Shown here piece by piece: positions 1-64,000 of a stretch of 64,000 bases of DNA; positions within the stretch are counted from its first letter, which is position 1; each line of letters starts with the position of its first letter. The stretch spans positions 1 to 64,000 of the forward strand of contig JAJDXK010000033.1 of the NCBI GenBank assembly GCA_022823305.1, read 5' to 3'. Under the pieces are notes generated by a model, which saw only the letters and a list, made by a program, of their open reading frames with translations, had not been told where the DNA came from and ran no database searches. A program made the translations under genes and the position numbers. Source of the DNA: Alphaproteobacteria bacterium (lineage in GTDB: Bacteria > Pseudomonadota > Alphaproteobacteria > UBA828).

Positions 1-1059
1 CGCCGACTTGAGCTGGCCGCAGGCGGCCAGGATGTCGCGGCCGCGCGGCGCCCGCACCGGCGAGGCGTAGCCGGCCCGGTTGACGATCGCGGCGAAGCGC
101 TCGATCGCCTCCGGCGACGAGCATGCGTAGGGCGCGCCCGGCCAGGGGTTGAAGGGGATCAGGTTGAGCTTGGCCGGGATGCCGGCGATGAGTTGCACCA
201 GCGCGCGCGCGTCCGCCTCCGAATCGTTCACGCCGTCCAGCATCACGTACTCGAAGGTGATGCGGCGCGCGTTGCTGGCGCCGGGGTAGCGGCGGCAGGC
301 CTCGAGCAGTGCGGCGATGGGGTACTTGCGGTTGATGGGCACCAGCTCGTCGCGCAGGTCGTCGCGCACCGCGTGGAGCGAGACGGCGAGGCCGACGCCG
401 AGCTCGGCGCCGCAGCGCTCGATCATCGGCACGACCCCGGCGGTCGACAGCGTGATGCGGCGGCGCGAAAGCGCGATCCCCTCCGGGTCCATGACGATGC
501 GGAGCGCCCTGGCGACGTTGTCGAAATTGAAGAGCGGCTCGCCCATGCCCATCATCACGATGTTGGACAGCATCCGGGGCCCGCGCGGCGAGGGCCACTC
601 GCCGCAGGCGTCGCGGGCCGTGAGGAACTGCCCCACGATCTCGCCGGCCTCCAGGTTGCGCACCATGCGCTGGGTGCCGGTGTGGCAGAAGGTGCAGCTG
701 AGCGTGCAGCCCACCTGGGAGGAGATGCAGAGCGCACCGCGGTCCTCCTCGGGGATGTAGACGGTCTCCACCTCGCGGCCGTCGGCGAAGCGCAGCAGCC
801 ACTTGCGCGTGCCGTCGGCCGAGCGCTGCGCCGCGACCGTCTCGGGCCGCGCCAGCGTGTAGCGCCCGGCGAGGGCCGTGCGCAGGGTGCCGCTTATCGT
901 GGTCATCGCGGCGAACTCGGTGGCGCCGCGGTGGTAGATCCAGTGCCAGAGCTGCTTGGCCCGCATCCGCACCCGCGCCGCCGGCACGCCCGCAGCGAGC
1001 AGGCGTTCCGCGAGCTCGTCGCGGCCGAGCCCGATCAGGCTTTCCCGCGTCTCGCTCAT
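1..1059 (-). CDS. rlmN: 23S rRNA (adenine-C2)-methyltransferase RlmN (3' end cut by window)
   Basis: Radical-SAM enzyme that methylates C2 of adenine 2503 in 23S rRNA and, in this family, adenine 37 of some tRNAs. The product starts MSETRES at 1059 (ATG). The iron-sulfur motif CxxxCxxC is at residues 118-125, followed by HTGTQRM. The conserved GMGEPL block and the C-terminal AACGQL, which carries the second catalytic cysteine of the family, are both present. About 353 residues lie in the window, so only the last few dozen at most are missing. The next gene upstream (ialB-like) has the same orientation and stops 64 bases before this start. Identification is secure; the true C-terminus is outside the window. 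Confidence 0.96.
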
Positions 1060-1123
1060 GGTGTCGCTCTGGCTGTCGGCACGGCCGCCGACGGGCGGCC
1101 CGGTCGAATCTCGCTGCCCGGCT

Positions 1124-1660
1124 CTACGGGCACGCCCTGACGATGGCGTCGTGGATCTTGGTGAAACCGATGAGGGAGTACGCATCCTCGGAATAGGTGT
1201 TCTTGAGCGAGACCCCCCGCACCTTCATCTCGCGGCCGCGGATCATGGCCTTGACGATGGCCGCGTCCCCCTCCTCGTCGTTCACCCAGGCGTGCTCGTC
1301 GTGGGTCAGGTCGAAGCTGAAGTTGCGCCCGTCGATGGTCACCTTCACGGGCTTGTCCTCGGGGTAGGGGTAGCCCGAGGTCACGCTCACCTCTTCGGTG
1401 GTCCTGCCGCCCTGGCGCCGCGTCACCATGACGTTGGGCGAGCCGCGCCGCTTGAAGTTGCCCTTGGAGTTCGCCGGCTTGGCATGCATGTAGCACACCT
1501 TGTTGCCGTCCCTGACGAAGCTGTGGGCCTTCCAGTTCTCGTTCGCGGCCAGCGGCTCGGGCTTCACCTGCGCGGCTGCCCACTGCGGGTCGGCGAGAAG
1601 GGAGGCGCAGAGGAAGGCCGGGAGGAGTAGAGCCATCCACGCGCTGATGCGTCCGGTCAT
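1124..1660 (-). CDS. Invasion-associated locus B (IalB) family exported protein
   Basis: A 178-residue exported protein of the IalB family, common in alphaproteobacteria and of unclear biochemical role. Residues 1-30 form a signal peptide (charged start, hydrophobic [14 protein letters not shown], likely cleavage after AAAQ). The mature part has the family pattern: a cysteine pair region around GNKVCYM, a central MVTRRQ segment and the ending [17 protein letters not shown]. The ATG at 1660 was chosen because it gives the signal peptide directly; upstream in-frame codons as far as 1804 encode non-family sequence and overlap the divergent def gene. It lies upstream of rlmN, but a shared transcript is not shown. 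Confidence 0.85.
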
Positions 1661-1797
1661 GGCCTCACGGGGCGAATCCGTCGGAGGGAGCGGAGAATAG
1701 CCAAAATGCTCATTTGCCGCCAGTGTCTGTCCTTCGGCGCGGGTGACGGCCCGAAACGGTTTACGACGGGCCTCGTGGAGGCCATATAGAGTCCAGC

Positions 1798-2352
1798 ATG
1801 GCAATACTCAAGATCGCGCGCATGGGCCATCCCGTGCTGCACCGCCCCGCAGCCGCCGTCGCCGACCCCGCGGCGCCGGAGATCGCGCGCCTGATCGAGG
1901 ACATGCTCGACACGCTGGAGGACGCGCAGGGCGCCGGCCTCGCGGCGCCCCAGGTGCACGTGCCGCTGCGCCTCGTGCTCTTCCGCGTGCCGCCCGGCCG
2001 CGAGGCGGCGCCGGAGCAGGGCGACGACGAGGCGCACGCGGCCCTAGAGGCGCCGACGGTTCTCATCAATCCCGAGATCGAGCCCCTGGGCGAGACCGTG
2101 GTCGAGGACCTGGAGGCCTGCCTCTCGCTCCCGGGTCTTGCGGGCATGGTGCCGCGCCACGAGCGCATCCGCTATCGTTGGACCGACACCGGGGGCCGAG
2201 GCCACGAACGCGAGGCGGAGGGCTTCCACGCGCGCGTGGTACAGCACGAATGCGACCACCTGGACGGGATCCTCTACCCGATGCGGATGACCGACCTCTC
2301 CACCCTCGCCTTCACCAGCGAGCTCGGCCGCCCGGCGGCAGAGGAGGCCTGA
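1798..2352 (+). CDS. def: Peptide deformylase
   Basis: Metalloprotease that removes the formyl group from the initiator methionine of new proteins. All three motifs are visible: GAGLAAPQ at residues 45-52, EACLS at 106-110 with the metal-ligand Cys108, and QHECDH at 149-154 with ligands His150 and His154 and catalytic Glu151. Motif 2 is usually EGCLS, so Gly to Ala is a mild variant. Length (184) is normal. It starts at the ATG at 1798, divergent from the ialB-like gene, and is followed after three bases by the COQ9 gene. Confidence 0.95.
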   Translation: MAILKIARMGHPVLHRPAAAVADPAAPEIARLIEDMLDTLEDAQGAGLAAPQVHVPLRLVLFRVPPGREAAPEQGDDEAHAALEAPTVLINPEIEPLGETVVEDLEACLSLPGLAGMVPRHERIRYRWTDTGGRGHEREAEGFHARVVQHECDHLDGILYPMRMTDLSTLAFTSELGRPAAEEA

Positions 2353-2355
2353 GCC

Positions 2356-3045
2356 GTGTTGCGCGCGCCCGCTGCGGACGAGACCCGCGACCGGCTGCTG
2401 CTCGCGGCCCTGCCCCACGTGCCCTTCGACGGCTGGTCCGATGCGGCGCTCCTGACGGCGGCGGCGGAGACCGGGCTGGAGCCGGAAGAGGCCCGCCAGG
2501 CCTTCCCCGGCGGCGCGGTCGCGCTGATCGCCTACCACGCGGCCTACGCCGACCGCCGCCTGGAAGAGACGCTGAAGGAGGCCGACCTCGGGGAGATGCG
2601 CCTGCGCGAGCGCATCGCCCACGCCGTGCGCCTCCGGCTCGAGCAGAACGCCGCGCACCGGGAGGCGATCCGCGCCGCCCTGCCGATCCTCGCGCAACCG
2701 GGCAACGGGCCGCACGCGCTCGCCTCGCTCTACCGCACCGTGGACACGATCTGGTTCGCGGTGGGCGACCGGAGCACGGATTTCGCCTTCTACACCAAGC
2801 GCGCGCTGCTGGCCGGCGTCTACCTCTCCACCCTGCTCTACTGGCTGAACGACGGCTCCGAGGGCGCGGCGGCGACGTGGGCCTTCCTCGACCGCCGCAT
2901 CGCCGACGTGATGCGCATCCAGACCGTGCGCGCGCGCTTCGCCCGCTTCCGCCCGCCCGATCTCGGGCTGCTGCGGCGCCTGCGCGAGGCCGCGCGCGCC
3001 GCGGCCGACCCGATGCAGGGGCGCGGGCCGCAGAGCCCGCGCTGA
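2356..3045 (+). CDS. COQ9 family protein (ubiquinone biosynthesis accessory factor)
   Basis: A 229-residue homologue of COQ9, a TetR-fold lipid-binding protein that in mitochondria presents ubiquinone intermediates to the COQ7 hydroxylase. Family hallmarks are an N-terminal helix-turn-helix-like stretch (PFDGWSDAALLTAA), the block RTVDTIWFAVGDRSTDF and FYTKRALLAGVYLSTLLYW. It begins with GTG at 2356, three bases after the def stop, which suggests co-translation with def. It converges on hemW (13 bases between stops). The bacterial role is inferred from the mitochondrial relative. Confidence 0.88.
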   Translation: MLRAPAADETRDRLLLAALPHVPFDGWSDAALLTAAAETGLEPEEARQAFPGGAVALIAYHAAYADRRLEETLKEADLGEMRLRERIAHAVRLRLEQNAAHREAIRAALPILAQPGNGPHALASLYRTVDTIWFAVGDRSTDFAFYTKRALLAGVYLSTLLYWLNDGSEGAAATWAFLDRRIADVMRIQTVRARFARFRPPDLGLLRRLREAARAAADPMQGRGPQSPR

Positions 3046-3058
3046 GCACTCCCGCCGA

Positions 3059-4246
3059 TCAGGCGAGCAGCTCCGCCAGCAGGCTGTTCAGGAGGGGCCG
3101 GCCGGCGGCGGTGGCCCTGAGCCGCCCGCCGCCCCGCTCCAGATAGCCCGCGTCCACGAGGCGGCTGAGGCCGGCACGGTCGATCGCCCGGTCGGGGTCG
3201 CAGCCGGTGCGTTCCCGCAGGCGCGCCTCCGACACCCCCTCGGCGAGGCGCAGCCCCATCACCAGCATCTCGCGCGCCTGCTCGTGCGCCTCGACGGCGC
3301 GCCTCTCCGCCGTGCCGTGGCCGTCCCGCTCGACCGCGGCGAGCCAGGACTCGGGGCCGGCGTGCTGGCGCGTCGCCTGCCTTGCGCCGCCCGCCGGCCG
3401 GATGCGGCCGTGGGCGCCGGGCCCGACGCCGACGTAGTCGTCGTAGCGCCAGTAGGCGAGGTTGTGGCGGCAGGCGTCGCCGCCGCGCCCGTGGTTGGAA
3501 ACCTCGTAGGCGGCGAAGCCCGCGCCAGCCGTCGCCTCCTGTGTCAGGTCGTAGAGCGCGCGGCCGGTGTCGTCGTCGGGAACTGCGAACATGCCCTCGC
3601 GCGCCTGCCGCCAGAAGGGCGTCCCCTTCTCGATGGTGAGCTGGTAGAGCGAGAGGTGATCGTGGGCCAGTGCCAGCGCCTCGCCCAGCTCCGCGCGCCA
3701 GGCGGCGACGCCCTGCCCCGGCCTTGCGTAGATGAGGTCGAAGGAGCTGCGCGGCATGATGTGCTGCGCCAGCGCCACCGCCTCGCGCGCCTCCGCCGCG
3801 TCGTGCCCGCGCCCGAGGAAGCGCAGCGCCGCGTCGTCCAGCGCCTGCACCCCGAGCGAGACCCGGTTCACGCCGGCCGCGCGGAAGTCGGCGAGGCGCG
3901 CCGCTTCGGTCGAGGTCGGGTTGGCCTCCAGCGTGATCTCCGCGTCCGGCGCCAGCGTCCAGCGCTCGGCGGCCCGCTCGATGAGGGCGGCGGCGGTCTC
4001 GGGTGGCATCAGCGAAGGCGTGCCCCCGCCGAAGAAGACCGTGGCGACCGTCGCCCCCGGCAGCAGGGCCGCGAAGTGGTCGAGCTCCCGCAGCAGCGCG
4101 CGCCGCCAGCGGGCCTGGTCCACGCTCTCGCGCACGTGGCTGTTGAAGTCGCAGTAGGGGCACCTGGCGAGGCAGAAGGGCCAGTGCACGTAGAGCGCGA
4201 GCGCCGGCGCGGGATCGGCGGCCGGCGAGCCTTCGGCGCCGCTCAC
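3059..4246 (-). CDS. hemW: Radical SAM heme chaperone HemW (coproporphyrinogen dehydrogenase-like)
   Basis: A 395-residue member of the HemN/HemW group, which binds heme and delivers it to targets; it is often annotated as oxygen-independent coproporphyrinogen oxidase. The radical-SAM cysteines are CLARCPYC at residues 25-32. FFGGGTPS, the EANP motif and the C-terminal HemN helix bundle follow. It starts at GTG 4246, where the last four bases of rdgB and the first of hemW form GTGA, implying translational coupling. Third gene of the rph-rdgB-hemW operon. I prefer HemW to HemN because it lacks an N-terminal extension and because of this synteny. Confidence 0.92.
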
Positions 4247-4860
4247 GGCCGGGCGAGCAGGCCGGACGCCAGCAGCCGCTCGAAGGCCCGCGCCCTGTGG
4301 GTCAGCGGCTGCTTCTCCTCGGGCTTCATCACACCGAAGCTGCGCTCGTGGCCCTCCGGCACGAAGATCGGGTCGTAGCCGAAGCCGTGGCTGCCGCGCG
4401 GCGGCCAGGTGAGGCGTCCGTCCACCCGCCCCTCGACGGTCTCGCAACGGCCGTCCGGCCAGCCGAGGGAAAGCGCGCAGACGAAAAAGGCGCTCGCGCC
4501 GCGGATCGCGACGCCGCGCGCGGCAAGCTCGCTCTCGATGCGCTCCATGGCGACGCGGAAATCCTTCCCCGGCCCGGCCCAGCGGGCGGAGTAGATGCCG
4601 GGCGCGCCGTCGAGCGCCGGCACGACGAGGCCGGAATCGTCGGCGAGCGCCGGCTCCCCGCTCGCCTCTGCTGCGGCGCGGGCCTTGAGCGCCGCGTTCG
4701 CGCCGAAGGTATCGCCGGTCTCCTCCGGCTCGTCCAGGCCCAGTGTGCCTGCGCCCACGGCCTCGATGCCGAGCGGCTCCAGCAGCGCCGCGATCTCGCG
4801 CACCTTGCCCGCGTTGTGGCTCGCCACGATCAGGCGCGCCGCCGCGATCGTGCGGGCCAC
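4243..4860 (-). CDS. rdgB: dITP/XTP pyrophosphatase (RdgB/HAM1)
   Basis: Hydrolyses non-canonical purine triphosphates (ITP, dITP, XTP) to keep them out of nucleic acids. The 205-residue product has the substrate-binding SHNAGK at residues 14-19, the LADDSG motif with catalytic aspartate, and the C-terminal HGFGYDPIF and LTHRARA blocks. The start is GTG at 4860, five bases downstream of the rph stop. Its TGA overlaps the hemW GTG. Confidence 0.95.
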
Positions 4861-4865
4861 GGTGG

Positions 4866-5588
<723 letters not shown>

Positions 5589-5745
5589 GGGAGGCCACTC
5601 CTCGCTGGCGGCGCGACACTATCGCGCGGCCCGGACGCGGTCCACCCCCGACCGGCGGGACGGCGGCGCCAACCTTACTGGATACCGGCTCCGGGGTAGA
5701 ACGACCCAGTAGCGTACTACAACGGAGTACATTTGATACGTGAGG

Positions 5746-6606
5746 TTAAAACTCGCTAAATGCCTTTAACAACTTCATCGCGGCTGGCATACTTAATTCC
5801 TCACCCGAATATCGGCACTCGTAGAGTCCTTGAAGGTTAGACGGCAGTTCTAAGCCCTCTTCTACGAGGAGTACAAACTTATCTCCATAAAGTGCCATAG
5901 CAGCTCCAATTTCGATTAGCACATTATCGTTTATCTGTGAAACTATATCGCCGTGTTCGCTATACAATACTTTCTCGGCACTTACGTGAATAACCGCAGC
6001 TTTGCAAGTTCTCATATCATCCATTACTTTCTTGGGAACTGGCTTTGCCGCTGTCTCATGCTCCATTGCAACAACGGGCTCCAGTTTTCCATATGAAACG
6101 AGCTCCTTCACTTGACCCAAGATTTTGTGGTTTCTTCCATGAGTGATGAAGACTCTGTTACCCTCTGGTATAGTGACATCCATGCGGTTTGAACTGTCCT
6201 GGGCGTCGGAGCCGTCCGGATAGTCGGCGGAAGCGGGCGCTTCTGACTCTGGTTCTTCAAGCATCGGAACTTCGCTATCGAGCTTTTCGCTTGGCTCGAT
6301 TACGAAGGCCTGTATGGCATCAATGTCGAAATCGAAGCGGGTTGGATTACCCTTCCTTCCTATAGTAAGCGTGCCGAGGTCAGCGCCTTGCGCAACTTGA
6401 AAGAAACATACTGCTTGATCGTTAAGGATTTTGTCTGAATCCGAGACTTCGGACCCGAAGTGCTCGTGCCAATGAGACGCCACCTCCGTTGATGTGATTG
6501 TTTCTTCTCGGAGATGTGCCATCCGTTCTACTATGGCTCGATACGGTCGAACCTTGCCCACCATACCACGTAGTACTGAACTGCGAGAGGAGCCAGTGTC
6601 CTTCAC
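5746..6606 (-). CDS. TIR-like nucleotide-binding domain protein (C-terminal part of an interrupted gene)
   Basis: A 286-codon reading frame beginning at GTG 6606. Residues 15-105 form a helical, DUF5343-like region (PYRAIVERMAH, NDQAVCFFQVAQGADLGTL). Residues 106-148 are an acidic, proline- and serine-rich linker. Residues 150-286 match the TIR-like predicted nucleotide-binding family (PF10137): RVFITHGR, a central ADFAV-like strand (CKAAVIHVSA) and NVLIEIGAAMALYG with the probable catalytic Glu232. Relatives hydrolyse NAD or bind nucleotides in anti-phage systems. It is in the same frame as the 67-codon reading frame at 6613-6816, separated by one TGA and two codons, so the two are probably one gene broken by a nonsense change. 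AT-richer than its neighbours. Function is inferred. Confidence 0.75.
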   Translation of the reverse strand: MKDTGSSRSSVLRGMVGKVRPYRAIVERMAHLREETITSTEVASHWHEHFGSEVSDSDKILNDQAVCFFQVAQGADLGTLTIGRKGNPTRFDFDIDAIQAFVIEPSEKLDSEVPMLEEPESEAPASADYPDGSDAQDSSNRMDVTIPEGNRVFITHGRNHKILGQVKELVSYGKLEPVVAMEHETAAKPVPKKVMDDMRTCKAAVIHVSAEKVLYSEHGDIVSQINDNVLIEIGAAMALYGDKFVLLVEEGLELPSNLQGLYECRYSGEELSMPAAMKLLKAFSEF

Positions 6607-6612
6607 ACACTG

Positions 6613-6816
6613 TCAACCCAACTCCGTAATCTTCAATTTGTCTCCGGCATCCTCAATGAGACCCCAGAATTTCATCGCTGCAAGCTTTCGCCCGTCCAGA
6701 CGTCTCTTATCCAGCACAGCCTTTGCTTCGGCCTGGGTTGCCCCAGTTGGCTTGGTCGCTAGATAGCCGCACACGGCGTCAATATCATCGAGAGTGGTGC
6801 GAATCGGAAGAGTCAC
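6613..6816 (-). CDS. Winged-helix-like N-terminal part of the interrupted TIR-like gene
   Basis: A 67-residue product from GTG 6816, with a good ribosome site (GGAGG seven bases upstream) and a near-consensus promoter upstream. The sequence (DDIDAVCGYLATKPTGAT, DGRKLAAMKFWGLIED, DKLKITELG) looks like a winged-helix domain ending in the strand that normally precedes a T-E-x-G-R turn. The TGA stop at 6613-6615 falls exactly where that Arg (CGA) would be expected, and the frame continues into the TIR-like part. It may act as a separate small protein, as the head of a readthrough product, or as the 5' end of a pseudogene. An in-frame TAG at 6820-6822 rules out an earlier start. Confidence 0.65.
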   Translation of the reverse strand: MTLPIRTTLDDIDAVCGYLATKPTGATQAEAKAVLDKRRLDGRKLAAMKFWGLIEDAGDKLKITELG

Positions 6817-6843
6817 GCCCTAGCCTCCATTGTCGTGCGGCGT

Positions 6844-6872
6844 AATATAAGAGGCTTTGAAATGGGTGTCAA
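6844..6872 (-). promoter_or_regulatory. Near-consensus sigma-70 promoter for the TIR-like gene
   Basis: On the minus strand, TTGACA (6872-6867) is followed by a 17-base spacer and TATATT (6849-6844). The start of transcription would fall near 6837, about 20 bases before the GTG at 6816. This is the best promoter match noticed in the window and it drives the AT-rich insert. The -35 box covers the TGA stop (6869-6871) of the gene transcribed towards it. Confidence 0.75.
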
Positions 6873-7819
6873 CTGCAGAGGTGCAGATCTCTCACTTGCG
6901 TAAGAGTGCCCTTGAGCGCCTCTTCGTGGCCGAGGCCGAGGATCCAGGCCTCCTCCGCCGCGATCAGCCGGCGTTCGCCGGGCGTGAGGCCGGGAGCGCC
7001 TTCGAAGAAGGGCGCGAGCCCGCCGCATGCATCCAGCCGGGCGAAGGCGTCCGCGTTCACGCGCACCTGGGCGCGGTCGAGGATTTCGCCCGCTTGCCTG
7101 CGCACGCGCACCTCGTTCCGCAGCAGCGAGGGATAGACCTCGGCGATCACCGCCTGCGCCTCGGGCGCGCGCAGGCCCGTGTGGAAGGGCCAGACCGCCG
7201 CGCGCCCCTCGATGCGCGGGTCGGCGACGAGTCGCTTGAGCGCGGGCAGGCCGAGCAGCATCTGCGAGCCGACCGAGCCCGCATAGGCGAGCTGCCAGAC
7301 CGTCTTGGCGCCCGTGGCGCGAAGGTCGGCGATGCGGCGCTCCGGCGGGTGGCAGTCCTGCCCTGTGCGCGCCGAGGCCCGCGCCGGGACATCCGGGCAG
7401 CGCCACGTCGGCGGATGGCCCCAGAAGGGGCCGAGGCCCGGATAGGTCCGGTTGATCACCGCGGCGACGGCGTAGCGGTTGTTGGCATTGTCCGGCGCGT
7501 CCTCGATCCGCGCCGCGAGCCAGTCCCGGAGCGCCAGCGCCGACGCCTCGCCGGTCAGGTGCTTCGCCACGCCCGCCGGATAGCCGAAGGGGAAGTCGAA
7601 GCCCGCCAGCACGCGCCGCCCGGCGTCCAGCTCGCCGGCGATGAACGCGGCGAGGCCTTCCAGCGCCTCGTGGCGGGTGCGGGCGTATGCGGGTTCCGGC
7701 ACGCTGCCGCCGTCGCTCCGAGCCACCGCCCACCAGATCGCGTCCCTGCTTTCCCGTTCGGGACTTGGCTTCGACCGCGCCGACCAGTCGACGACGACGT
7801 GGGTATGGAAGAGAGGCAT
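6869..7819 (-). CDS. Conserved alphaproteobacterial protein (often labelled molybdopterin-guanine dinucleotide synthesis)
   Basis: A 316-residue protein starting at ATG 7819. It begins with a strand bearing VVVDWSA, then FDFPFGYPAG, EDAPDNANNRYAVAAVINR, a GPFWG block and VWPFHTG. I recognise the family from alphaproteobacterial genomes, where databases usually call it a molybdopterin-guanine dinucleotide synthesis protein; I know of no experimental basis for that label. The opening VVDWS strand suggests an RNase H/actin-like fold (inference). The last residues (RDLHLCS) run into the promoter of the TIR-like insert, so the C-terminus may have been altered by the insertion. Divergent from the 5'-nucleotidase gene, with 100 bases between starts. 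Confidence 0.7.
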   Translation of the reverse strand: MPLFHTHVVVDWSARSKPSPERESRDAIWWAVARSDGGSVPEPAYARTRHEALEGLAAFIAGELDAGRRVLAGFDFPFGYPAGVAKHLTGEASALALRDWLAARIEDAPDNANNRYAVAAVINRTYPGLGPFWGHPPTWRCPDVPARASARTGQDCHPPERRIADLRATGAKTVWQLAYAGSVGSQMLLGLPALKRLVADPRIEGRAAVWPFHTGLRAPEAQAVIAEVYPSLLRNEVRVRRQAGEILDRAQVRVNADAFARLDACGGLAPFFEGAPGLTPGERRLIAAEEAWILGLGHEEALKGTLTQVRDLHLCS

Positions 7820-7919
7820 GGCTATGCCGCGCGTTGTGGCAGGCAGGAGCACCGTGACAGCATCGGAACGGTCCGTCACTCTGGGCGTCCGTCCGCCGAC
7901 GCGGTCTGCGAGAGGAGCC

Positions 7920-9473
7920 ATGCGAACGCTTCGTCGCCTGAAGGTCGTTGCCGGCGCTGCGGCAGCCGCCGTGTCGCTGCTCGTCGCGCTCGGCGCCGCC
8001 GCGCCGGACGCCCGCGCCGCGCCGCTCTCCCTCACCCTCGTGCACGTGAACGACTGGGACAAGATGGCGGGCAGCGGCGATGCGGGCGGGGCCGCGCGGA
8101 TCGCCGCCGTGGTTGCGGAGGAACGCGCGCGGGCCGAGGCCGAGGGCGGGCACGCCATCGTCACCTTCGGCGGCGACATGATCTCGCCCTCGGTGCTGTC
8201 CGGTATCGACAGGGGCGCGCACATGATCGACCTCGCCAACGCCGTCGGCTTCGACGTCGCGGTCCTCGGCAACCACGAGTTCGACTTCGGCCCGGAGGTG
8301 CTGCAGGCGCGGCTCGCGGAGTCGGAGACCCTCTGGCTCGCCGGCAACGTGAGCGTGGCGGGCGGCGACGGCTTCCCCGGCACCGCGGCCACGTGGACGG
8401 CAGAGCGCGAGGGCTGGCGCATCGGCTTCCTCGGCCTCGTCACGTCGGAGACTCCGATCATCTCGAGTCCGGGCCCCGACGTGGCCTTCGCGCCGGTGAC
8501 GGAGGCGGGCGCCCGGCTGGCCGGCGCGCTGAGGGCGGCCGGCGCGGACATCGTCGTCGCGCTCACCCACCAGGGGCTCGGCGCCGACCTCGAGCTGCTG
8601 CGAGCCGTGAGGGAGATCGACGTGGTGCTGGGCGGCCACGACCACCTGCTGATCGCCCGGCACGACGGCCGCCAGGCGGTGATGAAGGCAGGGTCGCAGG
8701 GCAACCACGTGGGCGTTCTCACCCTGGAGATGGAGCGGGTCGAGGGCCGCGGCGGCGTGCCGAAGGTGGTCTGGACGCCGGGCTTCCGCCTCCGCTCCAC
8801 CGCCGGGATGGAGGGCGACGCCACGCTCGCCGCCAGGGTGCAGGGCTACGAGGCCCGCCTCGACGAGACGCTGGACGTGGCCATCGGCGAGACCGCGACC
8901 GAGCTCGACACGCGCGGGTTCCTGTCCGGCACGGGCGAGACCGCCTTCGGCAACCTGCTGGCCGACGCCATGCGCGAGGCCACCGGCGCCGACATCGCGC
9001 TCAGCAACGGCGGCGGCATCCGCGGCGACACGGTCTATCCGCCCGGCACTCGGCTCAGCCGCAAGACGGTGCTGACCGAGCTCCCCTTCGGCAACAGGAC
9101 CGTGGTGCTCCGCCTCACCGGCGCGCAGGTGCGGGAGGCGCTGGAGAACGGGGTGAGCCGGGCACCCCAGGGAAGCGGCCGCTTCCCCCAGGTCTCGGGC
9201 CTCGCCTTCTCCTTCGACGCGCGGCTGCCCCCCGGCGCGCGGGTGACGCGAGTCACGCTCGGCGGCGTGCCGCTGGAGGACGCCGGGGCATACACGCTCG
9301 CCACCAACAATTTTCTTGCGCGCGGCGGCGACGGCTACAGCGTGTTCCAGGCCGGCGAGGTGCTGGTCGACTCCGCCTCCGGCGCGCTCATGGCGGGCCA
9401 GCTCATCGACCACATCGTCGCCGCCGGCACGGTCGCCCCCGTGGTGGAGGGCCGCATCGTCCGCGAGGACTGA
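7920..9473 (+). CDS. Exported 5'-nucleotidase / metallophosphoesterase
   Basis: A 517-residue two-domain enzyme of the UshA/5'-nucleotidase family, expected to dephosphorylate nucleotides or nucleotide sugars in the periplasm. Residues 1-34 are a signal peptide ending ARAA. Metal-site motifs are FGGDMISP, LGNHEFDFG, THQGLG and GGHDH. The C-terminal substrate domain has SNGGGIRGD, TELPFGN and NNFLARGGDG. The first metal motif, usually DxH, reads D45-W-D47, so one ligand is Asp. ATG 7920 follows a GAGAGGAG ribosome site. The next gene encodes an exported nucleosidase, so together they could convert nucleotides to free bases. Confidence 0.9.
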   Translation: MRTLRRLKVVAGAAAAAVSLLVALGAAAPDARAAPLSLTLVHVNDWDKMAGSGDAGGAARIAAVVAEERARAEAEGGHAIVTFGGDMISPSVLSGIDRGAHMIDLANAVGFDVAVLGNHEFDFGPEVLQARLAESETLWLAGNVSVAGGDGFPGTAATWTAEREGWRIGFLGLVTSETPIISSPGPDVAFAPVTEAGARLAGALRAAGADIVVALTHQGLGADLELLRAVREIDVVLGGHDHLLIARHDGRQAVMKAGSQGNHVGVLTLEMERVEGRGGVPKVVWTPGFRLRSTAGMEGDATLAARVQGYEARLDETLDVAIGETATELDTRGFLSGTGETAFGNLLADAMREATGADIALSNGGGIRGDTVYPPGTRLSRKTVLTELPFGNRTVVLRLTGAQVREALENGVSRAPQGSGRFPQVSGLAFSFDARLPPGARVTRVTLGGVPLEDAGAYTLATNNFLARGGDGYSVFQAGEVLVDSASGALMAGQLIDHIVAAGTVAPVVEGRIVRED

Positions 9474-9569
9474 GGCACGCCGTTATCGCGCCTCGGGATT
9501 GCGGCGCGGCCGGTTTCGCGCCACCGTCGCGCTGCCCGGCTCTTCCTTCCCCGCTGCGGAGCACGAGAC

Positions 9570-10529
9570 ATGCCACCCTGCCCGACGACCCCGCGCCCGG
9601 TCCCCTTGCGCACCCTGATCGCGGGCCTCGCCGCCGCCCTGCTGCTGCTCGCGGCCGCGCCGTCGCCGCCGGCGGAGGCCCATGCCATCCGCGACGAGGT
9701 GCCGCGCATCGCGGTGGTTTCCGCCTTCGCGCCGGAGCTCGCGATCCTCAGGGGCGAGCTGGAGGAGGCGTCGGTGCATCGGGTGAACGGCGTCGAGTTC
9801 ACCTCCGGCACCCTGGAGGGGCAGGGCGTCGTGCTCTTCCTGAGCGGGATCAGCGTCGTCAACGCGGCGATGACGGTGCAGCTCGCGCTGGACCACTTCG
9901 CCATCGAGCGCATCCTCTTCTCCGGCATCGCCGGCGGCGTGGACCCCGGCCTCGACATCGGCGACGTCGTGATCGCCGAGCGCTGGGGGCAGTACCTGGA
10001 GATGCTCTTTGCCCGCGAGACCGACGCCGGCTGGGCCACCATGCCCTTCTTCGAGTACCCCTACGCGAACTTCGGCATGATGTTCCCGCGCTCGGTCACC
10101 GTGCTCCGCCCCGGCGCCGGCGAGCCGGAGACGCGATTCTGGTTCCCGGTGGACGAGGCGATGCTGGCGGGTGCCGAGCGCGCGGCCGCGGACGTGGCGC
10201 TCGCGCGCTGCACGGCGGAGGAGAGGTGCCTCGACGAGCCGCCCAGGATCGTCGTGGGCGGCGCCGGCGTCTCGGGCGGCGCCTTCGTCGACAACGCGGC
10301 CTTCCGCACCTGGGCCTTCGAGACCTTCGGCGCGCGGGTGCTGGACATGGAGAGCGCCGCCGTGGCCCACGTCGCCTACGCCAACGACGTGCCCTTCATC
10401 GCCGTGCGCAGCCTCGCGGACCTCGCCGGCGGCGGCGAGGGCGCGAACCGGATGGAGGTGTTCCTGGACCTCGCCGCCGGCAACGCCGCCGCGGTGGTCA
10501 GGGCGCTGCTGCGCGCGATGCCGGAGTAG
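9570..10529 (+). CDS. Exported MTA/SAH nucleosidase-like phosphorylase-family protein
   Basis: A 319-residue member of the purine nucleoside phosphorylase/5'-methylthioadenosine nucleosidase superfamily. The family pattern is clear: SAFAPE at residues 51-56 (catalytic Glu56), FSGIAGGVDPGLDIGDVVIA, VLDMESAA with Glu261, and VRSLAD with Asp284. Unlike the usual cytosolic enzyme it has a hydrophobic N-terminal segment (residues 14-38, ending AEAHA) that looks like a cleavable signal peptide. It lies 96 bases downstream of the exported 5'-nucleotidase on the same strand, so a periplasmic role in nucleoside salvage is likely. The exact substrate cannot be read from sequence. Confidence 0.85.
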   Translation: MPPCPTTPRPVPLRTLIAGLAAALLLLAAAPSPPAEAHAIRDEVPRIAVVSAFAPELAILRGELEEASVHRVNGVEFTSGTLEGQGVVLFLSGISVVNAAMTVQLALDHFAIERILFSGIAGGVDPGLDIGDVVIAERWGQYLEMLFARETDAGWATMPFFEYPYANFGMMFPRSVTVLRPGAGEPETRFWFPVDEAMLAGAERAAADVALARCTAEERCLDEPPRIVVGGAGVSGGAFVDNAAFRTWAFETFGARVLDMESAAVAHVAYANDVPFIAVRSLADLAGGGEGANRMEVFLDLAAGNAAAVVRALLRAMPE

Positions 10530-10551
10530 CCCCGGGCCCGCGCGCGCCCGC

Positions 10552-11181
10552 TCAGGCGAAGAAGTAGCCCGCGAGGACGCCGGCGACGAGCAGCACCAGG
10601 CCGAGCAGCAGCGCAGCGCCGAGGCGCCGCTCGATCAGCCGTCGGGCGGTCGGTCCGAAATGCCGCAGCAGCGCCGTCTCGCCGAAGAAGCGCACGCCAC
10701 GGGCACCGAGCGAGGCAAGGATGAAGATGCCCACGTCGAGATCGGCGGCGCCGCTGGCGATGGCGACGAGCTTGTAGGGGAGCGGCGTGAAGGCGCCGGC
10801 GGCGACGACCCAGACGCCCCACTCGTTCCTGAAGTGCTCGAAGGTCTCGAGGCTGTCCTCGTAGCCCCACAGCGCGAGCAGCGGCTCCCCCAGCGTCTCG
10901 AAGAGGAAGTAGCCGATGACGTAGCCGGCGATGCCGCCGGCAACCGACGAGAGCGTGGCGATGCTGGCGAAGAGCCAGGCCTTGGCGCGCCGCGCCAGCA
11001 CCAGTGGAATGAGCAGCAGGTCGGGCGGCACCGGCAGGATCAGGCTCTGCAGGAAGCCCAGCCCGCCAAGCGCCCACAGCGCCTTGCGCGTGTCGGCGCT
11101 CCGCGCCGCCCAGTCGTAGAGCCGCTGGCCGAGCCGGCGCTCCTCAGTCGCCGCGCCGGCCGGGTGCAGGTTTTCCGTCAT
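10552..11181 (-). CDS. YqaA/DedA-type (VTT domain) membrane protein
   Basis: A 209-residue inner-membrane protein of the YqaA branch of the SNARE-associated/DedA (VTT) family, whose relatives move lipids across membranes. It shows membrane segments around residues 38-65, 70-98, 122-145 and 188-208, the re-entrant motif LPVPPDLLLIPLVLA and the second motif AGAFTPLPYKLVAIASGA with the conserved Tyr-Lys. ATG at 11181 begins MTENLHP. It converges on the nucleosidase gene, with 22 bases between stops. No operon partner is clear. Confidence 0.88.
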   Translation of the reverse strand: MTENLHPAGAATEERRLGQRLYDWAARSADTRKALWALGGLGFLQSLILPVPPDLLLIPLVLARRAKAWLFASIATLSSVAGGIAGYVIGYFLFETLGEPLLALWGYEDSLETFEHFRNEWGVWVVAAGAFTPLPYKLVAIASGAADLDVGIFILASLGARGVRFFGETALLRHFGPTARRLIERRLGAALLLGLVLLVAGVLAGYFFA

Positions 11182-11214
11182 GATCCCGCCCTGGCGGACG
11201 ATCCGAGTCGGAGT

Positions 11215-12525
11215 CTACCCCCGGAAGAGCTTCCGGTCCTTGCGCTTGTGCCAGGCCACCGCGAGCGGCAGGAACCAGGGGCGGCCGGTGTAGAAGGGCT
11301 TGGTTGGGAAGGGCCGCCCGTCGAAGACGGTTCCCGACTCCGGGTCGCCGAGCACCCGGAGCGCGGTCTTGTAGCCCAGATAGGTCCCCATGGGAACGCC
11401 GGAGCCGCACCAGCCCATGGCGTACTCGACGCCGTCGTGGCTGCCGGTGTGCGGCAGCATGTCGAAGGTGAAGGCGGTCTTGCCGGTCCAGCAGTGGCTG
11501 ATCCTCACGCCTTCGAGCTCCGGCACGATGCGCACCATGGCATCGCGCAGGAAGCTCGCCTTGCGCGCGAGCCCGGCGGGCGGCTCGGCGCTGAGCCCGC
11601 CGAAGAGGATCCGCGTGCCGTCCTCGTTGGGCCTGATCCAGCAGGGCGAGTAGCAGTGCTCGACCATGGGCCGCCCGCCCGGCGCGATGCGCTCGATCCG
11701 GTCCTCGGCCAGCGGCTCGGTGGCGATCATGAAGGCGTCCACCGGCACGAGGCGGCGGCGCAGCCATTGGGCTGCCTTCGGCGTGTAGCCGTTGGTGGCG
11801 ACGATGACGTGGCCGGCGCGCACCGTGCCCCGCGCCGTGAAGACGCGGAAGGCTCCGCCCTCGCGCTCGATGGCCTGCACCGGGCAGTGGCCGACGATGC
11901 GGGCGCCGTCGCGGGCGGCGCGCTCCAGCAGCCCGGCGTGGTAGAGGCCGGCGTGGATGACGCCGTTGCCGCGCAGGGTCTGGCCGCCGTGATAGCGGCC
12001 AGCGCGGTAGGCGGGCGGCGCCGCCTCGGGCTCGACCATCTCGGCGTCCACGGGCACGCCGTCGTCCTGCATCATGGCGAGGTCGCGCGCGAGCCCGTCG
12101 AAGACGCGCTTCGACGGTGCGGCGATGAAGCGGCCGGTGTTGCGGTAGAAGCAGGCGATCTGCTCGCGCTCGATCAGCGAGGCCGCGTAGTCGTGCGCGT
12201 CGATCGCCGCGCGGCAGACCCGGGCGGCGCGCTCGCGCCCGAGCTTCGGCACCATATCGCCGTACTTGTACCAGACCTGGCGGCCGAGATAGCCGGCGTT
12301 GCGCGTGCTCGCCCCGTGACCGGCCGCCTCGGCGTCGAGCACCACCACGCCCCTGCCCCGGCGGGCCAGCGTCAGCGCGGCCGAGAGCCCGACGTTGCCG
12401 GCGCCGACGATCGCCACCTCAGCCTCCGCCGGCGGCGCAACGCCCTCATCCTCGGGCCTCGGCGCGAGGTCCCACCAGTAGGGCGTGGCCCGAAAATCGT
12501 CGGTCAGAACATCGCCCGCCGCCAT
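11215..12525 (-). CDS. FAD-dependent oxidoreductase (DAO/PuuB-like)
   Basis: A 436-residue flavoprotein of the D-amino-acid oxidase superfamily. The FAD-binding GAGNVG is at residues 41-46, the HGASTRNAGYLG motif follows, and the C-terminal block MGWCGSGVPMGTYLG is typical of the family. The arrangement (N-terminal PYWWDLAP ahead of the Rossmann motif, HGAS-RN-G motif) resembles gamma-glutamylputrescine oxidase and related amine or amino-acid oxidases, but the substrate is unknown. ATG 12525 was chosen; a GTG at 12543 would add six residues. It lies 33 bases upstream of the YqaA-type gene on the same strand. Confidence 0.82.
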   Translation of the reverse strand: MAAGDVLTDDFRATPYWWDLAPRPEDEGVAPPAEAEVAIVGAGNVGLSAALTLARRGRGVVVLDAEAAGHGASTRNAGYLGRQVWYKYGDMVPKLGRERAARVCRAAIDAHDYAASLIEREQIACFYRNTGRFIAAPSKRVFDGLARDLAMMQDDGVPVDAEMVEPEAAPPAYRAGRYHGGQTLRGNGVIHAGLYHAGLLERAARDGARIVGHCPVQAIEREGGAFRVFTARGTVRAGHVIVATNGYTPKAAQWLRRRLVPVDAFMIATEPLAEDRIERIAPGGRPMVEHCYSPCWIRPNEDGTRILFGGLSAEPPAGLARKASFLRDAMVRIVPELEGVRISHCWTGKTAFTFDMLPHTGSHDGVEYAMGWCGSGVPMGTYLGYKTALRVLGDPESGTVFDGRPFPTKPFYTGRPWFLPLAVAWHKRKDRKLFRG

Positions 12526-12937
12526 CGCCGCCTCCGGCACCAAGTACCGCCCGCGCGCACAGCGCCCGAACCCGCCGGCCCGAGACTACGCTGGATGGCT
12601 GCGCGGGGCTATTGGTTCGAGGTGCGACAAAAGCAAAGTTTCCGCGCCGGCAGCGCTTGCAGGGAGACTGGATAGACGCCTGAACGACAACAACCAACAA
12701 ATTCTGACGACGCCGAGCAACTTTCTCATCTCCGAGAGTCTCGTGCAACCACACCAGCACTGCGGCATTAGCTGCACAAAAAATCCGGGAAAACGCTTCT
12801 CGACAGCTTGCCCCACACAAACAAGGCTGGCACCATCACCTCACAGGGGAACGAGGGACCAGCTCATCAGTCCATTTCGCTTTCAACGAATTGTGGCAGC
12901 TTGGCGACTCACCTCATTGCAACTCTGCACAATTCGA
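12526..12937 (+). other. Non-coding stretch leading into an AT-rich accessory region
   Basis: No convincing gene. Composition shifts from GC-rich to clearly AT-richer near 12610. Reading frames here are short and lack family-like sequence or good ribosome sites. It holds the upstream region of the FAD oxidoreductase and the end of the accessory membrane-protein gene. Confidence 0.5.
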
Positions 12938-13852
12938 TCAATCGTCAAGAGTCGTCAGTATCTCGTCGATCAACTCTTGGCTATCGTCTTGAGGACTGTC
13001 TGTTTCGGAGCTGCTTGATTCGGGGCTTTCTGCCTTGACAGCAAGGGCTCCGGCCTCATATAATTCACACCTTGTTTCGCTTAGCTGTAAAACGGAATAG
13101 TTCTTGTTTTGTTTGCTCCATTCTCCCGCTGCTATAGCGCTCTCCCACTGCTCTTCGTTCTTAAATACTTGATGTTCTACACCATGCATGTCTCGCACCA
13201 GATGATCCTCGACCAGAGCTTCCCACCTGTCGACATACCTGGAGCGTTCTTCTTCGCCAGAATAGTTGTCCTTGAAAAATTCATCACAGTACACCATAGG
13301 CCTGAAAGTAAAGAAAAATTCAAAGAACATCGACCCGAGAAGAAGTGATATCGTACTCTGGTCACATAGGGCCTCGCCATTCAAGCCTTCACTATCCGTC
13401 GACGTATCGACATGCACAGTTTCATAAATGGCTTCAAGATTTCCGCATTTGTATATTAGATTGAATCTTTGCAGAAGACCAACAAGTGAGCGGCGTATAT
13501 TTCTTATCTTGTCAGAGAACAGCGGATGATGAAATACCACTATGGACCTATTCTTAGGCTCCCCCAAATCGCCGTTCGCCCAAATCACATGTTCAATTTC
13601 ATAGTGAATCCTTCTTAGTTCCTTAACCGCATCAGACTCCACAAAGTCCTGGTAAAGCGCTACCGATCGTGCGACGGATGCCCTCAGCTTCTCCTGCTTT
13701 GCGATCTCGGTTTGTAACTGATTTGCTTGACTTCCGAGATTTTGCTGTATGATCAACGCCAGTATAGCAACAGCTACGGTCGCAATGACCGCAGGCTCCG
13801 CCCACCGCCTCGCGTAAGTTTTCGCAGTGGAAAACTGCAACGATGGAGGCAT
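12938..13852 (-). CDS. Unknown membrane-anchored coiled-coil protein (accessory)
   Basis: A 304-residue protein that I do not recognise. Residues 21-36 form one membrane helix. They are followed by a helical, coiled-coil-like segment (QANQLQTEIAKQEKLRASVA), a mixed domain with RSIVVFHHPLFSDKIR and an aromatic patch FFEFFFTFRPMV near residues 195-206, and a Ser/Glu/Asp-rich tail (PESSSSETDSPQDDSQE) ending in TLDD. The layout loosely recalls DUF4760-type proteins. ATG 13852 lies 14 bases after the stop of a small secreted-peptide gene, which suggests coupling; a TTG at 13876 would add eight residues and overlap that gene. The sequence is AT-rich with codon use unlike the neighbours, which points to transfer. 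Confidence 0.65.
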   Translation of the reverse strand: MPPSLQFSTAKTYARRWAEPAVIATVAVAILALIIQQNLGSQANQLQTEIAKQEKLRASVARSVALYQDFVESDAVKELRRIHYEIEHVIWANGDLGEPKNRSIVVFHHPLFSDKIRNIRRSLVGLLQRFNLIYKCGNLEAIYETVHVDTSTDSEGLNGEALCDQSTISLLLGSMFFEFFFTFRPMVYCDEFFKDNYSGEEERSRYVDRWEALVEDHLVRDMHGVEHQVFKNEEQWESAIAAGEWSKQNKNYSVLQLSETRCELYEAGALAVKAESPESSSSETDSPQDDSQELIDEILTTLDD

Positions 13853-13866
13853 CTGGAGGGTAAGCT

Positions 13867-13983
13867 CTACTGGCAAACTGCCGGATTACGGACGCAGGGG
13901 TTCGCATCCGCATTTGTAGCGGCCGAGAATGTGCAAATGCCGAAGATGATCGCCGTGAGGCTAGCAAGCAGAAACATTTTCAT
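13867..13983 (-). CDS. Small secreted Cys-pair peptide (38 residues)
   Basis: A previously unmarked 38-codon gene. The start codon at 13983 is preceded by a strong ribosome site (AGGGGAG, seven bases upstream). Residues 1-27 read as a textbook signal peptide: MKMF, then a hydrophobic LLASLTAIIFGICTF, ending TNADA. The predicted mature tail is about 11 residues with two cysteines spaced CVRNPAVC. The TAG stop is 14 bases before the ATG of the membrane protein downstream, so the two look like one cassette. Function is unknown. The strong ribosome site and clean signal peptide argue that it is real. Confidence 0.65.
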   Translation of the reverse strand: MKMFLLASLTAIIFGICTFSAATNADANPCVRNPAVCQ

Positions 13984-14766
13984 GACTCTTCTCCCCTACT
14001 CGATGTGTTGCCGGGCAATGGCTGCTACCTGCACTGCAGCAGAAGGCGGTTCAGGGGGCCACGAGCGGGCGGCGCGGGTGCTGTGGCCGGGGGCGTCACG
14101 AAGAAGGGGGGCTGGATAGCCTCTTCGATGACGGACCCGGCGCCGCGCCCGCGCCGCCCGCGAGACCTCCCCGGCCGGCACCTCGTGACGGCCGCGCGGG
14201 TGCCTGACCCCGACCGTCTTGCCATGCCTGTTCGGCCTTCCTTCCATACGAGCGAGCATGGGATATAAGAAAAAATAATTCAAATAAAAAATAAAATTAG
14301 ATTATGCAATATTCGGATGGATAAACGGATAATCAAGGCAATTCATATCAGGCTCGGCATCGATGGGATGAGCAATTAACATGGATCAACGGATCTTGAG
14401 GCATAAAGGGCGCGGACCGGTCTCTTGCGGGGCCCCTCGGCGACTGCGCCGGCCGGCACGACGCACCCCCCGGCGGGGCGGTAACGGCGGCTCTCGGGTC
14501 CGGTCCTGCCCTCGATGTCCGGGCGGAGACGCAGCGAGGGCTCCCCGCCGTCGCGGAGAGGCCGCACGCGCATGAGCCCCGCTCGGACCCGGTGAGCCGG
14601 AACGACGGGAACGACGGGACGCTCCCGGCGCGCGCCGCCCGCCGGGCGGCATGGCCGGGCTGCTTGACAGCCCGCCCGCGCGGGTGCCAGCGTCGCCCCG
14701 GGCGGCCGGCCGAAGAAGAGCCATAACCAGGGGCCGGCGCGGGCCACACAAGGGGGGACGGTCGAG
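13984..14766 (+). other. Intergenic stretch with an AT-rich island
   Basis: No supported gene; the frames here are arginine/proline-rich shadows of GC-rich DNA. 14268-14340 is strongly AT-rich inside GC-rich sequence and may hold promoters or a nucleoid-protein site. Two related segments, GGATGGATAAACGGAT near 14315 and CATGGATCAACGGATC near 14381, may be diverged repeats. A TTGACA occurs at 14664-14669 upstream of the DUF2147 gene, without a good -10 box. Confidence 0.45.
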
Positions 14767-15213
14767 ATGAGGACAGGGAGCGTGGTGTGCGGCGCGCTGA
14801 TCGCCGCGCTCGTCGTTACAGGCTTCGCCGCCGACTCCGTCGCCGATCCGCTCGGCGTCTGGCTCACCGGGACCAAGAAGGGGCACGTTAAGCTCTACCC
14901 CTGCAGCGACGACAAGGACAAACTCTGCGGCGAGATCGTGTGGCTGCGCCGTCCCCTCGGCGACGACGGAAAGCCGAGGCGCGATGTCCACAACGAGGAC
15001 GAATCGCTGCGCGACCGGCCGCTCATGGGCATCCAGGTGGTGTGGGACCTAGCGTACCAGGGCGACGGCGAGTGGGACGACGGCGAGATCTACAACGCCG
15101 AGGACGGAGAGACCTACGACGCCGAGATGGAAGAGATCGACGCCAACACCCTCGAGGTGAGCGGCTGCGTCTGGTTCATCTGCAAGACGCAGACCTGGGA
15201 GCGGATCGAGTAG
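14767..15213 (+). CDS. DUF2147 family exported protein
   Basis: A 148-residue secreted protein. Residues 1-26 are a signal peptide. The mature part follows the DUF2147 pattern: GVWLTG, then a C...LCGEIVWLRRPL block, a downstream NEDESLRDRPLMGIQVVWDL segment and a tail with CVWFICKTQTWERIE. Family members are periplasmic beta-rich proteins of unknown activity. ATG 14767 follows an AAGGGGGGAC-type ribosome site. It lies 184 bases upstream of the ACP gene on the same strand, but the ACP has its own promoter-like sequence, so a role in polyketide metabolism is not implied. Confidence 0.85.
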   Translation: MRTGSVVCGALIAALVVTGFAADSVADPLGVWLTGTKKGHVKLYPCSDDKDKLCGEIVWLRRPLGDDGKPRRDVHNEDESLRDRPLMGIQVVWDLAYQGDGEWDDGEIYNAEDGETYDAEMEEIDANTLEVSGCVWFICKTQTWERIE

Positions 15214-15302
15214 CGGCGCGTCGTCGTATCTCGTGCCCTGTGCCCCGGCCGCCGGGCGCGCCCCTCCCTGCCCCCGGCGAGGCGACCCGCCCGGCCGCAC
15301 GG

Positions 15303-15330
15303 TTGACAGGCCGGTCCGCTCGGCCAGAAT
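15303..15330 (+). promoter_or_regulatory. Possible promoter of the discrete ACP gene
   Basis: TTGACA at 15303-15308, a 16-base spacer and CAGAAT at 15325-15330 (four of six -10 positions). It lies about 70 bases before the ACP start. The -35 box is perfect; the -10 is weak, as is common in alphaproteobacteria. Confidence 0.45.
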
Positions 15331-15397
15331 GGTATGCTCACAGCCTGCGGGCATACACCCATCGGCGTTGACTAATTCAGCAGAGAGGACCGTGCTC

Positions 15398-15628
15398 ATG
15401 AGTGCGACGGAAAGCCGCCTGAAGACGCTCATCAACGACAATCTCGACCTCGATCACGAGCCGGACTTCGACGTCCGGTTCAGCGATGTGGGCGTCTCTT
15501 CAGTGGACGCGGTCGCGTTCTTCAAGATGGTGAACCAGGAGTTCGACCTGCAGTTGCAGGCCGAGGACTGCCTGCAGTTCGAGACCCTGCGCGACCTCGT
15601 GAAATTTATCGACGCGCGCGCCGCCTGA
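15398..15628 (+). CDS. Discrete acyl carrier protein
   Basis: A 76-residue acyl carrier protein. The phosphopantetheine-attachment helix reads DVGVSSVDAVAFF (residues 30-42): the modified serine is Ser35, and the usual D-S-L motif is S-S-V. The helical pattern and acidic character fit the family; the ending FETLRDLVKFIDAR is helix IV. ATG 15398 has an AGAGAGGA ribosome site eight bases upstream. It converges on the large polyketide synthase (242 bases between stops). Because that synthase ends in a ketosynthase with no carrier after it, this ACP is a good candidate for the missing carrier (inference). Alternatives are a primary-metabolism or specialised lipid ACP. Confidence 0.85.
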   Translation: MSATESRLKTLINDNLDLDHEPDFDVRFSDVGVSSVDAVAFFKMVNQEFDLQLQAEDCLQFETLRDLVKFIDARAA

Positions 15629-15716
15629 GCACACGCCGTCGAGCCTCGATCTCCTGACGGACGATAGCCTGCCACCCGGAGCAGGCCGTCTTCGGGCCTG
15701 GAACATGCCAGGGCGA

Positions 15717-15748
15717 CCGCCCCCGGATTCGGGGGCGGCTGCGTTTTG
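15717..15748 (+). terminator. Intrinsic terminator after the ACP gene
   Basis: A perfect nine-base stem CCGCCCCCG (15717-15725) and CGGGGGCGG (15730-15738) with a four-base loop, followed by CTGCGTTTTG. It sits 89 bases after the ACP stop and reads on the plus strand. Confidence 0.7.
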
Positions 15749-15869
15749 TGACGGGGGCCAGGCTCCGCCGCCGGGCGCGGCGCCCTGACCGGGGCTGCCG
15801 GGCGCCGACCGGATCGCGCTCCATGACGCCGCCGAGCGCGCCGCGACGCAGACCCGGCGGCGCCGCCGC

Positions 15870-26219
<10,350 letters not shown>

Positions 26220-26306
26220 CGACCTATTCCCTTTTCAGGTCGGCCGGTCCGGGCTCCTCCTCGTCCATCGCGGCTGTGCGGCATTGCCCTCGGGGTCGGG
26301 CGCGCA

Positions 26307-26336
26307 ACTATACAGCGCGCCAGCGCATGGCGTCAT
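26307..26336 (-). promoter_or_regulatory. Possible promoter of the polyketide synthase gene
   Basis: On the minus strand, ATGACG (26336-26331), an 18-base spacer and TATAGT (26312-26307). The -10 matches five of six positions and the -35 four of six. It would give a leader of about 85 bases. It lies in the 203-base gap to the divergent permease gene. Confidence 0.45.
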
Positions 26337-26422
26337 GCCATTGAGGCGTGCCCGACGTTGGGAGCCGCGGCCAAAGCGCATACGATTGGACGCCTGACAG
26401 CGCGCAGAGGATCGCTCGCAGC

Positions 26423-28174
26423 ATGACCGGGAACCCCTCCAGGCGGGAGCCGGGGCTCCGCTACCAGGCCGACGAGAGGCCGCCGCCGGCGCTCGCGCTC
26501 GGCCTCGGCCTGCAGCTCACGCTGCTCATCGTCACGATCCCGATCCTGGTTCCCACCATCGTGATGCGCGCGGCGGGCGCAGACGAGCCCCATGTGGCCT
26601 GGGCGGCGTTCGCCGCGGTCGTCGTCTGCGGCGGCGCCACGGCGCTGCACGCGATCCGCTACGGGCGCATCGGCTCGGGCCACGTGATGGTGATGGGCAG
26701 CGCCACCGCCTTCATCTGGCTCTGCATCGAGGCGGTCGAGAAGAGCGGTCCGGCGATGCTGGTGACGCTGGTGATCGCCTGCGCCCTCTTCCAGTTCGCC
26801 CTGTCGGCGCGGATCGCGTTCCTTCGCGCGATCCTGACCCCCACCGTCTCCGGCACCGTGCTCATGCTGGTGACGGTCACGGCCATGCCGGTGATCTTCG
26901 GGATGCTGACCGAGGCGCCGGAAGGCAGCGCCCCCCACGCCGCCATCCTGAGCGCCGCCGTCACGGTGGCGGCGATCGTCGGCATCGCGCTCAAGGCGGG
27001 CGGCGCGCTGCGCCTGTGGGCGCCGGTGATCGGGCTGGCGGCAGGCACGGCGGTGGCCGGCATCTTCGGCCTCTACGAGGTGGAGCGCGTGGCCGCAGCC
27101 CCCTGGGTCGGCCTTCCCGTCGTCGCCTGGCCGGGGATCGACCTCGGCTTCGGCGCCGACTTCTGGTCCCTGCTCCCGGGCTTCCTGCTGGTGACGCTCA
27201 TCGTGACGCTCCGCTCCATCAGCAGCAGCGTCGCCGTCCAGAGCGTCTCGTGGCGCAGGCCGCGCGCCGTGGACTACCGCGCGGTGCAGGGCGCGGTGAA
27301 CGTCGACGGGGTCAGCAACCTGCTCTCCGGCGTGGCCGGGACGATCCCCAACACCGCCTACGGGATCAGCGCACCGCTGGCGGAGCTCACCGGAGTCGCC
27401 GCCCGCAGCGTCGGCATCGCTACCGGGGCGCTCTTCATCCTGCTGGCCTTCCTGCCGAAGGCGCTCGCCGTCGTGCTGGCGATCCCGAGCCCGGTGGTCG
27501 GCGCCTATCTCGGCGTGCTGATGGCGATGCTCTTCCTCATCGGCCTCAAGGTGCTGATCCAGGACGGGCTCGACTACCGCAAGGGCCTGATCGCGGGCAT
27601 CGCCTTCTGGATCGGGGTCGGCTTCCAGAGCGGCATGATCTTCCCGGAGCAGATCTCGACCTTCGCCGGCGGGCTGCTCGCCAACGCGGTGACCTCGGGC
27701 GGGCTCGCGGCGATCCTGATGACCCTCTTCATGCTGGCGACCGAGCCGCGCCGCCGTCGCATGGAGGCAGAGCTCGACGCCGCGGCCCTGCCGCGGATCA
27801 GGGAGTTCCTGCGCGCCTTCGCCGCCCGCAACGGCTGGGGCGACGCGATGGCCGAACGCCTCGACGCGGTGGGCGAGGAGGCCCTGCTCAGCATCCTGCA
27901 GCCGGACGAGGAGGGCGGGACGCCGGGACGGCGCCTGCGCCTGACCGCGAGACGGAAGGATCGGGGCGCAGTGCTGGAGTTCGTCGTCGCGCCGCGCGGC
28001 GGGAACATCCAGGACCGGCTCGCCACGCTGGCGGACCATGGTGACGAGACCGCGGCCGAGCGGGAGGTCTCGCTCCGCCTGCTGCGGCACCTCGCGTCCT
28101 CGGTCCGCCACCAGCAGTACCACGAGGTGGATATCGTCACCGTCCAGGTCCAGGCCCCGAAGGCCGCGGATTAG
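26423..28174 (+). CDS. NCS2-family nucleobase permease with C-terminal ATPase-like domain
   Basis: A 583-residue carrier of the xanthine/uracil permease (NCS2) family. Residues 24-440 hold many membrane helices and the family block NTAYGISAPLAELTGV...ARSVG followed by LPKALAVVLAIPSPVVGA. Most NCS2 proteins end near here; this one continues with about 137 soluble residues (447-583): PRIREFLRAFAARNGW, VGEEALLSIL and SLRLLRHLASSV. That layout resembles RsbW/anti-sigma GHKL ATPase domains, although the N-box Asn is not obvious. It may sense or gate transport (inference). ATG 26423 begins MTGNPSRRE. Divergent from the polyketide synthase; a GC-rich hairpin follows the stop directly. Confidence 0.85.
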   Translation: MTGNPSRREPGLRYQADERPPPALALGLGLQLTLLIVTIPILVPTIVMRAAGADEPHVAWAAFAAVVVCGGATALHAIRYGRIGSGHVMVMGSATAFIWLCIEAVEKSGPAMLVTLVIACALFQFALSARIAFLRAILTPTVSGTVLMLVTVTAMPVIFGMLTEAPEGSAPHAAILSAAVTVAAIVGIALKAGGALRLWAPVIGLAAGTAVAGIFGLYEVERVAAAPWVGLPVVAWPGIDLGFGADFWSLLPGFLLVTLIVTLRSISSSVAVQSVSWRRPRAVDYRAVQGAVNVDGVSNLLSGVAGTIPNTAYGISAPLAELTGVAARSVGIATGALFILLAFLPKALAVVLAIPSPVVGAYLGVLMAMLFLIGLKVLIQDGLDYRKGLIAGIAFWIGVGFQSGMIFPEQISTFAGGLLANAVTSGGLAAILMTLFMLATEPRRRRMEAELDAAALPRIREFLRAFAARNGWGDAMAERLDAVGEEALLSILQPDEEGGTPGRRLRLTARRKDRGAVLEFVVAPRGGNIQDRLATLADHGDETAAEREVSLRLLRHLASSVRHQQYHEVDIVTVQVQAPKAAD

Positions 28175-28197
28175 CCGGCCGGGCGCGCGCCGGCCGG
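28175..28197 (+). terminator. GC-rich hairpin immediately after the permease stop
   Basis: A perfect eight-base stem CCGGCCGG (28175-28182) and CCGGCCGG (28190-28197) around a seven-base loop, starting at the base after TAG. No T-run follows, so it may be an RNA-stabilising hairpin or a rho-assisted terminator. Confidence 0.5.
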
Positions 28198-28633
28198 GAC
28201 GGCCGCCCACCGCCCTCCAGTGTCCCCGGCGCCCGGATCCCCGTCGTCCTCGCGGCCGACGAGGAGAGCCCGATACGTCGCCCGCCCAATCGTGCCGGTT
28301 AACACTTAACCCCTTGCAAATAAAATGCTTGCGCCACGAAAGTATATGCCGCCAGGGTATAAACATTGGAATTGCCGGCGGCGAAAGGCGCACACGCGCG
28401 CGCCCGACGTGGCGCAATGGGCGTCGTGGCGATGGGCACGCATCGAGCGTTCATCGCGCGGGGCCGATCCGCGTAATGAACAACATCAATTGCCATCTTC
28501 AATCCGGCCGGATCGTTACCGCCTACGTGGCCGGTTCCAGATTACCGCCTATTCGCCGCTTTCCCTCTGCGCGATTTCTCGCTATAAGGCTTTTGGCACA
28601 AAGATCGAATTGCAGCAGAAGAAAGGCAGGTTG
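28198..28633 (+). other. Intergenic stretch with AT-rich motifs upstream of a small gene
   Basis: No supported gene. From about 28290 the sequence becomes AT-richer and contains the 15-base palindrome at 28297-28311, a GTATAAAC at 28357-28364 and a CTATAAGG near 28582 that could serve as -10 boxes. I could not assign a clear -35 to either. Reads as the control region of the gene at 28634. Confidence 0.4.
28297..28311. repeat. Perfect 15-base palindrome GGTTAA-CAC-TTAACC
   Basis: Six-base arms separated by three bases, in an otherwise gene-free AT-rich region 323 bases upstream of the small gene at 28634. This is the size and symmetry of a dimeric regulator's operator. No regulator gene is adjacent, so its role is open. 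Confidence 0.45.
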
Positions 28634-28921
28634 ATGGCGAAGGGAACTTCGGGCCAGATCGACGAAAGCTCACTGACGAAAGGTCAACTGCGCAAGCTCA
28701 ACGCGCTCCGCAAGTCGGTGGGAGACGAGATCGGCGAACGCGCGTTCGCGACGTGGCTTTCCGAGCAACCGGCGGCAGCGACCGAGACGGACGAGGACGC
28801 GGCCCTGATCGTCGACACCCTGTGGCCCATGGTCCAGCGCGGCGCGCTGGCCATCCCGCGCGGCGGCTACCTGCTCAGGCGCGGGCGCGGCCGGATCATC
28901 GTCGAGCGCGCGAGGTCCTGA
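28634..28921 (+). CDS. Small protein of unknown function (95 residues)
   Basis: A 95-residue soluble protein that I do not recognise. It has a charged, helical first half (SSLTKGQLRKLNALRKSVGD, then ERAFATWLSEQ), an acidic middle (TETDEDAAL) and a basic tail (LLRRGRGRIIVERARS). The segment ALIVDTLWPMVQRGALAIPRGGYLLRRGRGRIIV looks like a helix followed by two strands, as in small winged or DNA-binding folds, but this is weak. ATG 28634 has AGGCAGG just upstream. It stands alone between the permease and xthA. Confidence 0.6.
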   Translation: MAKGTSGQIDESSLTKGQLRKLNALRKSVGDEIGERAFATWLSEQPAAATETDEDAALIVDTLWPMVQRGALAIPRGGYLLRRGRGRIIVERARS

Positions 28922-29568
28922 AGCCCGAGCCCGTCGCCACGCCGCTCGCCGCACGACGACGGGCTCCGATCCGCCGCACACGGTGACGGCAGCGCCCGAA
29001 CGCCAGCGGCCGCGCTGCTTCGCCGGCTCGGGCCGCCGGTCAGGCGCCCGGCACTCCCGCCAAAGGGAACAACCGAAAACCAAACTGTCCCCTTTTCTCC
29101 CCCTGTAGTTCGTGATTTCCCGCAATTGGCCTGAGTGTTGCGCAGGCGCAAAGCCGCCCCGATCGCCCCATATCCTCGGTTGGAGCAGCAAGCGCGAGCC
29201 GCCGCCGTTGCCCCGAACAGTTGCGGGTTCTCCGGTGCAGCCGCGGTCTGCCCCTTGACCGTGCCTTGCGCATAACAACATGACAAGTCTGTTGCGATTT
29301 GCTCGGTCCGCTTTGCCCGCAAGAGACTGCTAACCGCGGCTGCGTCTTCCAGGCGGATATGCGCTCGAATACCTCGGGAAAAATTCAGCGTGCCTGATGT
29401 TGATGAGGCTGCAAAGGGCGTCTCGACATGCCTCGCAGGGCACGGTGGCGAAACGCCCGGCGCCAGGGTTGCCGGAGCCCTCGCCGCCGCGACCGTTGCC
29501 TCGAAGCGCCTGCGGCTCCACCCTGTCGCCGGTCGCGGGGCAACGGAGAGCAGGGCGAGGGGCGGCAG
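28922..29568 (+). other. Long gene-free stretch before xthA
   Basis: No supported gene in either strand. 29060-29300 is AT-richer than its surroundings. Its opening carries CAAACTGTCCCCTTTTCTCC, a type of sequence I associate loosely with REP-like or transposase-flanking repeats. It may be the scar of a mobile element. Short frames here lack ribosome sites or family similarity. Confidence 0.4.
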
Positions 29569-30354
29569 ATGCGGGTGGTGAGCTGGAACGTCAACGGGAT
29601 CAGGGCCTGCGTGAAGAAGGGCTTCGCGGACTTTCTCCCACGCTCGGGCGCCGACATCCTGGGCGTGCAGGAGGTCCGCGCCCTGCCCGAGGAGATTCCC
29701 GACGAGGCCCGCGCGCCGGCCGGCTGGCACACGACCTTTTCCGCAGTCGAGCGGCGGGGCTACAGCGGCATCGGCCTCTACTCGCTGCGTGCGCCGGAGC
29801 GCGTGGAATGCACGCTCGGCGAGGCGCGCTTCGATGTCGAGGGACGCTACATCGCCGCCCGCTTCCGCAGCGAGCGCGGGCGCTTCGTCGTGGTCAACGC
29901 CTACTTCCCCAACGGGAGCGGCAAGAACCGGGACAACAGCCGGGTCCCCTACAAGCTCGACTTCTACCGGGCGGTGTTCGAGCGCGTGCAGCGGATGCGC
30001 CGCCGCTGCCCGGTGCTGGTGATCGGCGACTACAACACGGCGCACCGGGAGATCGACATCGCCCGCCCCAAGGCCAACGTCGGGACGAGCGGCTTCCTGC
30101 CCGTCGAGCGGGCCGAGATCGACCGCTGGCTCGACGCCGGCTGGGTCGACACATTCCGCGCCCTCCACCCCGACCAGCCGGACCACTACAGCTGGTGGTC
30201 GCAGCGTGGCGGCGCACGGGCGCGCAACGTCGGCTGGCGGATCGACTACGTACTCGCCTCGCCGGCGGCGATGAAGCGCGTGCGGGATGCCTTCATCTGG
30301 CCGCACGAGACGGGCTCGGACCACTGCCCGGTCGGCGTCAACATCGACCTCTAG
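29569..30354 (+). CDS. xthA: Exodeoxyribonuclease III (AP endonuclease family 1)
   Basis: A 261-residue DNA-repair nuclease of the exonuclease III family, acting at abasic sites and 3' blocks. Motifs in order: SWNVNGIRA at the N-terminus, ILGVQEVRA with the metal-binding Glu, VNAYFPNG, GDYNTAHREIDIA, WWSQRGGARARNVGWRIDYVL and the terminal GSDHCPVGV with catalytic Asp-His. ATG 29569 was chosen because the protein begins directly with the conserved strand; the in-frame codons upstream encode Arg-rich non-family sequence. Confidence 0.93.
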   Translation: MRVVSWNVNGIRACVKKGFADFLPRSGADILGVQEVRALPEEIPDEARAPAGWHTTFSAVERRGYSGIGLYSLRAPERVECTLGEARFDVEGRYIAARFRSERGRFVVVNAYFPNGSGKNRDNSRVPYKLDFYRAVFERVQRMRRRCPVLVIGDYNTAHREIDIARPKANVGTSGFLPVERAEIDRWLDAGWVDTFRALHPDQPDHYSWWSQRGGARARNVGWRIDYVLASPAAMKRVRDAFIWPHETGSDHCPVGVNIDL

Positions 30355-30454
30355 CTAGCCCGCACATTGGTGCGGTGCGCAGCGCCGCCGCCGTGCGCCA
30401 CGATAGGGCGCGCGCGACCATTCCGATCGAGCGTCCAACAGCGAGGAGGTCACC

Positions 30455-30841
30455 ATGCTGAAGACGTACAACCCCGGCGGAATCGCCGGCCCCTTCGGCC
30501 ACTACGACCACGGCGTCGAGGCGGTGAACGTCTCGCGCCTGCTGCACGTCTCGGGGCAGGTGGGCAGCGAGCCCGACGGCAACGTTCCCGATGACGTGGA
30601 GGCCCAGATCGAGTGCGTCTGGCTCAACATCGAGGCGGTGCTCGCCGAGGCGGGCATGACGCCGGCCAACATCGTGCGCACCATCACCTACATGCTGGAC
30701 CCGGCTTACGTGCCGCTGCTCGGCGCCGCGCGGCTGCGCCACCTCGGCGCCGATCACAGGGCCGCGTCGTCGACCATCGTCGTGGCCGGGCTGGTCAGGC
30801 CCGAGTGGAAGGTGGAGATCGACGCCGTGGCCGTGGCCTGA
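30455..30841 (+). CDS. RidA/YjgF-family protein lacking the canonical arginine
   Basis: A 128-residue member of the RidA superfamily of small trimeric proteins. Recognisable parts are RLLHVSGQVG, the helix QIECVWLNIEAVLAEAGM, NIVRTITYMLD and the ending WKVEIDAVAVA. True RidA enamine deaminases have P-A-R-S before the penultimate strand; here the aligned positions read A-A-S-S, so the catalytic Arg is Ser. It therefore probably belongs to a Rid subgroup without imine deaminase activity. ATG 30455 follows GCGAGGAGG. 100 bases downstream of xthA on the same strand. Confidence 0.88.
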   Translation: MLKTYNPGGIAGPFGHYDHGVEAVNVSRLLHVSGQVGSEPDGNVPDDVEAQIECVWLNIEAVLAEAGMTPANIVRTITYMLDPAYVPLLGAARLRHLGADHRAASSTIVVAGLVRPEWKVEIDAVAVA

Positions 30842-31002
30842 CCCGCGGGCTGCGCGGGCCGCGCGCGGAGGGCAGATATTAAAAATTGCAAAACGAACCC
30901 AATTTCGCGCAAGCCCTTGACGCGCAACGTTAAGTTCTGCCTCTCGCCGGTCCCGGCTCCCGCTCGGGACACCATGTCTTGTGGCATCGGGCCGGCGGCG
31001 CC

Positions 31003-33116
<2,114 letters not shown>

Positions 33117-33140
33117 CGATGGCCGCCGGCGGCGCGTGCC

Positions 33141-33647
33141 TCAGGGCGCGGCCGACCCGAAGCGCTCGGCGAGGCGGCTGGCGACCAGCGGCGAGACGAA
33201 GCTCGACACGTCGCCGCCGAGGGACGCGATCTCCTTGACCAGCTTCGAGGCGATGAAGTGATGGCGCTCGGACGCCATCAGGAACACGGTCTCCACCTCC
33301 TGGTCGAGCCGCGCGTTCATGCCCGCCATCTGGAACTCGTACTCGAAGTCGGAGACGGCGCGGAGACCGCGCACGATGACCGTGGCGCCGACCTCGTGGA
33401 CGAACTCCATGAGCAGGGTGTCGAAGGGCCGCACCTCGAGGCGCGGCGGCTCCAGCCCGAGCGCGGCCAGGTCCTCGGTGGTGAGCGCCACCCGCTCGTC
33501 CACGTCGAAGAGCGGGCTCTTGCCGGCGTTGACGGCGACTGCGACCACCAGCCTGTCGACGACGCGGAGCGTGCGCCGGATGATGTCCTGGTGGCCCGTG
33601 GTGATCGGGTCGAAGGTTCCGGGATAGAGCCCGACGCGCTCAACCAT
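33141..33647 (-). CDS. coaD: Pantetheine-phosphate adenylyltransferase
   Basis: Fourth step of coenzyme A synthesis: 4'-phosphopantetheine plus ATP to dephospho-CoA. 168 residues with [12 protein letters not shown] (His19 of the nucleotidyltransferase T/HxGH motif), [18 protein letters not shown] and [13 protein letters not shown]. The start at 33647 overlaps the gyrA 3' end by eight bases. Confidence 0.96.
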
Positions 33648-36369
33648 CCTGTGCCGCTCCGGCGTCCGTCGCCGCGTCTGCGGTCGCCTCGTTGCCGTTG
33701 ACGTCGGCGAGCCGCGCCACCGAGACCACCCGCTCGCCGTCGCCGAGGCGGAAGATGGTCACGCCGCGCGTGTCCCTGCCGACCTTTCTGATGCCCTTGA
33801 TGGGACAGCGGATGAGCTGCCCGCCGTCGGTGACCAGCATGATCTCGTCCTGCTCCGCCACGGGGAAGGTGGCGACCACCTCGTTGTCTCCGCTCTTTCC
33901 GGCGCCGGTGACGATGTTGATGATACCCTTGCCGCCGCGCCTGGTCAGGCGGTAGTCGTGGCTGGACGTGCGCTTGCCGAAGCCGTCGCTGCGCACGGTC
34001 AGCAGGAACTGCTCCTGGGCCGCCAGCGCCGCGCGGCGCTCCTTGGTGATCCTCGGCGCCGCGCCTTCGCGCTTGCGCCTGAAGTAGGCGTCTCTCTCCT
34101 CGGCGCTGAGATCGCCGTGCGCGAGCACGCTCATGGAGATCACCCGGTCGCCCTTGGCGAGGTCCATGCCGCGCACCCCGGTCGAGTCCCGCCCCCGGAA
34201 CAGGCGCACGTCGGTAGCGGCGAAGCGGATGCACTTGCCGCCGCGCCCGGCGAGCAGCACATGGTCGCTCTCGCTGCAGGTCCGGACGCCGACGATGCGG
34301 TCGTCCTCGCCCAGCTTCATGGCGATCTTGCCGTTCGACGGCACGTTGACGAAGTCGCCGGCGCTGTTGCGCCGCACCGTGCCCGAGGCGGTCGCGAACA
34401 TGAGCTGGAGGTCGGCCCACGCCTCCTCGTCCTCCGGCATCGGCAGGATGGTCGAGATGGTCTCGCCCTCGGCCAGCGGCAGCAGGTTGACCAGCGCCTT
34501 GCCGCGCGCCTGCGGCGCCGCCTGGGGCAGGCGGTAGACCTTGAGCTTGTAGACCTTGCCGGCGGTGGAGAAGAAGAGCACCGGCGTGTGCGTGTTGACG
34601 ACGAAGACCTGCGAGACGAAGTCCTCGTCGCGGGTGCTCATGCCGGCCCGCCCCTTGCCGCCGCGCCGCTGCGCCCGGTAGGTCGAGAGCGGCACCCGCT
34701 TGACGTAGCCGCGGTGGCTGAGCGTGACCACCATCTCCTCGCGCTGGATCAGGTCCTCGACGTCGTGCTCGAACTCCACGTCCTGCAGCTCCGTGCGGCG
34801 CGTGTCGGCGAACTTCTCGCGGGTCTCGACGAGCTCGGCGCGCAGCACCGAACGCAGGCGCTCCCGGTTCTGCAGGATGTCGATGTAGTCCTTGATCTGC
34901 TCGACGATGCCGGCGAGCTCCTCGGCGATCTTGTCCCGCTCCATGGCGGTGAGTCGCTGCAGGCGCAGCTCCAGGATCGCCCGCGCCTGCTCGTCGGTGA
35001 GCCGGCAGGTGTCTCCCTTCCTCCCCTCCTTCACCCGTTGCCTGGGGTCGGCGATCAGCGCGATCAGGGGGCCCGCGTCCCTCACCTCCCAGTCCTGGCC
35101 GGTGAGCCTGGCGCGGGCCTCGGCCGGGTCCTTCGCCTTGCGGATCAGCGCGATGACCGCGTCGATGTTGGCGACGGCGATGGCGAGCCCCACCAGCGCA
35201 TGCGCCCGGGTGCGCGCCTGGCCGAGCCGGTAGGTGGTGCGCCGGGTGATGACCTCCTCGCGGAAGTCGATGAAGGCCGCGACGATGTCCTTCAGCGTCA
35301 GCAGCTCGGGGCGGCCGCCGCGCAGCGCCAGCATGTTGACGCCGAAGCTGGTCTGCAGCGCCGAGTAGCGGTGAAGCTGGTTGAGCACCACCTCGGCCAT
35401 GGCGCTGCGCTTGAGCTCGATCACCACGCGCACGCCGTCGCGGTCGGATTCGTCGCGCAGGTCGGCGATGCCCTCGATGCGGCGCTCGTTCACCAGAGCG
35501 GCGATGCGCTCGATCATGCGCGCCTTGTTGACCTGGTAGGGGATCTCGGTGACGACGATGGCCTCGCGGTCCTTGCCGGCCGGCTCCACCGTGGTGCGCC
35601 CGCGCATGACCACCGAGCCGCGCCCGGTGTGGTAGGCCTGCTGGATACCCGCCTTGCCGACGACGATCGCGCCGGTAGGGAAGTCCGGCCCCGGCACGTG
35701 CTCCATCAGGCCGTCGATGCCGATGTCCGGGTCGTCGAGACAGGCGCAGGCGGCGTCCACCACCTCGCCCAGGTTGTGCGGCGGAATGTTGGTCGCCATG
35801 CCGACGGCGATGCCGCCCGCGCCGTTGACCAGCAGGTTGGGGAAGGCCGCCGGCAGCACCGTCGGCTCGTGCGCCGACTCGTCGTAGTTGGCCTGGAAGT
35901 CGACCGTCTCCTTGTCAATGTCGGCGAGCAGCGCGTGCGCCGGCTCGCCGAGGCGGACCTCGGTGTAGCGCATCGCCGCCGGCGGGTCGCCGTCCATCGA
36001 GCCGTAGTTGCCCTGCCCGTCGAGCAGGGGCAGGCGCATGGAGAAGTCCTGCGCCATGCGCACCATGGCGTCGTAGATCGCGGCGTCGCCGTGGGGGTGG
36101 TACTTGCCCATCACGTCGCCGACCACGCGGGCCGACTTGCGGTAGGGCTTGTTCCAGTCGTAGCCGCTCTCGTGCATCGAGTAGAGGATGCGGCGATGCA
36201 CCGGCTTCAGCCCGTCGCGCACGTCGGGCAGCGCGCGGCTCACGATCACGCTCATCGCGTAGTCGAGGTAGGAGCGCTTCATCTCCTCCTCGATGGCGAC
36301 GGGCGGCGTCGGGGGCGCGCCGCCGCCGGGCGGCTCGCGGGGTGGCGCAGAGGGCGGTGGCTGTGTCAC
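33640..36369 (-). CDS. gyrA: DNA gyrase subunit A
   Basis: Cleavage-religation subunit of gyrase, about 909 residues. Counting from the GTG at 36369, the quinolone-resistance region [17 protein letters not shown] has Ala96 at the E. coli Ser83 position and Asp100 at the Asp87 position, and the catalytic Tyr135 is in AMRYTEVRL. The GyrA box QRRGGKG and the six beta-propeller repeats of the C-terminal DNA-wrapping domain follow, with a short variable tail. A TTG at 36372 is an alternative start; the proline-rich first 25 residues are weakly constrained. Downstream of ssb on the same strand. Confidence 0.96.
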
Positions 36370-36492
36370 CAATGACCGGAAAGATTGTTGAGGGACAAGG
36401 GATTAGGCCGCATGCTGCGACTCGACCCTCACATCCTGAAAATTACAGGAATCCCCCCCGATTCACAACGTGAGGGGCGCAGGAATGCACCC

Positions 36493-36960
36493 CTAGAAGG
36501 GGATGTCGTCGTCGAGGTCGGTGGAGGAAGGACCGCTGTCGCGGGCGGCGGGCGGAGCGCCGGCACTGTCGCCGCCGCCGTAGTCGCGCCCGCCTCCGCC
36601 GCTGTCGGCGCGGCTGTCGAGCATGGTGAGCTCGCCGCGGAAGCGCTGGATCACCACCTCGGTGGTGTAGCGCTCCTGCCCCGACTGGTCGGTCCACTTG
36701 CGGGTCTGGAGCTGGCCCTCGAGATAGACCTTGGAGCCCTTGCGCAGGTAGTTCTGGGCAATCTGGGCGAGGTGCTCGTTGAAAATGACCACGCGGTGCC
36801 ACTCGACGCGCTCGCGCCGCTCGCCGGTCTGGCGGTCCTTCCAGGTCTCGTTGGTGGCGAGCGTGAAGTTGACGATGGGCCTGCCGTCCTGGGTCTGCCG
36901 GGTCTCCGGGTCGCGCCCGAGGTTGCCCACCAGAATGACCTTGTTGACGCTGCCCGCCAT
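36493..36960 (-). CDS. ssb: Single-stranded DNA-binding protein
   Basis: A 155-residue SSB. The OB fold starts [16 protein letters not shown] and contains [16 protein letters not shown] and [16 protein letters not shown] Gly/Ser/Asp-rich linker (about 110-145) leads to the acidic tip DDDIPF that recruits repair and replication partners. Divergent from uvrA with 145 bases between starts; I found no GTTC-N7-GTTC LexA box in the gap. Confidence 0.97.
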
Positions 36961-37105
36961 CGCCCGATCTCCCGCTTGGCCCGCACACCCCCCGGACGTG
37001 ATTTGTAGCCCATCGCCCGGCCGCCCTCAAACCGGCGGCGCTCGCCTTCGCCGGGTGAAGCCCCTATAAATGGGCTCCGATCCCCGAGCCGTTCCGACCG
37101 CGCCC

Positions 37106-39988
<2,883 letters not shown>

Positions 39989-40012
39989 GGCGAGAGGCGG
40001 CGGAGAGCGCGG

Positions 40013-41368
40013 ATGGCAGAGCGCATCCGCATCATCGGCGGGGGCTTGGCCGGCTGCGAGGCGGCCTGGCAGATCGCGCGCAAGGGTGCGGCGGTCGAAC
40101 TCTGGGAGATGCGGCCGGTGCGCCCCACCGAGGCCCACGTCAGCGACCGGCTGGCGGAGCTGGTGTGCTCCAACTCCTTCCGCTCCGACGACGCCGAGAG
40201 CAACGCCGTGGGCCTGCTGCACGAGGAGATGCGGCGGGCGGACTCGCTCGTCATGGCCGCCGCCGACCGCCACAAGGTGCCCGCCGGCCAAGCGCTGGCG
40301 GTGGACCGCACGAGCTTCGCCGCCGCGGTGCAGCAGGCGATCGAGGCGGAGCCCGCCATCGCCGTGCGCCGCGCCGAGGCGCCCGGCCTGCCCGACGCGG
40401 CGGACGGCCCGGCGATCGTCGCCACCGGCCCGCTGACCGCGCCGGGGCTGAGCCGGGCGATCCTGGAGGCGACGGGCGAGGAACACCTCGCCTTCTTCGA
40501 CGCGCTCGCGCCCATCGTCCACCGCGACAGCATCGACTTCGACAAGGCGTGGTTCCAGTCCCGCTACGACAAGGCAGGGCCAGGGGGCGATCGCGCCGCC
40601 TACGTCAACTGCCCGCTCGACCGCGCGGGCTACGAGGCCTTCATCGACGCCCTGCTGGCCGCCGACACCATCCCCTTCCGGAACTGGGAGCGCGACACGC
40701 CCTACTTCGAAGGGTGTCTCCCGATCGAGGTGATGGCGGCGCGCGGGCGCGACACGCTCCGCTTCGGCCCGATGAAGCCGGTGGGCCTCACCGACCCCGC
40801 CAGCGGCGCCCGCCCCCATGCGGTGGTCCAGCTGCGCCAGGACAACGCGCTCGGCACCCTCTTCAACATCGTGGGCTTCCAGACCAAGCTCACGCACGGA
40901 GCGCAGAAGCGCGTCTTCCGCCTGGTCCCGGGGCTGGAGCAGGCGCGCTTCGCCCGGCTCGGCGGCATCCACCGCAACACCTTCATCAACAGCCCGGCGC
41001 TGCTGGACGGCGCGCTCCGCCTGCGCGGCGCACCGCACCTGCGCTTCGCCGGCCAGATCACCGGCGTCGAGGGCTACGTGGAGAGCGCCGCGATCGGCCT
41101 GCTGGCGGGGCGCTTCGCGGCTGCCGAGCTTGCCGGCGCCGAGGCCCTGCCCCCGCCGCCCACGACCGCCTTCGGCGCACTGCTGAGCCACATCACCGGC
41201 GGCCACCTCGCCGCCGGCGGGACTTTCCAGCCGATGAACGTCAACTTCGGGCTCTTCCCGCCGCTGGAGGGCCGGTTGCCGAAGCGCGCGCGCAAGGCCG
41301 CCATGGTCGCCCGCGCCCGCGCCGACCTCGGCCACTGGCTGGGCGACGACCGCGCCGCCGCAGCGTAG
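40013..41368 (+). CDS. trmFO: Methylenetetrahydrofolate-tRNA-(uracil-5-)-methyltransferase TrmFO
   Basis: Folate- and FAD-dependent enzyme that makes 5-methyluridine 54 in tRNA. 451 residues with the FAD-binding GGGLAG (9-14), catalytic Cys52 in [11 protein letters not shown], Cys235 in [12 protein letters not shown] and the C-terminal [23 protein letters not shown]. It starts 24 bases after the uvrA stop and is probably co-transcribed. It converges on the NDUFAF6-like gene, an arrangement that I recall from other alphaproteobacteria. Confidence 0.95.
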
Positions 41369-41377
41369 CCGCGCGGC

Positions 41378-42223
41378 TCAATAGCGCCGGAGGATCGCGC
41401 CCGTCAGCATCACCGCCTGCTTGCGCAGCGGGCCGCAGTCGAGGCGCGGATCGCGCGGGTCCCACCGGGCGGCGCGCAGGCGGGCGAGGTAGAGGTCGGC
41501 GAGGCGGGCGATCAGCAGCACCCCCCTCCCCTGCCGGGGCACCGCCCGCCGTGCCTGCCTTGCCCTCCGCAGCAGCTCCCCGGCACGGCGCCCGACCGGC
41601 GCGGCGGCGGCGCCCCAGCGCGCGAAGGCCCGGCCGGCGCGCACCTCCTCGGGGCCGAGCCCGGCCTCGGCGAGCAGGTCCGCGGGCAGCATGACCCGGC
41701 CTTGTGCCGCGCTCAGCGGGGCGGCGCGGAGCGTGCCGACGAGCGCCCAGGCAGTGCCGACCCGGCGTGCGGCCTCCAGCGCCGATGCCTCCCTCGCGCC
41801 GGCGGCCTGCAGCATCAGCGCCGCGAGCGTCCCGCCGGTGGCGGCGGCGTAGCGCTCCAGCGCCGCGAGGTCGGGCGGCACCTCGGACTCCAGATCGCTC
41901 TCCCGCGCGTCCAGCAGCGCATCGAACGCGGTACGCTCCAGCCCCCCGGCCCGGATCGCCGCAGCCAGCGGCAGCGCCACCTCGTGGCGCCGCGTCGGCT
42001 GGCCGGCGAAGGCGGCCTCCAACACCTCGCGCCACCACTGGATGCGGATGCGGCCCAGCATCGGCTCGCTCACGGCCTCGGGGATGCGCGCGACCTCGTG
42101 GTTGAAGGCGATCAGCGCGAAGAGCGCCTCGCGGCACCCGGCCGGGGCGAACACGGCGGAGAGGTAGCGGTCGTAGTCGGCCGCGCGGGCGAGCCGGCCT
42201 GCGGGCGAGAGCGCGGCCGGCAT
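41378..42223 (-). CDS. Squalene/phytoene synthase-like protein, NDUFAF6 type (complex I assembly factor-like)
   Basis: A 281-residue all-alpha protein of the squalene/phytoene synthase fold. It has DYDRYLSAVFAP, LFALIAFNHEVARIPE, GRIRIQWWREVLEAAF and LLDARESDLES. The two aspartate-rich motifs of real prenyl synthases (DDxxD types) are absent: the first position reads NHEVARIPE and the second ARESDLES. This matches the NDUFAF6 branch, which in mitochondria is needed for complex I assembly, rather than HpnC/HpnD. Divergent from hpnE; the proximity to hpnE makes a hopanoid role tempting, but the missing aspartates argue against it. Confidence 0.8.
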   Translation of the reverse strand: MPAALSPAGRLARAADYDRYLSAVFAPAGCREALFALIAFNHEVARIPEAVSEPMLGRIRIQWWREVLEAAFAGQPTRRHEVALPLAAAIRAGGLERTAFDALLDARESDLESEVPPDLAALERYAAATGGTLAALMLQAAGAREASALEAARRVGTAWALVGTLRAAPLSAAQGRVMLPADLLAEAGLGPEEVRAGRAFARWGAAAAPVGRRAGELLRRARQARRAVPRQGRGVLLIARLADLYLARLRAARWDPRDPRLDCGPLRKQAVMLTGAILRRY

Positions 42224-42308
42224 TCACCCGCCTCCCCGCCCCGCGCCGCGTTTGCGAGAGACGGCCGCTGGCCTATACATGGATGCGCCGGGAGGGATGC
42301 GAGGGAGC

Positions 42309-43577
42309 ATGGCGACCGTTCACGTGATCGGCGCCGGCATGGCGGGGCTTTCCTGCGCCGTCGAGCTGGTGAAGGCGGGGCGGCGCGTCGTCCTGTGGGA
42401 GGCGGCGGCCCAGGCCGGCGGGCGCTGCCGCTCGTTCCACGACGCCACCCTGGACCGCACCATCGACAATGGCAACCACCTGATCCTGGGCGCCAATCCC
42501 GCGGTGTTCGCCTATCTGGAGACGATCGGCGCACAGGGCGGGCTGGTGGGGCAGGCGCGTGCGGCCTTCCCCTTCGTCGACCTGCGCACGGGCGAGCGCT
42601 GGGAAGTGCGCCCCAACGCAGGGCCTTTGCCGTGGTGGATCATGGCACGCGCGCGCCGCGTGCCGGGCAGCCGCGCGCGCCACTACCTCGCCGGCCTCGC
42701 CCTCGCCCGCGCCCGCGAGGGTGACACCGCGGCCCGGCGGCTCGGCGGCACCGGCCCCCTGCTGGAGCGGCTGTGGGAGCCGCTCACCGTCGCCGTGCTC
42801 AACGCCGGGGTGGACGAGGCCGCGGCCAGCCTGCTGTGGCCGGTGGTGCGCCTCACCTTCGGCAAGGGCGAGGCGGCCTGCCGCGCCTATCTCACGCGCA
42901 ACGGCCTCGGTCCCGACCTGGTGGCGCCGGCGCTGCGCTACGTCGAGCGCGGCGGCGGGCAGGTGAACCTCAACCGCCGGCTGCGCGCCATCCGGGACGA
43001 CGGGCGCCGGGTGACCGGGCTCGACATCGCCGGCGAGGGCGCCGACGCGGCGTTCGCGCCGGGCGACGCCGCCGTGCTCGCGGTGACGCCGCAGGTCTGC
43101 GCCCAGCTCCTGCCCGGCACGCCCGCGCCGCTGGAGACCCGGCCGATCGTGAACGCGCACTTTCGCCTCGACCGGCCGGTGCCGATGCCGGGGGGGAGCG
43201 GCATCCTCGGCGTGGTCGGCGGCACGGCGCAGTGGATCTTCGCGCGCGGCGACATCGCGTCCGTCACCGTGAGCGCAGCCGGCGCCCTGGCCGACCGCCC
43301 GGCGGCGGAGATCGCCCGGGAGATCTGGGCCGACGTGGCGGCGGCGCTGGACTACCGCCCGCCCGCAATGCCGCCCGTGCGCATCGTGAAGGAGAAGCGC
43401 GCGACCTTCGCCCAGGTCCCTGCCGCGCTGCCGCTGCGCCCGCCGGCCGGGACCCGGCTCGGCAACCTCTTCCTCGCCGGCGACTGGACCGCGACGGGCC
43501 TGCCCGCCACGATCGAGGGCGCGGTCCGCTCCGGCGTCATGGCGGCGCGGCACGCGCTCCGCGCGCTCGGCCCCTGA
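42309..43577 (+). CDS. hpnE: Hydroxysqualene dehydroxylase HpnE
   Basis: FAD enzyme of the amine-oxidase/phytoene-desaturase fold that reduces hydroxysqualene to squalene in bacterial hopanoid synthesis. 422 residues: VHVIGAGMAG (FAD site, 5-13), GGRCRSF, TIDNGNHLILGA and the C-terminal FLAGDWTATGLPATIEGAVRSG. ATG 42309 places the Rossmann motif at the usual distance; several upstream in-frame ATGs would add up to 19 residues. hpnC and hpnD, its usual neighbours, are not in the window. Confidence 0.88.
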   Translation: MATVHVIGAGMAGLSCAVELVKAGRRVVLWEAAAQAGGRCRSFHDATLDRTIDNGNHLILGANPAVFAYLETIGAQGGLVGQARAAFPFVDLRTGERWEVRPNAGPLPWWIMARARRVPGSRARHYLAGLALARAREGDTAARRLGGTGPLLERLWEPLTVAVLNAGVDEAAASLLWPVVRLTFGKGEAACRAYLTRNGLGPDLVAPALRYVERGGGQVNLNRRLRAIRDDGRRVTGLDIAGEGADAAFAPGDAAVLAVTPQVCAQLLPGTPAPLETRPIVNAHFRLDRPVPMPGGSGILGVVGGTAQWIFARGDIASVTVSAAGALADRPAAEIAREIWADVAAALDYRPPAMPPVRIVKEKRATFAQVPAALPLRPPAGTRLGNLFLAGDWTATGLPATIEGAVRSGVMAARHALRALGP

Positions 43578-43592
43578 CCGGGACATGCGCCC

Positions 43593-43624
43593 CGCCCGCC
43601 GCCGGTGAACCGGGGCGGCGGGCG
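43593..43624. terminator. Bidirectional hairpin between hpnE and the urate-oxidase-like gene
   Basis: Arms CGCCCGCCGCCGG and CCGGGGCGGCGGGCG pair with a two-base bulge around a TGAA loop, between two convergent stops (43577 and 43646). No T-run on either side. Confidence 0.5.
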
Positions 43625-43645
43625 GTGGCGGGCAACCAAGTCTCC

Positions 43646-44185
43646 CTAATAGATGCCCTGCTGCGCCGACACCATGGCGTAGAGCATGGGGATCGAGAGC
43701 ATCGTGTTGGTGCGCGAGGCCAGCATGGCGTAGCGCGCGGACCGCGCCTTGCGATCCGCCTCGACCTCGACGATGCCGAGCGCCCGCTTCTGGTTCGGCC
43801 AGATGATGAACCAGACGTTCAGCATCATGATGATGCCGAGCCACATGCCGATGCCGATGGCGGTGTTTCTGAGCACGTGCCCGTCGGTCGCCGCACCGAG
43901 GATGCCCAGGGTGATGGCATCGGAGAAGTACTCGTTCATCAGCGCGAGCACGATGCCGGTCGCGACCGTGAAGAGCGCCGCCCAGCGGAACCAGAAGAGC
44001 GCGGCCGGCGCGATCACCTTGCCGACCGCCGGCTTCTGCTCGTCCGGAATCTTGGGCATGCTCGGAATCTGGACGAAGTTGAAGTACCAGAGCAGCCCGA
44101 TCCACATCACGCCCGCCAGAACATGGGTCCAGCGGAAGAAGAACGCCCACCACCAGTAGTCGACGAATGGTATGTCCATATCCAT
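43646..44185 (-). CDS. Urate-oxidase-like membrane protein (PuuD N-terminal domain type)
   Basis: A 179-residue inner-membrane protein matching the membrane domain of PuuD, a urate hydroxylase. It has about four membrane segments and conserved histidines (FRWTHVLAGVMWIGLLWYFN, GKVIAPAALFWFRWAAL, GHVLRNTAIGIGMWLG, NVWFIIWPNQ). PuuD has a C-terminal cytochrome c domain; this protein ends before it. It may be a stand-alone heme or oxidase membrane subunit. ATG 44185 has AGGGGGAGG just upstream. It lies 16 bases after the small membrane peptide gene and converges on hpnE. Urate activity is not established. Confidence 0.75.
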   Translation of the reverse strand: MDMDIPFVDYWWWAFFFRWTHVLAGVMWIGLLWYFNFVQIPSMPKIPDEQKPAVGKVIAPAALFWFRWAALFTVATGIVLALMNEYFSDAITLGILGAATDGHVLRNTAIGIGMWLGIIMMLNVWFIIWPNQKRALGIVEVEADRKARSARYAMLASRTNTMLSIPMLYAMVSAQQGIY

Positions 44186-44201
44186 CGCCTCCCCCTTCCG
44201 A

Positions 44202-44294
44202 TCAGCTTATTCCAGCGAGGACGCCGACCATGATCACGGTAAGGATGACCCCCATGATCACGGTTTTGGTGAGGGATGTCAGCGGATTGGTCAT
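44202..44294 (-). CDS. Small single-span membrane peptide (30 residues)
   Basis: A 30-codon gene with ATG at 44294 and a strong GGGGAG ribosome site six bases upstream. The product is MTNPLTSLTKT followed by a hydrophobic helix (VIMGVILTVIMVGVLAG) and stops 16 bases before the urate-oxidase-like gene, which has its own strong ribosome site. Size and position suggest a small accessory subunit of the downstream membrane protein, like the tiny subunits of oxidase complexes (inference). A promoter-like sequence lies 38 bases upstream. Confidence 0.65.
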   Translation of the reverse strand: MTNPLTSLTKTVIMGVILTVIMVGVLAGIS

Positions 44295-44332
44295 AGCTTG
44301 CTCCCCATGGCTATCACGAATCGCCAGCGCCA

Positions 44333-44360
44333 AGCATAGAGCGTTGACGGGCGGTTGCAA
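44333..44360 (-). promoter_or_regulatory. Possible promoter of the small-peptide/urate-oxidase-like operon
   Basis: On the minus strand, TTGCAA (44360-44355), a 16-base spacer and TATGCT (44338-44333); each hexamer matches four of six consensus positions. Transcription would begin about 30 bases before the 30-codon gene. Confidence 0.4.
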
Positions 44361-44516
44361 TCGCCGCCGGCCCGCGTCGCTCGCGCCCGCAGGGTCGCGA
44401 GCGCGAAAAGCAGGAGTCGCCCGCGCCGCTGGCCGGACGCCCGAGGGTGTGGCAGCCTGTCGCCGTGTCACGTATTCGAGCGGGTCGTGTTCGGCGGCGA
44501 AGCACGGGGTGACGTC

Positions 44517-45539
44517 ATGACGGAAATGAGGCGCTTCATCGAGCGCATGCCGAAGGCCGAGCTGCACGTCCACGTGGAGGGGACGCTCGAGCCGGAGCTC
44601 AAGTTCGATCTCGCCCGGCGCAACGGCATCGAGCTGCCCTACCGCTCGGTGGACGAGATGCGGGCGGCCTACGACTTCGACGACCTGCCGTCGTTCCTCA
44701 AGATGTACTACGAGGGCATGGGCGTGCTCGAGACCGAGCAGGACTTCCGCGACCTCACCACCGCCTACCTGACCAGGGCGCACGCCCAGAACGTGATCTA
44801 CGCGGAGATCTTCTTCGATCCCCAGGCGCATACCGTGCGCGGCATCGCCTACGACACGGTGATCCGCGGCATCCGCGCGGCGCAGGAGGACGCGGAGGAG
44901 AAGCTCGGCATCCGCAGCCAGCTCATCATGTGCTTCCTGCGGGACATGTCGGCCGAGTCCGCGATGGCGACGCTGGAGCAGTCCCTGCCCTACAGGGACT
45001 GGATCGTCGGCGTGGGCCTGGATTCCGACGAGAAGGGCAACCCGCCGGTCAAGTTCAGGGAGGTGTTCGCCCGGGCGCGCGACGAGGGCTTCGGGCTGAC
45101 CATGCACTGCGACGTGGACCAGGAGAACTCGACCACGCACATCCGGCAGACCATCCGCGACATCGGGGTCGACCGGATCGACCACGGCGTCAACGCACTG
45201 GAGGACAAGGCGCTCTGCGACGAGATCGTGCAGAGAGGCCTCGCGCTCACGGTCTGCCCGATCTCCAACCGCTGCATCACCGGCAGCCTCAAGGCGCTGG
45301 AAGTCCGGCGCATGCTGGAGATGGGCATGCGGGCGACCGTCAACTCCGACGATCCCGCGTACTTTCTGGGCTACATCAACGAGAACCTCGTCGCGACCCA
45401 GGAAGCCGCCGGCCTGACCCGGGAGCAGGTCGTCCGCCTCGCCGTGAACGCCTTCGAGGCAAGCTGGCTGCCGCAAGACGAGAAGCAGGCCCTGCGCGGC
45501 CGGCTGGAGCGCTACGTCGTCTCGCAGGCAATCGCCTGA
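44517..45539 (+). CDS. Adenine/adenosine deaminase-like amidohydrolase with altered HAGE motif
   Basis: A 340-residue TIM-barrel deaminase that best resembles the bacterial adenine deaminase (Aah1-like) branch: ELHVHVEGTLEPEL (His17, His19), EIFFDPQAHTVRGI, LIMCFLRDMS, GVGLDSDEKGNPPVKF, IDHG (His223) and NSDDPAYFLGY (Asp278, Asp279). All metal ligands are present, including His197. However, the signature His-Ala-Gly-Glu reads HCDVDQE, so the catalytic Glu position holds Val200. The substrate may differ from adenine, or another acid (Asp199, Asp201 or Glu203) may serve. ATG 44517. Stands alone. Confidence 0.82.
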   Translation: MTEMRRFIERMPKAELHVHVEGTLEPELKFDLARRNGIELPYRSVDEMRAAYDFDDLPSFLKMYYEGMGVLETEQDFRDLTTAYLTRAHAQNVIYAEIFFDPQAHTVRGIAYDTVIRGIRAAQEDAEEKLGIRSQLIMCFLRDMSAESAMATLEQSLPYRDWIVGVGLDSDEKGNPPVKFREVFARARDEGFGLTMHCDVDQENSTTHIRQTIRDIGVDRIDHGVNALEDKALCDEIVQRGLALTVCPISNRCITGSLKALEVRRMLEMGMRATVNSDDPAYFLGYINENLVATQEAAGLTREQVVRLAVNAFEASWLPQDEKQALRGRLERYVVSQAIA

Positions 45540-45619
45540 GCCCTCCGGCGCGATCCCGAGCGGCCCCTTTCCGCGCGCGGGTGCATCCCGGGATCCGCGC
45601 GGTCGATGGAGACCGAGCC

Positions 45620-45991
45620 TCAGGGGTCGCGGCTGAGCCCGCGCTCCTCCAGGGCGTCGAGGTAGGTGCGCCAGACCTCGTCGCGGTTCTCGGCGAGGTG
45701 GCGCAGGTAGGACCAGGTGTAGATGCCGGTGGTGTGCATGTCGTCGAAGTGGAGGCGCACGGCGTAGTTGCCCACCGGCTCGATCAGGGTGATGCCGACG
45801 TGGCGGCGGCCGGGGACGATGGTCTTGCCCTCGCCGTGGCCCCTGACCTCGGCCGACGGGCTCTCCACCCGCAGCAGCTCGGCCGGCAGGCTGCACTTGA
45901 GGTCGTCGTCGAAGTCGACCTCCAGGGTCTTCTCGGCGCTCCTGTAGCGGATCTCGACCGGCCAGGGACGGGTCTCGAAGGGCGAGCTCAC
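45620..45991 (-). CDS. DUF971 (GBBH-like N-terminal domain) protein
   Basis: A 123-residue single-domain protein of the DUF971 family, which corresponds to the N-terminal domain of gamma-butyrobetaine hydroxylase. It includes [20 protein letters not shown], the [19 protein letters not shown] motif and [14 protein letters not shown]. The GTG start at 45991 overlaps the stop of the Trm112-like gene (GTGA). Last gene of the cnoX-Lon_N-Trm112-DUF971 operon. The biochemical role is unknown. Confidence 0.88.
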
Positions 45992-46188
45992 GTGGCCTCG
46001 TCCTCGTCCAGCGCGCGGGCCTCGTCGGGCAGCATGATGGGGATGCCGTCGCGGATGGGGAACGCGAGGCGCGCGCGCTCGCTGATCAGCTCCTGCTTCT
46101 CCGCGTCGTAGCGGAGCGGCTCCTTGGTGACCGGGCAGACCAGGATCTCCAGCAGCTTGGGATCGACGGTGGGCCGTTCTTCCGCCAT
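45988..46188 (-). CDS. Trm112/UPF0434 family small protein
   Basis: A 66-residue YcaR/Trm112-like protein: [20 protein letters not shown], then [18 protein letters not shown]. Only one cysteine of the zinc-ribbon type remains (Cys18). In eukaryotes and archaea Trm112 activates methyltransferases; the role of the bacterial form is unclear. It starts 14 bases after the stop of the Lon-N gene and overlaps the DUF971 start. Confidence 0.9.
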
Positions 46189-46202
46189 CGCTCGGGTCCC
46201 GC

Positions 46203-46868
46203 TCACTGGATGCGCGTCTGCCGGCCGGCCGGCCCGTGGGCCGCCATCTCGAAGAGCGCCTGCATCATGTCCGCCCGCTCGCCCTCGCTCCGGCACTCGA
46301 GCAGCGCCTGCTTCTCGCCCGGCTCGAAGGGGCAGGCCATCGCAAGGCAGTTCACCAGCGCGTCGTCGTCGGCCCGGTCGATGGCGTCCCAGTCGGCGCT
46401 GAGCCCGTGATGGTCGAAGTAGGATCTGAGCGCAGGCAGCATGCGCGCGCGGTCGACGGCGAGCGGCCCCGGTGCCGCCAGGTCGCCGGCGAAGCGGCTG
46501 TAGTCGGCGCGGACGCGGCGGTGGAGCAGGCCGTCCTGCTCCAGCTCGCGCACGACGGCGAAACGGCAGACGCCGGTGAGTGTGATCAGGAAGCGGTTGT
46601 CCGGCGTCTCCTGGAACGAGGTGATGCGGCCCGCGCAGCCGATCGCGTAGACCTCCGGCGCGTCGAGCTTCGCCGCGGGATCGGCCGGCTGGATCATGCC
46701 GATCGTGCGGTGCGAGGCCATCGCGTCCTGGGTCATCTCCAGGTAGCGGGGTTCGAAGATGTTGAGCGGCAGGCGCCCGCGCGGCAGCAGCAGCACACCC
46801 GGCAGCGGAAAGATCGGGATGACGCGCGGCAGGTCCTCGATGCCGCCCGCCGCCTCGCCCTCGCTCAC
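46203..46868 (-). CDS. Lon N-terminal (LON substrate-binding) domain protein
   Basis: A 221-residue protein made only of the Lon substrate-recognition domain, without ATPase or protease. The family start [26 protein letters not shown] is followed by the [11 protein letters not shown] block and a helical C-terminus. Such proteins accompany cnoX in alphaproteobacteria. It begins with GTG 46868, eight bases after the cnoX stop. Confidence 0.9.
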
Positions 46869-46876
46869 GGCCCGCC

Positions 46877-47782
46877 TCAGGAGAAGAGGATCGACGACAG
46901 CTTGCGACGGCCGGCGACCGTGAGCGGGTCGGCATGGCCGAGGGCCTCGAAGAGCTTGACCAGCTGCTGGCGCGCAGCCTCGTCGTTCCACTCCCGGTCG
47001 CGGCGGACGATCTCGATCAGCTCGTCGATGGCCTGCTCGCTGCGCCCGGCGCCGTGGTGGGCCATGGCGAGGTCGAAGCGGGCCTCGTGGTCGTCGGGAT
47101 TCCGGGCGAGCCGCGCCTGCAGCGCCGCGCTGTCGCCGCCCGCCTCGCCCGCCTGCTCGGCGAGCGCGAGCGCCGCGATCGCGCCCTCGACGTCGGCGTC
47201 CTTCAGCGCGTCGTCGTCGAGCCCGTCCACCAGCTCGCGCGCCTCGGCGAGGTCGCCGGCAGCGACGAGGCAGCGCACCAGGCCCGCGATCGCCGCGGCC
47301 TCGCCCGGCACCTGGCGCAGGATCTGGCCGTAGATGTTGCCTGCGCTGGCGTGGTCGCCGGCATCCAGCGCCTGCTTCGCCTGCTCCAGCGCCTGGTCCA
47401 GCGGCGAGGGCCCGATCGGCCCGGTCAGCCGCTCCACGAAGCGCTTGATCTGGCTCTCCGGCTGGGCGCCGACGAAGCCGTCCACCGGCTGCCCCTTGTC
47501 GAACGCGAAGACGGCCGGGATCGACTGGATGCGGAGCTGCTGCGCGATCTCCGGGTTCTCGTCGATGTTGACCTTGACCAGCGCCACCTTGCCGCCGGCG
47601 TCCCGCACCGTCTTCTCCAGCATCGGCGCGAGCTGCTTGCAGGGGCCGCACCAGGGCGCCCAGAAATCGACGATCACCGGGGTCTCCTGCGACGCCTCGA
47701 TCACGTCGGCGGCGAAGCTCTGGGTCGTCGTGTCCTTGGGCTGCGCCGCGCCGCCGCCCGCCTGGCCGATGAGGGGTTCCAT
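46877..47782 (-). CDS. cnoX: Thioredoxin-TPR co-chaperone CnoX (YbbN-like)
   Basis: A 301-residue fusion: a thioredoxin domain (20-125) with [10 protein letters not shown] (Cys45, Cys48) and IPAVFAF, then four TPR-like helical pairs. In E. coli CnoX/YbbN is a redox-controlled holdase working with GroEL and DnaK. Here the full CxxC is kept, unlike the E. coli protein. First gene of a four-gene operon; ATG 47782. Confidence 0.92.
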
Positions 47783-47982
47783 GGCCGTTCGCTCCCGGCT
47801 GGAGAGTGTGCGCTAGAGCGGCCCCTACATGGCAGCTTGCGGCGGGCCTTGCAAGCCTGCCCCCCCCTGTTGCGGCCCTTGCGAGAACGGGCGCGCCGCC
47901 GCGCGACGAAGCGAACGGCGCACCTCTCTCGCAGCGACGCGGTGGCCGCTATTCGATCACGGAGAAAATGATCGCAGACACC

Positions 47983-48060
47983 ATCAACGAGCAGTACCGT
48001 GTCGTCTTCGCTTGGGAGGACGGACCCGTCAACGTGCAGATAACGGACTATCACCGATGA
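47983..48060 (+). pseudogene. Remnant of a HigB-type toxin gene
   Basis: The last 25 codons (INEQYRVVFAWEDG...VQITDYHR) match the C-terminus of HigB/RelE-type host-inhibition toxins and end in a TGA that overlaps the antitoxin ATG (ATGA), as in intact higBA operons. Upstream, the frame encodes unrelated Arg/Ala/Pro-rich sequence, so about the first two thirds of the toxin are gone. Confidence 0.65.
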
Positions 48061-48350
48061 TCGGACCCATACACCCGGGCGTGACCCTGCGCGAGGACTT
48101 CATGGAGCCGCTCAACCTGAGCGCGAACGGCCTCTCGGAGGCGCTGGGCGTCCCGCAGAACCGCATCAGCGACATCGTGCGCGGCCGGCGCGGCATCACG
48201 GCAGACACCGCGCTCAGACTCGAGCGTGCCTTCGGGGTCTCCGCCGCCTTCTGGCTCAACCTGCAATCCCACTACGAGCTCGAGGTCGCGCGACGGGACG
48301 CCGGCAAGACGATCGAGAAGGCCGTCAAGCGGCTCGCCAGCACAGCCTGA
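48057..48350 (+). CDS. HigA-family antitoxin / HTH regulator (toxin partner decayed)
   Basis: A 97-residue XRE-type helix-turn-helix protein of the HigA addiction-module family. It opens IGPIHPGVTLREDFMEPLNLSANGLSEALGV; the recognition region follows (NRISDIVRGRRGITADTALRLERAFG), then SAAFWLNLQSHYELEVAR. It is intact, while the toxin gene before it is only a fragment. It may survive as an orphan regulator or protect against a related toxin. ATG 48057 overlaps the toxin stop. Confidence 0.92.
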   Translation: MIGPIHPGVTLREDFMEPLNLSANGLSEALGVPQNRISDIVRGRRGITADTALRLERAFGVSAAFWLNLQSHYELEVARRDAGKTIEKAVKRLASTA

Positions 48351-48361
48351 GACGGCCGCAC

Positions 48362-49201
48362 TCAGGCGGTGGCGAACGCGGCGAGGAGGCCGTGGTGGTC
48401 GGAGACAGGCACCGCGCCGCCGTCGCCCAGCGGCACCACCGGCTCGTCGAGCACGATGCGGGCGTCTGCGACCGGGGCGGGCCGGCCGCCGCCTGCGCGG
48501 GCGTAGATGTAGTCGACCGTCCGCGCCGTGCCGGCGCCGCGGCCGCGGTTGAGCGGATTGTCGGGGTCCCAGGTGCCGCGCGAGAGGCCGGCGGCGGCAT
48601 CGCCGAAGCCCGCATCCCGCAGGCGTTCTGCGACCCAGGGTGCGGAGTCTGGGGTGCAGTTGAAGTCGCCGCCGAGCACGACCGCGCCGTCGAAGGGGGC
48701 GCATGCCGCCGCGATCGCCTCGGCAAGCTGCGCGCCCCGCAGGTCCGGCGTGCCCTGGCGCCGCCTCTGCCGGTAGGCGCCGCCGGCGGTGGCGTGGAGG
48801 TTGATCGTGCGCACGCGGCCGAGGCCCGGCGTCCGCACGGTGCAGCCCAGCATCCCGCGCGGGCCGAACAGCCCCTCCTCGAAGGTCTGCCGCGCAAACG
48901 CGGTGCAGGCGGCCCCCTCGACGGGATGGCGGGAGAGGGTGAGCAGGCCGGTACCGTAGAAGCGGGTGTCCTCCGCGATGCCGGCACGGTGGGGGTAGAG
49001 GTCCTGCAGCTCGGCCGCCAGCGCCTCCTTGACGCGCTGCGGCACCAGCTCCTGCAGCAGCACGATGTCGGCGCCCACCCCGCGCAGCGCGGCGCCGAGC
49101 CGTGCAGCGCGGGCCACGACGTGCGGCACGTCCTCGTAGAGCGCGGCGCCGAAGAGGCGGATCTCGGTGAGGCCGGTGTTCAGGGTGAGCACGCGCAGCA
49201 T
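48362..49201 (-). CDS. Endonuclease/exonuclease/phosphatase (EEP) family protein
   Basis: A 279-residue member of the DNase I-like EEP superfamily: VLTLNTGL at the start, DIVLLQELV with the metal-binding Glu, INLHATAGG, VVLGGDFNCTPDS, RTVDYIYAR and VSDHHGLLA with the catalytic His. No signal peptide. The substrate could be nucleic acid, a phosphoinositide or a sphingolipid. ATG 49201 starts MLRVLTLN. Eight bases downstream of the EamA gene and possibly in its operon. Confidence 0.85.
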   Translation of the reverse strand: MLRVLTLNTGLTEIRLFGAALYEDVPHVVARAARLGAALRGVGADIVLLQELVPQRVKEALAAELQDLYPHRAGIAEDTRFYGTGLLTLSRHPVEGAACTAFARQTFEEGLFGPRGMLGCTVRTPGLGRVRTINLHATAGGAYRQRRRQGTPDLRGAQLAEAIAAACAPFDGAVVLGGDFNCTPDSAPWVAERLRDAGFGDAAAGLSRGTWDPDNPLNRGRGAGTARTVDYIYARAGGGRPAPVADARIVLDEPVVPLGDGGAVPVSDHHGLLAAFATA

Positions 49202-49208
49202 GGGCGCC

Positions 49209-50135
49209 CTACCGCCCCGCGCCGGCCGTCGGCGGCGGCGGGGTGCTGCGGTTGACCAGGAAGAGACCGGCGAAGAGGAGCGCCACGGCGAGGCCGATCC
49301 AGGGGCTCGGCACTTCGCCGAAATAGAGGGCGGCCCAGCCCATGCCGGCAAGCGGGCCGATATAGCCGTTGGTCGAGAAGAACACCGGCCCGGCCATGCG
49401 GATGATCTCGAGCCCGAGCACGAAGAAGCACGCCGTGAGCGCGCCGCCGCCGATCAGCGACCAGTCGCCCTCGGTCATGGTGCCGTCGAAGAGCCACCAG
49501 CTGTCGGCGGCGGCCATCACCGGCAGCATCAGGATGGCGCACGCGAAGGCGATGCCGCAGGTGAGCGGAATCGGCTGGCTACCGGCGGGGCGGAGGAACA
49601 CCACCGTGACGCTGCCGAAGGCGTAGCAGACCGGGGAGCCGAAGGCCAGCAGCAGCCAGGGCGCCATGTCGGGCTCCGGCAGGCTGGCCCCCGGCGCGAG
49701 AACCACCAGGATCCCCGCGAGGCCGAGCAGGATGCCCGTGACGCGCAGCAGCCGCACGCGGTCCAGCCTGAACAGGGTGGCGAAGGCATAGGTCAGGATC
49801 GGCGAGAGCGTGAGCGTGAGCCCGACCGCGCCGGCCGGCACCCTGGGCGCCGCCAGGGCCAGCATCGTGTAGGGAAGCGCAATGCCGACGAAGCCGAAGA
49901 TGAAATAGAAGCGGAGGTAACGGCCCGTCAGGTTCGGCCGTTGCCCGACGACGAGGCCCGCGACCAGCGCGATCACGCCGGCCCCGACGCCCTGCCAGAA
50001 GACGAACGGGAAGACCGGAACGCCTTCGGTGATGGCGATCCGGTTGAGCGAGAAGGTCATGGCGTAGCCGCAGGCGCCCACCAGCAGCATGGCGAGCGGC
50101 ACGAGGCGCCCGCTCTCTCCACCAACGCGGCTCAC
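49209..50135 (-). CDS. EamA/DMT-family transporter
   Basis: A 308-residue ten-helix drug/metabolite transporter with two EamA repeats. The first repeat ends APRVPAGAVGLTLTLSPILTYAFATL; the second includes GPVFFSTNGYIGPLAGMGWAALYFGE. GTG start at 50135. It lies 12 bases downstream of the SDR gene, making an ABC-transporter/SDR/EamA/EEP series. The substrate cannot be predicted. Confidence 0.87.
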   Translation of the reverse strand: MSRVGGESGRLVPLAMLLVGACGYAMTFSLNRIAITEGVPVFPFVFWQGVGAGVIALVAGLVVGQRPNLTGRYLRFYFIFGFVGIALPYTMLALAAPRVPAGAVGLTLTLSPILTYAFATLFRLDRVRLLRVTGILLGLAGILVVLAPGASLPEPDMAPWLLLAFGSPVCYAFGSVTVVFLRPAGSQPIPLTCGIAFACAILMLPVMAAADSWWLFDGTMTEGDWSLIGGGALTACFFVLGLEIIRMAGPVFFSTNGYIGPLAGMGWAALYFGEVPSPWIGLAVALLFAGLFLVNRSTPPPPTAGAGR

Positions 50136-50147
50136 CGGGGCCGCCCG

Positions 50148-50918
50148 TCACTCCGTGAGGCCGGCGGTGAGCCCGCCGTCGATGACCAGCGCCGTCCCGG
50201 TGATCCACCTGGCGTCGTCGGAGGCGAGATAGACGAAGCCGTCGGCGATGTCGCGCGGCGTGCCGATGCGACCGAGCGGCGTGCGGCCCGCCGCGCGGGC
50301 GAGGGCATGCGCCGGATCGGGCTGCTCGGCGAGGAAGCCGTCGAACATCGGCGTGTCGACGAAACCGGGGCAGATGCAGTTGGCGCGGATGCCGTGCGGC
50401 GCCCCGTCCAGCGCCATGCAGCGCGTGAGCATGATGAGCCCCGCCTTGGAGGCGACGTAGGCGGCGTCCTGCCGCGCGGCGACGACGCCGGCGATGGACG
50501 CGGTGCTCAGGATCGCGCCGCCGCCGGCCTCCGCCATGTGCGGCCAGAACGCCTTCGAGACCCGCCAGGCGCCGCTCAGGTTGATGTCGATCTCGCGCTG
50601 CCAGTCGGCTTCGGACAGCTCGGCGACGCCGCCCAGGATGGTGACGCCGGCGTTGTTCACCAGCACGTCGACCCTGGCGCGCGCCCTCAGCGCCTCGTCC
50701 ACGAGGCGCGCCACGTCGCCGGCGCTGGCGATGTCGGCGTCCACCGCGATTGCCGTGCCGCCCCTTGCGGCGATCTCGCTGGAGACGGCGGCGGCACCCG
50801 CCGCGTCACGGTCGGCGCAGACCACCGCCGCGCCCTCCTCGGCGAAGCGGCGCGCCGTCTCGCGCCCGATGCCCGATGCGGCGCCGGTGACGACGGCGCT
50901 CTTGCCCGCGAGTCTCAC
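50148..50918 (-). CDS. Short-chain dehydrogenase/reductase
   Basis: A 256-residue classical SDR: TGAASGIG (11-18), NNAG (88-91), catalytic Ser141, Tyr154 and Lys158, and the C-terminal ITGTALVIDGG. Asp37 at the end of beta-2 (CADRD) suggests NAD(H). It lies 22 bases downstream of the ABC permease and probably oxidises the imported sugar, polyol or related substrate (inference from position). Confidence 0.9.
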   Translation of the reverse strand: MRLAGKSAVVTGAASGIGRETARRFAEEGAAVVCADRDAAGAAAVSSEIAARGGTAIAVDADIASAGDVARLVDEALRARARVDVLVNNAGVTILGGVAELSEADWQREIDINLSGAWRVSKAFWPHMAEAGGGAILSTASIAGVVAARQDAAYVASKAGLIMLTRCMALDGAPHGIRANCICPGFVDTPMFDGFLAEQPDPAHALARAAGRTPLGRIGTPRDIADGFVYLASDDARWITGTALVIDGGLTAGLTE

Positions 50919-50940
50919 GATGGCGGGGCGGGGAACAGGC

Positions 50941-51894
50941 TCACGCGGGCATGGTCTCGTTCCGGCGCTGGGCGCGCTGCATCAGGATCAGGCCGAGCAC
51001 CGCGAACACGCTGAGGCAGATCAGGATGAAGAGCCCCACCGCCGCCACGTAGGCCCATTCGAGGTCCTTGAAGGTGAGGTCGAGGATGTAGACGGAGATC
51101 GACTTGGTCGCCACGCCCGGCCCGCCGCCGGTCATGACGTAGAGGATGTCGAAGATCTTGATGCACTCGATGGTGCGGATCACCAGCGCGATGATCATCA
51201 CCATCTTCATGCGCGGCAGCACGATGCGCCAGAAGCGCTGCCACGCGTTGGCGCCGAGCAGCGTCGCCGCCTTCATCTGGTCCTCGGGCACGCCCACCAT
51301 GCCGGCCAGCAGGATCAGGAACATCAAGGGCGTCCACTGCCAGATGTCGGCGATCATCACCGAGATCATCGCCAGCGTGGAATCGGCGAGCCACAGGATC
51401 TCGACCTCGGTGCCGCTGATCCGGCTGAGCAGGTCGTTGATGGGGCCGGTGCTCTGGAAGAGCATGAAGAACATGTAGCCGGCGACCGCGGGCACGATCA
51501 TCATCGGCATCAGCATGATCGAGTAGAAGACCCGCTTGCCGACGAACTTCTCGGCGAAGAGGATCGCGAGCCCGAGGCCCAGCAGGAACTCGATGGGCAC
51601 GCACACGGCCACGATCAGGAAGGTGCGCCCGATCGAGCCCCAGAGCTTGCTGTCGTCGAAGATGTCGCCGTAGTTGCCGAAGAGGTTGGCGCTCTCGTAG
51701 GCCATGTACCAGGGCGTGCCGTCGAGCGGCCCCCACCAGGTGAAGCTCACGTAGAGCTGCATCACCAGCGGGAAGGCGACGATGAAGAGCAGCAGGAGCT
51801 GCGCCGGCAGCGTCATGTAGAGCCCGAGCTTTCTGCCCTGGCTCTCCAGCGGCGTCAGCACCGGCCGCCTCGACTGCGCCGCCGCCCTGCTCAT
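50941..51894 (-). CDS. ABC sugar-type permease (MalF/UgpA type)
   Basis: A 317-residue CUT1 inner-membrane permease with six to seven helices. The ATPase-contacting EAA loop is AATLLGANAWQRFWRIVLPRM. ATG 51894 overlaps the stop of the MalG-type permease (ATGA). The order SBP-MalG-MalF is inverted from the usual SBP-MalF-MalG. It is followed by the SDR gene. Confidence 0.92.
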   Translation of the reverse strand: MSRAAAQSRRPVLTPLESQGRKLGLYMTLPAQLLLLFIVAFPLVMQLYVSFTWWGPLDGTPWYMAYESANLFGNYGDIFDDSKLWGSIGRTFLIVAVCVPIEFLLGLGLAILFAEKFVGKRVFYSIMLMPMMIVPAVAGYMFFMLFQSTGPINDLLSRISGTEVEILWLADSTLAMISVMIADIWQWTPLMFLILLAGMVGVPEDQMKAATLLGANAWQRFWRIVLPRMKMVMIIALVIRTIECIKIFDILYVMTGGGPGVATKSISVYILDLTFKDLEWAYVAAVGLFILICLSVFAVLGLILMQRAQRRNETMPA

Positions 51895-52754
51895 TGCTTC
51901 AGCGCCCCGAAGGTGAGCCCGCGCACCAGGTACTTCTGGATGGCGATGCCGAAGACCACCGGCGGCACCACGGCGATCAGGCCGAGCGCCGCCTTGGCGC
52001 CGTACATCTGCCCCGTCATCGCAGACGACAGCGAGTTCATGTAGACCGGGATCGTCACCCACTCCTTGCGGGTCAGCAGCAGTGCGATGACGTAGTCGCT
52101 CCAGTTGAGGATGAAGACGAAGAGCGTGGTGCTGGCCAGCGCCGCCTTCACCATGGGCAGCGTGATCTTCCAGAACACGCGGAACCAGCTGCAGCCCTCG
52201 ACGAGCGCGGCCTCCTCGATCTCGCGCGGCACTTCATCGAAGAAGGTCTTCATCAGCCAGAAGGCGAAGGGCAGCGTGACAATGCCGTAGATGAGCGAGA
52301 GCCCCCACCAGGAATCCATGGCGCCGATGAAGGCCCACATGATCATCACCGGGATCATCACCGCGAGCGGCGGGAAGAGGCGGAGCTGGAGGACGCCGAG
52401 CGGCAGGTTGCGGCCGACCATGAAGCGGGAGACCGCATAGGCGCCGAGCGTGCCCGCGATCACCGCGATCGCCGTGCCGAGCAGGGCGGTGACGAGGCTG
52501 GAGATGATCGGCCTGGTGGCCGTCCTCTCGTGGGTGATGGAGTAGGCGTCCGTCTCGCCCGTGAAGATGTACTCGAAATTGGCGAAGGTGGGCTCGCGCG
52601 GCAGCCAGTGCAGGTCGCCCGGGGTGGAGACCCACTCGGTGTGCGGCTTGAAGGCCATGGTGGTCATCCACACCACCGGCAGCAGCGCGATCCCCACGGC
52701 GACGAGGATCAGCGCATAGCGCCAGAGGTGGGACGTGAACGCGCGTTGCATCAT
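51891..52754 (-). CDS. ABC sugar-type permease (MalG/UgpE type)
   Basis: A 287-residue CUT1 permease: WMTTMAFKPHTEW after the first helix, six helices and the EAA loop EEAALVEGCSWFRVFWKITLPM. Partner of the MalF-type permease. ATG 52754; 147 bases downstream of the binding-protein gene. No ABC ATPase gene is present in the operon or elsewhere in the window. Confidence 0.92.
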   Translation of the reverse strand: MMQRAFTSHLWRYALILVAVGIALLPVVWMTTMAFKPHTEWVSTPGDLHWLPREPTFANFEYIFTGETDAYSITHERTATRPIISSLVTALLGTAIAVIAGTLGAYAVSRFMVGRNLPLGVLQLRLFPPLAVMIPVMIMWAFIGAMDSWWGLSLIYGIVTLPFAFWLMKTFFDEVPREIEEAALVEGCSWFRVFWKITLPMVKAALASTTLFVFILNWSDYVIALLLTRKEWVTIPVYMNSLSSAMTGQMYGAKAALGLIAVVPPVVFGIAIQKYLVRGLTFGALKQ

Positions 52755-52901
52755 GTCCGGGACCGTACCCTCATGCCGCTCCCGGCCACGGGACCCGCGG
52801 GCGAGCGTTCATCGCGGCGACACGAACGCGGCCGGGCGGGGAGCGGGCGATGCGCAAGCTCCGCGCACCGCCCGCAAGCGCCCGATATGCCGTCGGCCGG
52901 A

Positions 52902-54479
52902 TCAGGCCTGGTCGATGACCGTCGACCAGCCGGACTTCGCGGCGTTGATGAGCTCGATCATCTTGTCCTCGCCCTTCTTCCTGAGGTGCTTGCGCCAGGA
53001 CTTGGCGGTGTTCTCCATCGCCTCCTGGGACGAGATCTCGCCCGCGAGCGCGGCCACCAGGTTCTCGCTCAGCGTGTTGTGCATCGCGAACTGGCCGGGG
53101 ATGGCAATGGTCGGCACCGCACGTGCCACCGTGCCCTCGATGATCGGCACGTGGTAGGGCTTGTAGGACTGGATGACCAGCGGATCCTGGAAGTTGGCGA
53201 GCTGGAAGGGGTCGAAGAAGCCGCCCGGGTTGCCCGTCAGCAGGCTGAAGATCCGCGTCGATCCCGACCACTGCAGCCAGAGGTAGGCCGCCTCCTGATA
53301 CTCGCTCTGGGTCGAGACGCCGCCGTTGTTGCCGAGATAGATGGTGGAGCGGCGCACCAGGTCGTTGCCGAACTGGTGACCCGGAGGCAGGAAGGAGCCC
53401 ATCTTGCCGCCGATCGCGGTCTCCGAATTGTCGAGGAACTTCGGGCAGTTGGAGAAGGTGCCGAGCATGAACGAGTTGCCGTTGGCCATGTTCCCGTAAT
53501 ACTCGGGCCAGCTCCAGCCGAGGCCGCCCTTGTCCGACCAGTCGAGGCTCTTGACGTGCTCCTCGGTGGCCTGGATGCCGGCGTCGGTGTCGATCAGCGG
53601 GTTGCCCTCGTTGTCGAAGAGGTGCTGGTTGGGATTGTCCTTGCTGACGTAGCGGTTGTACCAGGTGCTGATGCCCCAGAAGTGGCTCATCATGTTGCCG
53701 TTGCCGAGCATGCCCTTGGAGGTGAAGTACTCGGCCAGCTGGTCGCACTCGGCCCAGGTGCGGGGCGGTCCGGGCTCCCAGCCGTACTGGTCGGAGAACT
53801 CCTTGATGTGCGCCGGGTCTTCCGTCAGGTCACGGCGGTAGACCCAGACCTGGGCGTCGCCGTCGTAGCAGACCGAGCGCGGCTCGCCGCCGTACTTGTA
53901 GAGCATGTCGTAGGATTCCGGCGTCGGCATGCCGCGTTCCGGATCGGCGAAGTCGGCGCCGTGCTTGTCGATCCACTCGCCCAGCGGCGCGATGCCGTTG
54001 GCCTCGGAGAGATCGCCCATGGCCGCGTAGCCGAAGGTGTAGACGTCGTAGGCCGCAGAGCCGGTGGTGACGTCCTGGATCACCTTGTTGAACTGCTCCT
54101 CCGGCGAGACGGGGATGAACTCGAGCTTGACGCCCGTCTCCGCCTCCCAGATCGACTGCAGCGTCGGCCCGTCCGGCGGCCAGGGGTTGGTGAAGTGGCC
54201 GATGGCGCCGTCGGTCATCAGGATGTTGAGCTTCTCGGGCGCCTTGCCCTCGGCCTTCAGCTTGCGCATGCCCTCGACCGCACGGCCCTCGGACATGGTC
54301 TCGTCGTACTGGTAGCGCTCCGCCCCGTCGAAGCCGGTGGGACCGCCTGTCATGCCGGGCGCCAGACCCGCCGCCTTTGCGGGGCGGATGAATTTCGGCG
54401 CGATGCCGATCGGCGAGGTGAGCACCACGCCTGCGGCGCCGGCCTTCAGTGCTTGCCGCCGCGTAATCCTGATCGCCAT
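52902..54479 (-). CDS. ABC transporter substrate-binding protein with twin-arginine signal
   Basis: A 525-residue extracellular solute-binding protein of the CUT1 type. The N-terminus RITRRQALKAGAAG is a twin-arginine (Tat) signal with a hydrophobic stretch to about residue 38. The body has TFGYAAMGDLSEANGIAPL, EPGPPRTWAECDQLAEYF and the late WLQWSGSTRIFSLLTGNPGGFFDP that typify sugar binders. ATG 54479 is preceded by AAGGGAGG. First gene of the transporter operon; divergent from the amidase gene. The ligand is unknown. Confidence 0.9.
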   Translation of the reverse strand: MAIRITRRQALKAGAAGVVLTSPIGIAPKFIRPAKAAGLAPGMTGGPTGFDGAERYQYDETMSEGRAVEGMRKLKAEGKAPEKLNILMTDGAIGHFTNPWPPDGPTLQSIWEAETGVKLEFIPVSPEEQFNKVIQDVTTGSAAYDVYTFGYAAMGDLSEANGIAPLGEWIDKHGADFADPERGMPTPESYDMLYKYGGEPRSVCYDGDAQVWVYRRDLTEDPAHIKEFSDQYGWEPGPPRTWAECDQLAEYFTSKGMLGNGNMMSHFWGISTWYNRYVSKDNPNQHLFDNEGNPLIDTDAGIQATEEHVKSLDWSDKGGLGWSWPEYYGNMANGNSFMLGTFSNCPKFLDNSETAIGGKMGSFLPPGHQFGNDLVRRSTIYLGNNGGVSTQSEYQEAAYLWLQWSGSTRIFSLLTGNPGGFFDPFQLANFQDPLVIQSYKPYHVPIIEGTVARAVPTIAIPGQFAMHNTLSENLVAALAGEISSQEAMENTAKSWRKHLRKKGEDKMIELINAAKSGWSTVIDQA

Positions 54480-54682
54480 TGATGCCTCCCTTGCTGTGTC
54501 ACGCTTGTGCGGCCCGTGCCATCGAGCCGGCGCATTTCCGCTGTCCATCCTATACCACGCGCGCATGGTTTCGCGCATCCATCATGCGCCCACCGTCTCG
54601 CCTGCGCCGCCCGCCGCCCCGCCTACCAACCGGACGTGCAAGTGGCTACAAGGGGCGACAGGCACGATGGAGGCGCACGAGC

Positions 54683-56065
54683 ATGAGCGACGACTGGCAG
54701 CGGATGAGCGCGCTCGCGCTCGGCAACGGGATCGGAAGCGGCGCCATCGACCCGCGCGCGCTGACCGCGTACTTCCTCGAGCGGATCGAGGCCGCCGACC
54801 GCGACCATGCGATCTACCTGCGGCTGACGGCCGCGCGCGCCCGCGCCGAGGCCGAGGCGGCGCACGCGCGCGCCGCGAAGGGCATGAGGCGCTCGCCGCT
54901 GGACGGCGTGCCGATCTCGTGGAAGGACCTCTTCGACAGCGCCGGCGACGTCACCAGCCACGGCACCCCGGCGCTGGCGGAGCGCGTTGCCACGCGCGAC
55001 GCCGCGGTGCTGGCCCGCGCCACCCGCGCCGGCCTGGTCTGCCTCGGCAAGACCAACCAGAGCGAGTTCGCCTTCTCCATCCTCGGACTGAACCCTCAAC
55101 TCGGCACCCCGCCCAACCCCTTCGACGAGAGCACGGCTCGCCTGCCGGGCGGCTCGTCCTCGGGCGCCGCGGTCTCGGTCTCGCGCGGTCTCGCGGCCGC
55201 GGCGATCGGCTCGGACACCGGCGGCTCCGTGCGCGTGCCGGCCGCGTGGAACGGCCTGGTCGGTCTCAAGACGAGCTTCGGCCGGCTGCCGCTCGACGGC
55301 GCGCTGGGCTTGAGCACCAGCATGGACACGGTCGGCCCGCTCAGCCGCGACGTGGCCGATGCCGCCGCCCTCTTCGCCGTCCTCGACGGGCGCGTGGGAG
55401 GCGGCACCAGGCCTGCGCCCGACCTCGCGGGCGTCGCGCTCGACCGCGCACGCTTCGCACTGCCCGCCACGATCGTGTGGGAGTCCCTCGATCCCGCGGT
55501 CGAGGCCACGACCCGCGGCGCAGTCGAGCGCCTGCGTGGCGCCGGCTGCATCATCGAGGAGGCGCCGGTGCCGGAGTTCGGGACGGCCGAGGACCTGGTC
55601 GGCCGCTACGGCCCCTACCACGCCGCCGAGTGCTACGCCCTGTGGCACGACGCCATCGAGACGCGGCCCAACCTGGTCTACACGCCGATCCTCGAGCGCA
55701 TCCGCTCCGGCGGGCATCTCTCGGCCCTCGATTCCGAGCGCGCGAAGCAGGGGCTGGCCGAGGCCGCCGCGCGCCTCCATGCCCGGATCAGGCGGGCGGG
55801 CGTCCTGCTGCTGCCGACGACGGCGATCGGCGCGCCGCCCATCGCCGCGCTGGAGGCCGACATCGAGACCTATCGCGCCACCAACGTCGCGATCCTGCGC
55901 AACACGCGCCTCGCCAACTACCTCGGCTGCTGCGCGCTGACGCTGCCCTGCGGGCACGACGGCAACGGCGTGCCGACGGGCCTCATGCTGATGGCCCCGC
56001 CGGGCGAGGACGAGCGCCTGCTGCGCCTCGGCTACGCCATGGAGCCGGTACTGGCCGCCGCCTGA
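54683..56065 (+). CDS. Amidase signature family enzyme
   Basis: A 460-residue amidase of the GatA/amidase-signature family. The Ser-cisSer-Lys triad is visible: Lys81 in PISWKDLF, the cis-Ser in GGSSSG (156-161) and nucleophile Ser182 in GSDTGGSVR. With GatA the missing features are GatB/C neighbours; this looks like a stand-alone amide hydrolase. ATG 54683 begins MSDDWQRM. Divergent from the ABC operon; the last 34 bases overlap gpmI on the other strand. Confidence 0.9.
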   Translation: MSDDWQRMSALALGNGIGSGAIDPRALTAYFLERIEAADRDHAIYLRLTAARARAEAEAAHARAAKGMRRSPLDGVPISWKDLFDSAGDVTSHGTPALAERVATRDAAVLARATRAGLVCLGKTNQSEFAFSILGLNPQLGTPPNPFDESTARLPGGSSSGAAVSVSRGLAAAAIGSDTGGSVRVPAAWNGLVGLKTSFGRLPLDGALGLSTSMDTVGPLSRDVADAAALFAVLDGRVGGGTRPAPDLAGVALDRARFALPATIVWESLDPAVEATTRGAVERLRGAGCIIEEAPVPEFGTAEDLVGRYGPYHAAECYALWHDAIETRPNLVYTPILERIRSGGHLSALDSERAKQGLAEAAARLHARIRRAGVLLLPTTAIGAPPIAALEADIETYRATNVAILRNTRLANYLGCCALTLPCGHDGNGVPTGLMLMAPPGEDERLLRLGYAMEPVLAAA

Positions 56066-57618
56066 CGCGGCGCGCGCTCCGCCGCGGGGACGAGCAGCGA
56101 GCGCCCCGTCATCGCGGCCGGCGCCGCGAGGCCCATCAGGTCGAGCACCGTCGGCGCGATGTCGGCGAGCGCGCCGTCCCTGAGCGCGAGGCCTCCCGGC
56201 CCCACCAGCACGGCAGGCACGGGGCCGTGGGTGTGCGCGGTGTGAGGCGTGGCGCCGTCCGTGCCCCGCATGCACTCGGCATTGCCGTGGTCGGCGGTGA
56301 CGAGCAGCGCGCCGCCCGCCGCCCCCACGGCCTCCGCGAGCCGGCCGAGGCAGCGGTCCACCGCGGCGACCGCCGCCATCGCCGCCACGAGGTCGCCGGT
56401 GTGCCCCACCATGTCGGTGTTGGCGTAGTTCACCACGATCAGGTCGAAGCGCCCGCCAGCGATGGCGTCCACCACGCCCTCGGTCACCTGCGGCGCCGCC
56501 ATCTCCGGCTGCAGGTCGTAGGTCGCCACCCTGGGCGAGGGCACGAGCACGCGCTCCTCGCCCGGCATCTCGCGCTCCTCCCCGCCGTTCAGGAAGAAGG
56601 TCACGTGGGCGTACTTCTCGGTCTCGGCGATGCGGAGCTGGCGCAGGCCCGCGGCCGAGACGACGGCGCCGAGGCTCTCGGTCACCTCGAGCGGCGGGAA
56701 CATGGGCTCGATCCACCGGTCCAGCGCCGCCGAGTAGCTGCACAGGCCGCAGGCCGCGGCGAAGCGCACCCGCCGCTCGCGCGCGAAGCCCTCGAACTCG
56801 GGATCGAGCAGCGCGCTCAGGATCTGGCGCGCGCGGTCGGCGCGGAAGTTCGCCATGACCAGCCCGTCGCCGTCCGCCATGCCTTCGTGGTCGCCGATCG
56901 CGGCAGGCTCGACGAACTCGTCGCCCACCTCGCGCGCGTAGCTCTCGGCCACGGCCGCTGCCGCGCTCGCCGCGGCCCCGCCCTCTGCCGAGACCAGCGC
57001 GTCCCGGGCCCGCGCGGTTCGCTCCCAGCGCCGGTCGCGGTCCATGGCGTAGTAGCGGCCGCTGACCGTGGCGATGCGCACGTCGGCCAGCGCGCGGATC
57101 GCCGCCTCGAAGCGCGGCAGGTCGTCGCCTGCCGCACGCGGCGGCACGTCGCGGCCGTCGAGGAAGGCGTGGATGCGGACCGGCACGCCGGCCTCGCTCA
57201 CGATGCGCGCGAGCGCGGCGATGTGCTCCTGGTGCGCGTGCACGCCGCCCGGCGAGACCAGTCCCATCAGGTGGCAGCGCCCGCCGCTCTCCCGCAGCCT
57301 GTCGACGAGCGAGAGCAGGACCGGGTTGCGCGCGAGCGAGCCGTCGGCAACCGCGGCGTCGATGCGCGGCAGGTCCTGCAGGATCACCCGGCCGGCGCCG
57401 ATGGTCATGTGGCCGACCTCGGAGTTGCCCATCTGGCCCTCGGGCAGGCCCACAGCGGCCCCGGCGGTGGCGAGCCTGCCCCACGCGCGGGCGCCGGTCA
57501 GGCGGTCCCAGACCGGCGTGTCGGCCAGCGCGATGGCGTTGTTCTCGCTCTCCGCCCGGTAGCCCCAGCCGTCCAGCACGCAGAGGACGACGGGGCGGAA
57601 GGCGCGCGTCCCGCTCAT
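56032..57618 (-). CDS. gpmI: 2,3-bisphosphoglycerate-independent phosphoglycerate mutase
   Basis: Manganese-dependent interconversion of 3- and 2-phosphoglycerate in glycolysis. 528 residues: LDGWGYR (Asp16), the catalytic Ser66 in GQMGNSEVGH, HAFLDGRDVPP, NFRADRARQ, NYANTDMVGHTG and LLVTADHGNAE. The Ala/Pro-rich tail after LLVPAAE is unconserved and covers the overlap with the convergent amidase gene. Confidence 0.96.
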   Translation of the reverse strand: MSGTRAFRPVVLCVLDGWGYRAESENNAIALADTPVWDRLTGARAWGRLATAGAAVGLPEGQMGNSEVGHMTIGAGRVILQDLPRIDAAVADGSLARNPVLLSLVDRLRESGGRCHLMGLVSPGGVHAHQEHIAALARIVSEAGVPVRIHAFLDGRDVPPRAAGDDLPRFEAAIRALADVRIATVSGRYYAMDRDRRWERTARARDALVSAEGGAAASAAAAVAESYAREVGDEFVEPAAIGDHEGMADGDGLVMANFRADRARQILSALLDPEFEGFARERRVRFAAACGLCSYSAALDRWIEPMFPPLEVTESLGAVVSAAGLRQLRIAETEKYAHVTFFLNGGEEREMPGEERVLVPSPRVATYDLQPEMAAPQVTEGVVDAIAGGRFDLIVVNYANTDMVGHTGDLVAAMAAVAAVDRCLGRLAEAVGAAGGALLVTADHGNAECMRGTDGATPHTAHTHGPVPAVLVGPGGLALRDGALADIAPTVLDLMGLAAPAAMTGRSLLVPAAERAPRQAAASTGSMA

Positions 57619-57670
57619 GGCCGGCGTTCTACCCCGCCCGTTTCGGATTCGCCACGGCGCCGCGGCCTGC

Positions 57671-58192
57671 TCAGGCGGCCGCCGGGCGGTCGTTGCGGCT
57701 GATGGTCACGGGCGTGCCGCCGGTGAGCGTCTGGTAGACCACGCAGTAGCGCTCGGTGAGCTTGAAGAGCCTGTCGAGCTCGTCGGCCGGCGCGTCGCTC
57801 TCCACCTCGAAGTGGAGGCGGATGGTGCGGAAGCCCACCGGCGCGTCGCGGTCGACGCCGAGGGTGCCGCGCACGTCGAGGTCGCCCTCCGCGCTCACCC
57901 GGGCGTCGCGGATGTCGAGGGAGAGCGCGGTGGCGACCGCCTTGAGCGTCACGCCGGCGCAGGCGACCAGCGCCTGCAGCAGCATGTCGCCGGAGCAGGC
58001 CTGCAGGCCGGTGCCGCCGCCGGAGGGATGCAGCCCGGCCTCGACCAGCGCCTTGCCGGTGTCCACCGAGCAGGCGATCTCGTAGCCCTCCACGGAGCCT
58101 GCGGCCTTGAGCACGATCAGCGCCGCGCCCGCGTCCTCGCGGTAGCGCTCCTTGAGCGGCGCCTGCAGCGCCCTGAGTGCGTCGGCGTCCAT
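57671..58192 (-). CDS. OsmC-family protein
   Basis: A 173-residue OsmC/Ohr-fold protein, a class that includes thiol peroxidases. The two family cysteines are in the helix MLLQALVACAGVTLKAVA and in LTERYCVVYQTL. It may detoxify peroxides or serve another thiol function. 13 bases downstream of the flavin monooxygenase gene on the same strand, so the two are likely co-transcribed. Confidence 0.88.
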   Translation of the reverse strand: MDADALRALQAPLKERYREDAGAALIVLKAAGSVEGYEIACSVDTGKALVEAGLHPSGGGTGLQACSGDMLLQALVACAGVTLKAVATALSLDIRDARVSAEGDLDVRGTLGVDRDAPVGFRTIRLHFEVESDAPADELDRLFKLTERYCVVYQTLTGGTPVTISRNDRPAAA

Positions 58193-58205
58193 GGCGTTCT
58201 CCTCC

Positions 58206-59558
58206 CTATCGTCGGTAGGCGGCGGCGGGGTGGCGCGCGGGCAGGCGCGCGCGGCCGAAGAGCTTCTCGCGCAGTGTGCCGGGCGCGTACCCGGATTGCA
58301 CCAGCCCGCGCCGGCGCAGCTCCGGCACCACGCCCTCGACGAAGTCCGCGAAGGTGCCCGGCGTCACCGCGTAGACGATGTTGAAGCCGTCGACGCCGGC
58401 CTCGTGCCAGGTCTGGAGGGTGTCGGCGATCTGCTCCGGCGTGCCGGTGAGGAACTGGCCCGAGGCGCGGGAGCGCACCAGGTCGCGGAAGGTGAGCGAC
58501 TTGTCCGGCGCGGACTCGATCACCCCCCTGACGACGCCCTGGATGGCGTCGGTCTCGAGGCTCTCGAGCGGCGTGTCGAGGTCGATCGCGCCCAGGTCGA
58601 CGCCCACGCTGCCGCTCATGTGCACGAGCCCGCCGTCGACGCTCGACTGCGCCACGTACTCCGCCGCCCTGGCCTCGGCCTCGGCCTCGGTGCCGCCGAC
58701 GACCGGGGTGACGCCCTGGAAGAAGAGGATGTCCTCGGGCGCGCGGCCCCGCCTCGCGGCGCGGGCGCGAATGTCGCGGACGACGCCCCGGGCGTTCTCC
58801 AGGCCCCGCATGGCGGCGAACATGAAGACGCACTCGGCATGCGTCGCGGCGAACTCGCGCCCCCGCTCCGACGAGCCGGCCTGGAAGAGCAGCGGCGTCC
58901 GCTGCGGCGAGGGCTCGGCGAGGTGGGGGCCCTTGACCTCGTAGTAGTCGCCCGCGTGGTCGATGGGGTGGATCTTCGCCGGGTCGGCGTAGACGCCGCG
59001 TGCGACATCGCGCAGCACCGCGTCCTCCTCCCAGCTCCCCTCCCACAGCTTGTAGGCGACCTCCAGGTACTCCTCGGCGCGGGCGTAGCGCTCGTCGTGG
59101 GGCGGCAGCCCGCCGAGGCCGAGGTTCTCGCCCGCGTTGGGCAGGTACGAGGTCACGATGTTCCAGGCGATGCGCCCGCCCGTGAGGTGGTCGAGGGTCG
59201 ACGCGTGGCGGGCGAAGGTGAAGGGCGGCACCTGCAGCACCGAGCTGGTGAAGGCGAAGCCGAGATGCTCGGTCGCCATCGCCATGGCCGGGATCAGCGG
59301 CGCTGGGTCGTTGGCCGGGATCTGCACGGCCTCGCGGATCGCGGTCTCCGGCCCGCCCCGGTAGAGGTCGTAGGCGCCGATCACGTCCGCGAGGAAGAGC
59401 GCGTCGAAGCCGCCCCGTTCCAGCAGCCGCGCGAGCTCGATCCAGGGCTCGATCCGGTGGTAGTCACGCTGGCGCGTGTCGTCGCGCACCCAGAGGCCGT
59501 GCTGGATGTGGGAGACGCAGTTCATCGAGAACGCGTTGAGGTGGATGCGCTTCGTCAT
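58206..59558 (-). CDS. LLM-class flavin-dependent monooxygenase (NtaA/SnaA/DszA type)
   Basis: A 450-residue luciferase-like oxygenase of the nitrilotriacetate/dibenzothiophene group: FSMNCVSHIQHGLW, GFDALFLADVIGAYD, RIAWNIVTSYLPNAGENLG, FQAGSSERGREFAA and FLTGTPEQIADTLQTW. These use reduced FMN from a partner reductase to attack organosulfur or amine compounds; no reductase gene is adjacent. ATG 59558. Followed by the OsmC gene. Confidence 0.92.
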   Translation of the reverse strand: MTKRIHLNAFSMNCVSHIQHGLWVRDDTRQRDYHRIEPWIELARLLERGGFDALFLADVIGAYDLYRGGPETAIREAVQIPANDPAPLIPAMAMATEHLGFAFTSSVLQVPPFTFARHASTLDHLTGGRIAWNIVTSYLPNAGENLGLGGLPPHDERYARAEEYLEVAYKLWEGSWEEDAVLRDVARGVYADPAKIHPIDHAGDYYEVKGPHLAEPSPQRTPLLFQAGSSERGREFAATHAECVFMFAAMRGLENARGVVRDIRARAARRGRAPEDILFFQGVTPVVGGTEAEAEARAAEYVAQSSVDGGLVHMSGSVGVDLGAIDLDTPLESLETDAIQGVVRGVIESAPDKSLTFRDLVRSRASGQFLTGTPEQIADTLQTWHEAGVDGFNIVYAVTPGTFADFVEGVVPELRRRGLVQSGYAPGTLREKLFGRARLPARHPAAAYRR

Positions 59559-59660
59559 GCGTTCGTGCGCCCTCGCCCCCGGCCCGCGGCCGCCGGCCAG
59601 CATGGCACGCCATGGCCCAGCGCGAAACGCGGGAAGGGGGATCGGCTGACGGAAACGCCG

Positions 59661-59772
59661 CCCCCACCTCCCCCTGTCCCCCTCCTCCCGGGAGGAGGGA
59701 GAACGAAAGCGGCGCCGGCAAATTCTCCCTCTCCTCCCCGGCGGGGAGGAGAGGGTCGGGGTGAGGTGGGGG
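59661..59772. repeat. 112-bp palindromic repeat element with two hairpins
   Basis: Ten-base perfect terminal inverted repeats (CCCCCACCTC and GAGGTGGGGG) enclose a 20-base palindrome at 59680-59699 and a 13-base perfect stem at 59727-59755. GAGGGAGAA (59695-59703) and TTCTCCCTC (59723-59731) also pair. It sits between two divergent genes. The build is that of a dispersed intergenic repeat (REP/MITE-like). No coding capacity. Confidence 0.75.
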
Positions 59773-59833
59773 ATTGGAGTCGTGTCGTGCTGTATGGTCG
59801 GGCGGGTTGGGAACGGATGGCGAGGGGCGGACG

Positions 59834-60628
59834 ATGGCGGAGGAGCGCGCAGGCAACCACGCGGTCGGCTTGGACGACAAGGTGGTGCTGGTCACCGGCG
59901 CCTCGCGCGGCATCGGCGCCTGCTGCGTGCGCACGCTGCTGGACGGGGGCGCTTCCGTCATCCTGCACTACAACACGCGGCGGGACGCGGCAGAGGAACT
60001 GGCGCAGGCCGCGCCCGATCGCTGCCACCTCGTGCGCGCCGACCTCGCCGACGACGCGGCGCCGCTCGCGCTCTGGCGCGACGCGCTGGCCTGGCGCGGG
60101 CACATCGACGTGCTGGTGAACAACGCCGGGGTCTACGAGGTCGAGCCCGCCTTCGCCGACGACCCCGCCTGGGCGCCGGCCTGGCGCGCGGTCTGGCGGC
60201 GCACGCTGCAGATCAACCTGGTGGCGGCAGCCGAGCTTGCCACGCTCGCCGTCGAGCACTTCCGCGCACGCGGCGGCGGCATCCTGATCCACCTCTCGAG
60301 CCGGGCCTCGCACCGGGGCGAGAAGCCGCTGCTCGGCGCCTACGCCGCGAGCAAGGCCGGCCTCAACGCGCTCAGCCACACCATCGCCCGCAACGAGGGC
60401 GCGGCGGGCGTGCTCTCCTACGCGGTGGCGCCCGGCTGGGTCGGCACCGACATGGCGTGGGACTACATCGAGGAGACCGGCGACCGCGGCCCGCTGGCCG
60501 AGAACGCGCTCGGCACCCTGATCCCGCCTGACGAGGTGGCGAACATCGTCGCCTTCCTCGCCTCCGGCGCCGCCCGCCACGCCACCGGCACCGTCATCGA
60601 CATCAACGGCGCGAGTTTCCCGCGGTAA
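59834..60628 (+). CDS. Short-chain dehydrogenase/reductase
   Basis: A 264-residue SDR: VTGASRGIGA near residue 25, DVLVNNAGVYE, catalytic SSRAS...YAASKAGLNAL and an ending TGTVIDINGAS. Resembles 3-oxoacyl-ACP reductase-like enzymes, but the substrate is unknown. ATG 59834. The repeat element lies between it and the divergent monooxygenase gene. Confidence 0.9.
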   Translation: MAEERAGNHAVGLDDKVVLVTGASRGIGACCVRTLLDGGASVILHYNTRRDAAEELAQAAPDRCHLVRADLADDAAPLALWRDALAWRGHIDVLVNNAGVYEVEPAFADDPAWAPAWRAVWRRTLQINLVAAAELATLAVEHFRARGGGILIHLSSRASHRGEKPLLGAYAASKAGLNALSHTIARNEGAAGVLSYAVAPGWVGTDMAWDYIEETGDRGPLAENALGTLIPPDEVANIVAFLASGAARHATGTVIDINGASFPR

Positions 60629-60673
60629 AGGGGTGAGCGTGGCGGGTGGCCCGATATGGTCCGGGCGACGCGC

Positions 60674-60702
60674 TTGATCGAATGTGAACTGTGGTTTACA
60701 CT
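60674..60702 (+). promoter_or_regulatory. Possible promoter of the RelE/HigA-type toxin-antitoxin operon
   Basis: TTGATC (60674-60679), a 17-base spacer and TACACT (60697-60702); each hexamer matches four of six. Transcription would begin about 60709, the first base of the GTG start of the toxin gene, which would make the mRNA leaderless or nearly so. Confidence 0.45.
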
Positions 60703-60708
60703 CGGCGC

Positions 60709-61005
60709 GTGCCCGAGGTGATCGAGAGCGCGACGTTCAGGCGCTGGATTCGTGGCTTGCGCGACCGCAGCGCCGTGGCACGGATCAACGCGCGCCTGCG
60801 CAACGTCTCGCTGGGCAACGCAGGAGACGCCAGGCCGGTGGGCGGCGGGCTGTTCGAGATGCGCGTGCATCACGGACCTGGCCACCGCCTCTACTTCCTG
60901 CGCGAGGGCGCGGCGGTTGTCCTGCTCTGCGGCGGCGACAAGGGGAGCCAGCGGCGCGACATCGAGCGCGCCGCCCGGCTGGCGGAGGACTGGAGGCGGA
61001 GATGA
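60709..61005 (+). CDS. RelE/ParE-superfamily toxin (HigB-like addiction module killer)
   Basis: A 98-residue toxin of the phage-derived Gp49-like/HigB group: ESATFRRWIRGLRDRSAVARINARL, GNAGDARPVGGGLFEMRVHHGPGHRLYF and VVLLCGGDKGSQRRDI. Relatives cut mRNA at the ribosome. GTG 60709 is preferred; a GTG at 60691 would lie inside the predicted promoter. Its TGA overlaps the antitoxin ATG (ATGA), with toxin first, as in higBA. Confidence 0.88.
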   Translation: MPEVIESATFRRWIRGLRDRSAVARINARLRNVSLGNAGDARPVGGGLFEMRVHHGPGHRLYFLREGAAVVLLCGGDKGSQRRDIERAARLAEDWRRR

Positions 61006-61289
61006 GCGAAGCGTTCACGAAATGGGATGCCGCCGAGCACCTGCGCACCCGCGAGGACGCGCGCCTCTACCTGGAAGCCTGCGCCGAGGAGGACCCCGGC
61101 GACGGCAGCCTGATCCGCGCCGCCCTCAACGACATCGCGCGGGCCGGCAACATGAGCCGGCTGGCCCGCGAGGCGGGGATGAGCCGCGAGGGCCTCTACA
61201 AGGCGCTCTCGGAGGACGGCAATCCCAGCTTCGCGACCGTGATGCGGGTCACGCGGGCGCTGGGGTTGCAGGTGCGCATCACGCCCTAG
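61002..61289 (+). CDS. HTH antitoxin of the RelE/HigB-like toxin
   Basis: A 95-residue addiction-module antidote protein: FTKWDAAEHLRTREDARLYL at the N-terminus (toxin contact) and the helix-turn-helix NMSRLAREAGMSREGLYKAL, ending NPSFATVMRVTRALGLQV. It should neutralise the toxin and repress the operon. ATG overlaps the toxin stop; a GC-rich hairpin follows. Confidence 0.9.
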   Translation: MSEAFTKWDAAEHLRTREDARLYLEACAEEDPGDGSLIRAALNDIARAGNMSRLAREAGMSREGLYKALSEDGNPSFATVMRVTRALGLQVRITP

Positions 61290-61293
61290 GCGC

Positions 61294-61322
61294 GGCGGCC
61301 CCGCGGGGTTCGCGGGGCCGCC
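61294..61322. terminator. Perfect 12-bp hairpin between convergent genes
   Basis: Arms GGCGGCCCCGCG (61294-61305) and CGCGGGGCCGCC (61311-61322) with a five-base loop, between the antitoxin stop (61289) and the DctP stop (61332). No T-run, but the position suggests a bidirectional terminator. Confidence 0.65.
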
Positions 61323-61331
61323 TGCCGGGGA

Positions 61332-62375
61332 TCACGCGTAGCGGTAGGGCCTGCCGGCCTTCTCCATGTCCGCGTTGTACTGCTTGAAGATCTCGACCAC
61401 CTTGGCCTTGGTCTCGGACTCGGCCGCGATCTCGTCCCAGAAGACGCGGGCGGCCGCCTCCACCTGGGCCCACTCGTCGTCGGGGATCGAGGTGAGCTGC
61501 ATCTTCGTGCCGTGCACGCGCAGGCTCGCCTCGCCGCCCCAGTACCACCACTGGCGGTAGTAGTGCGACTGGTCGCAGATCACGCGCAGCAGGGTCTGCA
61601 GGTCCTCCGGCACCTCGTTCCAGCGCTCCATGTTGGCGTAGAAGTGGCCGATCCAGGCGCCGGAGATGTTGTTGGTGAGGAAGTAGTTGGTCACATCGGC
61701 CCAGCCCACCGTGTAGTCCTCGGTGATGCCGGACCAGGCGACGCCGTCGAGCTCGCCGGTCTGCACCGCGACCTCGATGTCCTCCCAGGGCAGCGTCACC
61801 GGGACCACGCCGAACTGGGTGAGGAAGCGCCCGGCGGTGGGGAAGGTGAAGACCCGCTTGCCCTCGAGGTCGGCGAGCGAGTGGATCGGGTCCTTGGTGG
61901 CGAAGTGGCAGGGGTCCCACGCGCCCGCCGAGATGTGCTTGACGCCCACCTTCTCGTACTCGGCGCCCCAGATCTCGTTGAGGCCGTACTGGTTGAAGAG
62001 CACGGGCACGTCGAGCGAATAGCGCGACGCGAAGGGGAAGTAGCCGCCGAAGACGGTGACCTCGGTGGGCGACGCCATGGAGTCGTCGTCGGACTGCACC
62101 GCGTCGATGGTGCCCCGCTGCATGGCGCGGAAGAGCTCGCCCGTCGGCACGATCTGATCGGAGAAGAAGAGCTCGATCTGCATCCGCTCGCCGGCGATCT
62201 TGTTGAACATGTCGATGGCGGGCTTCACCACGTGCTCGGCGAGCGCGGGCCCGGCATAGGTCTGCATCCGCCAGGTGATCTGCGCCTGCGCCACCGCGGG
62301 CTTCACGATGGACGCAGCCGCCGCTGCGGCCGGCACCGCGGCCGCGGCCTTGAGTAGATTGCGCCGTGTGGTCAT
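61332..62375 (-). CDS. TRAP transporter substrate-binding protein (DctP family)
   Basis: A 347-residue periplasmic binding protein for organic acids or related anions. Residues 1-30 are a signal with a twin-arginine start (MTTRRNLLKAAAA). Family features: GELFRAMQRGTIDAVQ, the DLEGKRVFTFPTAGRFL motif with ligand-contacting Arg, and ELDGVAWSG. 47 bases after the DctM stop; the order DctQ-DctM-DctP makes a complete TRAP operon reading to the left. Confidence 0.93.
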   Translation of the reverse strand: MTTRRNLLKAAAAVPAAAAAASIVKPAVAQAQITWRMQTYAGPALAEHVVKPAIDMFNKIAGERMQIELFFSDQIVPTGELFRAMQRGTIDAVQSDDDSMASPTEVTVFGGYFPFASRYSLDVPVLFNQYGLNEIWGAEYEKVGVKHISAGAWDPCHFATKDPIHSLADLEGKRVFTFPTAGRFLTQFGVVPVTLPWEDIEVAVQTGELDGVAWSGITEDYTVGWADVTNYFLTNNISGAWIGHFYANMERWNEVPEDLQTLLRVICDQSHYYRQWWYWGGEASLRVHGTKMQLTSIPDDEWAQVEAAARVFWDEIAAESETKAKVVEIFKQYNADMEKAGRPYRYA

Positions 62376-62422
62376 GGGTTTTCTCCTTTCCAGGTTGCCG
62401 TGTCGGTGAACCGGAGCGTCTG

Positions 62423-63748
62423 TCAGTTGCCGTAGACGTGGGCCGGAAACCAGAGCGCGATTTCCGGAAAGCACATGATGATGATGAGCGCGAGAATCAT
62501 CACGCCGACGAAGGGGATGATGGATCGGTAGATGTCGCGCAGGGTGATCTCGGGCGGGGCCATGGCCCGCATGAGGAAGAGGTTGTAGCCGAAGGGCGGC
62601 GTCATGTAGGCGATCTGGGTGGTGATGGTGTAGAGCACGCCGTACCAGATCAGGTTGAAGCCGAGCGCGTCCACCAGCGGCACGTAGAGCGGCGCCACTA
62701 TCACCAGCATCGCCGTGTCGTCGAGGAAGGTCCCCATCACCAGGAACGAGAGCTGCATCAACACGAGGACCATCCAGGGCGAGAGCCCCATCTGCTCGGT
62801 GAACAGGCTCTCGATGGCGTTGGCCGCGCCCAGCCCGTCGAACACCGCGCCGAAGGCCAGGGCCGCCAGGATGATCCACATGAACATGCAGGTGATGCGC
62901 AGCGTGTTGCGCACCGAGTTCTCGAACACCTGCCGCGTCATGCGGCGCCTCACCACCGCGGCGAGGAAGGCCGCCAGCGCGCCGATGGCCGAGGATTCCA
63001 CCAGCGAGGTCGAGCCGCTGACGAAGGGCACGATCATCACCGCGTAGATGAAGAGCGGCAGCAGGCCGGCGCGCAGCAGCCGCACCTTCTCGGGCCAGGG
63101 CACGTCGCGCTCGGCCCTGGGCAGCACCGGGCCGAGCTCGGGCGTGATGCGGCAGCGCAGCCAGATGTAGAGGACGAAGAGCGCGGCCATCATCAGGCCG
63201 GGGAAGATCCCCGCGAGCCAGAGCTGGCCCACCGGCTGGCGCGCGATCATGGCGTAGAGCACGAACACCACCGAGGGCGGCACCAGGATTCCGAGCGAGC
63301 TCCCGGCCTGGATCACGCCCGTCACCATGCGCTTGTCGTAGTTGCGCCGCAGCAGCTCGGGCAGCGCGATGGTGGCGCCGATGGCCATGCCGGCGACGCT
63401 CAGCCCGTTCATCGCAGACACCAGCACCATCAGCCCGATGGTGCCCATGGCGAGCCCGCCCGCCATGCCGCCCGTCCAGACGTGGAACATGCGGTAGAGG
63501 TCGTCGGCGATGCGCGATTCCGAGAGCACGTAGCCCATGAAGATGAACATCGGCAGCGTGAGCAGCGGATACCATTTCATGAGCTTCATGGCGGCGGCGA
63601 AGCCCAGGTCGTAGCCGCCGCGGTCGCCCCAGAGCAGCAGCGCCGACAGCACGGCGACGAAGCCGATGGCGGCGAAGACGCGCTGGCCGGTGGCCAGCAT
63701 CAGCATCATCAGCGCGAACATCAGGATGGTGATGAGCTCGTAGGACAT
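62423..63748 (-). CDS. TRAP transporter large permease (DctM family)
   Basis: A 441-residue inner-membrane ion-transporter subunit with about twelve helices: PMFIFMGYVLSESRIADDLY, GVIQAGSSLGILVPPSVVFVLY, MGTFLDDTAMLVIVAPLY and MTPPFGYNLFLMRAMAP. ATG 63748 overlaps the DctQ stop (ATGA). Confidence 0.95.
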   Translation of the reverse strand: MSYELITILMFALMMLMLATGQRVFAAIGFVAVLSALLLWGDRGGYDLGFAAAMKLMKWYPLLTLPMFIFMGYVLSESRIADDLYRMFHVWTGGMAGGLAMGTIGLMVLVSAMNGLSVAGMAIGATIALPELLRRNYDKRMVTGVIQAGSSLGILVPPSVVFVLYAMIARQPVGQLWLAGIFPGLMMAALFVLYIWLRCRITPELGPVLPRAERDVPWPEKVRLLRAGLLPLFIYAVMIVPFVSGSTSLVESSAIGALAAFLAAVVRRRMTRQVFENSVRNTLRITCMFMWIILAALAFGAVFDGLGAANAIESLFTEQMGLSPWMVLVLMQLSFLVMGTFLDDTAMLVIVAPLYVPLVDALGFNLIWYGVLYTITTQIAYMTPPFGYNLFLMRAMAPPEITLRDIYRSIIPFVGVMILALIIIMCFPEIALWFPAHVYGN

Positions 63749-64000
63749 CAGAGCGCCACCCTGCGAAGCCGCAGGATGTCCTTGAAGAGCTCGGAGACCG
63801 CCTGGAAGATCATCAGGACGATGCCCGTCACCATCACCACCTTGATCGGCCAGAGATAGGGCCGCCAGGCGCTGGGGCTGCGCTCGCCGCCGTACTGGAA
63901 GCTGTAGATGGTGGAGTCGATCCCGCCCCAGAGCAGGACGGCGAGATAGAAGAGCATGAAGAACACCGTGACGGAATCGAACCACGCCTTCCGCCGCGCC
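63748..64000 (-). CDS. TRAP transporter small permease (DctQ family), N-terminus outside the window
   Basis: The last 83 codons of a small four-helix DctQ-type subunit: FFMLFYLAVLLWGG, WRPYLWPIKVVMVTGIVLMIFQAVSELFKDI. The frame is open to the window edge, so an internal GTG at 63966 is not the start. Its TGA overlaps the DctM ATG. Confidence 0.88.
   Translation of the reverse strand, partial: ARRKAWFDSVTVFFMLFYLAVLLWGGIDSTIYSFQYGGERSPSAWRPYLWPIKVVMVTGIVLMIFQAVSELFKDILRLRRVAL

What the first reader, a model, noticed from the sequence alone, without database searches (positions are those of the whole stretch)
5746..6816. TIR-like defence-type gene split by one in-frame TGA
The 67-codon winged-helix part and the 286-codon DUF5343-like/TIR part are in the same frame and separated by TGA plus two codons. 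The TGA replaces the expected Arg of an E-x-G-R turn; CGA to TGA is one transition. The promoter and ribosome site are strong and the TIR catalytic Glu is kept, so either the gene was recently inactivated, or the protein is made in two pieces by restart at GTG 6606, or TGA is read through. Splitting a sensor domain from a toxic TIR domain could itself be regulatory.
Basis: partly seen in the sequence, partly recalled or inferred. Interest (0 to 1): 0.68.

Follow-up and report, generated by a model that had tools for sequence, protein, structure and literature searches.

The report
Solo bacterial TIR gene with nonsense codon
A probable virus-defence gene that a bacterium picked up from elsewhere carries one stop codon that its intact relatives do not have, so it is most likely a recently broken copy (or a sequencing error) rather than a new way of building a two-piece protein.

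Summary
On the minus strand, 6816-5746, one frame of 356 codons is interrupted only by TGA at 6615-6613 (codon 68). Eight full-length relatives (56-72% identical) are single uninterrupted genes with Arg at that column. None is encoded as two genes. The protein is a tandem winged-helix N-terminus (weak Pfam match to AAA_assoc_C, not DUF5343) joined by a loose linker to a CAP12/Pycsar-type TIR domain that keeps its conserved Glu. The TGA falls inside the N-terminal module, so the downstream piece keeps one winged helix plus TIR. It is not a clean sensor/toxin split.

The gene lies alone in a ~1.26-kb low-GC insert between two ordinary genes. It was not found in 7 same-genus genomes. Relatives also sit alone at unrelated sites; two other members are damaged too.

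TGA is an ordinary terminator here. I found no tRNA-Sec, no stable hairpin after the TGA, and no good ribosome site at GTG 6606. Apart from the TGA nothing shows decay, so the change looks recent.

Best reading: a horizontally acquired, probable abortive-infection NADase gene inactivated by one recent nonsense change. An assembly error cannot be excluded without reads. Restart, readthrough and regulated splitting have no positive support. Interest is low.

The parts
5649..6908 (.). low-GC insert (about 0.43-0.57 GC in 0.72-0.77 surroundings) that carries the gene
   Evidence: composition; nucleotide similarity to same-genus genomes stops at 5648 on the rph side and resumes at 6909-6913 on the other
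6844..6872 (-). sigma-70-type promoter, TTGACA-17-TATATT
   Evidence: consensus scan, 11 of 12; not tested for function
6824..6829 (-). Shine-Dalgarno-like TGGAGG, 7 nt before the GTG start
5746..6816 (-). whole interrupted gene, 356 codons plus TAA, one internal TGA
   Evidence: translation; eight intact relatives
6601..6816 (-). first winged helix (residues 1-72)
   Evidence: AlphaFold2 model of residues 1-175, mean pLDDT 88.8, pTM 0.86
6613..6615 (-). in-frame TGA at codon 68, an Arg in all eight full-length relatives
   Evidence: codon alignment
6604..6606 (-). GTG, possible restart codon; best ribosome-site match only 4 of 6, 14 nt upstream
6298..6591 (-). second winged helix (about residues 76-173), lies downstream of the TGA
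6166..6294 (-). low-confidence acidic linker, residues 175-217
   Evidence: pLDDT below 50; length varies among relatives
5806..6156 (-). TIR domain, CAP12/Pycsar type (PF10137)
   Evidence: 67.9 bits against a cut-off of 24.7; nearest folds are TIR-STING 7un8 and 9lmq
5911..5913 (-). Glu302 of NVLIEIG, presumed catalytic glutamate
   Evidence: invariant in all 10 aligned members; catalytic role from knowledge of the family

Best explanation
This is a single-gene, horizontally acquired TIR protein that probably worked as a stand-alone abortive-infection NADase: the tandem winged-helix N-terminus senses a phage or nucleic-acid trigger or oligomerises, and this brings the TIR domains together to destroy NAD+ (inferred from family and fold). 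In this genome the copy carries one recent nonsense change at codon 68. Translation from the real start ends inside the N-terminal module, and the TIR piece has no well-placed start of its own, so the gene is most likely silent. Shown here: the TGA, intact relatives, domain layout, solo low-GC insertion, normal use of TGA as stop. Inferred: defence role, NADase activity, loss of function, recency.
For: Eight of eight full-length relatives are uninterrupted with Arg at codon 68, and no relative is arranged as two genes at this point. The window copy has no other stop or frameshift in 356 codons; third codon positions differ about 2-5 times as often as first or second on both sides of the TGA, and there is no significant excess of amino-acid changes against the nearest relative in either half (relative-rate p 0.10 to 1.0). 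Departures from otherwise invariant columns downstream of the TGA are 6 of 116, against 1-3 in L002-L006 and 9 in L007-L009. That suggests a recent change. TGA ends seven of the ten flanking genes checked, and a codon-usage scan of the 64 kb found no other in-frame split: its two candidates are real gene boundaries. The best tRNA-Sec model hits are tRNA-Ser. The gene was not found in 7 same-genus genomes, and of 190 other relatives only two have even a weak TIR-only match. Two other members are damaged (L010 lacks its first 116 residues, L011 is frameshifted), so loss recurs in the family.
Against: No reads or second strain were available, so the stop may not be real or fixed. A small restart or leaky readthrough product cannot be excluded: the base after TGA is C, which from general knowledge of E. 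coli is a weak stop context. Near absence of decay would also be expected if the gene were still selected.
Confidence: 0.66

Rival explanations
1. Sequencing, assembly or consensus artefact, or a minor allele in a mixed population: the real gene is intact.
For: The genome is a draft in 157 contigs, 93.5% complete and 3.4% contaminated. One codon is the whole difference. There is a published precedent in a related CAP12-type TIR gene: D. discoideum tirD was annotated as two genes because of a stop in the reference genome that other genomes lack (PMC13142454).
Against: No other in-frame split in the 64-kb window by codon usage, so the assembly does not look error-prone in this respect; frameshift errors were not tested.
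Confidence: 0.17
2. Translation restarts at GTG 6606 (or ATG 6564), giving a working protein of one winged helix plus TIR.
For: GTG lies 6 nt after the TGA in frame; the downstream half keeps conserved residues. L010 from another genome also has a TIR half without the first 116 residues and with an open frame.
Against: Best ribosome-site match at GTG 6606 is 4 of 6 at spacing 14, against 5 of 6 at spacing 7 for the native start. The first winged helix is conserved in all full-length members, so it is probably needed. The L010 copy may itself be a remnant.
Confidence: 0.11
3. TGA is read through as an amino acid, by suppression or recoding, giving some full-length protein.
For: Frame intact on both sides; TGA followed by C is a leaky context (general knowledge).
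Against: No tRNA-Sec among the best matches; RNA after the TGA folds no better than shuffles (z 0.5 to 1.4); neighbouring genes end in TGA; no full-length relative has a stop there.
Confidence: 0.04
4. The split is an adaptive two-piece arrangement in which the free winged helix regulates the TIR piece.
For: Both pieces are open frames and similarly conserved.
Against: No relative is split this way; the break truncates the last helix of winged helix 1 and leaves winged helix 2 on the TIR piece; no good second ribosome site.
Confidence: 0.02

Closest known systems
CAP12/Pycsar effector TIR domain (Pfam PF10137), e.g. TIR-STING (7un8, 9lmq) and PycTIR (8jsj)
   Same: TIR domain by profile and by predicted fold, conserved glutamate
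   Different: The partner domain is a tandem winged helix rather than STING or a membrane sensor; no cyclase or CD-NTase gene beside it
PDC-S35, a phage-defence candidate in PADLOC-DB
   Same: Same kind of TIR half, matched at 1e-7 to 1e-10
   Different: The match covers only residues ~210-350; the N-terminal part is not matched. No paper naming PDC-S35 was found
SpbK of Bacillus subtilis (PMC12847820)
   Same: Works-like comparison only: a single TIR NADase whose N-terminal domain senses a phage protein and drives TIR clustering
   Different: No direct sequence or structure comparison with SpbK was made; the trigger here is unknown
L002-L009, unnamed winged-helix/TIR genes in Sphingomonas, Methylocystis, Bradyrhizobium and several metagenome-assembled bacteria
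   Same: Same length and domain order, 56-72% identity, mostly solo, GC mostly below the surroundings
   Different: All intact at codon 68

Membership tests
CAP12/Pycsar-type TIR domain (PF10137) | profile score above curated cut-off | tested here: met
   67.9 bits against 24.7; all 10 aligned members match
CAP12/Pycsar-type TIR domain (PF10137) | conserved glutamate and TIR fold | tested here: met
   Glu302 invariant; Foldseek best matches TIR-STING, E 4e-5
CAP12/Pycsar-type TIR domain (PF10137) | NAD+ cleavage | not testable with these tools
   needs an enzyme assay
CBASS effector Cap12 / TIR-STING | STING domain and a CD-NTase gene alongside | tested here: not met
   Cap12 model scores 15.6 bits against 450; neighbours are RNase PH and a MobB-fusion-type unknown protein; no defence model matches the window neighbours tested
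Pycsar effector PycTIR | cyclic-nucleotide sensor part and cyclase gene alongside | tested here: not met
   only the TIR part matches; immediate neighbours are not cyclases
   no match at E up to 1; weak AAA_assoc_C match instead
Programmed stop-codon readthrough / selenoprotein | stop conserved among relatives, decoding tRNA, downstream structure | tested here: not met
   Arg in all eight full-length relatives; no tRNA-Sec found; no stable structure
Stand-alone antiphage TIR protein | protects against phage in a laboratory host | not testable with these tools
   needs phage challenge

The most novel reading that the evidence does not exclude
The TGA makes a natural two-product gene: a free 67-residue winged-helix fragment and a restarted winged-helix/TIR protein, with the dose of the toxic piece set by weak restart or leaky termination, keeping a costly defence gene at a tolerable level.
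Probability: 0.04. Interest if true: 0.55.

Novelty: new member of a known kind. Interest (0 to 1): 0.2.

Why it matters
It documents a small, scattered family of solo winged-helix/TIR genes that appear as single-gene low-GC inserts, and shows that copies are often damaged (3 of the 11 found here). That fits the general view that defence genes are gained and lost quickly. If the split form worked, it would be a simple way of dosing a toxic effector, but nothing here supports that.

Tried and rejected
Searched for the gene in plasmids, phages and viral contigs by protein and by alignment: no relatives. Looked for a clean empty site in same-genus genomes: the interval between rph and the MobB-fusion-type gene is itself variable (about 1.3 kb in the window, 2.3 kb in G007, 5.2 kb in G005, 6.2 kb in G002), so there is no simple empty site. 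Tested for relaxed selection after the stop: a slight excess of changes in the downstream half, not significant. Looked for tRNA-Sec: the top hits are tRNA-Ser. Fold search of the N-terminal module: many weak winged-helix matches, none significant. A profile match of the N-terminus to chains of fused RecA has no single stretch that passes on its own and was set aside as an artefact of repeats. Searches centred on the genera of the relatives failed because locus ids are not accepted as centres. I first took the 6869-7810 neighbour for DUF429 from memory; Pfam did not confirm this, and NCBIfam gives a sub-threshold match to the unknown domain of a MobB fusion protein.

Full report
Observation. 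The minus-strand frame 6816-5746 was read directly. It gives 67 codons from GTG, TGA at 6615-6613, two codons, GTG at 6606, and 286 codons to TAA. The genome search, which reads through stops, sees one 357-codon frame with a single TGA inside. Promoter and ribosome site are good.

Relatives. A scan of about 85,000 species genomes found ten relatives, a lower bound because a single sequence was used as query. Eight are full length (L002-L009) and are single open frames starting at x-x-L-P-I-R-T-T, like the window's V-T-L-P-I-R-T-T. At the column of the TGA all eight have Arg. L010 lacks the first 116 residues with no trace upstream, and L011 is frameshifted in the middle.

Anatomy. Residues 1-175 are predicted with good confidence as two consecutive winged helices (mean pLDDT 88.8, pTM 0.86). 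Pfam sees a weak AAA_assoc_C match in all nine members with this part and none to DUF5343. Fold search gives only weak winged-helix matches. Residues 175-217 are a low-confidence acidic linker. Residues 221-337 are a CAP12/Pycsar TIR domain, closest in fold to TIR-STING. The TGA at codon 68 lies in the last helix of the first winged helix. The downstream piece keeps the second winged helix and the whole TIR domain, so the picture of a sensor cut away from a toxin is only partly right.

Setting. The gene sits in about 1.26 kb of low-GC DNA (5649-6908) in a 72-77% GC neighbourhood, between RNase PH and a gene matching the unknown domain of a MobB fusion protein below cut-off. The gene was not found in seven same-genus genomes, of which two are only 62-67% complete. 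Between the same two flanking genes three of those genomes carry other, longer stretches (G002, G005, G007). The relatives L002-L010 show no shared neighbours by eye except between the two Methylocystis genomes, and the gene's GC is below that of its locus in all but L002. This looks like a solo gene that travels alone (inference).

Is TGA a stop here? Seven of ten flanking genes checked end in TGA. A codon-usage scan of the 64 kb found no other coding frame interrupted by a stop; its two candidates are real boundaries between different genes. The best tRNA-Sec model hits are tRNA-Ser, and the RNA after the TGA folds no better than shuffles. Nothing supports recoding.

Is the gene decayed? Third codon positions differ most on both sides of the TGA. 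The window copy departs from otherwise invariant columns 0 times in 28 before the TGA and 6 in 116 after it, against 1-3 for L002-L006 and 9 for L007-L009 after the same column. Relative-rate tests against L002 are not significant for either half (p 0.10 to 1.0). A long-dead gene is therefore unlikely: the stop is recent, or not real, or the downstream half is still in use.

Mechanism. For intact members I infer a stand-alone abortive-infection NADase: winged-helix module as sensor or oligomeriser, TIR clustering, NAD+ loss. This rests on the family (PF10137), on TIR-STING filaments (PMC9402430, abstract) and on SpbK, a single TIR protein activated through its N-terminal domain (PMC12847820). 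For the window copy the likeliest outcome is no working protein. An artefact is the main rival; the stop once annotated in D. discoideum tirD, a related TIR gene, is absent in other genomes of that species (PMC13142454).

Verdict. Real in the sequence, ordinary in kind: a probable recent nonsense allele of a solo winged-helix/TIR gene. Reads would decide between that and an error.

Noticed in passing
window 12501-14000: A second low-GC island (0.44-0.58 GC) with an intact 312-codon open frame (12938-13876, -) that has no match in Pfam, NCBIfam or PADLOC; it seems to begin with a membrane helix.
   Followed up: partly
window 5589-6868 and L024, L026, L028: The stretch between rph and the MobB-fusion-type gene is a variable site in the genus: TIR gene here (1.3 kb), a dehydrogenase-like gene in G007 (2.3 kb), other genes in G005 (5.2 kb) and G002 (6.2 kb).
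   Followed up: partly
window 6813-6830 (-): A five-codon frame ATG GAG GCT AGG GCG TGA (MEARA) overlaps the GTG start of the TIR gene as GTGA and contains its ribosome site; possibly chance, possibly a coupled leader.
   Followed up: no
L009 5244-5882 and 7082-7720: In Bradyrhizobium the TIR relative has a resolvase-type recombinase gene upstream and, just downstream, a gene with a weak nucleotidyltransferase match (also weak PDC-S09); the other relatives seem to lack these neighbours.
   Followed up: partly
L010 5929-6711: The Rhodomicrobium copy lacks the first 116 residues but keeps an open frame with the whole TIR half; remnant or shortened form.
   Followed up: partly
L011 338-1456: The Terriglobus copy (37% identical) is shifted out of frame in the middle and back in again, with an in-frame TGA in the original frame.
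   Followed up: partly
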